Shown piece after piece: positions 1 through 42,313 of a DNA stretch of 42,313 bases (position 1 is its first letter; each line of letters opens with the position of its first letter). The notes under the pieces were generated by a model. That model made no database searches. It worked only from the letters and a program-made list of their open reading frames with translations, and was not told the DNA's origin. Position numbers and translations under genes: made by a program. The stretch is from Paludibacteraceae bacterium (GTDB taxonomy: Bacteria > Bacteroidota > Bacteroidia > Bacteroidales > Paludibacteraceae), in NCBI GenBank assembly GCA_017464475.1, contig JAFTZQ010000019.1, positions 1-42,313 of the forward strand. The letters are read 5' to 3'.

Positions 1-23
1 TCACTCACTCACTTACTCACTCA
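1..23. repeat. ACTC tetranucleotide tract at the glyS stop codon
   Basis: The window opens with a run of ACTC/ACTT units. The last bases of the run (21-23, TCA on the plus strand) form the TGA stop codon of the minus-strand glyS gene, so the tract starts exactly where that gene ends. It is one of several short arrays in this window that sit against gene ends. Confidence 0.7.
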
Positions 24-1595
24 TTCCATCGTGTCCTCCATTGAGTCACCGACGATCTTGCGGTAGAGCTCTTTGGGGTCGGTGGCTTTGCGGATGATCT
101 CGTGCAGATCCTCGATCTTGACGCGGTCCTGGGTCATGGTGTCGCGGTAACGGACTGTGACGCAACCGTCTTTTTCTGTGTCATGGTCGATGGTGATGCA
201 GAACGGCGTACCCACAGCGTCCTGGCGACGGTAACGCTTGCCGATCGAGTCTTTCTCGTCGTAAGCGACCTTGAAATCGAACTTCAGTTCGTTCATGATC
301 TCACGCGCTTTCTCGGGCAGACCGTCTTTCTTCACGAGCGGCATGATACAAGCCTTGACCGGAGCCAATACCGGCGGCAAATGGAGCACGACGCGTGTGT
401 CGCCGCCTTCAAGCTGCTGCTCTTCGTAGGACGAACACATGACGGAGAGGAACATACGATCCACACCGATCGAGGTCTCAATGACGTACGGGGTGTAGCT
501 CTGGTTCAGCTCCGGATCGAAGTACTCGATCTTCTTTCCGCTGTATTTGGCGTGCTGCGAGAGATCGAAGTTCGTACGGCTGTGAATACCCTCCACCTCC
601 TTGAAACCGAACGGCATGAGGAACTCTATGTCGGTTGCGGCGTTGGCATAGTGTGCCAGCTTTTCATGGTCGTGGAAACGGTATTTCTCGTCGCCCAGAC
701 CCAGCGCTTTGTGCCAGCGGAGACGGAATTGTTTCCAGTGTTCAAACCATTTGAGCTCCTCGCCCGGACGAACGAAGAACTGCATCTCCATCTGCTCGAA
801 CTCGCGCATACGGAAGACGAATTGACGCGCCACGATCTCGTTGCGGAAGGCTTTACCGATCTGCGCAATACCGAACGGCACTTTCATACGACCGGTCTTC
901 TGGACGTTCAGAAAATTGACGAAGATACCTTGTGCGGTCTCCGGACGGAGATAGATCTTCATTGCGCCATCGGCGGTCGAACCCATCTCGGTCTGGAACA
1001 TGAGGTTGAACTGACGCACGTCGGTCCAGTTGCGAGTGCCGCTGATCGGACAAACGATCTCTTCGTCGAGGATGATCTGCTTCAACTCCGCCAAGTCGTT
1101 CTCGTTCATCGCCTTAGCGAAACGTGTGTGCAGCGCCTCGCGTTTAGCGATATGCTCTTTCACGCGCTCGTTGGTAGCCTTGAACATTTCCTCGTCGAAA
1201 CTCTCGCCGAAACGCTTGCGGGCTTTCTCTATCTCTTTGGCGATCTTGTCATCGTATTTGGCGATCTGGTCCTCGATCAGGACGTCCGCGCGGTAACGCT
1301 TCTTGGAGTCGCGATTATCGATCAGCGGATCATTGAAGGCGTCCACGTGACCCGAAGCTTTCCAGGTCGTCGGGTGCATGAAGATCGCGGCGTCAATACC
1401 TACGATATTCTCATGCAGCAGCGTCATGGAGTCCCACCAATAACGCTTGATATTATTCTTCAACTCCACGCCGTTCTGACCATAGTCATACACGGCGCCC
1501 AGACCATCGTAGATCTCGCTGGACGGGAAAACGAAACCGTATTCCTTGCAATGCGCTACGATTTTCTTAAATGTTTCTTCTTGTGTTGCAGCCAT
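21..1595 (-). CDS. glyS: Glycyl-tRNA synthetase (single-chain class II)
   Basis: Charges tRNA-Gly with glycine in the cytoplasm. The 524-residue product has the layout of the dimeric, single-chain GlyRS of Bacteroidetes, Gram-positives and eukaryotes rather than the two-subunit enzyme of E. coli. The N-terminus carries the FPSSEIYDGLGAVYDYGQ block (class II motif 1 region). The centre has RPETAQGIF and the motif 2 stretch FRNEI...FRMREFEQME, and the C-terminal half has the IGVDRMFL region followed by an anticodon-binding domain with VPFCITID-like sequence. The start is the ATG at 1593-1595. The gene is divergent from the VWA gene and has its own promoter at 1671-1702. Length and motifs are typical and nothing seems broken. 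Confidence 0.97.
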   Translation of the reverse strand: MAATQEETFKKIVAHCKEYGFVFPSSEIYDGLGAVYDYGQNGVELKNNIKRYWWDSMTLLHENIVGIDAAIFMHPTTWKASGHVDAFNDPLIDNRDSKKRYRADVLIEDQIAKYDDKIAKEIEKARKRFGESFDEEMFKATNERVKEHIAKREALHTRFAKAMNENDLAELKQIILDEEIVCPISGTRNWTDVRQFNLMFQTEMGSTADGAMKIYLRPETAQGIFVNFLNVQKTGRMKVPFGIAQIGKAFRNEIVARQFVFRMREFEQMEMQFFVRPGEELKWFEHWKQFRLRWHKALGLGDEKYRFHDHEKLAHYANAATDIEFLMPFGFKEVEGIHSRTNFDLSQHAKYSGKKIEYFDPELNQSYTPYVIETSIGVDRMFLSVMCSSYEEQQLEGGDTRVVLHLPPVLAPVKACIMPLVKKDGLPEKAREIMNELKFDFKVAYDEKDSIGKRYRRQDAVGTPFCITIDHDTEKDGCVTVRYRDTMTQDRVKIEDLHEIIRKATDPKELYRKIVGDSMEDTME

Positions 1596-1611
1596 AAAGT
1601 TATTTACGATT

Positions 1612-1650
1612 TAGTCATTTGCCATTTAATCATTTATTTGGTCATTTATC
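1612..1650. repeat. CATTT-rich short tandem repeat in the glyS 5' UTR
   Basis: Five CATTT cores separated by 2-7 bases lie between the glyS promoter and its start codon. On the transcript they make a purine-rich stretch of about 40 nt directly upstream of the coding region. The spacing is irregular, close to 7-8 bases for most units. No hairpin is obvious. Confidence 0.55.
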
Positions 1651-1670
1651 AATATAACCAATTTTGACCG

Positions 1671-1702
1671 CAAAATTACTGCTTTTTTTTGAAATATGCA
1701 AA
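1671..1702 (-). promoter_or_regulatory. Bacteroidetes-type promoter of glyS
   Basis: Read on the minus strand: TTTG (1702-1699), 20 bases, then TAATTTTG (1678-1671), matching the Bacteroidetes primary sigma consensus TTTG...TAnnTTTG. Transcription would start around 1664, leaving a 5' UTR of about 70 nt that contains the CATTT repeats. Confidence 0.8.
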
Positions 1703-1758
1703 TAAAAATGCATTAGTGGCACGTATTTTGTACTTTAGTGATAAAAATTGAACGAATT

Positions 1759-3612
1759 ATGAAGAAAATTACCGCTTTGTTGTTTACCGTAGTTCTGTGT
1801 TTCAGCACAGCGAACGCGTGTATGAAAAAGAGCCGTCAGCTGCCCAATGTAAGCCTTCAGCCGTTGACGGTTATTGTGATGGACACGACCCAGGCGCTGC
1901 TGGACGAAGCCGAAGTGAAAGTCGGCAAGACCACATTCAAGACCTCTTTTGACGGTCGCGTAGTGATCAAACCGGAGCTACTGAGTGGCGTGAAAACACT
2001 GGCTTTCAGCCGCAGGGGCTTCAAGGATCTGAAGATCAAAGACTATACGGTGGAGACCGCGAAGGGCAATGTGCTGCTGGTCGTACTAACGCCGGAGGAA
2101 AAGAAAGCCGGACGCAAGGAGCACGATGAAGTTGTTGCTTTCGGTACGGCGCCAGGTAGTAGGAGCGATGTGATGTACATGAAATCGGCGGCGCCGTCCC
2201 TTGCCGAAATGGAATCAGCTATGGAGGCGGATGGGTTGATGGAGGATGTCCCTTTATCGGCGGCTGACGAGTCTATTCCGGTAGTCGGCTATGGCGCGTC
2301 GAACCATGCAGTCTCGGCAGGCAAACTGACCGCAGGCGAGGTGAATGACTTCACCAAATGGTATTTCTGGCCCTCGGTGCTCGACGGCAGCCATAAGGAG
2401 TACATCGAGAATTGGAAAATCACTCCGCGCCACCGCTATACCGTGCAGGTGCGCACTAAGCAAGGGTTTCCGATCGCTTCGCGGGCGGTGAGCCTGTTGG
2501 ACAATTCCGGCAACACCTTGTTTCAAGCCGTGACGGACAATACAGGAAAAGCCGAACTATGGTTTCAACTGGTCGGCAATAACCTCTGCGGCAAGCATGC
2601 GGACTTCTTCCTCCTCATGGATGGCGAGAAACAGAAAGCCAAAGACTGGAGCGAAGGAATCAATACGTTTATCCTCGACGAGCCCTGCGAAGTGAGCGAC
2701 GCGGTGGATGTGATGTTTGTCTTCGATGCCACCGGTTCTATGGGTGATGAGTTGCACTATCTGCAAGCGGAGATGAAGGATGTGATCTCTCGCGCTACCG
2801 AGGCAACAGGCGGTATGGCGATCCGAACAGGCGCAGTCGTCTATCGCGACCATAACGACGAGTATCTGACTCGTATCTCTCGGCTGACGAACAACATTAA
2901 AGAGACCCAGTCTTTCATTGACAAACAGCAGGCGAACGGCGGTGGCGACTATCCGGAGGCTGTGCCGGAAGCGCTGATGGCGGCGATGAACAGCGCCGGA
3001 TGGGATCCTCTCGCACGTGCGCGCATCGCGTTCCTTATATTAGATGCGCCCTGTCACCAGGATTCAGCCACGATCGCTCTCTTGCACGACCAGATACTCA
3101 ATGCCGCGGCATTAGGTGTGCGCATCGTTCCGGTCGTATGCAGCGGTCTGGGCGAGAGTGGGGAATTGTTGTTGCGATCCATAGCATTGGCTACTAACGG
3201 TACTTCCTTCTTCCTCACCGACGACTCGGGAATCGGGCACTCGCACCTCAAACCGACCACCGATTCGCTCAAAGTGGAGCACCTCAACGACATGCTCGTC
3301 CGGACGATCGTCGAGTTCTCCTCCATGCCGAGTTGCGACCCCTCTGAGTTCGCCGAAGATGTGTCGGAAGAAATAGAACAATTCCTGCCGAACCCCTTCA
3401 AAGCCGAAGACATAGAGCGCGATCCGTCGATCCCGCACGGCGAAGGTGTGCACTATCTGATGGACGTCAGCGGCAAACTAATCACGATCTTCGAAGGCGA
3501 ACTATCCGACCTCCAGGCACAAATCGTCCGCATGGGACTGCCGATCGGAGTCTATTTCGTCAAGACTTTCTCCGAAGGAGAATGGCACACCGAAAAGGTG
3601 TTGATTCGTTAA
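1759..3612 (+). CDS. Secreted VWA-domain protein with T9SS-like C-terminal tail
   Basis: Exported protein of 617 residues, exact function unknown. The ATG at 1759 is preferred over an in-frame GTG at 1738 because it begins directly with a signal peptide (MKKITALLFTVVLCFSTANA, residues 1-20). Cys21 follows, but ANAC is a poor lipobox, so signal peptidase I cleavage is also possible. Residues about 33-115 look like a carboxypeptidase-regulatory-type beta-sandwich. Residues 186-202 hold the GKLTAGEVNDF block, which I recall from Bacteroidetes VWA proteins. A VWA domain starts near 315 with an intact metal-site motif DATGSM (323-328). The last ~50 residues (DVSGKLI ... GVYFVKTF ... TEKVLIR) resemble a type IX secretion sorting domain. 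The gene stands alone and ends at a strong terminator. Confidence 0.8.
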   Translation: MKKITALLFTVVLCFSTANACMKKSRQLPNVSLQPLTVIVMDTTQALLDEAEVKVGKTTFKTSFDGRVVIKPELLSGVKTLAFSRRGFKDLKIKDYTVETAKGNVLLVVLTPEEKKAGRKEHDEVVAFGTAPGSRSDVMYMKSAAPSLAEMESAMEADGLMEDVPLSAADESIPVVGYGASNHAVSAGKLTAGEVNDFTKWYFWPSVLDGSHKEYIENWKITPRHRYTVQVRTKQGFPIASRAVSLLDNSGNTLFQAVTDNTGKAELWFQLVGNNLCGKHADFFLLMDGEKQKAKDWSEGINTFILDEPCEVSDAVDVMFVFDATGSMGDELHYLQAEMKDVISRATEATGGMAIRTGAVVYRDHNDEYLTRISRLTNNIKETQSFIDKQQANGGGDYPEAVPEALMAAMNSAGWDPLARARIAFLILDAPCHQDSATIALLHDQILNAAALGVRIVPVVCSGLGESGELLLRSIALATNGTSFFLTDDSGIGHSHLKPTTDSLKVEHLNDMLVRTIVEFSSMPSCDPSEFAEDVSEEIEQFLPNPFKAEDIERDPSIPHGEGVHYLMDVSGKLITIFEGELSDLQAQIVRMGLPIGVYFVKTFSEGEWHTEKVLIR

Positions 3613-3634
3613 ACTGTTAAATCGGTAAACGGTT

Positions 3635-3670
3635 AAAAAGTGGGCTTCGGCTCACTTTTTTTTTATTTTA
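3635..3670 (+). terminator. Rho-independent terminator with UUCG loop
   Basis: An 11 bp stem (3635-3645 with 3650-3660, one G-U pair) closes a TTCG tetraloop and is followed by a T-rich run. It lies 22 bases after the stop codon of the VWA gene. The A-rich foot of the stem also makes it a plausible bidirectional element. Confidence 0.92.
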
Positions 3671-3681
3671 TTGCTGAAAAA

Positions 3682-3713
3682 CTTGCATATTCCAAATATT
3701 TGTAGTACTTTTG
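3682..3713 (+). promoter_or_regulatory. Promoter of glnN
   Basis: CTTG (3682-3685), 20 bases, TACTTTTG (3706-3713). The -7 box is a full match to TAnnTTTG and the -33 box is one base off. The spacing equals that of the best promoters in this window. The predicted 5' UTR is about 45 nt. Confidence 0.75.
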
Positions 3714-3765
3714 TCGTCGATTTTTGAATTTAATCGGATTAAAAACTAAATTTAGTATCAAAAGT

Positions 3766-5952
3766 ATGGCAAATGTTCGTTTTGATGCGTTGAAGATCGC
3801 AAAAGAGCATACATCGGTGGATGTTACGGCTCCGAAAGGCAAAGTGAAAGAGTATTTCGCTTCCGATGTGTTCACGCGGGAGCGGATGAAGGAGTATATA
3901 TCGGAGGAAGTGTTGGAGCAGTTGTTCGACGATGTGGATAGTGGTCGCACGATCCATCGCGACATAGCGGGTAGTGTGGCGATCGGCATGCGCAAATGGG
4001 CGATGGACCACGGTGCTACGCATTTCACCCATTGGTTTCAGCCCCTCACCGGCGGTACGGCGGAGAAACACGACGCGTTCTTTACCATCGAGGACGGTGC
4101 GTTGATTGAGGAGTTCAGCGGTAATGCGTTGTACCAGCAGGAGCCGGACGCTTCGTCTTTCCCTTCCGGAGGTATTCGCAATACGTTTGAAGCCCGAGGC
4201 TATTCGGCGTGGGACCCTTCGTCGCCTGTTTTTCTTATCGGCGACACCCTTTGTATCCCGACGGTTTTTGTGGCATACACCGGCGAAGCGCTGGATTACA
4301 AGACGCCGCTGATCCGTTCCACTGCGTCACTGTGCCATGCGGCGCGGGAGGTGTGCAGCTATTTCGACAAGCAGGTCAAGCATGTCCATGCGAACTTGGG
4401 CTGGGAGCAGGAGTATTTCCTGGTGGATGAAGCGCTCTATAACGCCCGTCCGGATCTGATGCTCACCGGGCGCACGCTCATGGGGCATAACAGCGCCAAG
4501 AACCAGCAGCTGGAGGACCATTATTTCGGCGCTATTCCGGCGCGCGTGCTGGCTTTCATGCAGGAGCTGGAGTACGAAGCCCTGCGGGCGGGAATACCTG
4601 TTCGCACGCGCCATAATGAGGTGGCACCGAACCAATTCGAGATGGCGCCTGTCTTTGAGAATGTGAACCTTGCGAACGATCATAACCTGCTCGTCATGTC
4701 TATCATGGAGCGCGTGGCGCAGAAACACCATTTCCGCGTACTCCTGCATGAGAAACCATATGCGGGCGTGAACGGCAGCGGCAAGCATTGCAACTGGTCG
4801 CTCTCCACCAACACCGGCGTGAACCTCTTGGCGCCCGGTAAGAACCCGTATCAGAACCTCCAGTTCATCACTTTCTTGGTCAACGTCCTCATGGCGGTGT
4901 ATAAATACAACGGTCTGCTCAAGGCCTCCATCGCTTCGGCTACCAACGAGCACCGTCTGGGTGCCAACGAAGCGCCGCCGGCGATCATCTCCGTCTTCTT
5001 GGGCAAGCAGATCAGCGAAGTGCTCGATAAATTGGAGCATGCTTCCGCCGACGAAGCGATCATCATCAATGCCAAGAAAGAGATGAAACTCGGCGTTGCG
5101 AATATACCTGAGATTCTATTGGACAACACCGATCGCAACCGTACATCGCCGTTCGCTTTCACCGGCAACCGCTTTGAGTTCCGCGCGGTCGGCTCGTCCG
5201 CTAACTGCGGCGCGGCGATGCTGGCGCTCAACGCTGCGGTGGCGGAGCAACTGATGCTTTTCAAACAGGAAGTGGACGCACGAATCGAATCCGGCGAACC
5301 CAAGGAGAAAGCGCTCTTCGAACTGATCCAGCGATATATCATCGCCTGCAAAGCGATCCGTTTTGACGGAAACGGCTATTCGGACGAATGGAAAGCCGAA
5401 GCGGCTCAGCGTGGGCTGAATTGCGAGACCTCGGTGCCGGTGATCATTGACCAATACCTGACGCCGGAAACGATTAAGATGTTCGGCTACACCGGCGTCC
5501 TCAGCGAAGCGGAGTTGCATAGCCGCTGCGAGGTCAAATGGGAGACATACACCAAGAAGATCCAGATCGAGAGTCGTGTGCTGGGTGATCTGGTCCTCAA
5601 CCATGTCTTGCCTGCCGCCAAACGCTACCAGACTATGCTGCTGCAAAATGTGCTGGCGGTCAAGCAGGTCTTTTCTGCCGACGAGACGGCGTCGCTCAAC
5701 GAACGCGACTATGACATCATTCGCCGTATCGAGTCGCACTCCGGCGCTATTTTGGAAGGGGTGGATAAAATGACCGAAGCGCGCCATAAGGCGAACCGGC
5801 AGCCTGATGAGCGATCCAAAGCGGTGGCGTACCACGATACAATCCTCCCGCTCATGGCGGAGATACGAACCCATGCCGACGAGCTGGAAATGATAGTGGA
5901 CGACGAGATGTGGACCCTCCCAAAATACAGAGAATTACTCTTCATCCATTAA
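3766..5952 (+). CDS. glnN: Glutamine synthetase type III
   Basis: Makes glutamine from glutamate, ammonia and ATP in the cytoplasm. The product is 728 residues, the usual size of the type III (GlnN) family, far larger than type I. The ATG at 3766 (MANVRFDALK) is chosen over an in-frame TTG at 3724 because the latter lies too close to the promoter. Family blocks seen: the N-terminal GATHFTHWFQPLTG, the GWEQEYFLVD metal-ligand region, RTRHNEVAPNQFE, the GSGKHCNWS stretch, and NRTSPFAFTGNRFEFRAVGS with the catalytic arginines. The dapF start follows 5 bp after the stop, so glnN, dapF and dapL probably form one operon, tying ammonia assimilation to amino-acid and cell-wall precursor synthesis. 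Confidence 0.97.
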   Translation: MANVRFDALKIAKEHTSVDVTAPKGKVKEYFASDVFTRERMKEYISEEVLEQLFDDVDSGRTIHRDIAGSVAIGMRKWAMDHGATHFTHWFQPLTGGTAEKHDAFFTIEDGALIEEFSGNALYQQEPDASSFPSGGIRNTFEARGYSAWDPSSPVFLIGDTLCIPTVFVAYTGEALDYKTPLIRSTASLCHAAREVCSYFDKQVKHVHANLGWEQEYFLVDEALYNARPDLMLTGRTLMGHNSAKNQQLEDHYFGAIPARVLAFMQELEYEALRAGIPVRTRHNEVAPNQFEMAPVFENVNLANDHNLLVMSIMERVAQKHHFRVLLHEKPYAGVNGSGKHCNWSLSTNTGVNLLAPGKNPYQNLQFITFLVNVLMAVYKYNGLLKASIASATNEHRLGANEAPPAIISVFLGKQISEVLDKLEHASADEAIIINAKKEMKLGVANIPEILLDNTDRNRTSPFAFTGNRFEFRAVGSSANCGAAMLALNAAVAEQLMLFKQEVDARIESGEPKEKALFELIQRYIIACKAIRFDGNGYSDEWKAEAAQRGLNCETSVPVIIDQYLTPETIKMFGYTGVLSEAELHSRCEVKWETYTKKIQIESRVLGDLVLNHVLPAAKRYQTMLLQNVLAVKQVFSADETASLNERDYDIIRRIESHSGAILEGVDKMTEARHKANRQPDERSKAVAYHDTILPLMAEIRTHADELEMIVDDEMWTLPKYRELLFIH

Positions 5953-5957
5953 TAGCG

Positions 5958-6782
5958 ATGGCAGCTCTTCCTTTTATCAAAATGCATGGTCTTGGAAACG
6001 ACTACATCTTTATAGATTGTTTCTCTAAGACTACACTTGCGCTAATAGCACGGCTTGACATTCCCGCTTTGGCGAGGCGTGTCTCTGATCGCCATTTTGG
6101 CATTGGGGCGGATGGATTGGTGCTTATTCTTCCAACCAAAGAGGCGGATGCGGAGATGCGCATATTCAATGCGGATGGCTCGGAAGCAGAGATGTGTGGC
6201 AATGCTATTCGCTGCGTGGGAAAATACCTTTATGAAAGCGGGTTATGTGCCGATACCGGTATCTCTGTCAGCACATTAGCAGGTATCCGAAAGTTAAACT
6301 TACTTCTCTCGGACGGCGTCGTGTCCCGGATCACAGTGAACATGGGGACGCCAATGATGGCAGCGGATTCTCTTTCTTTGAAGGAACGCGATACATTAGG
6401 ATTCATATCTGTAAACATAGGAAATCCGCACGCTGTGTTTTTCCGTAACTGGCTCATCTCTGATGCGGAAATGGCTGATTTGGGCGCACGCATCAGTACG
6501 CATCCCCATTTTCCTCATGGTACGAATGTCGAGTTTGTCCATGTTCGCAATATGCATGAACTGGATGTCCGCGTATGGGAGCGGGGGACGGGAGAGACGC
6601 TGGCTTGTGGCACTGGGGCTTGCGCGGCGGCTCTGGCGGCTTTCTGGATGGAAGAGACAGAGCACGAGGTGACCGTGCATCTCAAAGGTGGAAATTTGTT
6701 TATTCAATATGATCCGATTGATAAATTAGTGTATATGACCGGACCTGCTACAGAAGTGTTCAGGGGGCAATTGAGCGTCTAA
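5958..6782 (+). CDS. dapF: Diaminopimelate epimerase
   Basis: Converts LL-diaminopimelate to the meso form for lysine and peptidoglycan synthesis. The protein is 274 residues, normal for DapF. The start MAALPFIKMHGLGNDY at 5958 fits the family N-terminus; an upstream in-frame start would overlap glnN. Both catalytic cysteines are present, the first in EMCGNAIRC and the second in ACGTGACAA. GNPHAVFF and the GTNVEFVHV block also match. The next gene, dapL, makes the substrate of this enzyme and starts 12 bp downstream, so the pair are functionally and probably transcriptionally linked. Confidence 0.96.
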   Translation: MAALPFIKMHGLGNDYIFIDCFSKTTLALIARLDIPALARRVSDRHFGIGADGLVLILPTKEADAEMRIFNADGSEAEMCGNAIRCVGKYLYESGLCADTGISVSTLAGIRKLNLLLSDGVVSRITVNMGTPMMAADSLSLKERDTLGFISVNIGNPHAVFFRNWLISDAEMADLGARISTHPHFPHGTNVEFVHVRNMHELDVRVWERGTGETLACGTGACAAALAAFWMEETEHEVTVHLKGGNLFIQYDPIDKLVYMTGPATEVFRGQLSV

Positions 6783-6794
6783 ATCCATTCGCGT

Positions 6795-7964
6795 ATGAAA
6801 ATCAATTCACATTATACTGATTTGTCCGCTCATTATTTGTTTCACGACATCGATTTGAGGGTGAAAGAGTATTTGGCACATCATCCGGATGAGCATTTGT
6901 TGCGGATGGGGGTGGGGGATGTAACTCGCCCTTTGCCGCCTGTCATTGTGGAGGCTATGTGCTCTGCTGCTGAAGAACTGGCGCATAAGGATACGTTTCG
7001 AGGGTATGGACCTGAGAACGGATATGAGTGGTTGCAGCAATGCATCATTGACCATGATTTTAAGCCGCGAGGTATAGAATTTCAACCGGATGAAATCTTT
7101 ATCGGAGAAGGAGCAGGTAGCGACCTGGGAAATCTCAGCGAACTATTCGACTCGGACAATACGGTTGCTATTCCGGATCCGACTTACCCTGCGTATGTCG
7201 ATGCCAATATGATGGCTGGGAGGAAAATCGTCCTTTTGCCATGCCTTAAAGAGAATAATTTTGTTCCGGAACGGCCGGAGGAGAAGGTGGATATCATCTA
7301 TTTGTGTTTTCCCAATAACCCCACCGGTGCTGTTCTGACGCATGAGCAACTTCGGCTTTGGGTGGATTACGCTCGTAACAATCATTGTATCATTATTTTT
7401 GATGCGGCGTACGAGGTTTATATTTCTTCGCCGGACACCCCTCATAGTATCTATGAAATCGAAGGAGCCAAAGAGGTGGCTGTCGAAGTGCATAGTTTCA
7501 GCAAAAGCGCGGGATTCACATCCGTCAGATGCGGCTATACCGTGGTTCCCTACGAGACCGGGCTGCAAGCCATGTGGATGAGGCGTCAATGTACTAAATA
7601 CAACGGTACGGCATATGTCTCCCAGCGTGCGGCACAAGCCACTTATACGCCGGAAGGACGTGCTGCTGTCAATGCGAACGTGACATATTATATGGAAACG
7701 GCGCGGATGATACGAGAAGGATTGCAGGAAGCCGGATTGCAGGTCTTCGGCGGCATCAACGCTCCCTATATTTGGTGCGCTACTCCGCATGGCATGGGCT
7801 CATGGGAATTCTTTGACTTATTGCTGAACCGATGTAAAACAATATGTACTCCGGGGGTGGGGTTTGGACCTTCTGGAGAAGGATATGTGCGTTTCTCTGC
7901 CTTCTCGCATAGAGAAGATGTCCTGAGAGCACTGGAACGCATTCATACGGATTTGTCATTATGA
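6795..7964 (+). CDS. dapL: LL-diaminopimelate aminotransferase
   Basis: PLP enzyme that turns tetrahydrodipicolinate directly into LL-diaminopimelate with glutamate as amino donor, bypassing the acyl-blocked steps. The 389-residue product has the DapL hallmarks: MGVGDVTRPLPP near the N-terminus, the FIGEGAGSDLGN turn, CFPNNPTG, the YEVYI segment, and HSFSKSAGFTSVRCGY containing the Schiff-base lysine. It follows dapF closely. The promoter of glmS appears to overlap its last codons. The window also encodes Ddh, which reaches meso-DAP by another route. Confidence 0.95.
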   Translation: MKINSHYTDLSAHYLFHDIDLRVKEYLAHHPDEHLLRMGVGDVTRPLPPVIVEAMCSAAEELAHKDTFRGYGPENGYEWLQQCIIDHDFKPRGIEFQPDEIFIGEGAGSDLGNLSELFDSDNTVAIPDPTYPAYVDANMMAGRKIVLLPCLKENNFVPERPEEKVDIIYLCFPNNPTGAVLTHEQLRLWVDYARNNHCIIIFDAAYEVYISSPDTPHSIYEIEGAKEVAVEVHSFSKSAGFTSVRCGYTVVPYETGLQAMWMRRQCTKYNGTAYVSQRAAQATYTPEGRAAVNANVTYYMETARMIREGLQEAGLQVFGGINAPYIWCATPHGMGSWEFFDLLLNRCKTICTPGVGFGPSGEGYVRFSAFSHREDVLRALERIHTDLSL

Positions 7965-7985
7965 GCAAATGTCATTATATTTTTG
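7952..7985 (+). promoter_or_regulatory. Probable glmS promoter overlapping the dapL 3' end
   Basis: TTTG (7952-7955) and TATTTTTG (7978-7985) are separated by 22 bases, two more than in the best examples here. The -33 box lies inside the last codons of dapL. It would place the glmS start site near 7992. Confidence 0.45.
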
Positions 7986-8005
7986 TTACAAATCTTCAAA
8001 TAATT

Positions 8006-8023
8006 AATCGTAAATCGTAAATA
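8006..8023. repeat. AATCGTA heptamer repeat before glmS
   Basis: Two perfect AATCGTA units plus a partial third end five bases before the glmS ATG. The unit is 7 bp, like other arrays in this window. Confidence 0.6.
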
Positions 8024-8028
8024 CTCTT

Positions 8029-9888
8029 ATGTGCGGAATTGTAGGATATATAGGTCGCCGCGCGGCGTACCCGATTTTGATTAAAGGTCTCCATCGTCTG
8101 GAGTACCGCGGTTATGACAGTGCCGGTGTGGCGCTCATCAATGAGCAAGGCAAACTGAATGTCTATAAGGCGAAGGGCAAAGTATCGCAACTGGAAGCGT
8201 ACGCGGCGGACAAGGACACAGGAGGAACAATAGGTATTGCGCACACGCGCTGGGCGACGCATGGCGAACCCAATGCGGTCAATGCCCATCCCCATTACTC
8301 CGAGTCCGAGCGGCTGGCAATCATTCATAACGGAATTATTGAGAACTACGCGGTCCTCAAAGCCGGTCTGCAGAAGGAGGGCTATACTTTCAAATCCGAG
8401 ACCGACACAGAGGTGCTCGTGCAGCTTATCGAATACACCCAGCTCAATAAGCATGTGGATCTCAAGACTGCCGTCCAACTCGCGCTCCAGCAGGTCATCG
8501 GAGCCTATGCGATTGCGATCTTGGACAAAGATCATCCGGACACGCTCATCGCTGCCCGCAAAGGTTCGCCCCTCGTCGTAGGCATTGGTGAAGGGGAGTA
8601 TTTCTTGGCTTCCGACGCTACGCCGATCGTCGAATACACCGACCAAGTGATCTATATCGAGGACGAAGAAGTGGTCGTCCTGACTGTTAATTCTCAATTA
8701 TCAATTCTCAATTATCAATTATCAACTATCAACGGAGTTGAAAAGACCCCGGAGATCAAGCGTCTGGAGCTCTCGTTGAGCCAGCTGGAAAAAGGCGGCT
8801 ACCCGCATTTCATGCTCAAGGAGATCTTCGAGCAGCCGCGCACGCTGACCGACTCCATGAGAGGACGCGTCAACGTACGCCAGGACAATATCGCCCTCTC
8901 CGGATTCATCGATAATAAAGACCGTTTCCTGAACGCCAAGCGAATTATCATCACCGCTTGCGGCACTTCGTGGCACGCCGGCTTGATCGCTATGTACGCC
9001 ATCGAAGAGTTCGCGCAAATACCCGTCGAGGTCGAGTACTCGTCTGAGTTCCGCTACCGCAAGCCGGTCATCAACAAGGACGATGTGGTCATTGCTATCT
9101 CCCAGTCCGGCGAGACGGCGGACACGCTGGCGGCGATCCAACTCGCTAAGTCCAAAGGAGCGTTCATCTTCTCTATCTGTAATGTCATCGGGGCGTCTAT
9201 CCCGCGTCTGTCCGACAGCGGCTGTTACACCCATGTGGGACCGGAGATCGGCGTCGCTTCCACCAAAGCCTTCACCGCGCAAGTGGTAGCGCTTACGATG
9301 CTCGCGCTCTGTATCGGACGCGAGAAAGGAACGCTGGCGCCCGACCAATACCTGCGGATCGTCCGCGAACTGGGACAGATACCCGACAAGATCGAGCGCG
9401 TGCTGTCCCAGAACAAACGCATTGCGGATTTTGCCAAGACTTTCACGTACGCCCAGAATTTCATTTATCTCGGACGCGGCTATAATTACCCGGTCGCTCT
9501 GGAGGGCGCGCTCAAACTGAAGGAGATCTCCTATATCCATGCCGAAGGCTATCCCGCGGCGGAGATGAAGCACGGACCGATCGCCCTCATCTCGCAGGAA
9601 ATGCCGGTGGTAGTTGTCGCGCCGCATTGCGGAACCTACGAAAAAGTGGTCTCGAACATCCAGGAAATCAAAGCCCGGAAGGGTAGAGTGATTGCCGTGG
9701 TGACCGAAGGAGACGAAGTGGTCTCCAAGATAGCGGATTACACCATCGAGATCCCTGAAACGGAGGAGTGTCTCACGCCGCTGCTGACGGTCATTCCGCT
9801 CCAGCTCATGGCATACCACATTGCCGTCGTCAAAGGCTGCGATGTGGACCAGCCGCGAAACTTGGCAAAGTCAGTCACCGTTGAATAA
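8029..9888 (+). CDS. glmS: Glutamine-fructose-6-phosphate aminotransferase (isomerizing)
   Basis: Makes glucosamine-6-phosphate, the first committed step to UDP-GlcNAc for peptidoglycan and surface glycans. The product is 619 residues. The start MCGIVGYIG places the catalytic N-terminal cysteine of the Ntn glutaminase domain directly after Met. Then come RLEYRGYDSAG, HTRWATHG and HNGIIEN, followed by two SIS domains (CGTSWHAG, ISQSGETADT, STKAFTAQ, the GYPAAEMKHGP block) and the C-terminal PRNLAKSVTVE. The linker between glutaminase and SIS domains (residues about 220-235) is encoded by a six-unit heptamer repeat (8691-8732) that looks like a repeat insertion kept in frame. Function should be preserved because the insertion sits in a variable linker. 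Confidence 0.97.
   Translation: MCGIVGYIGRRAAYPILIKGLHRLEYRGYDSAGVALINEQGKLNVYKAKGKVSQLEAYAADKDTGGTIGIAHTRWATHGEPNAVNAHPHYSESERLAIIHNGIIENYAVLKAGLQKEGYTFKSETDTEVLVQLIEYTQLNKHVDLKTAVQLALQQVIGAYAIAILDKDHPDTLIAARKGSPLVVGIGEGEYFLASDATPIVEYTDQVIYIEDEEVVVLTVNSQLSILNYQLSTINGVEKTPEIKRLELSLSQLEKGGYPHFMLKEIFEQPRTLTDSMRGRVNVRQDNIALSGFIDNKDRFLNAKRIIITACGTSWHAGLIAMYAIEEFAQIPVEVEYSSEFRYRKPVINKDDVVIAISQSGETADTLAAIQLAKSKGAFIFSICNVIGASIPRLSDSGCYTHVGPEIGVASTKAFTAQVVALTMLALCIGREKGTLAPDQYLRIVRELGQIPDKIERVLSQNKRIADFAKTFTYAQNFIYLGRGYNYPVALEGALKLKEISYIHAEGYPAAEMKHGPIALISQEMPVVVVAPHCGTYEKVVSNIQEIKARKGRVIAVVTEGDEVVSKIADYTIEIPETEECLTPLLTVIPLQLMAYHIAVVKGCDVDQPRNLAKSVTVE
8691..8732. repeat. Six heptamer units inside the glmS reading frame
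   Basis: Six consecutive 7 bp units of the type TTATCAA/TTCTCAA/CTATCAA (42 bp) occur inside glmS. On the opposite strand they read TTGATAA/TTGAGAA, the same units that form the rpsB-tsf spacer at 24804-24845; the two arrays share a 26 bp identical stretch. The length of 42 bp equals 14 codons, so the glmS frame is maintained. Confidence 0.9.
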
Positions 9889-9912
9889 AAATACTGCTTT
9901 TTACCTTCCACG

Positions 9913-9958
9913 AGTGGGTGATTAGTGGGTGATTAGTGGGTGATTAGTGGGTCGTTAG
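9913..9958. repeat. Four tandem 11 bp repeats downstream of glmS
   Basis: Three perfect copies of AGTGGGTGATT and a fourth with two changes, plus a trailing AG. The 11 bp period is about one helical turn. It lies in the 171 bp gap between glmS and ddh. Role unknown. Confidence 0.85.
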
Positions 9959-10001
9959 TATGACGTCGCCGGCACGATAAGCCGCCTGAAAGAAGAAATG
10001 C

Positions 10002-10021
10002 ATCCGCCAAGTTTGGCGGAT
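10002..10021. other. Short perfect inverted repeat upstream of ddh
   Basis: ATCCGCCAA and TTGGCGGAT face each other across 2 bases, giving a 7 bp stem with a 6-base loop. No T-run follows, so a standard terminator is unlikely. It could be an operator or a leader hairpin for ddh, which starts 38 bp downstream. I see no TAnnTTTG promoter in the glmS-ddh gap. Confidence 0.5.
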
Positions 10022-10059
10022 CTGAAACACAATATTTACAACAAAAATTATACCAAAAT

Positions 10060-10932
10060 ATGAATAATATGATGAAAGTAGCGATTCTTGGTTACGGCAA
10101 TATTGGTAAAGCCGCTGAACAAGCTGTTCTTGCCGCTCCGGACATGGAGTTGGCGGGTATTTATCACCATGACGACTGTCTGTCGTGCATGGCTGGAAAC
10201 ATTGATGTCATGTTGGTCTGCACGCCTACGCGTGAAGTCCGGACTTTCGCTGCCGTGTTGGCTTCGAGGGGAATATGCACCGTTGATAGTTTTGATATCC
10301 ATGGTCAGATATGGTCCCTGCGCGAAGCGATGGACGCGGTATGCAAGACCAATAAGACAGTCTCAATCCTCTCTGCCGGATGGGATCCGGGAACGGACTC
10401 CATGGTGCGCGCACTGCTTCAAGCTATGGCACCTAAGGGATTGACTTACACCAACTTCGGTCCCGGTCGTTCGATGGGACATACCGTGGCTGCCAAAGCT
10501 ATTCCGGGCGTGAAGAATGCGCTCTCGATGACTATTCCGTTGGGAACGGGAATCCACCGCCGTATGGTGTATATCGAGTTGGAAGAAGGAGCGGATTTCA
10601 AGACCGTGGAAGCAGCGCTCTTGGCGGACGACTATTTTGCCCACGATGAGACCCACGTTATTCCTGTGGACAGCGTGGATGCACTCAATAATGTGGCGCA
10701 CGGCGTGAACCTCGTTCGTTCTGGCGTCTCCGGCGCGACCCACAACCAGCGTTTCGAGTTCAACATGGAGATCAACAACCCTGCTTTGACCGGTCAGGTC
10801 ATGGTGTCTTGTGCCCGTGCTGCCGTGCGTATGAGAGACCGCGGTGAGTTCGGCGCAAAGACCATGATCGAACTCCGTCCCATCGACCTCCTCCCGGGCA
10901 CTACCGAAGAAAACGTAAAAGCCTTGGTATAA
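10060..10932 (+). CDS. ddh: meso-Diaminopimelate D-dehydrogenase
   Basis: NADPH-dependent enzyme that aminates tetrahydrodipicolinate with free ammonia directly to meso-diaminopimelate. The 290-residue product begins with a Rossmann motif (VAILGYGNIGKA) and has HHDD, the VLVCTPTREV-like region, SFDIHGQIW, LSAGWDPGTDSMVRALL, and NFGPGRSMGHTVAAKAIPGVKNALSMT, all characteristic of the family. ATG codons at 10060, 10069 and 10072 are all possible starts; the first is taken here. With dapL and dapF nearby, the genome encodes two routes to the same product. Ddh consumes ammonia and may matter when nitrogen is plentiful. Confidence 0.96.
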   Translation: MNNMMKVAILGYGNIGKAAEQAVLAAPDMELAGIYHHDDCLSCMAGNIDVMLVCTPTREVRTFAAVLASRGICTVDSFDIHGQIWSLREAMDAVCKTNKTVSILSAGWDPGTDSMVRALLQAMAPKGLTYTNFGPGRSMGHTVAAKAIPGVKNALSMTIPLGTGIHRRMVYIELEEGADFKTVEAALLADDYFAHDETHVIPVDSVDALNNVAHGVNLVRSGVSGATHNQRFEFNMEINNPALTGQVMVSCARAAVRMRDRGEFGAKTMIELRPIDLLPGTTEENVKALV

Positions 10933-10963
10933 AATACCCCCTTCGATTTTTTTTTCTAAAACA

Positions 10964-10995
10964 TTTGTGTATTTCAATTATTTTTACTACCTTTG
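10964..10995 (+). promoter_or_regulatory. Promoter of the amino-acid ABC importer
   Basis: TTTG (10964-10967), 20 bases, TACCTTTG (10988-10995): a full match at both boxes. The start site would be about 11002, some 29 nt before the ATG at 11031. Confidence 0.85.
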
Positions 10996-11030
10996 CGGCA
11001 GATTTAACAGCTAACACACAATCCACAAAA

Positions 11031-12467
11031 ATGAAAATGTATCGACTAACACTCCTGTTTCTTGCTTTCGCCGGACTGCTATCATCCTGTTCCGGCGGTG
11101 AGGACTATCGGGAGCCCAAATCGGAGGAGGACCTCTCCGGACTTGTACTGGCAGCCTCCAACGGCAGTTATTACCAGCAGAAGTACGAAAAACGCACCGA
11201 TGTGCAACTTTTTCTTACGTCCAGCGAAGCAGATGGCGTGCAGGCTGTGCGGCAAGGGCACGCCGATGTCTATGCCAGCGACGAAGTGATGCTCACAAAG
11301 GCGGACATGAAGCGTCTGGGCATGAAGAAAGCCTTTGTCGGCGAGGAGACTTTCGATGTGGCTTTTGGTATTAAAAAGGGTAACACCGAGTTGACTGACC
11401 TGCTCAATGCTTTCCTTGCTACCGCTCCGCTGGATGACATCATCAACTACTGGATCAACGAAGGCTCCTATGTGGAGGAACCTGCCTATACCATTCCCGA
11501 AGGAGCCAAGCCCCTGCGCTGTGTCTGCGCTGTGAATATAGCCCCTATCAGTTATGTCGGCGAAGGCGGCAAATGGCAAGGTATGGATGCCGACATTCTC
11601 CGGCGGTTCGCGCATGCCAACGGGCGGACCTTCGAGATGCAGTTTATGGATATTGGTTCATGTATCATGGCTATCAACACCGGCAAAGCGGATGTCTTCT
11701 CCGCTTGTCTGTTTATTACAGAAGAGCGGCAAAAAATGATGGATTTCACCAACCCGTACTATAAGTGTCATCCGGGCTATTTCATCGTGGACCACTCCCG
11801 TGACGCACGCATGGGGTTGGGGGAGCGCATCCACATGAACCTCATCAAAGAGAACCGTATCAAACTCATCTGGGACGGTCTGGTCGAGACCATCAAGATT
11901 ACGTTCTTCGCCATTCTCTTAGGCACCATTCTCGGCATAGGCGTATGTGCCTGCCGCCGCTCCAAGCGCAGATGGGTGCGCGGACTGGCGGACCTATACG
12001 GCGATTTCATCAATGGTATCCCGACACTCGTCTTGCTGCTCATCCTGTTCTATGTGGTCTTTGCCAACTCCGGCATGAGTGCCACTTTGGTGGCTATCGT
12101 GGCGTTCGCCATGTGCTTTGCGTCCTCGGCGGGAAGTATCTTCGACACCTCTATCTCCGCGGTACCCAAAGGACAGACAGAAGCCGGACTGAGTCTCGGT
12201 TTCACGCCCTTCAAGACCTTCATGGGTATCGTCTTCCCGCAGGCGCTGCGCAAAGGTCTGCCGCTCTACACAGGCGAATGTATCTCGCTGCTGAAGAACA
12301 CCTCTATCGTGGGGTATATTGCTATCTCCGACCTGACGCGTGCCAGTGACCTGATACGTTCCCGTACCTTCGATGCGCTCATCCCGCTGCTTGTCATCAC
12401 GATTATCTATTTCATCCTCGCCTGGCTCATCCGCAAAACGCTGAGCCTCTGCCTGCTGCGCAAATAA
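11031..12467 (+). CDS. Polar amino-acid ABC importer: fused binding protein and permease
   Basis: Single 478-residue chain joining substrate capture and membrane transport. Start ATG 11031, followed by a lipoprotein signal peptide with lipobox LSSC (Cys20). Residues about 35-150 resemble a degenerate or half binding module (AVRQGHADVYASDE, then FGIKKGNTELTDLLNAFL). Residues about 160-255 are a second family-3 binding module (PISYVGEGGKWQGMDADIL, TGKADVF, MDFTNPYY). Residues about 280-470 are a HisM/GlnP-like permease with several membrane segments and an EAA loop (AVPKGQTEAGLSLGF). The substrate cannot be read from sequence; glutamine, histidine or a similar amino acid fits. The ATPase gene follows after 27 bp. 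Confidence 0.88.
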   Translation: MKMYRLTLLFLAFAGLLSSCSGGEDYREPKSEEDLSGLVLAASNGSYYQQKYEKRTDVQLFLTSSEADGVQAVRQGHADVYASDEVMLTKADMKRLGMKKAFVGEETFDVAFGIKKGNTELTDLLNAFLATAPLDDIINYWINEGSYVEEPAYTIPEGAKPLRCVCAVNIAPISYVGEGGKWQGMDADILRRFAHANGRTFEMQFMDIGSCIMAINTGKADVFSACLFITEERQKMMDFTNPYYKCHPGYFIVDHSRDARMGLGERIHMNLIKENRIKLIWDGLVETIKITFFAILLGTILGIGVCACRRSKRRWVRGLADLYGDFINGIPTLVLLLILFYVVFANSGMSATLVAIVAFAMCFASSAGSIFDTSISAVPKGQTEAGLSLGFTPFKTFMGIVFPQALRKGLPLYTGECISLLKNTSIVGYIAISDLTRASDLIRSRTFDALIPLLVITIIYFILAWLIRKTLSLCLLRK

Positions 12468-12494
12468 ATCGTACATCTGTAAATCGTACATCTT
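12465..12494. repeat. Two 15 bp repeats filling the permease-ATPase gap
   Basis: TAAATCGTACATCT plus one base occurs twice in tandem. The first copy begins with the TAA stop codon of the permease gene and the second ends immediately before the ATG of the ATPase gene, so the whole spacer is repeat. Confidence 0.85.
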
Positions 12495-13568
12495 ATGATA
12501 ACCATCCATCATCTCAGCAAAACATTTGTCAATCCTGACGGCTCGTCTCTGACCGTCCTCAAGGATGTAAACTGCACTATAGAAAAAGGCGAAGTGATCT
12601 CTATCATCGGTCCTTCGGGCACCGGCAAGAGTACGCTTCTCAGGGCCATCAACATGCTCGAACCGCCCACCTCGGGCGAGATTATCGTCAACGGCGAGAA
12701 CATCACCGCTCCCGGCTATCCGCTGGACAAGCTGCGCCGTAAGATGGGCATGGTCTTCCAGTCCTTCAACCTCTTCGAGCACATGACCGTGCTGGAGAAC
12801 ATCACCTACGCCCCGATGCAGCTGCTGAAACTGCCTGAAGCGCAAGCCAAGGAGGAAGCGATGGAACTGCTCAAGAAAGTAGGCATGGCGCAGAAAGCCG
12901 ATGTCTATCCGTCCTCCCTCTCCGGCGGACAGAAACAGCGTGTAGCCATCGCCCGTTCGCTTGCCATGCACCCGGATGTCATCCTCTTCGACGAGCCCAC
13001 CTCGGCGCTTGACCCGACGATGGTAGGCGAAGTGCTCTCCGTCATCCGCCAGTTGGCGAAAAGCGGTCTGACCATGCTGATTGTCACCCACGAGATGCGT
13101 TTCGCACGCGACGTGAGCACACGTATCTTCTTCATGAACGAAGGTATCATCTACGAGGACGGCACGCCCGAACAGATCTTCGAGCACCCCGTCCATTCGG
13201 CTACCAAGGCGTTTGTCAACCGCATCCAGAAACTCGTCTATGAGATTGACTCGGACGACTTCGATTACCTGCAGATCCACACCGGGCTCAACCAGTTCTG
13301 CCTCAAGTACAACATCACTGAGAAAGCCGAACTCGCTTATTCGCTTGTCAAGGAGATGCTCTTCACCCACATGCCGTCTTTCCGTCCGCTCACGCTGCGT
13401 CTGACGCACACCGAACTCTCCGGCGTGACGGCATTGGATTTCATGGTGGAGCACCTCAGCGACTCGCCTCTGACCGATGCCGCCCGTGCTTCCCTCCGTC
13501 CGCAGGTGAAGGAACTCATCGAAGAACCCACCACCCGCGGCTTCCGCATCAAACTGATTGTCAAGTGA
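12495..13568 (+). CDS. Amino-acid ABC transporter ATPase with extra C-terminal domain
   Basis: Energises the importer encoded just upstream. Residues 1-245 form a complete GlnQ/HisP-type ATPase: Walker [10 protein letters not shown] (39-47), signature LSGGQKQR, Walker [13 protein letters not shown], and the switch histidine in VTHEM. The full length is 357 residues, about 110 more than a typical polar amino-acid ATPase. The extension (from about 248, starting [16 protein letters not shown]) is mixed alpha/beta and ends [12 protein letters not shown] do not recognise it with confidence; its pattern is faintly like a histidine-kinase-type ATP-binding or anti-sigma fold, but the usual N-box is not evident. 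It may be a regulatory domain. Confidence 0.9.
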
Positions 13569-13764
13569 CGTACCTTCCAACCTCCGTGTTGCCGTTCACC
13601 GAGCGAAGAGCGACTCACAACCGACCGATGAGCGGCACAAGACCGAGAGACAAAAATCCGTTAACTTTCGCGCTCCTTCCCCAAATCTCAACAAAAATAC
13701 AACTTTTTGGGAGAAAGACCCATTTTTTTTCATCCCTCGGACACCTTTTGTCCGTCCTATGTAG

Positions 13765-13772
13765 TAATTTTG
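13765..13772 (+). promoter_or_regulatory. Possible -7 box of the YaaW-like/M48 operon
   Basis: TAATTTTG matches the -7 consensus and lies 31 bp before the ATG at 13804. The nearest upstream TTTG (13747-13750) is only 14 bases away, so the -33 element is weak. The remainder of the 235 bp gap after the ATPase gene shows no gene and no clear hairpin. Confidence 0.5.
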
Positions 13773-13803
13773 CGCCAGATTTCAAAAATGAAAGGGCAAA
13801 ATT

Positions 13804-14541
13804 ATGACTACAGACAAAGATTTACGTTTTCTCTCCTCTTGCGAAAATGAGGATCTCAAAGTGCTATGCGACATCCTGACGCATGACCGTTTGGGCAACA
13901 TCCGTATCACGGAGCAACTCACTTCCACCGACGAGTATAACCGCAGTTATCCGGAAGACATGTTGTTTCTCGTGCCGCAAATCAGCAATGAGTTACTGAA
14001 ATACGGTTCCAACACCCTCTCTACGTTCTGGAACCGCGAGCCGGATTCGTATGAAACCGTGCTTCGCCGCGTCTGCAAACAGATGGACGTCAAAATCTCC
14101 AAACACGACACCATCACCAAAATGGAGCACAACCTCTTGACTACGCTTTGCCAAGACACGCTGAACAAAATGTCCGAGCGCGAACTGAGGCTGCTTGCCA
14201 ACGAAAACGGCATCCCTGATAAGACGCTCACGCGCCAAGCCTTGACCGCTGCATTGCTCATGGCTGTTCGTACAAGCCGAGCCGTCCTCGCACGCATAGC
14301 CGCCCGCATAATTCAATATATAGTGGAGATCATCACCATCCGTGGTGTAGCGACTGCCGGTATCGAGACCGCTACACGTGCCGTGGGTAGCGCATTAGGT
14401 CCCATCGGCTGGATCGCTCTGGGCGCGTGGACGGTCTATGACATCACCTCGCCGGCTTACCGCGTCTGCATCCCTGCCGTGCTGCAAGTGGCATACATGC
14501 GCCTTAACCGTTTTGAACAAAAAGAAAGGAGTGCCGCATGA
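13804..14541 (+). CDS. YaaW/UPF0174-like protein
   Basis: Product of 245 residues, function unknown. The N-terminus (DKDLRFLSSCENEDLKVLCDIL) resembles the small DUF3944 module. The C-terminal half (about 150-235) contains alanine-rich helices and the block GPIGWIALGAWTVYDI ... AYRVCIPAVLQVAYMR, which I recall from the YaaW/UPF0174 family. Residues 163-212 are hydrophobic enough for membrane association. The middle (100-150) is helical with conserved-looking LCQDTLNKMSERELR. The stop codon overlaps the start of the M48 protease gene by 4 bp (ATGA), so the two proteins are translationally coupled and likely work together. Family assignment is from memory of the motif. Confidence 0.65.
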   Translation: MTTDKDLRFLSSCENEDLKVLCDILTHDRLGNIRITEQLTSTDEYNRSYPEDMLFLVPQISNELLKYGSNTLSTFWNREPDSYETVLRRVCKQMDVKISKHDTITKMEHNLLTTLCQDTLNKMSERELRLLANENGIPDKTLTRQALTAALLMAVRTSRAVLARIAARIIQYIVEIITIRGVATAGIETATRAVGSALGPIGWIALGAWTVYDITSPAYRVCIPAVLQVAYMRLNRFEQKERSAA

Positions 14542-15326
14542 AAGCTTCCCAGATCATGCACCCTGCCGATGCCAAGGCGTTGCAGGTGCTCAAACAGGCG
14601 CGTGGATTTAACACGCTGGTCAAGTACTTCATGGAGAAAGGCGACGAACGTATCATGCGCGGAGAGAACCTCGGTACAATGCTCCGTGTCACGCCGGACA
14701 ACTTGCCGAAGGTCTATACTGCTTTCCGCGAAGTGGTCAACCGCGTCGGCATCGACGAGCCGGAGTTGTACATCTACAATGACCCTGTGATGAACGCCTA
14801 TACGTATGGTGACACTCATATTTTTGTGGCTTTGAGCAGTTCATTGGTGGAACGGCTCACGTTGCCCGAACTCCAAAGTATCATGGCGCATGAGTGCGGA
14901 CATATTCTCTGCCGTCACACGCTCTACAAGACCCTGCTGTATATCATTGAAGACATGGGAAAAGCAGCGCAAGTTATCACCGAATCACTTGCTTTCCCCG
15001 CCTATTGTGCTTTGCAGTACTGGAGCCGTATGAGTGAGTATTCGGCGGATCGTTGTGCAGCGGCAGTAGTCGGCGAACAAGTCTTCCAGTCCGCTTTTCT
15101 CAAACTCACAAGCGGCTTGTCAGAAATACAAGGCAATCCGTATCAGTTGGTCGAACAGGGCAAGAAATACAACGAGATGAAGAACGCTTCTTTCTTTGAC
15201 CGTGTGCAGCAGGCGTGCCGTGAGATGTTTTACTCTCATCCCCAGAACTGCCAGCGCGCTTATGAAATAGACCGTTGGAAATCCTCTGCCAATTACCGCA
15301 ACTTCACCAAAGATTTTGAAAAATGA
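14538..15326 (+). CDS. M48-family zinc metalloprotease
   Basis: Product of 262 residues with the active-site motif HECGH (118-122) in MAHECGHILCRH and the third zinc ligand Glu167 in SEYSADR, the M48 arrangement. Upstream, YNDPVMNAYTYG and IFVALSSSLVERL match the substrate-edge strands of M48 peptidases. No signal peptide is present and only weak hydrophobic segments occur (about 128-160), so this resembles the soluble or peripherally bound M48 group rather than HtpX/Ste24 with four membrane helices. It overlaps the YaaW-like gene by 4 bp. Its target is unknown; a partner protein in the same cassette is one option. Confidence 0.88.
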   Translation: MKASQIMHPADAKALQVLKQARGFNTLVKYFMEKGDERIMRGENLGTMLRVTPDNLPKVYTAFREVVNRVGIDEPELYIYNDPVMNAYTYGDTHIFVALSSSLVERLTLPELQSIMAHECGHILCRHTLYKTLLYIIEDMGKAAQVITESLAFPAYCALQYWSRMSEYSADRCAAAVVGEQVFQSAFLKLTSGLSEIQGNPYQLVEQGKKYNEMKNASFFDRVQQACREMFYSHPQNCQRAYEIDRWKSSANYRNFTKDFEK

Positions 15327-15354
15327 AAAAAATATAGGAAATAATGCTCCGAGA

Positions 15355-15386
15355 TTTGGCTCTTTCAAAATTTTGTTGTATCTTTG
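15355..15386 (+). promoter_or_regulatory. Strong promoter for the structured RNA / downstream genes
   Basis: TTTG (15355-15358), 20 bases, TATCTTTG (15379-15386), a full match. It begins 29 bp after the M48 stop codon and fires into a region without protein-coding potential, with a start site expected near 15393. Confidence 0.82.
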
Positions 15387-15391
15387 CAACC

Positions 15392-15610
15392 GTTTTGGAG
15401 AGAAACCCAAAACTTGAAGCGAATTTACTTTTGACCCGACAAACAGAAATCTGGTACATTTCCACAGAGGGGCGAAGAGTAACCGTTTCCGCGTATATGA
15501 ATCTGAAGCAGATGTCATATATAGCGTGGAGCATTATTTCTCTTTGTTTCTGTCGGGTTTACCAGAGCCTTGTTTGCGACAAAGTTGAGTACTACTCTGC
15601 GCTTTTTAAT
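15392..15610 (+). ncRNA. Candidate structured RNA or long leader
   Basis: About 220 nt between a strong promoter and the acidic-protein gene, rich in pairing. Hairpin 1: GTTTTGG/CCAAAAC (15392-15398 with 15407-15413). Long-range stem: ACCCGACA (15434-15441) with TGTCGGGT (15551-15558). Inner hairpin: CGC-TATATGA-ATCTG (15490-15505) with CAGAT-TCATATA-GCG (15509-15526), closed by loop AAG. A further perfect pairing, CTGGTA (15451-15456) with TACCAG (15560-15565), crosses the long-range stem, so it is either a pseudoknot or an alternative fold. A T-run at 15603-15607 follows a weak GAGT/ACTC hairpin. The long rod with internal bubbles could be a 6S-like RNA; a cis-acting leader of the downstream gene is equally possible. 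It lacks tRNA, tmRNA and RNase P landmarks. Confidence 0.55.
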
Positions 15611-15621
15611 GATTTAATACT

Positions 15622-15981
15622 ATGAATGTCGATCAACTGAAAGCCAACTTAGTGCAAGCCATTTGCGAGGGCTATGCGGACTATTGTGTCAATTTCTGTG
15701 ACCAAGACGGAGACTCCGTGACGATTGACAGCGTCTATCTGGATGACGATGGCGATGTATGTTTAGAATCGAACGAAGAAGACAACAACGACTTCTCCGC
15801 GCAGGAGTTGTTAGACGAGTTGGATCGTTATAGCGACAAACGCTATGTCTATGTTTACAATGAAGATATAGATACGTCCTTCGATATAGACGAAGAGGAC
15901 GACGATAATGATTACGACAACCTCTGGTACATTGGCGATGACGGCAGTCTGTATATCGATATGTCGTATGATGATAATTAA
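15622..15981 (+). CDS. Small, highly acidic hypothetical protein
   Basis: Product of 119 residues that I do not recognise. About a third of the residues are Asp or Glu, concentrated in the C-terminal two thirds (SNEEDNND, DEEDDDNDYDN). There is no signal peptide and no membrane segment. The N-terminus (MNVDQLKANLVQAICEGY) is helical, followed by strands alternating with acidic loops (VTIDSVYLDDDGDVCLES, NLWYIGDDGSLYIDM). Such charge is seen in DNA mimics, immunity proteins and calcium or cation binders, but no choice can be made here. It lies directly after the structured RNA and 39 bp before the glycine-zipper gene, so it may belong to the same cassette. Confidence 0.7.
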   Translation: MNVDQLKANLVQAICEGYADYCVNFCDQDGDSVTIDSVYLDDDGDVCLESNEEDNNDFSAQELLDELDRYSDKRYVYVYNEDIDTSFDIDEEDDDNDYDNLWYIGDDGSLYIDMSYDDN

Positions 15982-16020
15982 CAAAACAAAATAAATTATT
16001 AACATTTAAATTTAATCATT

Positions 16021-16857
16021 ATGTTTTACAACCAACTTAAGAAAAAGGCTATAAAGAGACTTAAAGCCGCTCAAGAGGACTATTTGTTAATCGCTGAAAA
16101 TGCTAATAGTAAGGCATTGGAGCTATTCGCAGTCCGTAAATCTGCCGCTAAAGAAATTGAGCGCATTGAGATGTATATAAACATGTTAGCCAATTCACCA
16201 AAAGAATTTGCTAAAGATATAGCTCAAGTAAAATTGGAAATAAAGGATTTTAATAGAGCTGTTGAAATAGAAGAAGAAAGTGCCGCAGGTAATATCAAAG
16301 GCGCTGGCTCTGCTGTTGCAGGTACTGTTGCTGGTGGCTTGGTAGCTTCGTTAGGTCCAACAGCGGCAATGGCTATTGCTACTACTTTTGGAACAGCTTC
16401 TACTGGTGCCGCTATTTCGGCGTTGTCGGGAGCAGCAGCGACAAATGCCGCACTTGCATGGTTAGGCGGAGGAGCATTAGCAGCAGGTGGCGGAGGAATG
16501 GCTGCCGGTAATGCATTTCTTGCCTTAGCGGGTCCGATTGGATGGGGAATTGCCGGAATTTTGATTGTTGGCGGTAGTTCATTTGCCGCATATAAAAATA
16601 AACAGGCAGCGGAAGAAGCAGAGAAAGTCTCAAACGAGATAGTTGAAAAAGTAAGTATCTTACTTCCTAAATTAGAAGAAATGAAGCAATTAGTCGAGAA
16701 TACTAAAGAATTAAAAAAATCTTTGGACTTATCTCTTATTGTAAATACATATCCAAATGACTATAAAGAGTTTACAGAAGAACAAAAGAAGGTATTAGTT
16801 GCTTTAATTAATAATACAAAAGCAATGGGACAATTAATAAATAAACGTATTGCATGA
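16021..16857 (+). CDS. Glycine/alanine-zipper membrane protein between coiled coils
   Basis: Product of 278 residues. Residues 1-88 and 192-278 are charged helices suited to coiled coils. Residues 94-190 are nearly all Gly, Ala and small hydrophobics (GTASTGAAISALSGAAA, LAWLGGGALAAGGGGMAAG, GPIGWGIAGILIVGG), a glycine-zipper pattern able to form a membrane-inserted bundle. This core resembles bacterial proteins with an IFI6/IFI27-like hydrophobic module; that comparison is from memory. No signal peptide is present, so it would insert from the cytoplasm. The stop codon overlaps the next gene by 4 bp (ATGA). The gene is distinctly AT-rich compared with the 50% GC flanks, suggesting acquisition. 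Confidence 0.72.
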   Translation: MFYNQLKKKAIKRLKAAQEDYLLIAENANSKALELFAVRKSAAKEIERIEMYINMLANSPKEFAKDIAQVKLEIKDFNRAVEIEEESAAGNIKGAGSAVAGTVAGGLVASLGPTAAMAIATTFGTASTGAAISALSGAAATNAALAWLGGGALAAGGGGMAAGNAFLALAGPIGWGIAGILIVGGSSFAAYKNKQAAEEAEKVSNEIVEKVSILLPKLEEMKQLVENTKELKKSLDLSLIVNTYPNDYKEFTEEQKKVLVALINNTKAMGQLINKRIA

Positions 16858-18335
16858 AATCAAACATCTACGAAGACCAAATTATTGCCGGTGCTGTTCA
16901 GCAAGGAATTAAAGATAATGAAGAACTTCTTTTAAAGACTGTTGAACAAATTTGGAAAAAAGCTACACAATCGGCTATAGATGCTGACCGTGCTTTAGCT
17001 TCTGCTCGGGCGTGTGTTGAGAACGTAAGAGACTTCATCTCCGATCCTACTAAAATACTAGGAAATGTTACTACAAAGCATGGTGAAGTAGCAGAGCATA
17101 TACAAGTTGAAATAGGTAATGGTCAGAGGATAATGGAGGGTCTATCTCCTAATGCAAGTTTAGATGTTGGAAGGACTGCTCCTGAAGATTATCTTATTGA
17201 TGGTATCAAGGTTCAATCAAAATTTATTAATTCACCCAAGAAGACGCTTGAAGCTATCATAGAGCACTCCCATAAATATCCGTTTTTCACTCAGGAGGAA
17301 GGGTATTATCATTGCCCAAAAGATTATTATGAAGTTCTTGCTAAAATAGCAAAAGGGGAAAACGTAGATGGGTTAAAGGATAGTACAGTAAAGATTATCC
17401 GAGAAAAAATCCAGTTAATTGAAACCGAGACAGGAAAGTCTTTTACAGAGATTGTAAAGCCTGGAATTTCTTCTTATGATGAAGTTCAGTTAGGTCGTGT
17501 CGGGCAGACGTTAGATAAATATGACGAAGAATTCGTTCAGCAACGTACAGAACGACAGCGTCAGATAAACAATGAGAAAAAAGAGAAATTGGGTGAAGCT
17601 ACCCACATTACTGATCCGTCTTGGCAGGAGGCAGCTAAATACTCCGCTATATCTGCTGCAATACAAGGGTTAAGTGCTGCCTCTATTAAAATCTATCAGA
17701 AGATAAAAGGAGGAAAAAAGATTGGTGACTTCTCAATTGAAGATTGGAAAGAAGTAGGATATGACTTTACTATAAATGGGGCAAAAGGTGGAATTTCAGG
17801 TGCAGCAATTTATGGTATGACCAAAGTGGGAGGATTGTCCGCTCCTTTTGCTGGCGCAATAACCTCCTCTGTGATAGGTACTGCTGATTTATTATTCGCA
17901 TATAAAAACGGTGAAATAACATTAGACGATTTTGCTGATTGTATGTGTGCTCTAAACGTTGAAGCGGGCTTAGTAGCAGTAGGTTCGGCAATAGGGCAAT
18001 GCGCTATCCCTATTCCTGCGCTTGGCGCTATAGTTGGTATGGCTGTAACTAAATCTGCTATCATGGTCACAAAATATGTAATGGGAGAGCAAGAAAAAGC
18101 TTTAGCCCAAAAAATGCAGGTGATGTACGACCAAACCATCTCAAAGTTAGATAAAGAGTACCAACAGATTTGGTGCGCTATTGAAGACTATTATGTAGAG
18201 TTAGGTGGTCTTGTAAAAGCAGCGATGGACAAAAATGTAAATAGGAGACTAAAAGGAAGTATAAAACTATGCAAGATGTTGAATGTTATTGACCCGTTAC
18301 ATAACACTCACGAATTGGATGTATATATGGAATAA
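16854..18335 (+). CDS. Large accessory protein with PD-(D/E)xK-like motif and hydrophobic C-terminal domain
   Basis: Product of 493 residues, unnamed family. Residues 1-70 are helical. Residues 76-124 contain GEVAEH (77-82) followed by D112-YLIDGIKV-Q121-S-K123, the order and spacing (Glu in a helix, Asp, then QxK on a strand) of PD-(D/E)xK nucleases. Residues 150-245 continue with GYYHCPKDYYEVL and a charged helix. Residues 255-410 hold small-residue hydrophobic stretches (YSAISAAIQGLSAAS, GAKGGISGAAIYGM, APFAGAITSSVIGTADLL, IPIPALGAIVGMAVT), probably membrane-associated. The tail (415-493) is helical. The 4 bp overlap with the glycine-zipper gene implies joint synthesis. It is AT-rich like that gene. 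Nuclease activity is an inference from a short motif. Confidence 0.68.
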   Translation: MKSNIYEDQIIAGAVQQGIKDNEELLLKTVEQIWKKATQSAIDADRALASARACVENVRDFISDPTKILGNVTTKHGEVAEHIQVEIGNGQRIMEGLSPNASLDVGRTAPEDYLIDGIKVQSKFINSPKKTLEAIIEHSHKYPFFTQEEGYYHCPKDYYEVLAKIAKGENVDGLKDSTVKIIREKIQLIETETGKSFTEIVKPGISSYDEVQLGRVGQTLDKYDEEFVQQRTERQRQINNEKKEKLGEATHITDPSWQEAAKYSAISAAIQGLSAASIKIYQKIKGGKKIGDFSIEDWKEVGYDFTINGAKGGISGAAIYGMTKVGGLSAPFAGAITSSVIGTADLLFAYKNGEITLDDFADCMCALNVEAGLVAVGSAIGQCAIPIPALGAIVGMAVTKSAIMVTKYVMGEQEKALAQKMQVMYDQTISKLDKEYQQIWCAIEDYYVELGGLVKAAMDKNVNRRLKGSIKLCKMLNVIDPLHNTHELDVYME

Positions 18336-18344
18336 TCACTCGCC

Positions 18345-19247
18345 ATGTCCAAACTTCAGAAATGCCTGTATCTCATTGACCTCTTGGAACGGAGAGGGGC
18401 GATGAGTCTGAAAGAGATCAATGAGCATTACCGCTATTCGTCTCTTTATGACTGCGACATACAGCCGCGCACGTTCTTGCGGTACAAGGATTATATTCTG
18501 CTCAATTTCCCTTGTTACATCGAGTACAATGCCACCACGCAGAAATACTACTTGATCAAGAACGACTATAACAAAGGCAATCAGTCGCTCTATGAGTATC
18601 TGCTTTCGGCATTCCATATCGAAGGCATGTCCGAGTTGGCTATCAAGCACCGTGACCAGATCATGCTGACCGATTCGCCAACCGGTATTGTGAACGTGCA
18701 GCCTATTCTGGAAGCCATCGACGCAGGCAAAGGCATTGAGTTTGACTATTGGTCGTTCAACAAACAGACCAAGAAACACTTGGTGGCTATTCCGTATTTC
18801 TTGCGTACATGGGAAAGGCGTTGGTATCTGGTGGCAGAGCCGGACAACCATCACCACGGACAATCGGTCTTTGCTCTGGAGCGCATGGAGAACATAGCCC
18901 TTACGGAGCACGAAATGCAACCGTCCTCCAATATCTCCGTTACCGACTATTTCAAAGGTAGTTTTGGCGTCAATCACAGCGACAACCAACAGCCTGTCAC
19001 AATCCGTATCCGCGTCTATGGCACGCAGGCTGATTATGTGCGTGCATTGCCTATTCATGAATCGCAACGCGAGATAGAAAGAACCGACGAATGGACGGAC
19101 TTTGAAATGGATCTTGTGCCCTGCTATAATTTCTATCAGCAACTCCTCTGGCATTGCGAGAAACTGGAAGTCCTCTCTCCTTCCTCCGTCCGCGACGAAC
19201 TGCACAATATCATCCGCCAAACCCTCGCTTTGTACGAAAAAAAGTAA
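18345..19247 (+). CDS. WYL-domain transcriptional regulator
   Basis: Product of 300 residues. Residues 1-72 form a winged-helix DNA-binding region (LQKCLYLIDLLERRGAMSL ... PRTFLRYKDYI). Residues about 115-195 form a WYL domain with the signature RRWYLVAEP (W160, Y161, L162) preceded by KGIEFDYWSF and KHLVAIPYFLR; a C-terminal extension domain completes the usual architecture. WYL proteins sense ligands (often nucleic-acid species) and frequently control phage-defence or DNA-damage genes. It starts 9 bp after the nuclease-like gene on the same strand, so it is the obvious candidate regulator of the cassette. Its GC content is closer to the chromosome average than that of the two genes before it. 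Confidence 0.9.
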   Translation: MSKLQKCLYLIDLLERRGAMSLKEINEHYRYSSLYDCDIQPRTFLRYKDYILLNFPCYIEYNATTQKYYLIKNDYNKGNQSLYEYLLSAFHIEGMSELAIKHRDQIMLTDSPTGIVNVQPILEAIDAGKGIEFDYWSFNKQTKKHLVAIPYFLRTWERRWYLVAEPDNHHHGQSVFALERMENIALTEHEMQPSSNISVTDYFKGSFGVNHSDNQQPVTIRIRVYGTQADYVRALPIHESQREIERTDEWTDFEMDLVPCYNFYQQLLWHCEKLEVLSPSSVRDELHNIIRQTLALYEKK

Positions 19248-19282
19248 TGTCAAAAGTACAAATGCACAAAAATTAAAATCAA

Positions 19283-19408
19283 ATGACCACCTATATAGCC
19301 GATACGGAACATTATTCCGAGGTCGTTGCGCGGATGTGCAAAGCGAGACGGTTGTTATGGATAGCGACTGCAGACCTCAAAGACCTGTATGTCATGCAGG
19401 GAACGTGA
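19283..19408 (+). pseudogene. Truncated PLD-like gene (N-terminal remnant)
   Basis: An ORF of only 41 residues (MTTYIADTEHYSEVVARMCK ... LWIATADLKDLYVMQG) resembles the start of phospholipase D-like domain proteins, where a segment of the type LWIGTADIKDLYV precedes the first catalytic region. It ends in TGA at 19408 and no HKD motif can be found in any frame afterwards, so this looks like a gene whose remainder has been deleted. It lies 35 bp after the WYL gene and may once have been the last gene of the cassette. Identification rests on a short match and recollection. Confidence 0.55.
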
Positions 19409-19703
19409 CTTTTCCAAAAATTAGAAGATAGTTTTTTATTGTTTTCCTAAGTTATTGGACACTCATCCTAAATTCGTTGACAGCCGGAATATAAATTTTT
19501 GTCATGTCATTTTTTGTCACTTCTGCCACTTTTGCCATGTCATTTTTTATTAACAACAGGAATTTTTTAAGTTCGTTTCAAGATCGGTTCAAGCGGCAGA
19601 GGTTGCGCTGACGTCGCGCTGCTCTTGGGCAGATTTGGTATAACCGCCAAATCTTAAAAATAGGAATCTCTTTTTCATAAGAGTTATCTGTTATAAAAAG
19701 TGA
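19409..19703. other. AT-rich non-coding stretch after the accessory cassette
   Basis: About 300 bp with no credible gene. It contains two copies of CATGTCATTTTTT (19503-19515 and 19537-19549) around repeated GTCACTT/GCCACTT words, and an inverted repeat AGATTTGG (19631-19638) / CCAAATCT (19647-19654) with an 8-base loop. A TTGGACACTC word near 19456 might be a transposon-end remnant, without further support. The stretch fits a decayed boundary of a mobile or accessory segment. Confidence 0.4.
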
Positions 19704-19730
19704 ATATGCGCGGTATTCAGCCGCGCATAT
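19694..19730 (-). terminator. Terminator of the lipoprotein operon
   Basis: A perfect 10 bp stem ATATGCGCGG (19704-19713) / CCGCGCATAT (19721-19730) with a 7-base loop. On the minus strand it is followed by TTCACTTTTTATAA, a U-rich tract, so it terminates transcription coming from the two minus-strand lipoprotein genes. A second small hairpin (AAACCTC/GAGGTTT, 19739-19756) overlaps the stop codon. Confidence 0.85.
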
Positions 19731-19754
19731 CCTGATAGAAACCTCCTCCGAGGT

Positions 19755-20012
19755 TTATTTCTTGCAGTTGTCCTTGCTCAGGAAGGTCTGCGTCTTCGTC
19801 GCCTTAAAGCCGGGCATAGAGGACGCCAATAGCTCTAACTGCGCATCGGAATCCACTCCGTTACCGTAGTAATAATACTCTACCACTTGACCTCCATCCG
19901 GACTCGTAAGCGTGATCTTCCAGCACTGCTCTTTGTTCGGGTCGCAGGAGGTAAAACCTGCTGCTAATGCCATAACGGCTACTGCCGCAAGGCTCATAAA
20001 TACTTTCTTCAT
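19755..20012 (-). CDS. Small lipoprotein of unknown function
   Basis: Product of 85 residues. A signal peptide (MKKVFMSLAAVAVMALAAG) ends in lipobox FTSC, so the mature protein starts at Cys23 followed by DPN; an Asp after the Cys is of no known sorting meaning in Bacteroidetes. The remaining ~60 residues have a beta-strand pattern (QCWKITLTSPDGGQVVEYYYYG) and end in a short charged helix with a further cysteine (KDNCKK) that may pair with the one in EQCW. I do not recognise a family. It is 32 bp downstream of the other lipoprotein gene, probably co-transcribed. Confidence 0.78.
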   Translation of the reverse strand: MKKVFMSLAAVAVMALAAGFTSCDPNKEQCWKITLTSPDGGQVVEYYYYGNGVDSDAQLELLASSMPGFKATKTQTFLSKDNCKK

Positions 20013-20044
20013 GACTTAATCGTTTTAATAGTTAATCTATTGAT

Positions 20045-20443
20045 TTATTCATTTGTATTCTCATCCAGAGAGATTTTGGCGGTCAGTTTGTCGCCGGTTT
20101 TCACCGTTACCGTGGTATATCCAAGAAGGCTTTCTTCTTTGTCAAAGACAGCGAAATAGAAGGTCTCCTCGTCCTGTGCTCCGACACTGCTCGGTGCAAA
20201 ATCATCCGGCGACTTGAGGTCGAAATGTGCCACGCCGGCGGCGTTTGTGGTAGCAGAGGCGGTATAGTTCTGCTTGTACTGTACTCCGCCGATGCCCTTG
20301 TAGTGCATTTTCCACACTACGACACCTGCCTGCGGCTGGTTGTTCTTGGTTACTTCCACATCTACCGTAGCCTCCGTCTTGAACGTGCAACTACTCATCA
20401 CTACGGCCACCAGAGCCGCCAAAAGAATCTGAATCTTTCTCAT
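20045..20443 (-). CDS. Small lipoprotein with beta-sandwich-like body
   Basis: Product of 132 residues. Signal peptide MRKIQILLAALVAVV is followed by lipobox MSSC (Cys19). The body reads like a single Ig/carboxypeptidase-regulatory-type domain: VDVEVTKNNQPQAGVVVW, TNAAGVAHFDL, a FYFAVFDKEESLLGYTTVTV strand pair and TAKISLDEN at the end. That repeated V-x-V pattern and the NAAGVAHFD turn are typical of small extracellular beta-sandwich modules. No enzyme motif is seen. It heads the two-gene unit; I found no convincing TAnnTTTG promoter in the 82 bp before it. Confidence 0.78.
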   Translation of the reverse strand: MRKIQILLAALVAVVMSSCTFKTEATVDVEVTKNNQPQAGVVVWKMHYKGIGGVQYKQNYTASATTNAAGVAHFDLKSPDDFAPSSVGAQDEETFYFAVFDKEESLLGYTTVTVKTGDKLTAKISLDENTNE

Positions 20444-20525
20444 AATAATATCATTGTTTTATTTTAGTATTCAGTTTGTTACTACAAGGCGTTGTTGTAT
20501 ATAGCCTGACTTTTTGACGAACTGC

Positions 20526-22568
20526 TTATCTCTCCCTGAACGCACCGCTTCGGTAGGCATGCAGGAGCTGTTCGAGCGACGCGATCTGTTCGAGCAGCTC
20601 CTTTCCTTTGTCCGTATCCTTGATACGAATGCGGTGCTTGCTGAAATCCTGCAGCAGCGTCCGGCTGTGAATGTCGCTTCCGGAGATCACCGCTTGCTCG
20701 CGGCTCTCGAACGATTCGTGTTCCACGAGCTGGATTCCATGGCTGTTATAAATCAGCGTGTATCCGGCTATTCCGGTCTTCTCCTGATAAGGCTTGCTGA
20801 ACCCTCCGTCGATCACGAACCGCCGACCGTTTGCACGGGTGGGAGTCTCGCCTTTTATTGTGCGAACAGGCACATGTCCGTTCACAATCCGTCCCGTCGC
20901 AGGGTTTAACCCGAACTCTTGAAGAATCTTCTTGCAAATCTCTTCATCGTCCGCCAGCGTGAAATAAGCGCCTTTCTGCTCGCGGTGCGGATCGGCTGAA
21001 TTCTGATGGCTGGCGTCTGACGGCTTCTCAATAAAATACCGTTCGAAAGTGGTCATTTTGTCTTTGTTGTAGAGCGGTGAGAACTCGCCTTCCCAGAGGT
21101 AGAGCATATAGTCCAGCGCGTCCTGTTTCTCCTTGCCCTCGCCGTAATACGCCATGCGGATCACTTCGTCCGTGCGGTCCATCAACGCCTTGCCGCTCAC
21201 CCGCTTGCCGCACACATCAGCTTCGGCGAACGAACCGTCCGCGTTCAGAGGAATGGCGGCGTGGTAGAGTAGGAAACCGTTGCGCACGAGATAGAGCGAA
21301 CCGTGCTCATAGAGCATTTTCAGATGTCGCTGCATCTTCTCGCTCTTGCGGAACGAACGCCAAAGTTGGTTCATCAGGTCCTCCTCGTATTTCGTCAACT
21401 TGTACGGATCCGCCGGATCGATCGTCGGCAGGTTGGTGTCCAGCAACTTATAAGTTGCTATTGTGCCTTTCTCCAAGTCTATTTTGTCCAGCAGCGCACG
21501 GTGCTCCATGTGCCATTCGGGGTGACGGAGCACCGTCTGACCTTCCAATTTGAACTGGATGATCGAGATCGCTTTGTGCATTTTCGCCATCAGTTGTGCC
21601 GAACGGGTCAGCCGCGGGTTGTTCTCAAAATCCTTGGTCTGCCAAATCGTGCACGGGTCGTCACCGTAAATCGTCATGGCGAAGTTCGCCAGCGGCAGCA
21701 GGTTGATTCCGTAACCTTCTTCGAGGGTTTCGATGTTGGCGTAACGGATTGAGACGCGCAGCACGGTCGCCAAGAGTGCCAAGTTGCCTGCCATCGCACC
21801 CATCCACTCTATATCGTGGTTGCCCCATTGTATATCGTAGTCGCGCACGGTGGACAGCACATCCAATATCTTGCTTGCACCCGGTCCGCGGTCGAAGATG
21901 TCGCCTACTATATGCAGCGTGTCAATCGTCAGAGAATGAATCAGATACGAGATGGCGATGATGAACGCATCGGCACTACCGGTCTCTATGATTCCGTCTA
22001 TGATGGCGTTGTAATAGGTCTGCCGGTCTTTCTGTTCCAGGTGCGATTCGTGCAGCAGCTCTCCGATGATATATTCATACCCGGGCGGTAATAAACGCCG
22101 TACTTTGGAACGGCTGTATTTGATCGTCACGGCGCGCGCGATATTCACCACTTGGTGCAACCGCGTGCGATACCAGTCTTCCAAGGTCGGCAGCTTCGAG
22201 ATCTCCGCATTGAGCCGGAAAAGGGTCTTGTATTCCTCCTCCTTCAGCGGCTCCTTGCCCTCGGCTTCATAAAACCTCTTGATGAGCTCTATCCGCTCGT
22301 CGGGATAGTAGATCAGCGCACAGATGGCGCGTTTCTCTTCCTCGGAAAGGCTCTCCCCATAGACCTCATCTACTTTCTTGCGTACCACGCCCGAAGCGTT
22401 TTTGATCATGTGAATGAAAGCCATCGACTCGCCGTGCAGGTCACTCACAAAATGCTCTGTCCCTTTGGGCAGAGAGAGGATTGCGCGCAGGTTGATTAAC
22501 TCTGTGATTACGCTTTGTGCGTTAGGAAATTTCTCACTCAGAAGCCGTAAATACCGTTCGTCCTTCAT
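20526..22568 (-). CDS. fbp: Fructose-1,6-bisphosphatase class III
   Basis: Hydrolyses fructose-1,6-bisphosphate to fructose-6-phosphate in gluconeogenesis. The 680-residue product has the metallophosphatase-type motifs of the class III (Firmicutes/Bacteroidetes) enzyme: FVSDLHGE near the N-terminus, IVGDIFDRGPGA, WGNHDIEWMGA, and later GHVPVRTIKGETP with RRFVIDGGFSKPYQ. Length and order are as expected and there are no gaps. It has its own promoter at 22612-22643, transcribed away from the ribosomal block. The product feeds fructose-6-phosphate to GlmS and to nucleotide-sugar synthesis. Confidence 0.97.
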   Translation of the reverse strand: MKDERYLRLLSEKFPNAQSVITELINLRAILSLPKGTEHFVSDLHGESMAFIHMIKNASGVVRKKVDEVYGESLSEEEKRAICALIYYPDERIELIKRFYEAEGKEPLKEEEYKTLFRLNAEISKLPTLEDWYRTRLHQVVNIARAVTIKYSRSKVRRLLPPGYEYIIGELLHESHLEQKDRQTYYNAIIDGIIETGSADAFIIAISYLIHSLTIDTLHIVGDIFDRGPGASKILDVLSTVRDYDIQWGNHDIEWMGAMAGNLALLATVLRVSIRYANIETLEEGYGINLLPLANFAMTIYGDDPCTIWQTKDFENNPRLTRSAQLMAKMHKAISIIQFKLEGQTVLRHPEWHMEHRALLDKIDLEKGTIATYKLLDTNLPTIDPADPYKLTKYEEDLMNQLWRSFRKSEKMQRHLKMLYEHGSLYLVRNGFLLYHAAIPLNADGSFAEADVCGKRVSGKALMDRTDEVIRMAYYGEGKEKQDALDYMLYLWEGEFSPLYNKDKMTTFERYFIEKPSDASHQNSADPHREQKGAYFTLADDEEICKKILQEFGLNPATGRIVNGHVPVRTIKGETPTRANGRRFVIDGGFSKPYQEKTGIAGYTLIYNSHGIQLVEHESFESREQAVISGSDIHSRTLLQDFSKHRIRIKDTDKGKELLEQIASLEQLLHAYRSGAFRER

Positions 22569-22611
22569 GTCCTGTGTATTTCGTGTATTAAACCGTGTTC
22601 TAAATCGCCTG

Positions 22612-22643
22612 CAAATTTACTACAAATATTGCACATACGCAAA
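22612..22643 (-). promoter_or_regulatory. Promoter of fbp
   Basis: On the minus strand: TTTG (22643-22640), 20 bases, TAAATTTG (22619-22612). Both boxes match fully. The start site would be near 22605, about 37 nt before the ATG. Confidence 0.85.
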
Positions 22644-22784
22644 TTATTTTGTGATTAAAACGCTTTTTTTACGAAAAATCCTTGCGTAGTTCAGAAAAAA
22701 GTAGTTCCTTTGGGATTAACAATTACATGAAAGCCACTGTACTGAAGGCTAAATGCACTTTTTTTGAATTTTCTTGCTGAAAAA

Positions 22785-22816
22785 TTTGGTCATGTCAAAA
22801 AAAAGTAGTAATTTTG
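22785..22816 (+). promoter_or_regulatory. Promoter of the rplM-rpsI ribosomal operon
   Basis: TTTG (22785-22788), 20 bases, TAATTTTG (22809-22816), full matches. The start site would be near 22823, giving a leader of almost 130 nt before rplM. Confidence 0.87.
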
Positions 22817-22822
22817 CAGGCT

Positions 22823-22950
22823 TTTTCGCGTGAACGTATATTGCGCACGGGCGGAAAGGCGCGTATAAACATATTTATTAATCGCCGAATCGGGCAGTGC
22901 GGCAACGCTTAATAGATGTCTGTCGGTTCGGTCCAAAACAAACAAAATTA
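22823..22950 (+). promoter_or_regulatory. Possible autoregulatory leader of rplM
   Basis: The ~128 nt leader is long for this genome and more GC-rich than other 5' UTRs here. It can form an imperfect hairpin in which TATA-TT-GCGC pairs with GCGC-G-TATA around the loop ACGGGCGGAAAG (about 22837-22866), and has further paired GC-rich words (GCCGAATCGGGC). Ribosomal protein operons commonly have such leaders for feedback by one product; no specific Rfam family can be assigned by eye. Confidence 0.4.
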
Positions 22951-23406
22951 ATGGAACACAATTCGTACAAAACAGTGTCGGTGAACAAGGCTACCGCTAA
23001 GAAAGAGTGGGTGGTTATCGACGCTGAGGGCCAGATTCTGGGCCGTATGGCTTCCAAGGTAGCAAAACTGCTCCGCGGTAAGTACAAACCGAGCTACACT
23101 CCGAACGTGGACTGTGGCGACAACGTAATTATTATCAATGCCGGCAAAGTACAGCTGACCGGTAACAAATGGAACGACCGCGTATATGTACGCTACACCG
23201 GTTTCCCGGGCGGACAGCGTGAGTTCACTCCGGCAGACCTTCTTGCCAAAGGCGCAGACAAACTCGTTCGCCGCGTAGTAAAAGGCATGCTGCCGAAGAA
23301 CCGTCTCGGTGCTCGTCAGATCACGAACCTCTATATCTTCGAAGGTCCGGAGCACAACATGCAGGCACAGCAACCCAAAGTAATTGATATCAACACCCTC
23401 AAATAA
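22951..23406 (+). CDS. rplM: Large-subunit ribosomal protein L13 (uL13)
   Basis: Structural protein of the 50S subunit. The 151-residue product has the conserved core EWVVIDAEGQILGRMAS, LRGKYKP, GDNVIIINAGKVQLTGNKW, and KGMLPKNRLGARQ. The start is the ATG at 22951; an upstream in-frame start would run through the leader. A short N-terminal extension (MEHNSYKTVSVNK) is usual in Bacteroidetes. rpsI follows after 9 bp, the common L13-S9 pair. Confidence 0.98.
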   Translation: MEHNSYKTVSVNKATAKKEWVVIDAEGQILGRMASKVAKLLRGKYKPSYTPNVDCGDNVIIINAGKVQLTGNKWNDRVYVRYTGFPGGQREFTPADLLAKGADKLVRRVVKGMLPKNRLGARQITNLYIFEGPEHNMQAQQPKVIDINTLK

Positions 23407-23415
23407 TAGAAGCAA

Positions 23416-23802
23416 ATGGAAACAGTTAATGCATTAGGACGTCGTAAAGAGGCAGTAGCCCGCGTTTACGTAAACGAAGGAAGCGGCAAGATCGTGATCA
23501 ACGGCCGCGACATCGAGACTTATTTCCCGTCTTCTATTCTGCGCTATATCGTTCTCCAGCCGCTGAACAAACTCGGTGTGGCAGAGAAATACGATATCAA
23601 GGTAACCCTTGACGGCGGTGGTTTCAAAGGTCAGGCAGAGGCTCTTCGTCTGGCTATCGCCCGCGCTCTGGTGAAGATCAATCCGGAAGACAAGACCGCT
23701 CTGAAGGCAGAAGGCTTCATGACTCGTGACGCTCGTGAGGTTGAGCGTAAGAAACCGGGTCAGCCGAAGGCACGTAAGCACTTCCAGTTCAGTAAGCGTT
23801 AA
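23416..23802 (+). CDS. rpsI: Small-subunit ribosomal protein S9 (uS9)
   Basis: 30S subunit protein whose C-terminal tail reaches the P-site tRNA. The 128-residue product begins METVNALGRRKEAVARVY and has the GGGFKGQAEALRLAIARAL block and the invariant ending KARKHFQFSKR. It is normal in length and follows rplM with 9 bp between. A stem-loop that may attenuate transcription follows the stop codon. Confidence 0.98.
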   Translation: METVNALGRRKEAVARVYVNEGSGKIVINGRDIETYFPSSILRYIVLQPLNKLGVAEKYDIKVTLDGGGFKGQAEALRLAIARALVKINPEDKTALKAEGFMTRDAREVERKKPGQPKARKHFQFSKR

Positions 23803-23815
23803 TCGCACAACTCCA

Positions 23816-23855
23816 AATCGTGTGGACTCCTACGGGATTACCACACGATTGTTTT
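23816..23855 (+). terminator. Stem-loop after rpsI (terminator or attenuator)
   Basis: A perfect 10 bp stem AATCGTGTGG (23816-23825) / CCACACGATT (23841-23850) with a 15-base loop, followed by GTTTT. The T-run is short, so partial read-through into rpsB is likely; no separate TAnnTTTG promoter is visible before rpsB. Confidence 0.65.
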
Positions 23856-23880
23856 GGGTTGTCCAACGCTTGCGTGCGTG

Positions 23881-23906
23881 CGCGTAATATATATAAGGTT
23901 TACGCG
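23881..23906 (+). promoter_or_regulatory. Hairpin in the rpsB leader
   Basis: CGCGTAA (23881-23887) and TTACGCG (23900-23906) form a 7 bp stem with a 12-base AT-rich loop, about 70 nt before the rpsB start. It may be part of an S2 feedback site; this is only a structural suggestion. Confidence 0.4.
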
Positions 23907-23950
23907 TGAAAGACCGACCCGAAAGAACGGAGAAATAATATTTTATTATT

Positions 23951-23971
23951 CATTAATCATTAAACATTAAA
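23951..23971. repeat. CATTAAT/CATTAAA heptamer triplet before rpsB
   Basis: Three 7 bp units (CATTAAT, CATTAAA, CATTAAA) end four bases before the GTG start of rpsB. Confidence 0.75.
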
Positions 23972-23975
23972 AATT

Positions 23976-24803
23976 GTGAGAACAAATTTTGATCAACTTC
24001 TCGAGGCAGGCGCACACTTCGGCCACCTCAAGCGCAAATGGAATCCGGCAATGGCTCCGTACATCTACATGGAGCGCAACGGTATTCACATCATCGACCT
24101 GAACAAGACCGTCGTTAAAGTAGAAGAAGCAGCAGAGGCCTTGAAAAACCTCGCCCGCAGCGGTCGCAAAGTGCTGTTTGTCGGCACCAAGAAACAAGCA
24201 CAAGAGGTAGTAGCCGCTCGTGCTCAAGAGGTAGGTATGCCGTACATCACCGAGCGTTGGGCAGGTGGTATGCTGACCAACTTCCCGACTATCCGCAAGG
24301 CAGTCAAGAAAATGGGTCAGATCGACAAAATGATGACCGATGGCACGCTGGAAAACGTTTCCAAACGCGAGAAACTGCAAATCACCCGCCAACGCGAGAA
24401 ACTGGAGAAGAACCTCGGTTCTATCGCCGACATGACTCGCCTTCCGAGCGCTGTGTTTGTAGTCGATGTAATGAAAGAGCACATTGCTGTAGCAGAGGCT
24501 AACCGCCTCGGAATCCCTGTATTCGGTATCGTAGATACGAACTCGAACCCGAACAACATCGATTTCGTTATTCCTGCTAACGACGATGCAACCAAAGCAA
24601 TCGACGTTATTCTCGGCGCAGTATGCGAGGCAATCAAGGAGGGTCTCGAGGAGCGTAAGGTAGAGAAAGCAGACGAGAGCGCAGCTGAAGAGCAGGCTAA
24701 CGCAGAGGCTCCGGCACCCAAAGAGCGCCGTCAACGCATCCGCAAAGCAGCTCCGAAAGCAGAGAAACCCGCTGAGGAGAAACCCGCAGAGGACGCAGAG
24801 TAA
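23976..24803 (+). CDS. rpsB: Small-subunit ribosomal protein S2 (uS2)
   Basis: 30S protein of 275 residues. It starts at a GTG codon (23976), the only start giving the family N-terminus RTNFDQLLEAGAHFGHLKRKW. Core blocks: YIYMERNGIHIIDLNKT, VLFVGTKKQAQE, ERWAGGMLTNFPTI, PSAVFVVDV, and GIPVFGIVDTNSNPN. The last ~45 residues are a low-complexity Ala/Glu/Lys/Pro tail not needed for the fold. tsf lies downstream across a spacer made entirely of heptamer repeats. rpsB-tsf is the usual bacterial pair. Confidence 0.98.
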   Translation: MRTNFDQLLEAGAHFGHLKRKWNPAMAPYIYMERNGIHIIDLNKTVVKVEEAAEALKNLARSGRKVLFVGTKKQAQEVVAARAQEVGMPYITERWAGGMLTNFPTIRKAVKKMGQIDKMMTDGTLENVSKREKLQITRQREKLEKNLGSIADMTRLPSAVFVVDVMKEHIAVAEANRLGIPVFGIVDTNSNPNNIDFVIPANDDATKAIDVILGAVCEAIKEGLEERKVEKADESAAEEQANAEAPAPKERRQRIRKAAPKAEKPAEEKPAEDAE

Positions 24804-24845
24804 TTGAGAATTGATAATTGATAATTGATAATTGAGAATTGATTA
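24804..24845. repeat. Six heptamer units filling the rpsB-tsf spacer
   Basis: The gap holds TTGAGAA, three TTGATAA, TTGAGAA and TTGATTA in perfect 7 bp register, beginning directly after the rpsB stop codon and ending on the A of the tsf ATG. The same units, also six in number, occur in reverse orientation inside glmS (8691-8732). Confidence 0.93.
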
Positions 24846-25837
24846 TGGCAGTAACATTAGCAGATATCAAGAAATTACGCGACATCACCGGTGCCGGTAT
24901 GATGGACGTAAAGAAAGCATTGGAAGAGGCAAACGGCGATTTCGAAGTAGCGAAAGACTTGCTGCGCAAACGTGGACAAGCTATCGCTGCAAAACGTAGC
25001 GACCGTGAGGCTTCCGAAGGTTGCGTACTCGCGAAAGTGAAAGGCAATTTCGGCGCTATCGTTGGCGTAAAATGCGAAACCGACTTCGTGGCTAAAAACG
25101 AGGACTTCGTGGGCATGGTAAAACTGATCCTCGACGCTGCGCTGGACAACAAGATCCAGAGCAAAGAGGAGTTGGCAGCTCTCAAAATCGGCAATTTCAC
25201 CGTAGCAGAGATCGTAACCGAGCGCTCCGGCGTTACCGGAGAGAAGATGGAACTCGCAGACTACGCTTGCCTCGAGGCTCCGGTAGTAGATGCATACAAC
25301 CACCTCGGCAACAAACTCAGCTCGCTCGTTGCAGCCGCTGAGGGCGCAGACCACGAGACCGTTCACGGTATCTCGATGCAGGTAGCCGCTATGAGCCCGA
25401 TCGCGCTGGATGCAGACCACGTAGCAGAAGAGGTGAAACAGCACGAGCTTTCCGTAGCTATCGAGAAGACCAAACAAGACGAGATCAACAAAGCCGTTGA
25501 GAATGCCCTCCGCAAAGCCGGAATCAATCCTGCTCACGTGGACACCGACGAGCATATCGATTCGAACCAGACCAAGGGCTGGATCACCGCTGAGCAGGCA
25601 CAGCAGGCTCGCGAGATCAAGAAGACCGTGGCTGAGGAAGCAGAGGCTAACCTCGCTAACCAGGCTAAGAAGATCGAGATGATCGCTCAAGGTCGTCTGG
25701 GTAAGTTCTTGAAAGAGAGCACCCTCGTTGAGCAAGCGTACATCATGAGCGAGAGCAAAGAGTTCGTGAAAGATGTACTCAAAGCTAAAGGCGTGACAAT
25801 CCTTGATTTCCGCCGCGTCACATTATCCGCAGAATAA
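24845..25837 (+). CDS. tsf: Translation elongation factor Ts
   Basis: Nucleotide-exchange factor that reloads EF-Tu with GTP. The product is 330 residues from the ATG at 24845 (an in-frame TTG six bases upstream lies in the repeat and is not favoured). The N-terminal UBA-like module reads [20 protein letters not shown] and is followed by [19 protein letters not shown] and the [16 protein letters not shown] dimer-interface motif, typical of EF-Ts. Two core subdomains follow, ending FRRVTLSAE. It is slightly longer than E. coli EF-Ts, as is normal in Bacteroidetes. Confidence 0.98.
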
Positions 25838-25848
25838 TGGAGTAATTC

Positions 25849-27660
25849 ATGAAAAAATTCTTGAAGATATGTGGATGGGGAGCGCTAGCAATAGTGCTCC
25901 TCTTCGCATTGATACTTGCCCTGTCGCCCGTGGCAAAGCATATTGTCAACACGCGCGGCGAGGACATAGTGGGTCGGCAGTTACACGCAGACCAAGTGAT
26001 CATCAATCCCTTCTGGGGCGGCGTCACGATCGAGGGTTTCCAATGCAAGGAAGCGAACGGCGAGACCGATTTTCTCTCCTTCGACCGGCTCTATGTGCAG
26101 ATCGCTTGGCCGCAGTTGATCGCCAAACGCGTGAAGATACGCGCTATCCACCTGAACGGCTTCGACGGTCAGATACTGAAGACCCGCGACAAACTCAATT
26201 TCTCGGATATCATCGAGCGTTTCTCCAAAAACGACTCCATTGAGCAACCCCAAGACACCACGCCCGGCGGGTGGAAAATCTTTCTGGACGACATCCGGAT
26301 AAACAACAGCAATGTGCGTTACCGCGATGTGATTTCCAACAAGCAATGGAAGATAGAGGACCTCTCGCTGCGCGTGCCCGGTCTCTATTTCGACAATACC
26401 CAGACCAACGCCGGATTAGAGTTCGGTCTGCCGACAGGCGGTAGAGTGGGTATCGTGGCCGGATACAAGATGCAGGCGAACCGCTATGCGGTGAATGTCA
26501 AGCTTTATGACGTGCATACTGATGTCGTCTTGCCACTGGTGCAGGACTACCTCAATATCAGCGGTTTGGGCGCCAAACTGAACGGCTCTATTCATGTGGA
26601 CGGCAGTCTGGATAACATCTCCAATATCCAGATGAAAGGCGGTCTCTCGATGGCGGAACTTAGTATCCGCGACACCCACGACGACGAGATTGCTGCGATG
26701 GATGAACTGCGAGTCGTCATTGACCGCGGAGACCTGAACACCAACACTTTTATTCTCGATTCGCTCTTTATCACCGGCGTCACCGGCAATTATGAGGTGC
26801 ACGAGAATTGGAACACGCTCTCGCGTCTGATGAAACAAAAAGAAGAAAGCTCGGAGCCGGACAGCGTGGCAGTACAAAAGCCCTCCAATAACCAACCGGC
26901 TTCCAAGCCGCTGGTATGGATGGCGAAGAAAGTGAAGATCACCGGACATGACCTCGCTTACCATGACTACTCGATGAAAAACGATTGGGAGTATGCGATC
27001 AAGTCGCTGCAGGTGGAGGGTTCTAATATCGCTACCAACGGACGCAATGCGGTGAAGGTGAAAGCAACGTTGACATCCGACGCGCAGCTGAATGTAGACT
27101 TTGTCGGAGGATTGGACGTAGCGAACCAAGACACGCGTCTGGACATGAAACTCAAAGGGGTTCAGCTGTCGGATTTCGACGCGCTATGCCGCAATTACAC
27201 GGGATATCCGCTCAACGGAGGAGACCTGAGTCTGGACAGTCGGATCGATGTGTTGGGAGGTAAGATGAACGGCTCCAACAAGATCGTTATTGATCATCCC
27301 AACGTGGGCAAAAAAGAGCGGTTCACCAAGGCACCGTACAAGAATATCCCTGTGCGCATGGGCTTTAAGATACTCACTTCGGCGCAGGACATGATTATTC
27401 TGGACGTGCCGGTGAGCGGCGATGCCAAGAATCCGAAATTCAGTTTCCGCAAGGTGATCGGACGGGCTTTGCTGAAAGTCTTTTTCGGTCCGCTGATGGG
27501 TGTCAACGATCGTAAATCCGTTAGCGATGATGAATTGAGAGAAATGCAGGAATTGCTGGACGAAGGTGACTCACTCCGCAATGACACGGTGGGAGAGAGT
27601 GCGGCAGACGTCGCAATGACCGCAGGCGACAGCGCCGGTCTCACCGAAATAGGCAAGTAA
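25849..27660 (+). CDS. AsmA/DUF748-like envelope protein
   Basis: Product of 603 residues with one N-terminal membrane helix (LKICGWGALAIVLLFALILALSP, about 4-26; no cleavage site) and a long periplasmic domain of repeating beta-strands. The start (AKHIVNTRGEDIVGRQLHADQVIINPFWGGVTIEGF) and recurring L-x-V and GLGAKLNGSIHVDG units match the AsmA/DUF748 group, which is thought to span the periplasm and support lipid transport or outer-membrane homeostasis. It starts 11 bp after tsf and is likely co-transcribed. Its last 90 bp overlap the 3' end of recQ on the opposite strand; the affected tail (DTVGESAADVAMTAGD) is low-complexity and probably dispensable. Confidence 0.82.
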   Translation: MKKFLKICGWGALAIVLLFALILALSPVAKHIVNTRGEDIVGRQLHADQVIINPFWGGVTIEGFQCKEANGETDFLSFDRLYVQIAWPQLIAKRVKIRAIHLNGFDGQILKTRDKLNFSDIIERFSKNDSIEQPQDTTPGGWKIFLDDIRINNSNVRYRDVISNKQWKIEDLSLRVPGLYFDNTQTNAGLEFGLPTGGRVGIVAGYKMQANRYAVNVKLYDVHTDVVLPLVQDYLNISGLGAKLNGSIHVDGSLDNISNIQMKGGLSMAELSIRDTHDDEIAAMDELRVVIDRGDLNTNTFILDSLFITGVTGNYEVHENWNTLSRLMKQKEESSEPDSVAVQKPSNNQPASKPLVWMAKKVKITGHDLAYHDYSMKNDWEYAIKSLQVEGSNIATNGRNAVKVKATLTSDAQLNVDFVGGLDVANQDTRLDMKLKGVQLSDFDALCRNYTGYPLNGGDLSLDSRIDVLGGKMNGSNKIVIDHPNVGKKERFTKAPYKNIPVRMGFKILTSAQDMIILDVPVSGDAKNPKFSFRKVIGRALLKVFFGPLMGVNDRKSVSDDELREMQELLDEGDSLRNDTVGESAADVAMTAGDSAGLTEIGK

Positions 27661-29286
27661 TACTTGCTCACGGCAGAATTGGTCCTGCTCGGCGTACTCC
27701 AGCATAGCATTCAGTTTAGAGACATAACGCGCTTGGCGCTCTTCGAAGATAGCGGGCGAGAGGTAGATTTCTGCTTCTCGCTCGTTTGTCATGACGAGAC
27801 TGGAGCCTACCGAGCGAGGGATATACGTGATAATTCCCCGCTGCGCCAGAGAGACCAATATCTGGTGGGTCGCTTTATTGTCCGCTTCGCGCACATATTG
27901 CAGGTCGGTATAGATACCCGAATACTGCCGCATGAGTTGGTCCAGCAGCTGCGCTTGCTCCGTGGAAAGGTTATAGGCTCCCAACTCATGCCGCGGCACG
28001 CGGATCTGCACACGCGGTTGGGTCTCGTACTCCTCCTCGAAATGGATGTACCCCGCTTGGGTCAGGATATGCAGGGCGGAGTAGGTTTGGATGACCGGCA
28101 GTTTCATGACGTGGCAAAGCTGGTCCATGTGCAGCGCAAAACGGTGTCCCAAACCGCTGCCGGCGCCTATTTGCAGGAAATCCATGGTCTTGTGGTAAAC
28201 CTGCTCCACAAACTCCTTCGGTGGATAAGTGTCCACGATGCGTTTCTTGGTCTTCGCTTTGTCCTCCTGTTCGTTGAAGAGCAGAACGGCATAGGCGGTC
28301 TTGCCGTCTCGTCCGGCGCGCCCTGCTTCCTGGTAATAACTCTCCAAGGTATTGGGCAAATCCACATGGATGACTACCCGCACATCGGGTTTGTCGATTC
28401 CCATTCCGAACGCGTTGGTAGCCACGATGATACGCGTCTCTCCGCTCTTCCATGCCTCCTGCCGCTCGTTGCGCTCTTGGGTAGTTAAACCGGCATGATA
28501 GTACTGCGAATTGAGTGTCGTGGATTGAGTGTTGAGCCATTCGGATAGTTCTTGCGCCCTTTTGCGGTTACGGACATAGACGATTGCGCTACCCGGTACG
28601 CGGGAGAGGATATGCGCCACTTGGGCGGCTTTATTGTCCGTTCGGCGAACGATATACTGCAAGTTCTCGCGGTGGAAAGACTTGCGGAGAACATGCTTCT
28701 CTTGAAAGCCAAGCTTGTCCTGTATATCGTCGATCGTCTCCGGTGTCGCCGTAGCCGTGAGCGCCAAGACTGGCACGTCCGGCAGCAGTTCGCGGATCGC
28801 CGCTATATTGAGATACGATGGACGAAAATCATATCCCCACTGCGAGATACAATGCGCTTCGTCCACGGCAATCAGCCCGATCGGCAGTTGCGCTAGACGC
28901 TTGCGGAACTCCTCGCTCTCCAGCCGCTCCGGCGAACAATAGAGGAAATGGTACGGTCCGTAGAGACAGTTATCCAGCGCTACGCGCTGTTTGTCCCAAC
29001 TCATACCGGTATAGACCGCCGCCGCATGAATGCCGCGCGCCTGCAGGTTCTCTACTTGATCTTTCATCAGCGCGATGAGCGGCGTGATAACAAGGCACAG
29101 CCGCTTCTCCGGATTTTCATTTGCCATGACGAGGGTAGGTACCTGAAAACAGATACTCTTCCCTCCGCCGGTCGGCATGAGTGCCAAGGTGTCGCGGTGC
29201 GCCAGCACGGACTCAACGATTTCCGCCTGCAACGGACGGAAATCATCGAATCCGAAATAAGTATGTAGCGCTTCGCGCGGAGTCAT
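27571..29286 (-). CDS. recQ: RecQ-family ATP-dependent DNA helicase
   Basis: 3'-5' DNA helicase for recombination and repair. The product is 571 residues from the ATG at 29286 (a TTG two codons upstream is less likely). Motifs: FRPLQ (Q-box), MPTGGGKSICFQ (Walker A), VDEAHCISQWG (DEAH and aromatic loop), LTATATP, and FGMGIDKPDVR with YYQEAGRAGRDG. A winged-helix region follows, and the zinc-type cysteine set (FC ... VACGHCDVC) lies at the extreme C-terminus, the short Bacteroidetes form without HRDC. Residues about 252-260 (LNTQSTTLNS) come from a repeat-like DNA stretch. The terminal 90 bp, which encode the CGHCDVC zinc motif, overlap the AsmA-like gene on the other strand. Confidence 0.95.
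   Translation of the reverse strand: MTPREALHTYFGFDDFRPLQAEIVESVLAHRDTLALMPTGGGKSICFQVPTLVMANENPEKRLCLVITPLIALMKDQVENLQARGIHAAAVYTGMSWDKQRVALDNCLYGPYHFLYCSPERLESEEFRKRLAQLPIGLIAVDEAHCISQWGYDFRPSYLNIAAIRELLPDVPVLALTATATPETIDDIQDKLGFQEKHVLRKSFHRENLQYIVRRTDNKAAQVAHILSRVPGSAIVYVRNRKRAQELSEWLNTQSTTLNSQYYHAGLTTQERNERQEAWKSGETRIIVATNAFGMGIDKPDVRVVIHVDLPNTLESYYQEAGRAGRDGKTAYAVLLFNEQEDKAKTKKRIVDTYPPKEFVEQVYHKTMDFLQIGAGSGLGHRFALHMDQLCHVMKLPVIQTYSALHILTQAGYIHFEEEYETQPRVQIRVPRHELGAYNLSTEQAQLLDQLMRQYSGIYTDLQYVREADNKATHQILVSLAQRGIITYIPRSVGSSLVMTNEREAEIYLSPAIFEERQARYVSKLNAMLEYAEQDQFCREQVLLAYFGETGAVACGHCDVCRTLSHRVIAE
28507..28534. repeat. Two 14 bp repeat-like units inside recQ
   Basis: Read on the coding strand, two imperfect 14 bp units share CACTCAAT (CAACACTCAATCCA, then CGACACTCAATTCG). 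They encode the segment between the helicase motif LSEWLN and YYHAGLT, a place where related proteins, as I recall them, are shorter. 14 bp is twice the 7 bp unit found elsewhere in this window. Confidence 0.55.
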
Positions 29287-29299
29287 TCTCAATAGTCAA

Positions 29300-30904
29300 T
29301 TAACAGATTCGTGTCAATGCCTCGCGGACACGGCGGAGGGTTTCTTCCTTGCCGAGCACATCGGTGATATTCCAGATATGCGGCCCGCGGGCGGCGCCTA
29401 CGAGACAGATACGGAACGCATTCATGACGATACCCACACCGTATTCCTTCTCTGCAATCCATGGCATGACGACACCGTCGAGATACCGACGAGATACCGT
29501 GTTTCCCTCTGCGTCAATTTCATCGTGACCCTCATACCAATTCTCCTCGCTCACGCCCTCTAAAATAGTGAGCAACTCCTGCATGTGCTTCGGCGAGTCC
29601 TCTTTCCAGCGCTTCTTAAGCGATTTCTCGTCGTACTCGGTAGGAGCGACAAAGAAGAAATTGACTTGCTCCCAGAGCTCCGGCACGAAGTTCACTCGGT
29701 CTTTGGTCAAGCCGATCACTTTGGCTACCATCGATTTATCGATATTTCGATATGTTGATTCATCGAGGTGCTCTTTCAAAACCGGCATAAACATCTCTGC
29801 GAGTTCTTCATTAGAGCGGAGCTGGAGGTATTGATGGTTGAACCATTTGCCCTTCTCGTAGTCGAACTTGGCGCCGGACTTGGACACGCGGTCGAGACTG
29901 AAATCCTTTATCAGTTCGTCCATGGTGTACATCTCCTGATCGCCGGAACCGTGCCAGCCAAGGAGCGCGAGGAAATTGATTACCGCTTCCGGCAGGTATC
30001 CGCTCTCGCGATAGCCGGAAGAGACGGTGCCGTCCTTTTGGTTGTGGAACTCCAGCGGGAAAACAGGGAAACCGAGACGGTCGCCGTCGCGCTTGGAGAG
30101 TTTACCGTTTCCGTCCGGCTTGAGCAGCAAGGGCAGGTGAGCAAATTGCGGCATGGTATCTTCCCAACCGAATGCGCGATAAAGCAGCACGTGGAGTGGG
30201 GCAGAAGGCAGCCATTCTTCGCCGCGGATGACATGGCTGATCTCCATCAGATGGTCGTCCACGATGTTCGCCAGATGGTAAGTGGGCAGGTCGTCTGCCG
30301 ATTTATAGAGCACTTTGTCGTCCAAAATATTGCTGTTGATGACCACTTCGCCGCGGATCAGGTCATGCACATGCACGTCCTCGTCCGGCTCGACCTTGAA
30401 GCGGACTACGTATTTCTCGCCTTTGTCCATCAGTGCTTGCACTTCATCTGCGCTCATGGTCAGCGAGTTACGCATCTGCATGCGTGTGCGTGCATCGTAT
30501 TGGAAATTAGGTATCTCCGCGCGCTTGGCATCCAGTTCCTCCGGTGTGTCAAACGCAATGTATGCATGCCCGGAATCCAGCAGTTGCTTCACATACTGAT
30601 GGTAGATCTCGCGTCGCTCGGACTGGCGGTACGGACCGTGCGAACCGACAGCCTCGATCTCTTTCGTGCCTTTCTTCAGGCGCAGACCTTCATCAATACC
30701 GATGCCCAGCCAATCGAGGGCTTCCAGAATATACTCTTCTGCGCCCGGCACGAAACGTGTGCTATCCGTATCTTCGATACGCAGCAACATGTCGCCGCCG
30801 TGCTGGCGGGCAAACAGATAATTGTACAAAGCGGTACGAACACCGCCGATGTGTAATGCGCCGGTTGGTGAGGGCGCAAAACGAACTCTTACTCTTCTTT
30901 CCAT
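29300..30904 (-). CDS. gltX: Glutamyl-tRNA synthetase
   Basis: Attaches glutamate to tRNA-Glu. The 534-residue class I enzyme has the HIGH-type motif in [21 protein letters not shown] and the KMSKS-type motif in [38 protein letters not shown] and [15 protein letters not shown] connect them, as in all bacterial GluRS. The longer form (over 500 residues) is the norm in Bacteroidetes. The start ATG at 30904 lies 21 bp after the serB stop codon and recQ starts 13 bp beyond its own end, so it is embedded in a minus-strand run. Confidence 0.97.
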
Positions 30905-30915
30905 ATATTTATTAG

Positions 30916-30936
30916 TATTCAGTATTCAGTTTTCAG
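30916..30936. repeat. Three heptamer units over the serB stop codon
   Basis: TATTCAG, TATTCAG and TTTTCAG in tandem. The array encodes the last residues of SerB (Ser-Glu-Asn) and its TGA stop (30926-30928), and forms part of the serB-gltX spacer. Confidence 0.85.
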
Positions 30937-32155
30937 AATGTTCTCTCAGGAACGAATCTTTGAAGCCCAGGAAGTACAGTATTCCGTCCAGACCAACGGT
31001 AGAGATTGCCTGGCTGGCACTCTCTTTCACTTTCGGTTTGGCATGGAAAGCAATACCGAGACCGGCTTTGCCCAACATCTGCAGATCGTTGGCACCGTCG
31101 CCTACTGCGATCACTTGTGCGCGGTCGATATGCTCCACTTGCGCGATCAGCTCCAACAACTCCGCTTTGCGGCGTGCATCCACCACATCGCCTATATAGC
31201 GCCCGGTGAACTTGCCGTCCTGCTCCTCCAGTTCGTTGGCATAGACGTAATCCACGCCGAAACGCTCCTGCAGGTATTTGCCCACAAAGGTAAATCCGCC
31301 GGAGAGGATCGCAATCTTGAATCCACAGCGTTTGAGGATGCTGAAGAGGCGGTCGGCTCCTTCGGTGATCGGCAGGTGGTCAATGATATCCTGTTTTGCG
31401 GAGACGTCCAGCCCTTTGAGCAGCGCAACGCGGCGCGTGAAACTCTCCTTGAAATCAATCTCTCCCCGCATAGCCGAGAGGGTGATGGCTTTCACTTGTT
31501 CGCCTACACCGGCACGTTCTGCCAACTCATCAATGACCTCCGTCTGGATGAACGTGGAGTCCATATCAACGCAGATCAAGCGTCTGTTGCGGCGGAACAT
31601 ATCGTCGCGTTGGAAGGAGATGTCGATACCTTCTTCGCGTGACACCTCCAATAGTTCGCGTTGCAGCGACTCGCGGTCAGGCAGGTTGCCGCGAAGGGAG
31701 AACTCGATACACGAATGGCGTTTCTCCACTGGCACATCAATGCTCGGCCGTTCGCTCAAACGCAAGATATTATCGATGTTCAGTTGCCGATCCGCCAGCA
31801 AAGCAGTTACACGAGCTATATGCCGCGCATTGATCTCGCGCGCCAGCATGGTCACTACATAGCGGTCCTGCTCCTGCCGTCCCACCCAAGCCGAATACTC
31901 CTCTTCGCTCAGCGGCGTGAAGCGGACGATCATCTCCAGTTTGGAGCAGCAGAAAAGCACCTCTTTGATCATGTCGCCGGAGGTGGAAGGATCGTCCACG
32001 CGGATGAGGATACTGAGGTTGAGCTGGTGGTGGAGGTTCGATTGTCCGATGTCCTGCACAAAAGCGCCGTACTTGCCCAGCACTTCTGTCACCGCCGAGG
32101 TCACACCCGGTTTATCAAAACCGATGATGTTGATTAGTATAAATTCTCTTTCCAT
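30926..32155 (-). CDS. serB: Phosphoserine phosphatase with N-terminal ACT domains
   Basis: Final step of serine synthesis, phosphoserine to serine. The product is 409 residues from the ATG at 32155 (MEREFILINIIGFDKPG); a longer in-frame start would overlap the aminotransferase gene. The N-terminal ~180 residues hold two ACT-like regulatory domains (GFDKPGVTSAVTEVL; YVVTMLAREINARHIARV). The HAD phosphatase domain has motif I VDMDSTFIQTEVID, AILSGGFTFVGKYL, and GDGANDLQML. The stop codon lies inside a heptamer repeat. It follows the polysaccharide aminotransferase by 4 bp, so a housekeeping gene is joined to the glycan operon. Confidence 0.96.
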   Translation of the reverse strand: MEREFILINIIGFDKPGVTSAVTEVLGKYGAFVQDIGQSNLHHQLNLSILIRVDDPSTSGDMIKEVLFCCSKLEMIVRFTPLSEEEYSAWVGRQEQDRYVVTMLAREINARHIARVTALLADRQLNIDNILRLSERPSIDVPVEKRHSCIEFSLRGNLPDRESLQRELLEVSREEGIDISFQRDDMFRRNRRLICVDMDSTFIQTEVIDELAERAGVGEQVKAITLSAMRGEIDFKESFTRRVALLKGLDVSAKQDIIDHLPITEGADRLFSILKRCGFKIAILSGGFTFVGKYLQERFGVDYVYANELEEQDGKFTGRYIGDVVDARRKAELLELIAQVEHIDRAQVIAVGDGANDLQMLGKAGLGIAFHAKPKVKESASQAISTVGLDGILYFLGFKDSFLREHSEN

Positions 32156-32159
32156 CGAA

Positions 32160-33401
32160 TTATAGAATAGCTTTTTTAATGTTTTCAATGATGTATTGCG
32201 CGTCTTCGTCGGTCACCATGGGACCGCTCGGCAGGCAAAGTCCCCGCTTGAACATGGCTTCCGAGACGCCGTTGGTATATGCCGGTGCATTTCGGAAGAC
32301 CGGTTGCTTGTGCATCGGTTTCCATAGTGGCCGGCTCTCTATGCCTGCTTGGTCCAGACAGATTCGCATCGCCTCTACATTGCGGTTCGGTTCGCAGTCC
32401 GTATGAACGCTTCCTCCGGCATGCACCACGCCTGCTGCGCCTCCTACGGCTCCTTGTACCGCCTCGGCATAAGCCGCTTCTTCATTCTTGACGCGCAGGT
32501 TCTCGTCCAGCAGAATAGTGCAGAGCCAGTAGTTGGCGTCGTACTCCGCCGAAGGTGCGTCGTGGAAAGTGATGCCTTCGATAGAAGCAAACGCTTCTCG
32601 GTATAGTTGTGCGATGTGTCTATGGTGCGCCAAGTGGTCGTTCAGAACGGTCATCTGACCCCGTCCGATACCTGCGCAGATATTCGACAGACGGTAGTTA
32701 TAACCGATGGCTTCGTGTTGGTAATACGGGTACGCCTCGCGCGCCTGCGTCGCGTACCACATTATTTTATCTTTCGCCGCTTGGTCTTTGCAAATCAGCG
32801 CACCGCCGCCGGAAGTGGTGATCATCTTGTTTCCGTTGAAAGAGAGCACGCCGTATTCTCCGAACGTACCGAGGACACGCCCTTTCCAGCGGCTGCCCAT
32901 TCCTTCTGCCGCGTCTTCGATTACCGGAATACTGTATTTGTCCGCAATCGCCATAATGGCTTCGATATTGTACGGCATGCCGTATAGCGCCACCGGAATA
33001 ATGGCTTTTGGGTACTTGCCTGTTTGGGCTTTGCGGTCTATGATCGCTTGCTCCAGCAGGGTGGGATCCATGTTCCATGAGTTAGGTTCGGAGTCTATGA
33101 AGACCGGCGTAGCGCCGATATAAGTGACCGGGTTGGCAGACGCGCAGAATGTGAAAGATTGGCAGATCACTTCGTCGCCTGCTTGTACGCCGCAAGCGAT
33201 CAATGCCAGATGGATTGCCGCCGTGCCGGAAGACAGCGCAACCACTTCTTTGTTCTCTCCTACAAAATGCTTCAAGTCTTCCTCAAAGCCGTTGACGTTC
33301 GGTCCCAAAGGAACGACCCAGTTGGTGTCAAAAGCCTCTTGAATAAATTGCTGTTCTTGCCCGCTCATGTGAGCCAGACAAAGGTATATACGTTTCGCCA
33401 T
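32160..33401 (-). CDS. DegT/DnrJ/EryC1/StrS-type sugar aminotransferase
   Basis: PLP enzyme that aminates a nucleotide-linked keto sugar for the surface polysaccharide. The product is 413 residues: IYLCLAHMSGQEQQFI and the substrate-site TNWVVPLGPNVNGFE near the N-terminus, ALSSGTAAIHLAL for phosphate binding, EDAAEGMGS, and SFNGNKMITTSGGG with the Schiff-base lysine. This resembles the PglE/WbpE group that makes UDP-4-amino sugars such as bacillosamine precursors. Residues 315-345 include an alanine/glycine-rich insertion (GAVGGAAGVVHAGG) before RPLWKPMHKQP. It sits directly upstream of serB and downstream of the PglC-like transferase, the order expected if the first sugar of the repeat unit is an amino sugar. 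Confidence 0.93.
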   Translation of the reverse strand: MAKRIYLCLAHMSGQEQQFIQEAFDTNWVVPLGPNVNGFEEDLKHFVGENKEVVALSSGTAAIHLALIACGVQAGDEVICQSFTFCASANPVTYIGATPVFIDSEPNSWNMDPTLLEQAIIDRKAQTGKYPKAIIPVALYGMPYNIEAIMAIADKYSIPVIEDAAEGMGSRWKGRVLGTFGEYGVLSFNGNKMITTSGGGALICKDQAAKDKIMWYATQAREAYPYYQHEAIGYNYRLSNICAGIGRGQMTVLNDHLAHHRHIAQLYREAFASIEGITFHDAPSAEYDANYWLCTILLDENLRVKNEEAAYAEAVQGAVGGAAGVVHAGGSVHTDCEPNRNVEAMRICLDQAGIESRPLWKPMHKQPVFRNAPAYTNGVSEAMFKRGLCLPSGPMVTDEDAQYIIENIKKAIL

Positions 33402-33405
33402 AAAG

Positions 33406-34014
33406 TTAAATTATTTCGTTATTGTATGTCATTTTCTTGCCGAGGACAGTACAAAAAATCATGCGCATATCGTCAGCGAAGGAGTAGTGTTCCGCGTAAT
33501 AGCGGTTAATTCGCACCTTATCGGGGTAAATTACCTCGTCATTATATTTGATCGGATCTTCCACCGTTGCCAGCAATTCTTCTTCGTTCCGGTACTTGAG
33601 TGTAGCGGGTCCGGTGATACCCGGGCGCAGAGATAAAATGATTCGATCCTCGCCTTGTAACTGGTCTGCATACCCCGGCACATCAGGGCGCGGACCTACA
33701 AAAGACATGTTACCGATCAGCACGTCCCATAGCTCCGGCAGTTCGTCTAATTTGTATCTGCGCAGTTTGGCACCGAGCGGCGTTATACGACTTTCTCCGG
33801 CTACGCTGACGCTGCTGCCGTTATGCCCGACGCTCATGGAGCGGAACTTATGGCAGGCAAAAAGTTTGCCGTCTTTGCCCACGCGCTTCTGCACAAAGAA
33901 AACCGGTCCCGGCATGTACACTTTGATTAGTATTGCTACAACCAGCAATACCGGCCATAGGAAGAGTAGCCCGAAGAATGCCGTTACTCTGTCAAATATG
34001 TATTTTAGTATCAT
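33406..34014 (-). CDS. Undecaprenyl-phosphate sugar phosphotransferase (PglC/WcaJ type)
   Basis: Starts each repeat unit by moving a sugar phosphate onto undecaprenyl phosphate at the inner membrane. The 202-residue product is the minimal form: one N-terminal hydrophobic hairpin (FDRVTAFFGLLFLWPVLLVVAILI), then PGPVFFVQKRVGKDGKLFACHKFRSM, LRRYKLDELPELW with the catalytic DE pair, NMSFVGPRPDVP, and RPGITGPATLKYRNEEEL. The start ATG at 34014 overlaps the stop codon of the glycosyltransferase by 4 bp. With the adjacent aminotransferase it probably sets the first, amino-sugar, residue of the glycan. Confidence 0.95.
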   Translation of the reverse strand: MILKYIFDRVTAFFGLLFLWPVLLVVAILIKVYMPGPVFFVQKRVGKDGKLFACHKFRSMSVGHNGSSVSVAGESRITPLGAKLRRYKLDELPELWDVLIGNMSFVGPRPDVPGYADQLQGEDRIILSLRPGITGPATLKYRNEEELLATVEDPIKYNDEVIYPDKVRINRYYAEHYSFADDMRMIFCTVLGKKMTYNNEII

Positions 34015-34784
34015 GTCTGTACTCCTTTCCGATGAATATATACAATTTTCTTATAAGTTCCGCATACGAGATTGACACAGGTATGCCATAATGAGGGCAG
34101 AATAGCCATTCTCTCAGTCTCTCTGAATAGTATGTAGTGCCATTTAATCATCGTCACGATACTATGGTTGCTGACAGATCCGGCGCGTCCCTTGCGATAA
34201 GTAGCCAGATTTTCCGGCAACAGATAGCAATCTGCCTTTCGGCTCACTTTTAACCACATGGCGTAGTCGTTATTTTTCTTGATATCCTCAATCTGGATCA
34301 AACCTACTATCTGTGTATCGTACATAACGGTTAGGCATCCGGGCCAGCAAAAGGCATACATCCCGGCTTTAGTAATCCTCGAAGGACCGGATACGAGTAC
34401 TCCTGTGGGTTGCCCGTCGCTATCCATCTCCGAATAGCAGGTATAGGAGAAAGCATAGCAATGTTGGCGCATAAATGCCACTTGTTTCTCCAGTTTATCT
34501 GGTGTCCACAGGTCATCGGAGTCGAGGAAGGCAATGTATCGTCCTTTCGCTTCCCGGAGTGCTCTATTGCGCGTGAGTGCGGCACCCATGTTCCTGTCAT
34601 TGCGCATATACCGGATACGTGGGTCCGTGTAGGAAACCATCACTGCGGCTGTGTTATCCGTTGAGCAATCATCTACAATCAGCAATTCCCAAGCCGTATA
34701 AGTTTGAGCCAGGACGCTGTCAATAGATTCACGGATGAACTGTTCGCAGTTATATGTGGGCATTATGATGGATACGAGTTCCAT
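34011..34784 (-). CDS. Family 2 glycosyltransferase
   Basis: Inverting GT-A glycosyltransferase of 257 residues. N-terminus VSIIMPTYNCEQFIRESIDSVLAQTY, nucleotide-binding DDCSTDNT, and the metal-binding AFLDSDDLW. There is no signal peptide; the C-terminal part is basic. It overlaps both neighbours (4 bp downstream, 35 bp upstream), so translation is coupled. The sugar donor cannot be predicted. Confidence 0.93.
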   Translation of the reverse strand: MELVSIIMPTYNCEQFIRESIDSVLAQTYTAWELLIVDDCSTDNTAAVMVSYTDPRIRYMRNDRNMGAALTRNRALREAKGRYIAFLDSDDLWTPDKLEKQVAFMRQHCYAFSYTCYSEMDSDGQPTGVLVSGPSRITKAGMYAFCWPGCLTVMYDTQIVGLIQIEDIKKNNDYAMWLKVSRKADCYLLPENLATYRKGRAGSVSNHSIVTMIKWHYILFRETERMAILPSLWHTCVNLVCGTYKKIVYIHRKGVQT

Positions 34785-35817
34785 AACTATTAGTCAATTT
34801 CTTTATCTGTTCCTTGCAAAAGACGAATAACAGGCAAAGGATAATACTGCCTGCCGCATAGATGATCCAATTATAGCTATTATTTGAATCCAAATGCAGG
34901 ATTTCTAAGATGAGGTATGATATCGGTTTGAACATTAGCATATGTAAAAATAATACGTATATTGAATTTCGTCCTATATAAGTAAGTATATTCCAATGCA
35001 TTTTGGTATTTGAGACTAATAATTTAATAACACCATAAATTAGGAAAGTTCCGGCGCATGAGGTTATGATTAATGTCAGCCATTGAACGACATCAATATA
35101 TTCTTGCATTTCTATGCGGAAAGGAACGATTAAACAAGTACATACTATTCCGAAAAGAAGTATAAAGTGCCACCAACAAGGTTGCCATTTATCCAACCAT
35201 TTTTTTGTCAATGCTCCTATATAAATGAACACGCCGGCCATAAATATACGTGTGATAAATACTGTTTTAATAGTGGGAAACAGCATATGAATAAGCGTTA
35301 ATACTATGCAAAAACCAGCCATAATGGAAAATCCGTAAATCAGCAGTCTTGTCCACGATTCCTTATGTGTGGTCCTGTGGACAAACGCAATGATAAGATA
35401 ACTCCAAAACATGGATTGGATGAACCATGTAGGGCCTAAGAAAGGATCATCGTATACCTCTAAAAAACAAACGATTAGTACCAATCGAAGGAATAGTTCT
35501 TTAATAGAGAATAAGTGGGTTATTTTCGAGTGGATGCCATAAGTTATGATTCCCCATTGGAAAAGTACGTTATGTAATAACAAAGAAATTATTGCTGCAC
35601 AAATAAGTGGAATCGCTAATTTCTTTACCTTATTTATGACGAACGAGCGTGTGTTAGTCAATGAATCCTGATTAAGAAAATAACCGCTAAGGATAAAGAA
35701 TAACGGCATATGAAAACTATATATTAGTTTATATAGAATGTTTGGACAACTGGAATGTCCGATAACCATCAGAATTATTGCAATTCCCTTTACTATGTCA
35801 ATAACTTGGTTTCTCAA
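34750..35817 (-). CDS. Acyltransferase family 3 membrane protein
   Basis: Integral membrane O-acyltransferase of 355 residues with about ten hydrophobic helices, likely acetylating a sugar of the exported glycan. The N-terminus (RNQVIDIVKGIAIILMVIGHSS) and FHMPLFFILSGYF are typical. The best start is a TTG at 35815-35817, because the next ATG falls after the conserved first helix begins. The DNA is markedly AT-rich compared with both neighbours, suggesting recent acquisition or exchange of this gene. It overlaps the following glycosyltransferase gene by 35 bp. Confidence 0.9.
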   Translation of the reverse strand: MRNQVIDIVKGIAIILMVIGHSSCPNILYKLIYSFHMPLFFILSGYFLNQDSLTNTRSFVINKVKKLAIPLICAAIISLLLHNVLFQWGIITYGIHSKITHLFSIKELFLRLVLIVCFLEVYDDPFLGPTWFIQSMFWSYLIIAFVHRTTHKESWTRLLIYGFSIMAGFCIVLTLIHMLFPTIKTVFITRIFMAGVFIYIGALTKKWLDKWQPCWWHFILLFGIVCTCLIVPFRIEMQEYIDVVQWLTLIITSCAGTFLIYGVIKLLVSNTKMHWNILTYIGRNSIYVLFLHMLMFKPISYLILEILHLDSNNSYNWIIYAAGSIILCLLFVFCKEQIKKLTNSYGTRIHHNAHI

Positions 35818-35837
35818 GAATGTCGATTAATATATTA

Positions 35838-36569
35838 TCAAAAAAAATCTTTTTGGATCGCACGCAAGCTCTCTTTGCTCCATTGTGATTTTTGGGCCTG
35901 ATTGATTAATCCCGTGCTAATGTTGCCTGTGTTGGCAATAAGCAGAGTAGGGATATAGCGTACTTTCAATTGCGCTGCGCGTACCAATTCAGCCATGTAA
36001 ATCTCTTCCCCATACATGAATGTCGGATAATGTAGTTCGGGGTATTGGTCTATAAAAGCCTTCGTAAATAGCATAAACGAGCCGTGCCCGGCATAGATTT
36101 CACAAGCCGGATAGACCTTTGAGTTTTTATTCTTCAATAAGTGGAGCGCATGGTACATCCGATAAATCCAGGTACTACTATAAATACTATTCCAAATAAA
36201 GAAGTTGCGCTTCGTCGGGCGAGAGAGCATGTGCGGGTTTTCATGACGGTCTATCTTTTCGGTGTAGATATCCGGAGCCGTCCATCCTATACCCCTTGTA
36301 TCTATACGCAGCAACTGCTCAAAGAAATCGGGCGCTAACTCCAGATCGACATTCGAGATGGAGACGTAGTCGTATTCCTTTGCGTACTTGTTATATATAG
36401 GAAGCGCACCGCCCAGATAGCCTAAGTTCTCTTTTCCGTTATCTGCTACCTGAATATCCACCGCCATTTGTCCTTCTACAACTTTTGCAGCGCGATGAAC
36501 AGACTCCATGAATGCTTGGAGTTCCTTGTCGGAATGATATGTAACACATATGAGCAGTATCTTTTTCAT
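35838..36569 (-). CDS. Glycosyltransferase, rhamnosyltransferase-like (family 2)
   Basis: Product of 243 residues with a GT-A-like N-terminus (ILLICVTYHSDKELQAFM), VADNGKENLGYLGGALPIYNK and SNVDLELAPDFFEQLL as the donor/metal region, and a C-terminal YGEEIYMAEL acceptor-side motif. It lacks the classical DDGSTD block, like other family 2 enzymes of the WbbL/rhamnosyl type. The start overlaps the preceding gene's stop by 4 bp. Specific sugar unknown. Confidence 0.87.
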   Translation of the reverse strand: MKKILLICVTYHSDKELQAFMESVHRAAKVVEGQMAVDIQVADNGKENLGYLGGALPIYNKYAKEYDYVSISNVDLELAPDFFEQLLRIDTRGIGWTAPDIYTEKIDRHENPHMLSRPTKRNFFIWNSIYSSTWIYRMYHALHLLKNKNSKVYPACEIYAGHGSFMLFTKAFIDQYPELHYPTFMYGEEIYMAELVRAAQLKVRYIPTLLIANTGNISTGLINQAQKSQWSKESLRAIQKDFF

Positions 36570-37465
36570 CTCGCGATATAGGTTTTAATGAAATATACTG
36601 CAATCCACCAAAATGATATCGGCATAAGCAGTATCGCCGCTATCGTCCATCCAGTATCTAACAATAAGATGCTTTTTGCGATTTTAGTGCTTCTGTATTT
36701 GAACATACGGAGCATCCAAATCCAGAGTTCTTCGGAAATACGGAATACCCATAAGAATTTATATGTTCCTTTCAGTTGCTTAGCCATAGACGCCATAAAT
36801 GCAAAGTTTCCCTCTTGCATACGGACATATGAACCTGTTTTTCCTTGTTCGTTTTGGTAATATATGGCACCACAATAATTGGGTATAACCGCTGTTTTCG
36901 GGCGTTGCTTATAACATAATATATGCCATCTCCAATCCTCCCGGAACCGGCAAGAATTTTGGAAGGTTAGCCTATGCTTTTTTATGAAATCAGTTTGATA
37001 CAGAAAACTATGAACAGGAACAGAAGCTCCTAATCCCCAGTGTACCAATATCTTGTATAAATTCAATTTGACTGATTGCGGTTTTGTACGATGTCCGTTA
37101 CTATTTTCCGAGCAGTACGCCGTATAACTGATATCCAGATTCTCGCCTTCCATGAGTGCTACTTGCCGCGCCAGTTTCTCTGGCTCCAACCAGTCATCGG
37201 CATCCAGAAACTGGATATACTCTCCTTGTGCGTGTTTCAATCCCAGATCGCGTGCGCTGGCGCTACCGCCGTTGATTTTCTGGAGCATATGAACCCGTCC
37301 GTCCTGCAACGCAAGGTTCGCTGCTACTTCGGCTGTGTTGTCCGTAGAGCCGTCATCCACGATAATACACTCCCAATCCTCAAGCGTTTGGGCTTGAAGT
37401 GAGGCAATGGCTTTGGGCAGAAACAGAGCCTGGTTATAACATGGTATGATCACAGACACTTTCAT
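36566..37465 (-). CDS. Family 2 glycosyltransferase
   Basis: Product of 299 residues: VSVIIPCYNQALFLPKAIASLQAQTL, DDGSTDNT and IQFLDADDWL are the GT-A nucleotide- and metal-binding blocks. Late motif CRFREDWRWHILCY and a C-terminal hydrophobic helix (TIAAILLMPISFWWIAVYFI) suggest membrane association. It overlaps the polymerase gene by 32 bp at its start and the next glycosyltransferase by 4 bp at its end. Confidence 0.93.
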   Translation of the reverse strand: MKVSVIIPCYNQALFLPKAIASLQAQTLEDWECIIVDDGSTDNTAEVAANLALQDGRVHMLQKINGGSASARDLGLKHAQGEYIQFLDADDWLEPEKLARQVALMEGENLDISYTAYCSENSNGHRTKPQSVKLNLYKILVHWGLGASVPVHSFLYQTDFIKKHRLTFQNSCRFREDWRWHILCYKQRPKTAVIPNYCGAIYYQNEQGKTGSYVRMQEGNFAFMASMAKQLKGTYKFLWVFRISEELWIWMLRMFKYRSTKIAKSILLLDTGWTIAAILLMPISFWWIAVYFIKTYIAR

Positions 37466-38681
37466 TTTCTGTAGCGTTTAGATAGATTACTAAATACATA
37501 GACAGCCAGAACAAAGGCAGCATACTAAGCGTTCTTGAAAACAGGCTGTAAATAAAATACTGAATGAAAAGCAAGGAGGCAAAGAGGTATCGTTTGTCTT
37601 TCTCTGCTAATCTGAAAGCCACAATCAGCATATACCCAATCAAGACCAAATAGATTATTCCTCCAAAAACACCTGTACCCAAGAAGGCCTCCAAGACGCT
37701 GTTATGTACATATTTGCCTTGGATAAAAAGGGACGAACCGATAAAGGGGTTGTCCATTATATTCTCAAAGGCATGCTGGTATAGCACATCCCGTCCGCTA
37801 GTCACGCCGGCATCCATACTGTTAGGATCATAGATGGAGTTGTACAAGCGGTCCAAAGCTTGATTGTCAAACGAGATCAATATGTCGTTTAGTATTGGCA
37901 GAAGCAGTATGAATAATCCGCCTAAAACAGGCAATCCGATGAGGATTTTCACCTTGTGTCCGTTCATGTACAGGAAAGCAATAAAGCAAATAATGAGTGC
38001 GACAAGTGCTCCTCGTGAACCGGCTGCTATAGAGACGAATAACCCTATGACGATGGCAAAAGCGCTCAGCAGTTTATGCCATAGCCGGATGTTACGTTGG
38101 TAGAATAGCGCAATCGCCATAAGCGTAATAGTAGTACCTAAATGTCCAAAAGCGATAGTATCCATGGATGCGTTTCCCATGAACCGTCCGTCCGGACCGA
38201 TATAATCCAATGCTTTGCCGGTGACAATATAGGACAAACTAATCAATCCCATGGTTAGAAAGATGAGCAGAATGGTTGTATTCAGTTTGCGTAAATCCAT
38301 TTCTTCCCATCGGAAGAAAGCGAACCCGTAGAATGGCACAATTGCGGCGTTCGCGTATAGAAAAACGGCAGCAAAAGGATTTGTCACAATCTCTTGTTTC
38401 ACTCCTGCCAGCATAAAATCATAGTACATTCGGATGAAGTAAATCCAGATGAAGAGTTGAACGAGGAATGAAGCGGTTCCTATGCGTCTAAACTTCACTT
38501 TTCCTTCGTGCATTTGCAAGGTAATAATAAAAAGGAACGCTATGAAGATCAGTACATAATATACGCTCTTCATCATAGCGACATTATTCCCTTCCGGCAG
38601 GTAAGTAAACCCGTCGTAAGCAAACAGCAATAGCAGAATGAGCCATTGCAAACGTCCTATGAGGCGGTTTCTATCCAACAT
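37434..38681 (-). CDS. O-antigen ligase/polymerase (Wzy-like) membrane protein
   Basis: Polytopic inner-membrane protein of 415 residues with about ten to twelve hydrophobic helices. The large loop between late helices (HAFENIMDNPFIGSSLF ... YVHNSVLEAFLGTGVFGG) carries the HNS-type motif of the Wzy/WaaL family. As no ligase acceptor is defined, polymerase of the capsule or O-antigen repeat unit is the most likely role. It overlaps the start of the following glycosyltransferase by 32 bp and lies next to the flippase-glycosyltransferase pair, as is typical of a Wzx/Wzy locus. Confidence 0.85.
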   Translation of the reverse strand: MLDRNRLIGRLQWLILLLLFAYDGFTYLPEGNNVAMMKSVYYVLIFIAFLFIITLQMHEGKVKFRRIGTASFLVQLFIWIYFIRMYYDFMLAGVKQEIVTNPFAAVFLYANAAIVPFYGFAFFRWEEMDLRKLNTTILLIFLTMGLISLSYIVTGKALDYIGPDGRFMGNASMDTIAFGHLGTTITLMAIALFYQRNIRLWHKLLSAFAIVIGLFVSIAAGSRGALVALIICFIAFLYMNGHKVKILIGLPVLGGLFILLLPILNDILISFDNQALDRLYNSIYDPNSMDAGVTSGRDVLYQHAFENIMDNPFIGSSLFIQGKYVHNSVLEAFLGTGVFGGIIYLVLIGYMLIVAFRLAEKDKRYLFASLLFIQYFIYSLFSRTLSMLPLFWLSMYLVIYLNATENESVCDHTML

Positions 38682-39486
38682 TCCCGAATAATCGTTTCCC
38701 CCATTTGACTCTCTCTTCCTCGCTACGGATATAGGTTCCTTTTGGGCGTCCTTGCTGCTGCATCACATATTCGTTGGATTGAATGCGTAATTGGACCGCT
38801 TTCTTTGAATAAGGTCGGTCTTCTGTGGGGTGGAGGTAGATGTTATTTTTGCAGTATCGGTCGTGTGCTTTAGGACACGCGGTATGTATCCGGTAATGAA
38901 TATCGTTCTCTTCGCCATACAGGAATATCTGTTCGTCGAACAGTCCTGCTTCTTCAAACATTGCTTTGCGCACGCAAAAACATGCGCCACAGAAGTACAT
39001 GTGCTTCCAGCAGAAGCAATCTGTCCGATTGGCTATGATGCCTCCGATAAGCCGCACGAAGCCATTATAATGATTTAGTAGCGAGAAAGAGGAACCGCGC
39101 TTGCCGGACATGTTGACGATTTGTTTGAATCCTACAAGCGCCAGATCGGGGTCTTTTTTGTATTGCGATACAATGTCTTTAAGTGAAATTTGTATCAGCC
39201 GTACATCGGGATTCATGATCATTATTATAGGCGAAGAGGCATGTCGGATGCCGATGTTGTTTCCCTGGCCGTAACCGCCGTTTTGGGAGTTGCTCAGCAC
39301 GATGACTTTCCCGCCGTAGCGTTGCGCTATTTCATTTTGCATGTGCGCAAAGTAGCGGCTGTTATTATCCACCACAATCACCTCCAACGCATCGTCCAAA
39401 TCATTATGTGAAAAGAGCGCATCCAGACACCCGTAGATGTCCGGTTCGGAATTATACGTTACTATGATAACAGACAACTCTTTCAT
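38671..39486 (-). CDS. Family 2 glycosyltransferase (rhamnosyltransferase-like)
   Basis: Product of 271 residues from the ATG at 39486 (MKELSVIIVTYNSEPDIYGC); a longer in-frame ORF extends into the flippase gene and is rejected. It has VVDNNSRYFA, GYGQGNNIGIRHA and IIMIMNPDVRLI, the typical blocks of WbbL-like enzymes, and FLYGEENDIHYRI near the C-terminus. It starts 4 bp after the flippase stop codon and overlaps the polymerase gene by 11 bp. Confidence 0.93.
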   Translation of the reverse strand: MKELSVIIVTYNSEPDIYGCLDALFSHNDLDDALEVIVVDNNSRYFAHMQNEIAQRYGGKVIVLSNSQNGGYGQGNNIGIRHASSPIIMIMNPDVRLIQISLKDIVSQYKKDPDLALVGFKQIVNMSGKRGSSFSLLNHYNGFVRLIGGIIANRTDCFCWKHMYFCGACFCVRKAMFEEAGLFDEQIFLYGEENDIHYRIHTACPKAHDRYCKNNIYLHPTEDRPYSKKAVQLRIQSNEYVMQQQGRPKGTYIRSEEERVKWGKRLFGNVG

Positions 39487-39490
39487 TTTA

Positions 39491-40846
39491 TTATTTGCCC
39501 CATAGTTCTTTGATGACAACACTTGGCCATTTCCAGTTCTGGTATGCCAGCTGTGCGATACCCGGTGCCAGAATAAGTCCCCAGACACCCATTTGCAGCG
39601 GACTGAGGAAGAGCCACAGCAATACAACCGTTGCGGCTCCGCTTGCCAGAGACGGAATAAAGAACGGAATCCGGTTATCTGCCATGATAAATCCAGCCGA
39701 TTGCGCGTGGTTGTGCTCCAAAAGGCTGATAAAGAGCATTACGCATAACATCGCGGTTGGCAGGAAATGTGTTTGGCTATGAATCAGGTCCAAAGCCCAG
39801 TTGCCCAGGAATACCCACGCCACACCGCCTGCTGTATACACAGCAATCAGACTTCCCGTGCAGAGCAGGTAATAGCGTCTCAATCCCGCCAGATTATTCT
39901 CCGTGCGGCATTGAGCCAGTTTCGGCAAGTATGATTGATAGAAGACTGTTGCGCATCTTGCCAGAATGTCCATCACCTGCAGCGTGATACCATAGCAAGC
40001 GACTTCCTCCAGCGTCAGAAATGCCGATCCGATCAGCACGGAGGATTTGTTTACCAGAAATCCACCGGCTTGCGTCAGACCGATTTTAATGGCATTGGGT
40101 GTGATAGCGCTTAGTATCTGTTTTGGTTCTTGTGCCGCCGCGTCATCCAATTTGGCTTTCAACTCTTCCGTAAAAAATACGCGGTACGTTAGCACACGGC
40201 GGATGATTGTGGAAATCAGTTGTGAACCCACGATAGCGGTTAATCCGAAACCGGCATAAATCAGTCCAATCGCCAATCCCACATAAATCGCCTGACCAAA
40301 GATATTGATTTGTTGACTTTGGCGGATGTACCCTTTGCCCGTCAGTAGCGCGTCGTAATAGAAGGTGTAGAGGTTGTAGCAGTTGATTCCGATTAGCAGC
40401 AGCCAAGCTATCATTGCATCTTGCCGGTCGCCGGAGTATTTTTGCAGAATATAGTAGAAATAAGCGGTTCCGGCAGTTGCCAACAGCCCAAAGACCGCCA
40501 AAGCCATCCACCGGTAGAAGCGCCGCATGGCAATCAGCGAACCTTTCAGCAGACCGTAATCCACTTCGGCATCGCTGGTCGTGTGCTGCACGCCGTCGCG
40601 CTGAAGCGTCTTCACGCCCGAGAAAATATAACTGATGTTGCGCGCAAAAGTCGGACGAAAACCGAAATCAAGAAGCAGCACAAGTGCCGTAATGGTCTGA
40701 AAAATATTCCAGATTCCCACGGTCTCCTGCGGCATTTTGTTCAATATGAAAGGAAGCAGAATGACCCCTGCTCCGATCATAAAAGCCGTTCCAATATAGC
40801 TCCACGCTATCTCTTTCTTCCCGATATGTTCTACCTTTTCAGCCAT
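39491..40846 (-). CDS. Polysaccharide flippase (Wzx-like, MOP superfamily)
   Basis: Inner-membrane protein of 451 residues with twelve to fourteen predicted helices; flips lipid-linked repeat units to the periplasmic face. N-terminus KEIAWSYIGTAFMIGAGVILLPFIL is typical of the polysaccharide-transporter group. Charged loops (VKTLQRDGVQHTTSDAEVDYG; ELKAKLDDAAAQEPKQI) separate helix groups. It is separated from ugd by 41 bp, most of which is a GC-rich palindromic repeat. Confidence 0.9.
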   Translation of the reverse strand: MAEKVEHIGKKEIAWSYIGTAFMIGAGVILLPFILNKMPQETVGIWNIFQTITALVLLLDFGFRPTFARNISYIFSGVKTLQRDGVQHTTSDAEVDYGLLKGSLIAMRRFYRWMALAVFGLLATAGTAYFYYILQKYSGDRQDAMIAWLLLIGINCYNLYTFYYDALLTGKGYIRQSQQINIFGQAIYVGLAIGLIYAGFGLTAIVGSQLISTIIRRVLTYRVFFTEELKAKLDDAAAQEPKQILSAITPNAIKIGLTQAGGFLVNKSSVLIGSAFLTLEEVACYGITLQVMDILARCATVFYQSYLPKLAQCRTENNLAGLRRYYLLCTGSLIAVYTAGGVAWVFLGNWALDLIHSQTHFLPTAMLCVMLFISLLEHNHAQSAGFIMADNRIPFFIPSLASGAATVVLLWLFLSPLQMGVWGLILAPGIAQLAYQNWKWPSVVIKELWGK

Positions 40847-40859
40847 TTCTTACTTTTCT

Positions 40860-40887
40860 CCTCCCTTGAGGGGAGGTCGGGTGGGGT
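40860..40887. repeat. GC-rich palindromic intergenic repeat
   Basis: CCTCCC (40860-40865) and GGGAGG (40871-40876) form a 6 bp stem with loop TTGAG, followed by TCGGGTGGGGTT. Similar CTCCC...GGGGAGG...GGTGGGG words occur, as I recall, between genes of many Bacteroidetes. Here it fills the ugd-flippase gap. Confidence 0.6.
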
Positions 40888-42156
40888 TTAATCCCTCCGG
40901 AAAATATCTCTCGTATACACTTTTTCCTTCACGTCGTCCAGACAGGCGTCATACCGGTTAGCGATGATGGCCTGGCTGCGAAGTTTGAATTTCTCCAAAT
41001 CATTCACCACTTCGCTGCCAAAGAAAGTCGTCCCATCTTCCAGCGTCGGCTCATAGACAATCACCTTCGCGCCTTTCGCTTTCACGCGTTTCATAATGCC
41101 TTGGATACTGCTCTGGCGGAAATTATCGCTGTTGGCTTTCATCGTCAGCCTATAAACCCCAATGACACACGAATGTTCGTTGGCGGCATCAAAATCGCCA
41201 TGCCGGTAGTAGTCGTAATAACCCGCCATCGCAAGAACACGATCGGCAATAAAATCCTTCCGCGTCCGGTTACTCTCCACGATGGCTTCAATCAGGTTCT
41301 CCGGCACATCTTGGTAGTTTGCCAGCAGCTGTTTTGTGTCTTTCGGAAGACAGTAACCGCCGTAACCGAAAGAAGGATTATTGTAATGCGTGCCGATACG
41401 CGGGTCGAGGCACACGCCGTCAATAATCGATTTGGTGTCCAGCCCTTTCATCTCGGCGTACGTGTCCAACTCGTTGAAATAGCTCACGCGGAGCGCCAGA
41501 TACGTGTTGGCAAACAGCTTGACCGCTTCCGCTTCTGTCAAACCCATTATGCGCACCTCGACATCCTCTTTGAGCGCACCTTCTTGCAGCAGCGAAGCAA
41601 ACAACTCCGCTTTCTCCACCAACTGCTCGTCGCTCAAAACCGTACCGACAATAATTCGGCTGGGGTAGAGATTGTCTTCTAATGCTTTGCTCTCGCGCAG
41701 GAACTCCGGCGAAAAAAGGATGTTCGCGCAATGGTATTTCTCCCGAACGGAAGCAGTATAGCCCACAGGAACGGTGGATTTGATCACCATGACGGCATTC
41801 GGATTGACCTTCAGAACGGTCTCAATCACGTTCTCCACAGCCGAAGTGTCAAAATAATTGCGATGCGGGTCATAGTTCGTCGGAGCAGCAATCACCACGA
41901 AAGCCGCGTCCTTATAAGCCGCCTCTGCATCCAGTGTCGCCGTTAAGTCCAAAAAACTCCTTTGTCCTTTGTCCTTTGTCCCTTTGTCCCTTTCAAAATA
42001 TTTCTCGATGTACTCATCCTGAATGGGTGATTGCCGCCGATTGATCATATCCACTTTTTCAGGGATAATATCAACGGCGGTCACCTCATGGTGTTGAGCG
42101 AGTAGGGTAGCGATGCTCAAACCCACATATCCTGTTCCTGCGATTGCTATCTTCAT
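40888..42156 (-). CDS. ugd: UDP-glucose 6-dehydrogenase-type nucleotide-sugar dehydrogenase
   Basis: Oxidises a UDP-sugar (most likely UDP-glucose to UDP-glucuronate) for the polysaccharide. The product is 422 residues. N-terminal Rossmann motif [15 protein letters not shown], then [20 protein letters not shown] and LFSPEFLRE, and the active-site cysteine in [14 protein letters not shown]. It is the first gene of the minus-strand polysaccharide run. Residues about 56-66 ([11 protein letters not shown]) are encoded by a TTTGTCC-type repeat (41961-41990) that looks like an in-frame insertion into a surface loop after the first Rossmann unit. The upstream region contains a long palindrome. Confidence 0.95.
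41959..41993. repeat. TTTGTCC heptamer/octamer repeat inside ugd
   Basis: Two 7 bp units (TTTGTCC) and two 8 bp units (TTTGTCCC) in tandem, plus a partial unit. The four units add up to 30 bp, so the ugd frame is kept and the protein gains a Lys/Asp/Gly-rich loop. Confidence 0.85.
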
Positions 42157-42195
42157 TTTAAACTTGATATAACAATGTTTTTTATGTTTATTGCT

Positions 42196-42313
42196 TTTGA
42201 AGGCTTTTACTCGCAGAGTTGCGGAGTTTGATGGTAAAAACTATCCGAAAGCTTGCTTGCGAGGAGTTTTTACCGGCAAATTACGCATAGAGCGAAGCTC
42301 AAAAGCCTTCAAA
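42196..42313. repeat. Long imperfect palindrome upstream of ugd
   Basis: Outer arms TTTGAAGGCTTTT (42196-42208) and AAAAGCCTTCAAA (42301-42313, the window end) are perfect complements of 13 bp. Inner arms GGTAAAAACT (42233-42242) and AGTTTTTACC (42265-42274) are perfect complements of 10 bp. Between them CTCGC/GCGAAG and TTTG/CAAA also pair. The whole 118 bp can fold into one rod. I see no clear TAnnTTTG promoter for ugd within it. It could be a MITE/REP-like element or a recombination site. Confidence 0.8.

Follow-up and report, generated by a model that had tools for sequence, protein, structure and literature searches.

A candidate anti-phage locus around a JukA-family protein in Paludibacteraceae, with a conserved jukA/M48/WYL shell and an exchanged cassette

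The DNA analysed here, a stretch of 42,313 nucleotides from a Paludibacteraceae bacterium (hereafter the window), holds a run of six same-strand genes that a sequence-only reading had taken for an undescribed accessory system, possibly made of two units. We asked (i) whether this is an accessory, defence-type locus; (ii) which of its parts belong together; and (iii) whether they form one system or two.

All six open reading frames lie on the + strand, from 13804–14541 to 18345–19247, in the order and at the coordinates first read, and the genes are real; both ATGA overlaps are present (at 14538 and 16854), and family searches bore out the YaaW-like/JukA, M48 and WYL assignments. The two central genes are AT-richer than their surroundings, as had been noticed, with a GC fraction of 0.36–0.41 as against 0.51–0.57 in the left flank (9–15 kb) and 0.44–0.50 in the near right flank (19–21 kb), beyond which it is about 0.54. 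The truncated PLD-like gene said to follow the WYL gene was also recovered: roughly 119 nt correspond to the beginning of a gene for a 173-aa PLDc_2 protein, of which the relatives G627 (Pfam 8.8e-15) and G550 (4.2e-14) have intact copies.

13737..13754, + strand: inverted repeat TCGGACACCTTTTGTCCG in the jukA promoter region, 10 nt upstream of the TAATTTTG box; proposed WYL operator (putative)
13804..14541, + strand: JukA homologue (YaaW/DUF3944), 245 aa, proposed sensor; PADLOC JukA 1e-44, Pfam DUF3944 6.3e-11
14538..15326, + strand: M48 metallopeptidase, 262 aa; Pfam Peptidase_M48 3.5e-22
15392..15607, + strand: conserved structured RNA, ends set by eye; TATCTTTG box upstream, T-run at the end
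15622..15981, + strand: acidic protein, 119 aa, pI about 4.1
16021..16857, + strand: PDC-M09A, glycine-zipper protein, 278 aa, cassette gene 1; PADLOC 1.1e-101
16854..18335, + strand: PDC-M09B, 493 aa, cassette gene 2; PADLOC 3.8e-149
18345..19247, + strand: WYL/WCX regulator, 300 aa, right-hand constant shell gene; Pfam WYL 7.8e-10, WCX 1.8e-9
19284..19431, + strand: start of a truncated PLD-like gene, of which two relatives carry an intact homologue (173 aa)

The JukA match covers residues 3–239, and the two central proteins match PDC-M09A and PDC-M09B at near full length, in the usual A-before-B order and with a 4-nt overlap. The earlier remark that the set recalls no known system does not hold, since JukA and PDC-M09 are already catalogued in PADLOC; what is new is the architecture JukA–M48–[cassette]–WYL. 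At the level of titles and abstract openings, our literature search found no description of such a locus, the list of Juk effectors lying outside this comparison, and it found no paper naming PDC-M09. The suggestion of an accessory, defence-type locus is upheld by the PADLOC models for JukA, PDC-M09A and PDC-M09B and by the rarity of JukA, which occurs in only 13 of 358 genomes of the family (E ≤ 1e-3). The JukA match of one of these 13 genomes, G007 (9e-4), is probably spurious.

The Juk (jumbo phage killer) system pairs JukA with the pore-forming effector JukB and targets jumbo phages at the stage of the early infection vesicle. The window locus resembles Juk in having a JukA homologue as its first gene and differs from it in that an M48 protease follows jukA and that the place of the effector is taken by an exchangeable cassette, bounded at its end by a WYL regulator. 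No JukB-named PADLOC match was found among the six window proteins, or among 20 proteins taken from relatives, 15 from cassettes of the genus, with a library that may hold no JukB model. A review describes Juk as a JukA sensor combined with a diverse range of effectors (PMC13282480); PDC stands for phage defence candidate (PMC12753311). Within the genus, jukA and the M48 gene are neighbours in all nine genomes that have JukA, and they overlap by 4 nt in the eight close loci. JukA lacks an M48 directly behind it in the four plasmid records examined and in all three genomes of genus g20, in two of which a distant M48 gene (25% identical) lies three genes downstream of JukA.

Comparison across the genus established a constant gene order. 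In all eight genomes with a close JukA, the window's own included, JukA, M48, cassette and WYL follow one another on one strand, and the JukA, M48 and WYL proteins of the close relatives are 84–97% identical to those of the window (the regulator 92–97% in seven of seven). The main cassette genes, on the other hand, differ each time, being PDC-M09, BnzB-like, nuclease-like or a second JukA. Homology to the window ends near the end of the M48 gene (15300–15335) in six of the seven relatives and at 15607 in G610, and it resumes at the WYL start (18333–18345) in all seven; between these break points, only the acidic gene, the structured RNA and a portion of one zipper gene remain similar. The cassettes are AT-richer than the shells at all eight loci (GC 0.33–0.39 versus 0.47–0.54), and the last cassette gene ends 1–11 nt before the WYL start in seven of the eight, with the cassette genes co-oriented. 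In the cassettes of the seven relatives, PADLOC reported BnzB in four (one weak, 8.9e-8), JukA in two, PDC-M09A in one and PDC-M40B in one; the nuclease-like cassette protein of G552 fell below the Pfam cut-off, and some other cassette proteins had no family match. As in Bunzi, BnzB-model matches occur in four of the seven relatives' cassettes and in the contig L053, but they come with other partner genes, and nothing in the cassette of the window itself matches BnzB. L053 and the ninth JukA-bearing genus genome, G142, have the same parts in diverged form and arranged differently.

These comparisons bear on the proposal of two units. That two units have been brought together stands; the assignment of the regulator to the zipper/nuclease pair does not, as the WYL gene goes with JukA–M48 at eight of eight close genus loci and adjoins M48 in L053. 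On sequence comparison, the zipper/nuclease pair is exchangeable cargo.

In the relative G612, the locus occupies the same site as in the window and holds another cassette. Between the two, the M48 and WYL stretches beside the cassette show 104 differing sites out of 1318, and the remainder of the profile 111 of 3694 (p 1.8e-12; the limits were set after inspection); taking a fixed 1 kb to either side, the counts are 118 of 2018 versus 97 of 2994 (p 1.3e-5). Substitutions are also raised away from the cassette, at 12501–12600 and 19345–19544. Raised substitutions beside the cassette are the pattern that recombination in M48 and WYL would leave, and the start of the WYL gene is present in two copies in G550, likely a scar. 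Cassette exchange most likely proceeds by homologous recombination in the M48 and WYL genes. The conserved synteny in all close relatives that the sequence-only reading had named as counting against its proposal is absent. FBPase, sought in 30 genomes, was found in 19, and eight matches were fetched: five of these have GlmS or SDR about 1 kb or less from FBPase and lack the module, so that a core-gene explanation is rejected; GlmS and SDR were not seen near FBPase in the other three. A first viral scan with PDC-M09B alone as query gave no matches, whereas a scan with a PDC-M09B alignment gave seven viral contigs, one of them weak, and one short unverified phage scaffold. JukA was found in one viral contig, and M48 and WYL in none. 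Parts thus have some viral occurrence; viral carriage of the whole module was rejected, as there is no sign of it.

Within the cassette region, the RNA named in the sequence-only reading is supported: 15425–15572 folds with a z of -4.37, relatives of the element are present in other genomes, and seven pairs of the consensus fold are changed on both sides (7 sequences). The TATCTTTG box lies just 5' of it (15379–15386) and a T-run closes it. A known RNA family was rejected, there being no relevant Rfam match. The acidic protein is 93–95% identical in G600 and G552, where it lies beside two other cassettes, and 36% identical to its counterpart in L053.

The regulator carries WYL plus WCX domains, as in BrxR-like repressors. 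The inverted repeat TCGGACACCTTTTGTCCG has one match in the window versus 0.03 expected; with up to one mismatch, it stands at the jukA promoter of all eight close shell loci and in none of the 17 other genomes (25 searched). The only further copies in the 25 genomes, under the same threshold, lie just after the WYL gene in four of them, and an exact copy is absent from G142 and L053. The repeat at the jukA promoter is a putative operator of the WYL regulator. A WYL regulator, an inverted repeat in the promoter and, in four relatives, a second copy within the locus recall BrxR-type loci, of which that of pEFER has two R-boxes (PMC9122601). Unlike in those loci, the regulator gene stands at the operon end here, and repeat binding would be a prediction from sequence.

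PDC-M09 pairs also occur without the shell, on plasmids and chromosomes of many phyla. Among 80 PDC-M09B loci, an M09A homologue lies within 200 nt upstream in 75, whereas JukA was found in only four, a close M48 in one and a weak M48 match in one more, many flanks being cut by contig ends. Elsewhere, PDC-M09 mostly has no JukA, no M48 and no WYL gene of this kind beside it, so that the cassette may not depend on the shell; in the window, it sits between M48 and WYL. The recurrent linkage of the pair with a WYL gene, put forward as a check, exists but is facultative: the fetched flanks of 16 of the 80 loci hold some WYL-like gene, by a profile partly seeded from those neighbours. Within 3 kb of PDC-M09, 14 of 594 frames are WYL-like versus 5 of 611 farther out (p 0.04), an enrichment on which we do not rely, because four of the neighbours had seeded the profile. 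A dynamin partner, seen on Lactococcus plasmids, is not general (a relative in one of 80 loci).

PDC-M09B had been described as nuclease-like. E81, D112, Q121 and K123 (Q121-x-K123), in its N-terminal part, are shared by all 10 aligned homologues; they recur in 80 of 80 of the larger set, which was retrieved with patterns including E81 and Q121/K123. The signature of PD-(D/E)XK nucleases is E-D-(E/Q)xK. On the other side, the protein has no Pfam match above the cut-off and no credible solved relative, PDB matches at E 0.018–0.47 being taken as chance. We propose that PDC-M09B is a PD-(D/E)XK-like nuclease, a reading of the fold based on the motif. Its C-terminal half contains a hydrophobic segment by hydropathy.

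Taken with the constant shell and its exchanged contents, the JukA and PDC-M09A/B assignments make it probable (roughly 0.58) that the window carries an accessory anti-phage locus around a JukA-family protein, with a conserved jukA/M48/WYL shell whose effector cassette is exchanged as a block. An unlikely but serious alternative is that two independent systems share one hotspot, JukA–M48 being a complete Juk-like pair and the slot collecting self-sufficient systems that share a regulator. The occurrence of PDC-M09 without the shell and the constant pairing of JukA with M48 would fit this, as would a promoter-like box, seen by eye, just after M48 in five of the eight loci (the window, G600, G627, G610 and G644). 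However, the close spacing and shared orientation of cassette and WYL gene argue against it, second JukA genes lie inside two cassettes, and in three Paraburkholderia/Castellaniella contigs JukA again closely follows the PDC-M09 pair. Against the main reading, the correlation of dS is weak between jukA and M48 (0.27); it is 0.63 between jukA and WYL and 0.47 between M48 and WYL.

Polymorphic cargo, nuclease-like and membrane-type proteins and a small acidic protein might also suggest a toxin/antitoxin-like locus or one for competition between strains, with polymorphic toxins and an acidic immunity protein, rather than an anti-phage function. We consider this improbable: the acidic gene hardly changes between three unrelated cassettes, contrary to what one would expect of a specific immunity protein, several of the PADLOC matches are defence models, and no delivery domain is among the Pfam matches. 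More improbable still is a decaying mobile-element remnant without current function, to which the truncated PLD-like gene and the flanks, unlike the window's in six of seven close relatives, could point. Against it, the shell and cassette frames are open and dN/dS is 0.03–0.12 for JukA, M48, WYL and the acidic protein (0.03 for the last), except for jukA versus G612 (0.34, few changes); the shell is under purifying selection.

Under the anti-phage reading, the WYL regulator would hold the operon low via the inverted repeat; upon infection, JukA would recognise a phage structure, by analogy with JukA of the Juk system; and the cassette would execute the response, PDC-M09A as a glycine-zipper membrane protein and PDC-M09B as a membrane-linked PD-(D/E)XK-like nuclease. 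The M48 protein has both the peptidase domain and the HEXXH motif (H118-E-C-G-H122, plus E167; motif invariant in 3/3), and it matches PDB 3cqb ('probable protease htpX homolog') at 1.1e-7; a crude hydropathy scan gave no strongly hydrophobic segment. It may be the invariable step in between, which most likely cleaves or removes a partner and thereby licenses whichever effector is installed; our search found neither a cleavage site nor a common substrate. In its full form, a protease-gated chassis in which JukA senses and activates a constant M48, which frees interchangeable effectors at a dose set by WYL, the model is speculative and on balance doubtful.

The locus joins the JukA sensor family, candidate effectors (PDC-M09, BnzB-like, PDC-M40B-like) and an M48 protease, which have so far been separate, and the cassette-slot genes of other genomes provide a list of likely defence effectors, several without family assignment. 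The window and G612 form a natural allelic pair in which the effector block is the main difference, so that it is testable whether one sensor–protease pair drives unrelated effectors. If the chassis model were true, a species would swap its weapon by recombination in M48 and WYL while keeping sensor, trigger and regulation.

The sequence-only reading had placed six genes of unusual type on one strand, and all six lie on the + strand at the positions claimed, with the 4-nt overlaps at 14538 and 16854 seen in the sequence. PADLOC and family searches gave the following assignments within 13804–19408.

Gene 1, + strand: JukA homologue (PADLOC, 1e-44; Pfam DUF3944)
Gene 2, + strand: M48 peptidase (family-search match, 3.5e-22)
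Gene 3, + strand: acidic 119-aa protein (no significant match in family searches)
15392–15607, between genes 2 and 3: structured RNA element (from folding)
Gene 4, + strand: PDC-M09A (family search, 1.1e-101)
Gene 5, + strand: PDC-M09B (family search, 3.8e-149)
Gene 6, + strand: WYL/WCX regulator (family search), start codon at 18345

Another AT-rich stretch, with GC as low as 0.36, lies outside this locus at 34000–38500.

Of 358 family genomes, 13 gave a JukA match, one of these probably spurious; in the order sample the source genome alone has JukA (1/344). Nine of the 13, the source included, share the window's genus, and in eight of these nine (the window and genomes G612, G600, G627, G610, G552, G550 and G644) the order is jukA, M48, an exchanged cassette and WYL. 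The proteins of this shell are closely similar to those of the window (JukA 84–97%, M48 88–95% and WYL 92–97% identical), and comparison with the window gives low dN/dS: JukA 0.06–0.12 (0.34 with G612, a very near relative), M48 0.06–0.11, WYL 0.08–0.11 and the acidic protein 0.03. Some of the underlying dS values are above 1 and rough. The shell genes are maintained by selection.

The ninth genus genome, G142, has a diverged JukA–M48 (44% and 51%), a distant WYL (32%) and, upstream of JukA–M48, relatives of PDC-M09A and, weakly, PDC-M09B; a HATPase-domain gene and then a 396-aa gene lie between that pair and JukA–M48 (locus stretch L038:10632-12762). An uncultured Bacteroidales contig (L053) has the order PDC-M09A/B, BnzB-like, acidic gene, JukA, M48, WYL, with 67% (WYL), 58% (M48) and 45% (JukA) identity to the window. 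In genus g20 (three genomes), M48 does not directly follow JukA, a distant M48 (25%) being the third gene downstream in two of three, and no M48 was found near JukA on four plasmids examined. From the JukA neighbourhoods in the genus genomes, L053, g20 and the plasmids, we conclude that the WYL gene goes with JukA–M48 and that the window's AT-rich pair is placed between M48 and WYL. An additional M48 of this type (~35% identical) occurs in another context (G000:C28:82536-83300, L043; G533:C2:29416-30189, L044), next to genes for 83-aa and 163/164-aa proteins and with no JukA within the fetched stretch.

The cassettes of the close shell loci are 2.6–4.0 kb long, and their GC is 0.33–0.39 versus 0.49–0.54 for jukA–M48 and 0.47–0.49 for WYL in all eight loci.

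Cassette contents of the close shell loci
Window: acidic, M09A, M09B
G610: BnzB (1.9e-108), M09A (1.6e-62)
G600: acidic, BnzB-like (1.2e-32), hydrophobic-C-terminus protein
G612: weak BnzB-like (8.9e-8), second JukA, hydrophobic-C-terminus protein
G550: BnzB-like (5e-32), small proteins
G627: second JukA, protein 36% identical to the weak M09B relative of G142 (itself without PADLOC match), unknown
G552: acidic, EEP-like (9.5e-4, below the Pfam cut-off), unknown
G644: PDC-M40B-like (1e-15), hydrophobic-C-terminus protein

Homology to the window in the seven relatives stops at 15300–15335 (15607 in G610) and restarts at 18333–18345; between these breakpoints it is confined to the acidic gene (G600, G552) and 216 nt of M09A (G610). 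Among all cassettes, DNA similarity is limited to four features: a leader stretch adjacent to M48; the RNA element, shared by window and G610 and leaving a trace in G644; the acidic gene; and those 216 nt of M09A (72%, window and G610). The cassette parts recombine: M09A is partnered by M09B in one cassette and BnzB in another, and the acidic gene (93–96% identical) is common to three loci, the rest of whose cassettes are unrelated. Three last cassette proteins (L160:13400-13502, L161:13990-14076, L166:6300-6370) end in a near-identical hydrophobic C-terminus (..SFLI), a similarity that extends into the pre-WYL spacer.

The G612 locus occupies the identical chromosomal site, with flanks 92–97% identical to the window. 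Differing sites number 104/1318 in 14701–15330 plus 18345–19044, limits chosen after seeing the data, versus 111/3694 elsewhere in the profile (p 1.8e-12). When the limits are instead set at 1 kb to either side of the cassette, the counts are 118/2018 versus 97/2994 (p 1.3e-5). A version of the test that omitted three bins gave 99/1300 versus 80/3396. Differences are also elevated at 12501–12600 and 19345–19544, distant from the cassette. The raised cassette-side substitutions would be expected from, though they do not prove, homologous recombination in the constant genes. In G550 the first 22 nt of WYL are duplicated at L165:12874, before the true start at 13419, plausibly a scar. The whole module is mobile too, since the other six relatives carry it beside different genes and since five of eight fetched relatives have GlmS or SDR no more than ~1 kb from FBPase and no module there.

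The RNA element folds more stably than shuffles (15425–15572, z -4.37; G610, z -4.21), and a consensus from seven sequences has 67 pairs, 7 of them changed on both sides; Rfam gave no relevant match for 15392–15607. G610 has a near full-length relative, as do five of the 131 genus genomes sampled, the source not counted; four others have short partial matches. Because it lies divergent to a gene of unknown function encoding 441–445 aa in four of the five (L199–L202; the G606 gene was judged homologous to the remaining three by eye), the RNA is an independent accessory element; no JukA was found near those copies in the fetched stretches.

PDC-M09B is rare close to home, matching in 4/150 family genomes (source and G085 strongly, G142 weakly as a shorter relative, G063 marginally) and 2/344 order genomes (source and one marginal). 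Sixty plasmid records carry it, 46 of them Klebsiella, and a profile scan of genome contigs gave 190 relatives. PDC-M09A/B is a widespread two-gene unit, because among the best 80 of the 190, from several phyla, PDC-M09A lies ≤200 nt upstream in 75 (in the other five, frame picking did not detect PDC-M09A in four and neither protein in one). PDC-M09B residues E81, D112 and Q121-x-K123, the PD-(D/E)XK nuclease signature, are kept in 10/10 aligned homologues from plain homology searches. A distinct association occurs on Paraburkholderia and Castellaniella contigs (L093, L099, L101), with JukA immediately 3' of the pair and WYL genes in the flanks. Dynamin-family genes lie close to the pair on Lactococcus plasmids (L046, L049) and close to JukA on an Acinetobacter plasmid (L136), and a tellurium resistance (ter) gene group lies ~3–4 kb from the pair on two Klebsiella plasmids (L009, L010).

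An inverted repeat, TCGGACAC-N-TTTTGTCCG, precedes jukA in 8/8 close shell loci with ≤1 mismatch. At ≤2 mismatches, 25 genomes hold 22 sites, 12 at shell loci and 10 elsewhere, each of the latter with two mismatches; the reversed pattern, used as a control, gives 6 sites in the same genomes. G142 lacks the site and L053 has an imperfect one. Control of defence islands by a WYL repressor that binds inverted repeats is published for BrxR (PMC9122601), and by analogy WYL may bind the jukA-upstream repeat. A further copy lies directly 3' of WYL, ahead of another gene, in G600, G610, G552 and G644 (L161:15002, L163:7780, and in L164 and L166); the genes behind encode a DUF3658 protein (G600) and proteins with a common MVKNW start (G610, G552, G644; by eye). 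These putative operators suggest that the regulator also controls a further operon.

The individual parts are already known or catalogued; what is new, within the literature searched, is the JukA–M48–[exchangeable cassette]–WYL organisation, of which titles and abstract beginnings yielded no description. The comparisons show the architecture, the cassette exchange, the constraint and the restricted repeat. The main rival explanation is that JukA–M48 and the cassette are separate systems with a common regulator. In the single-system reading, JukA would sense and diverse effectors would act, by analogy with Juk, where JukA is a sensor with diverse effectors according to a review (PMC13282480). 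M48 might, speculatively, provide a shared activating or clearing step, and PDC-M09B, with PDC-M09A, may act as a membrane-linked nuclease, judging from families and motifs.
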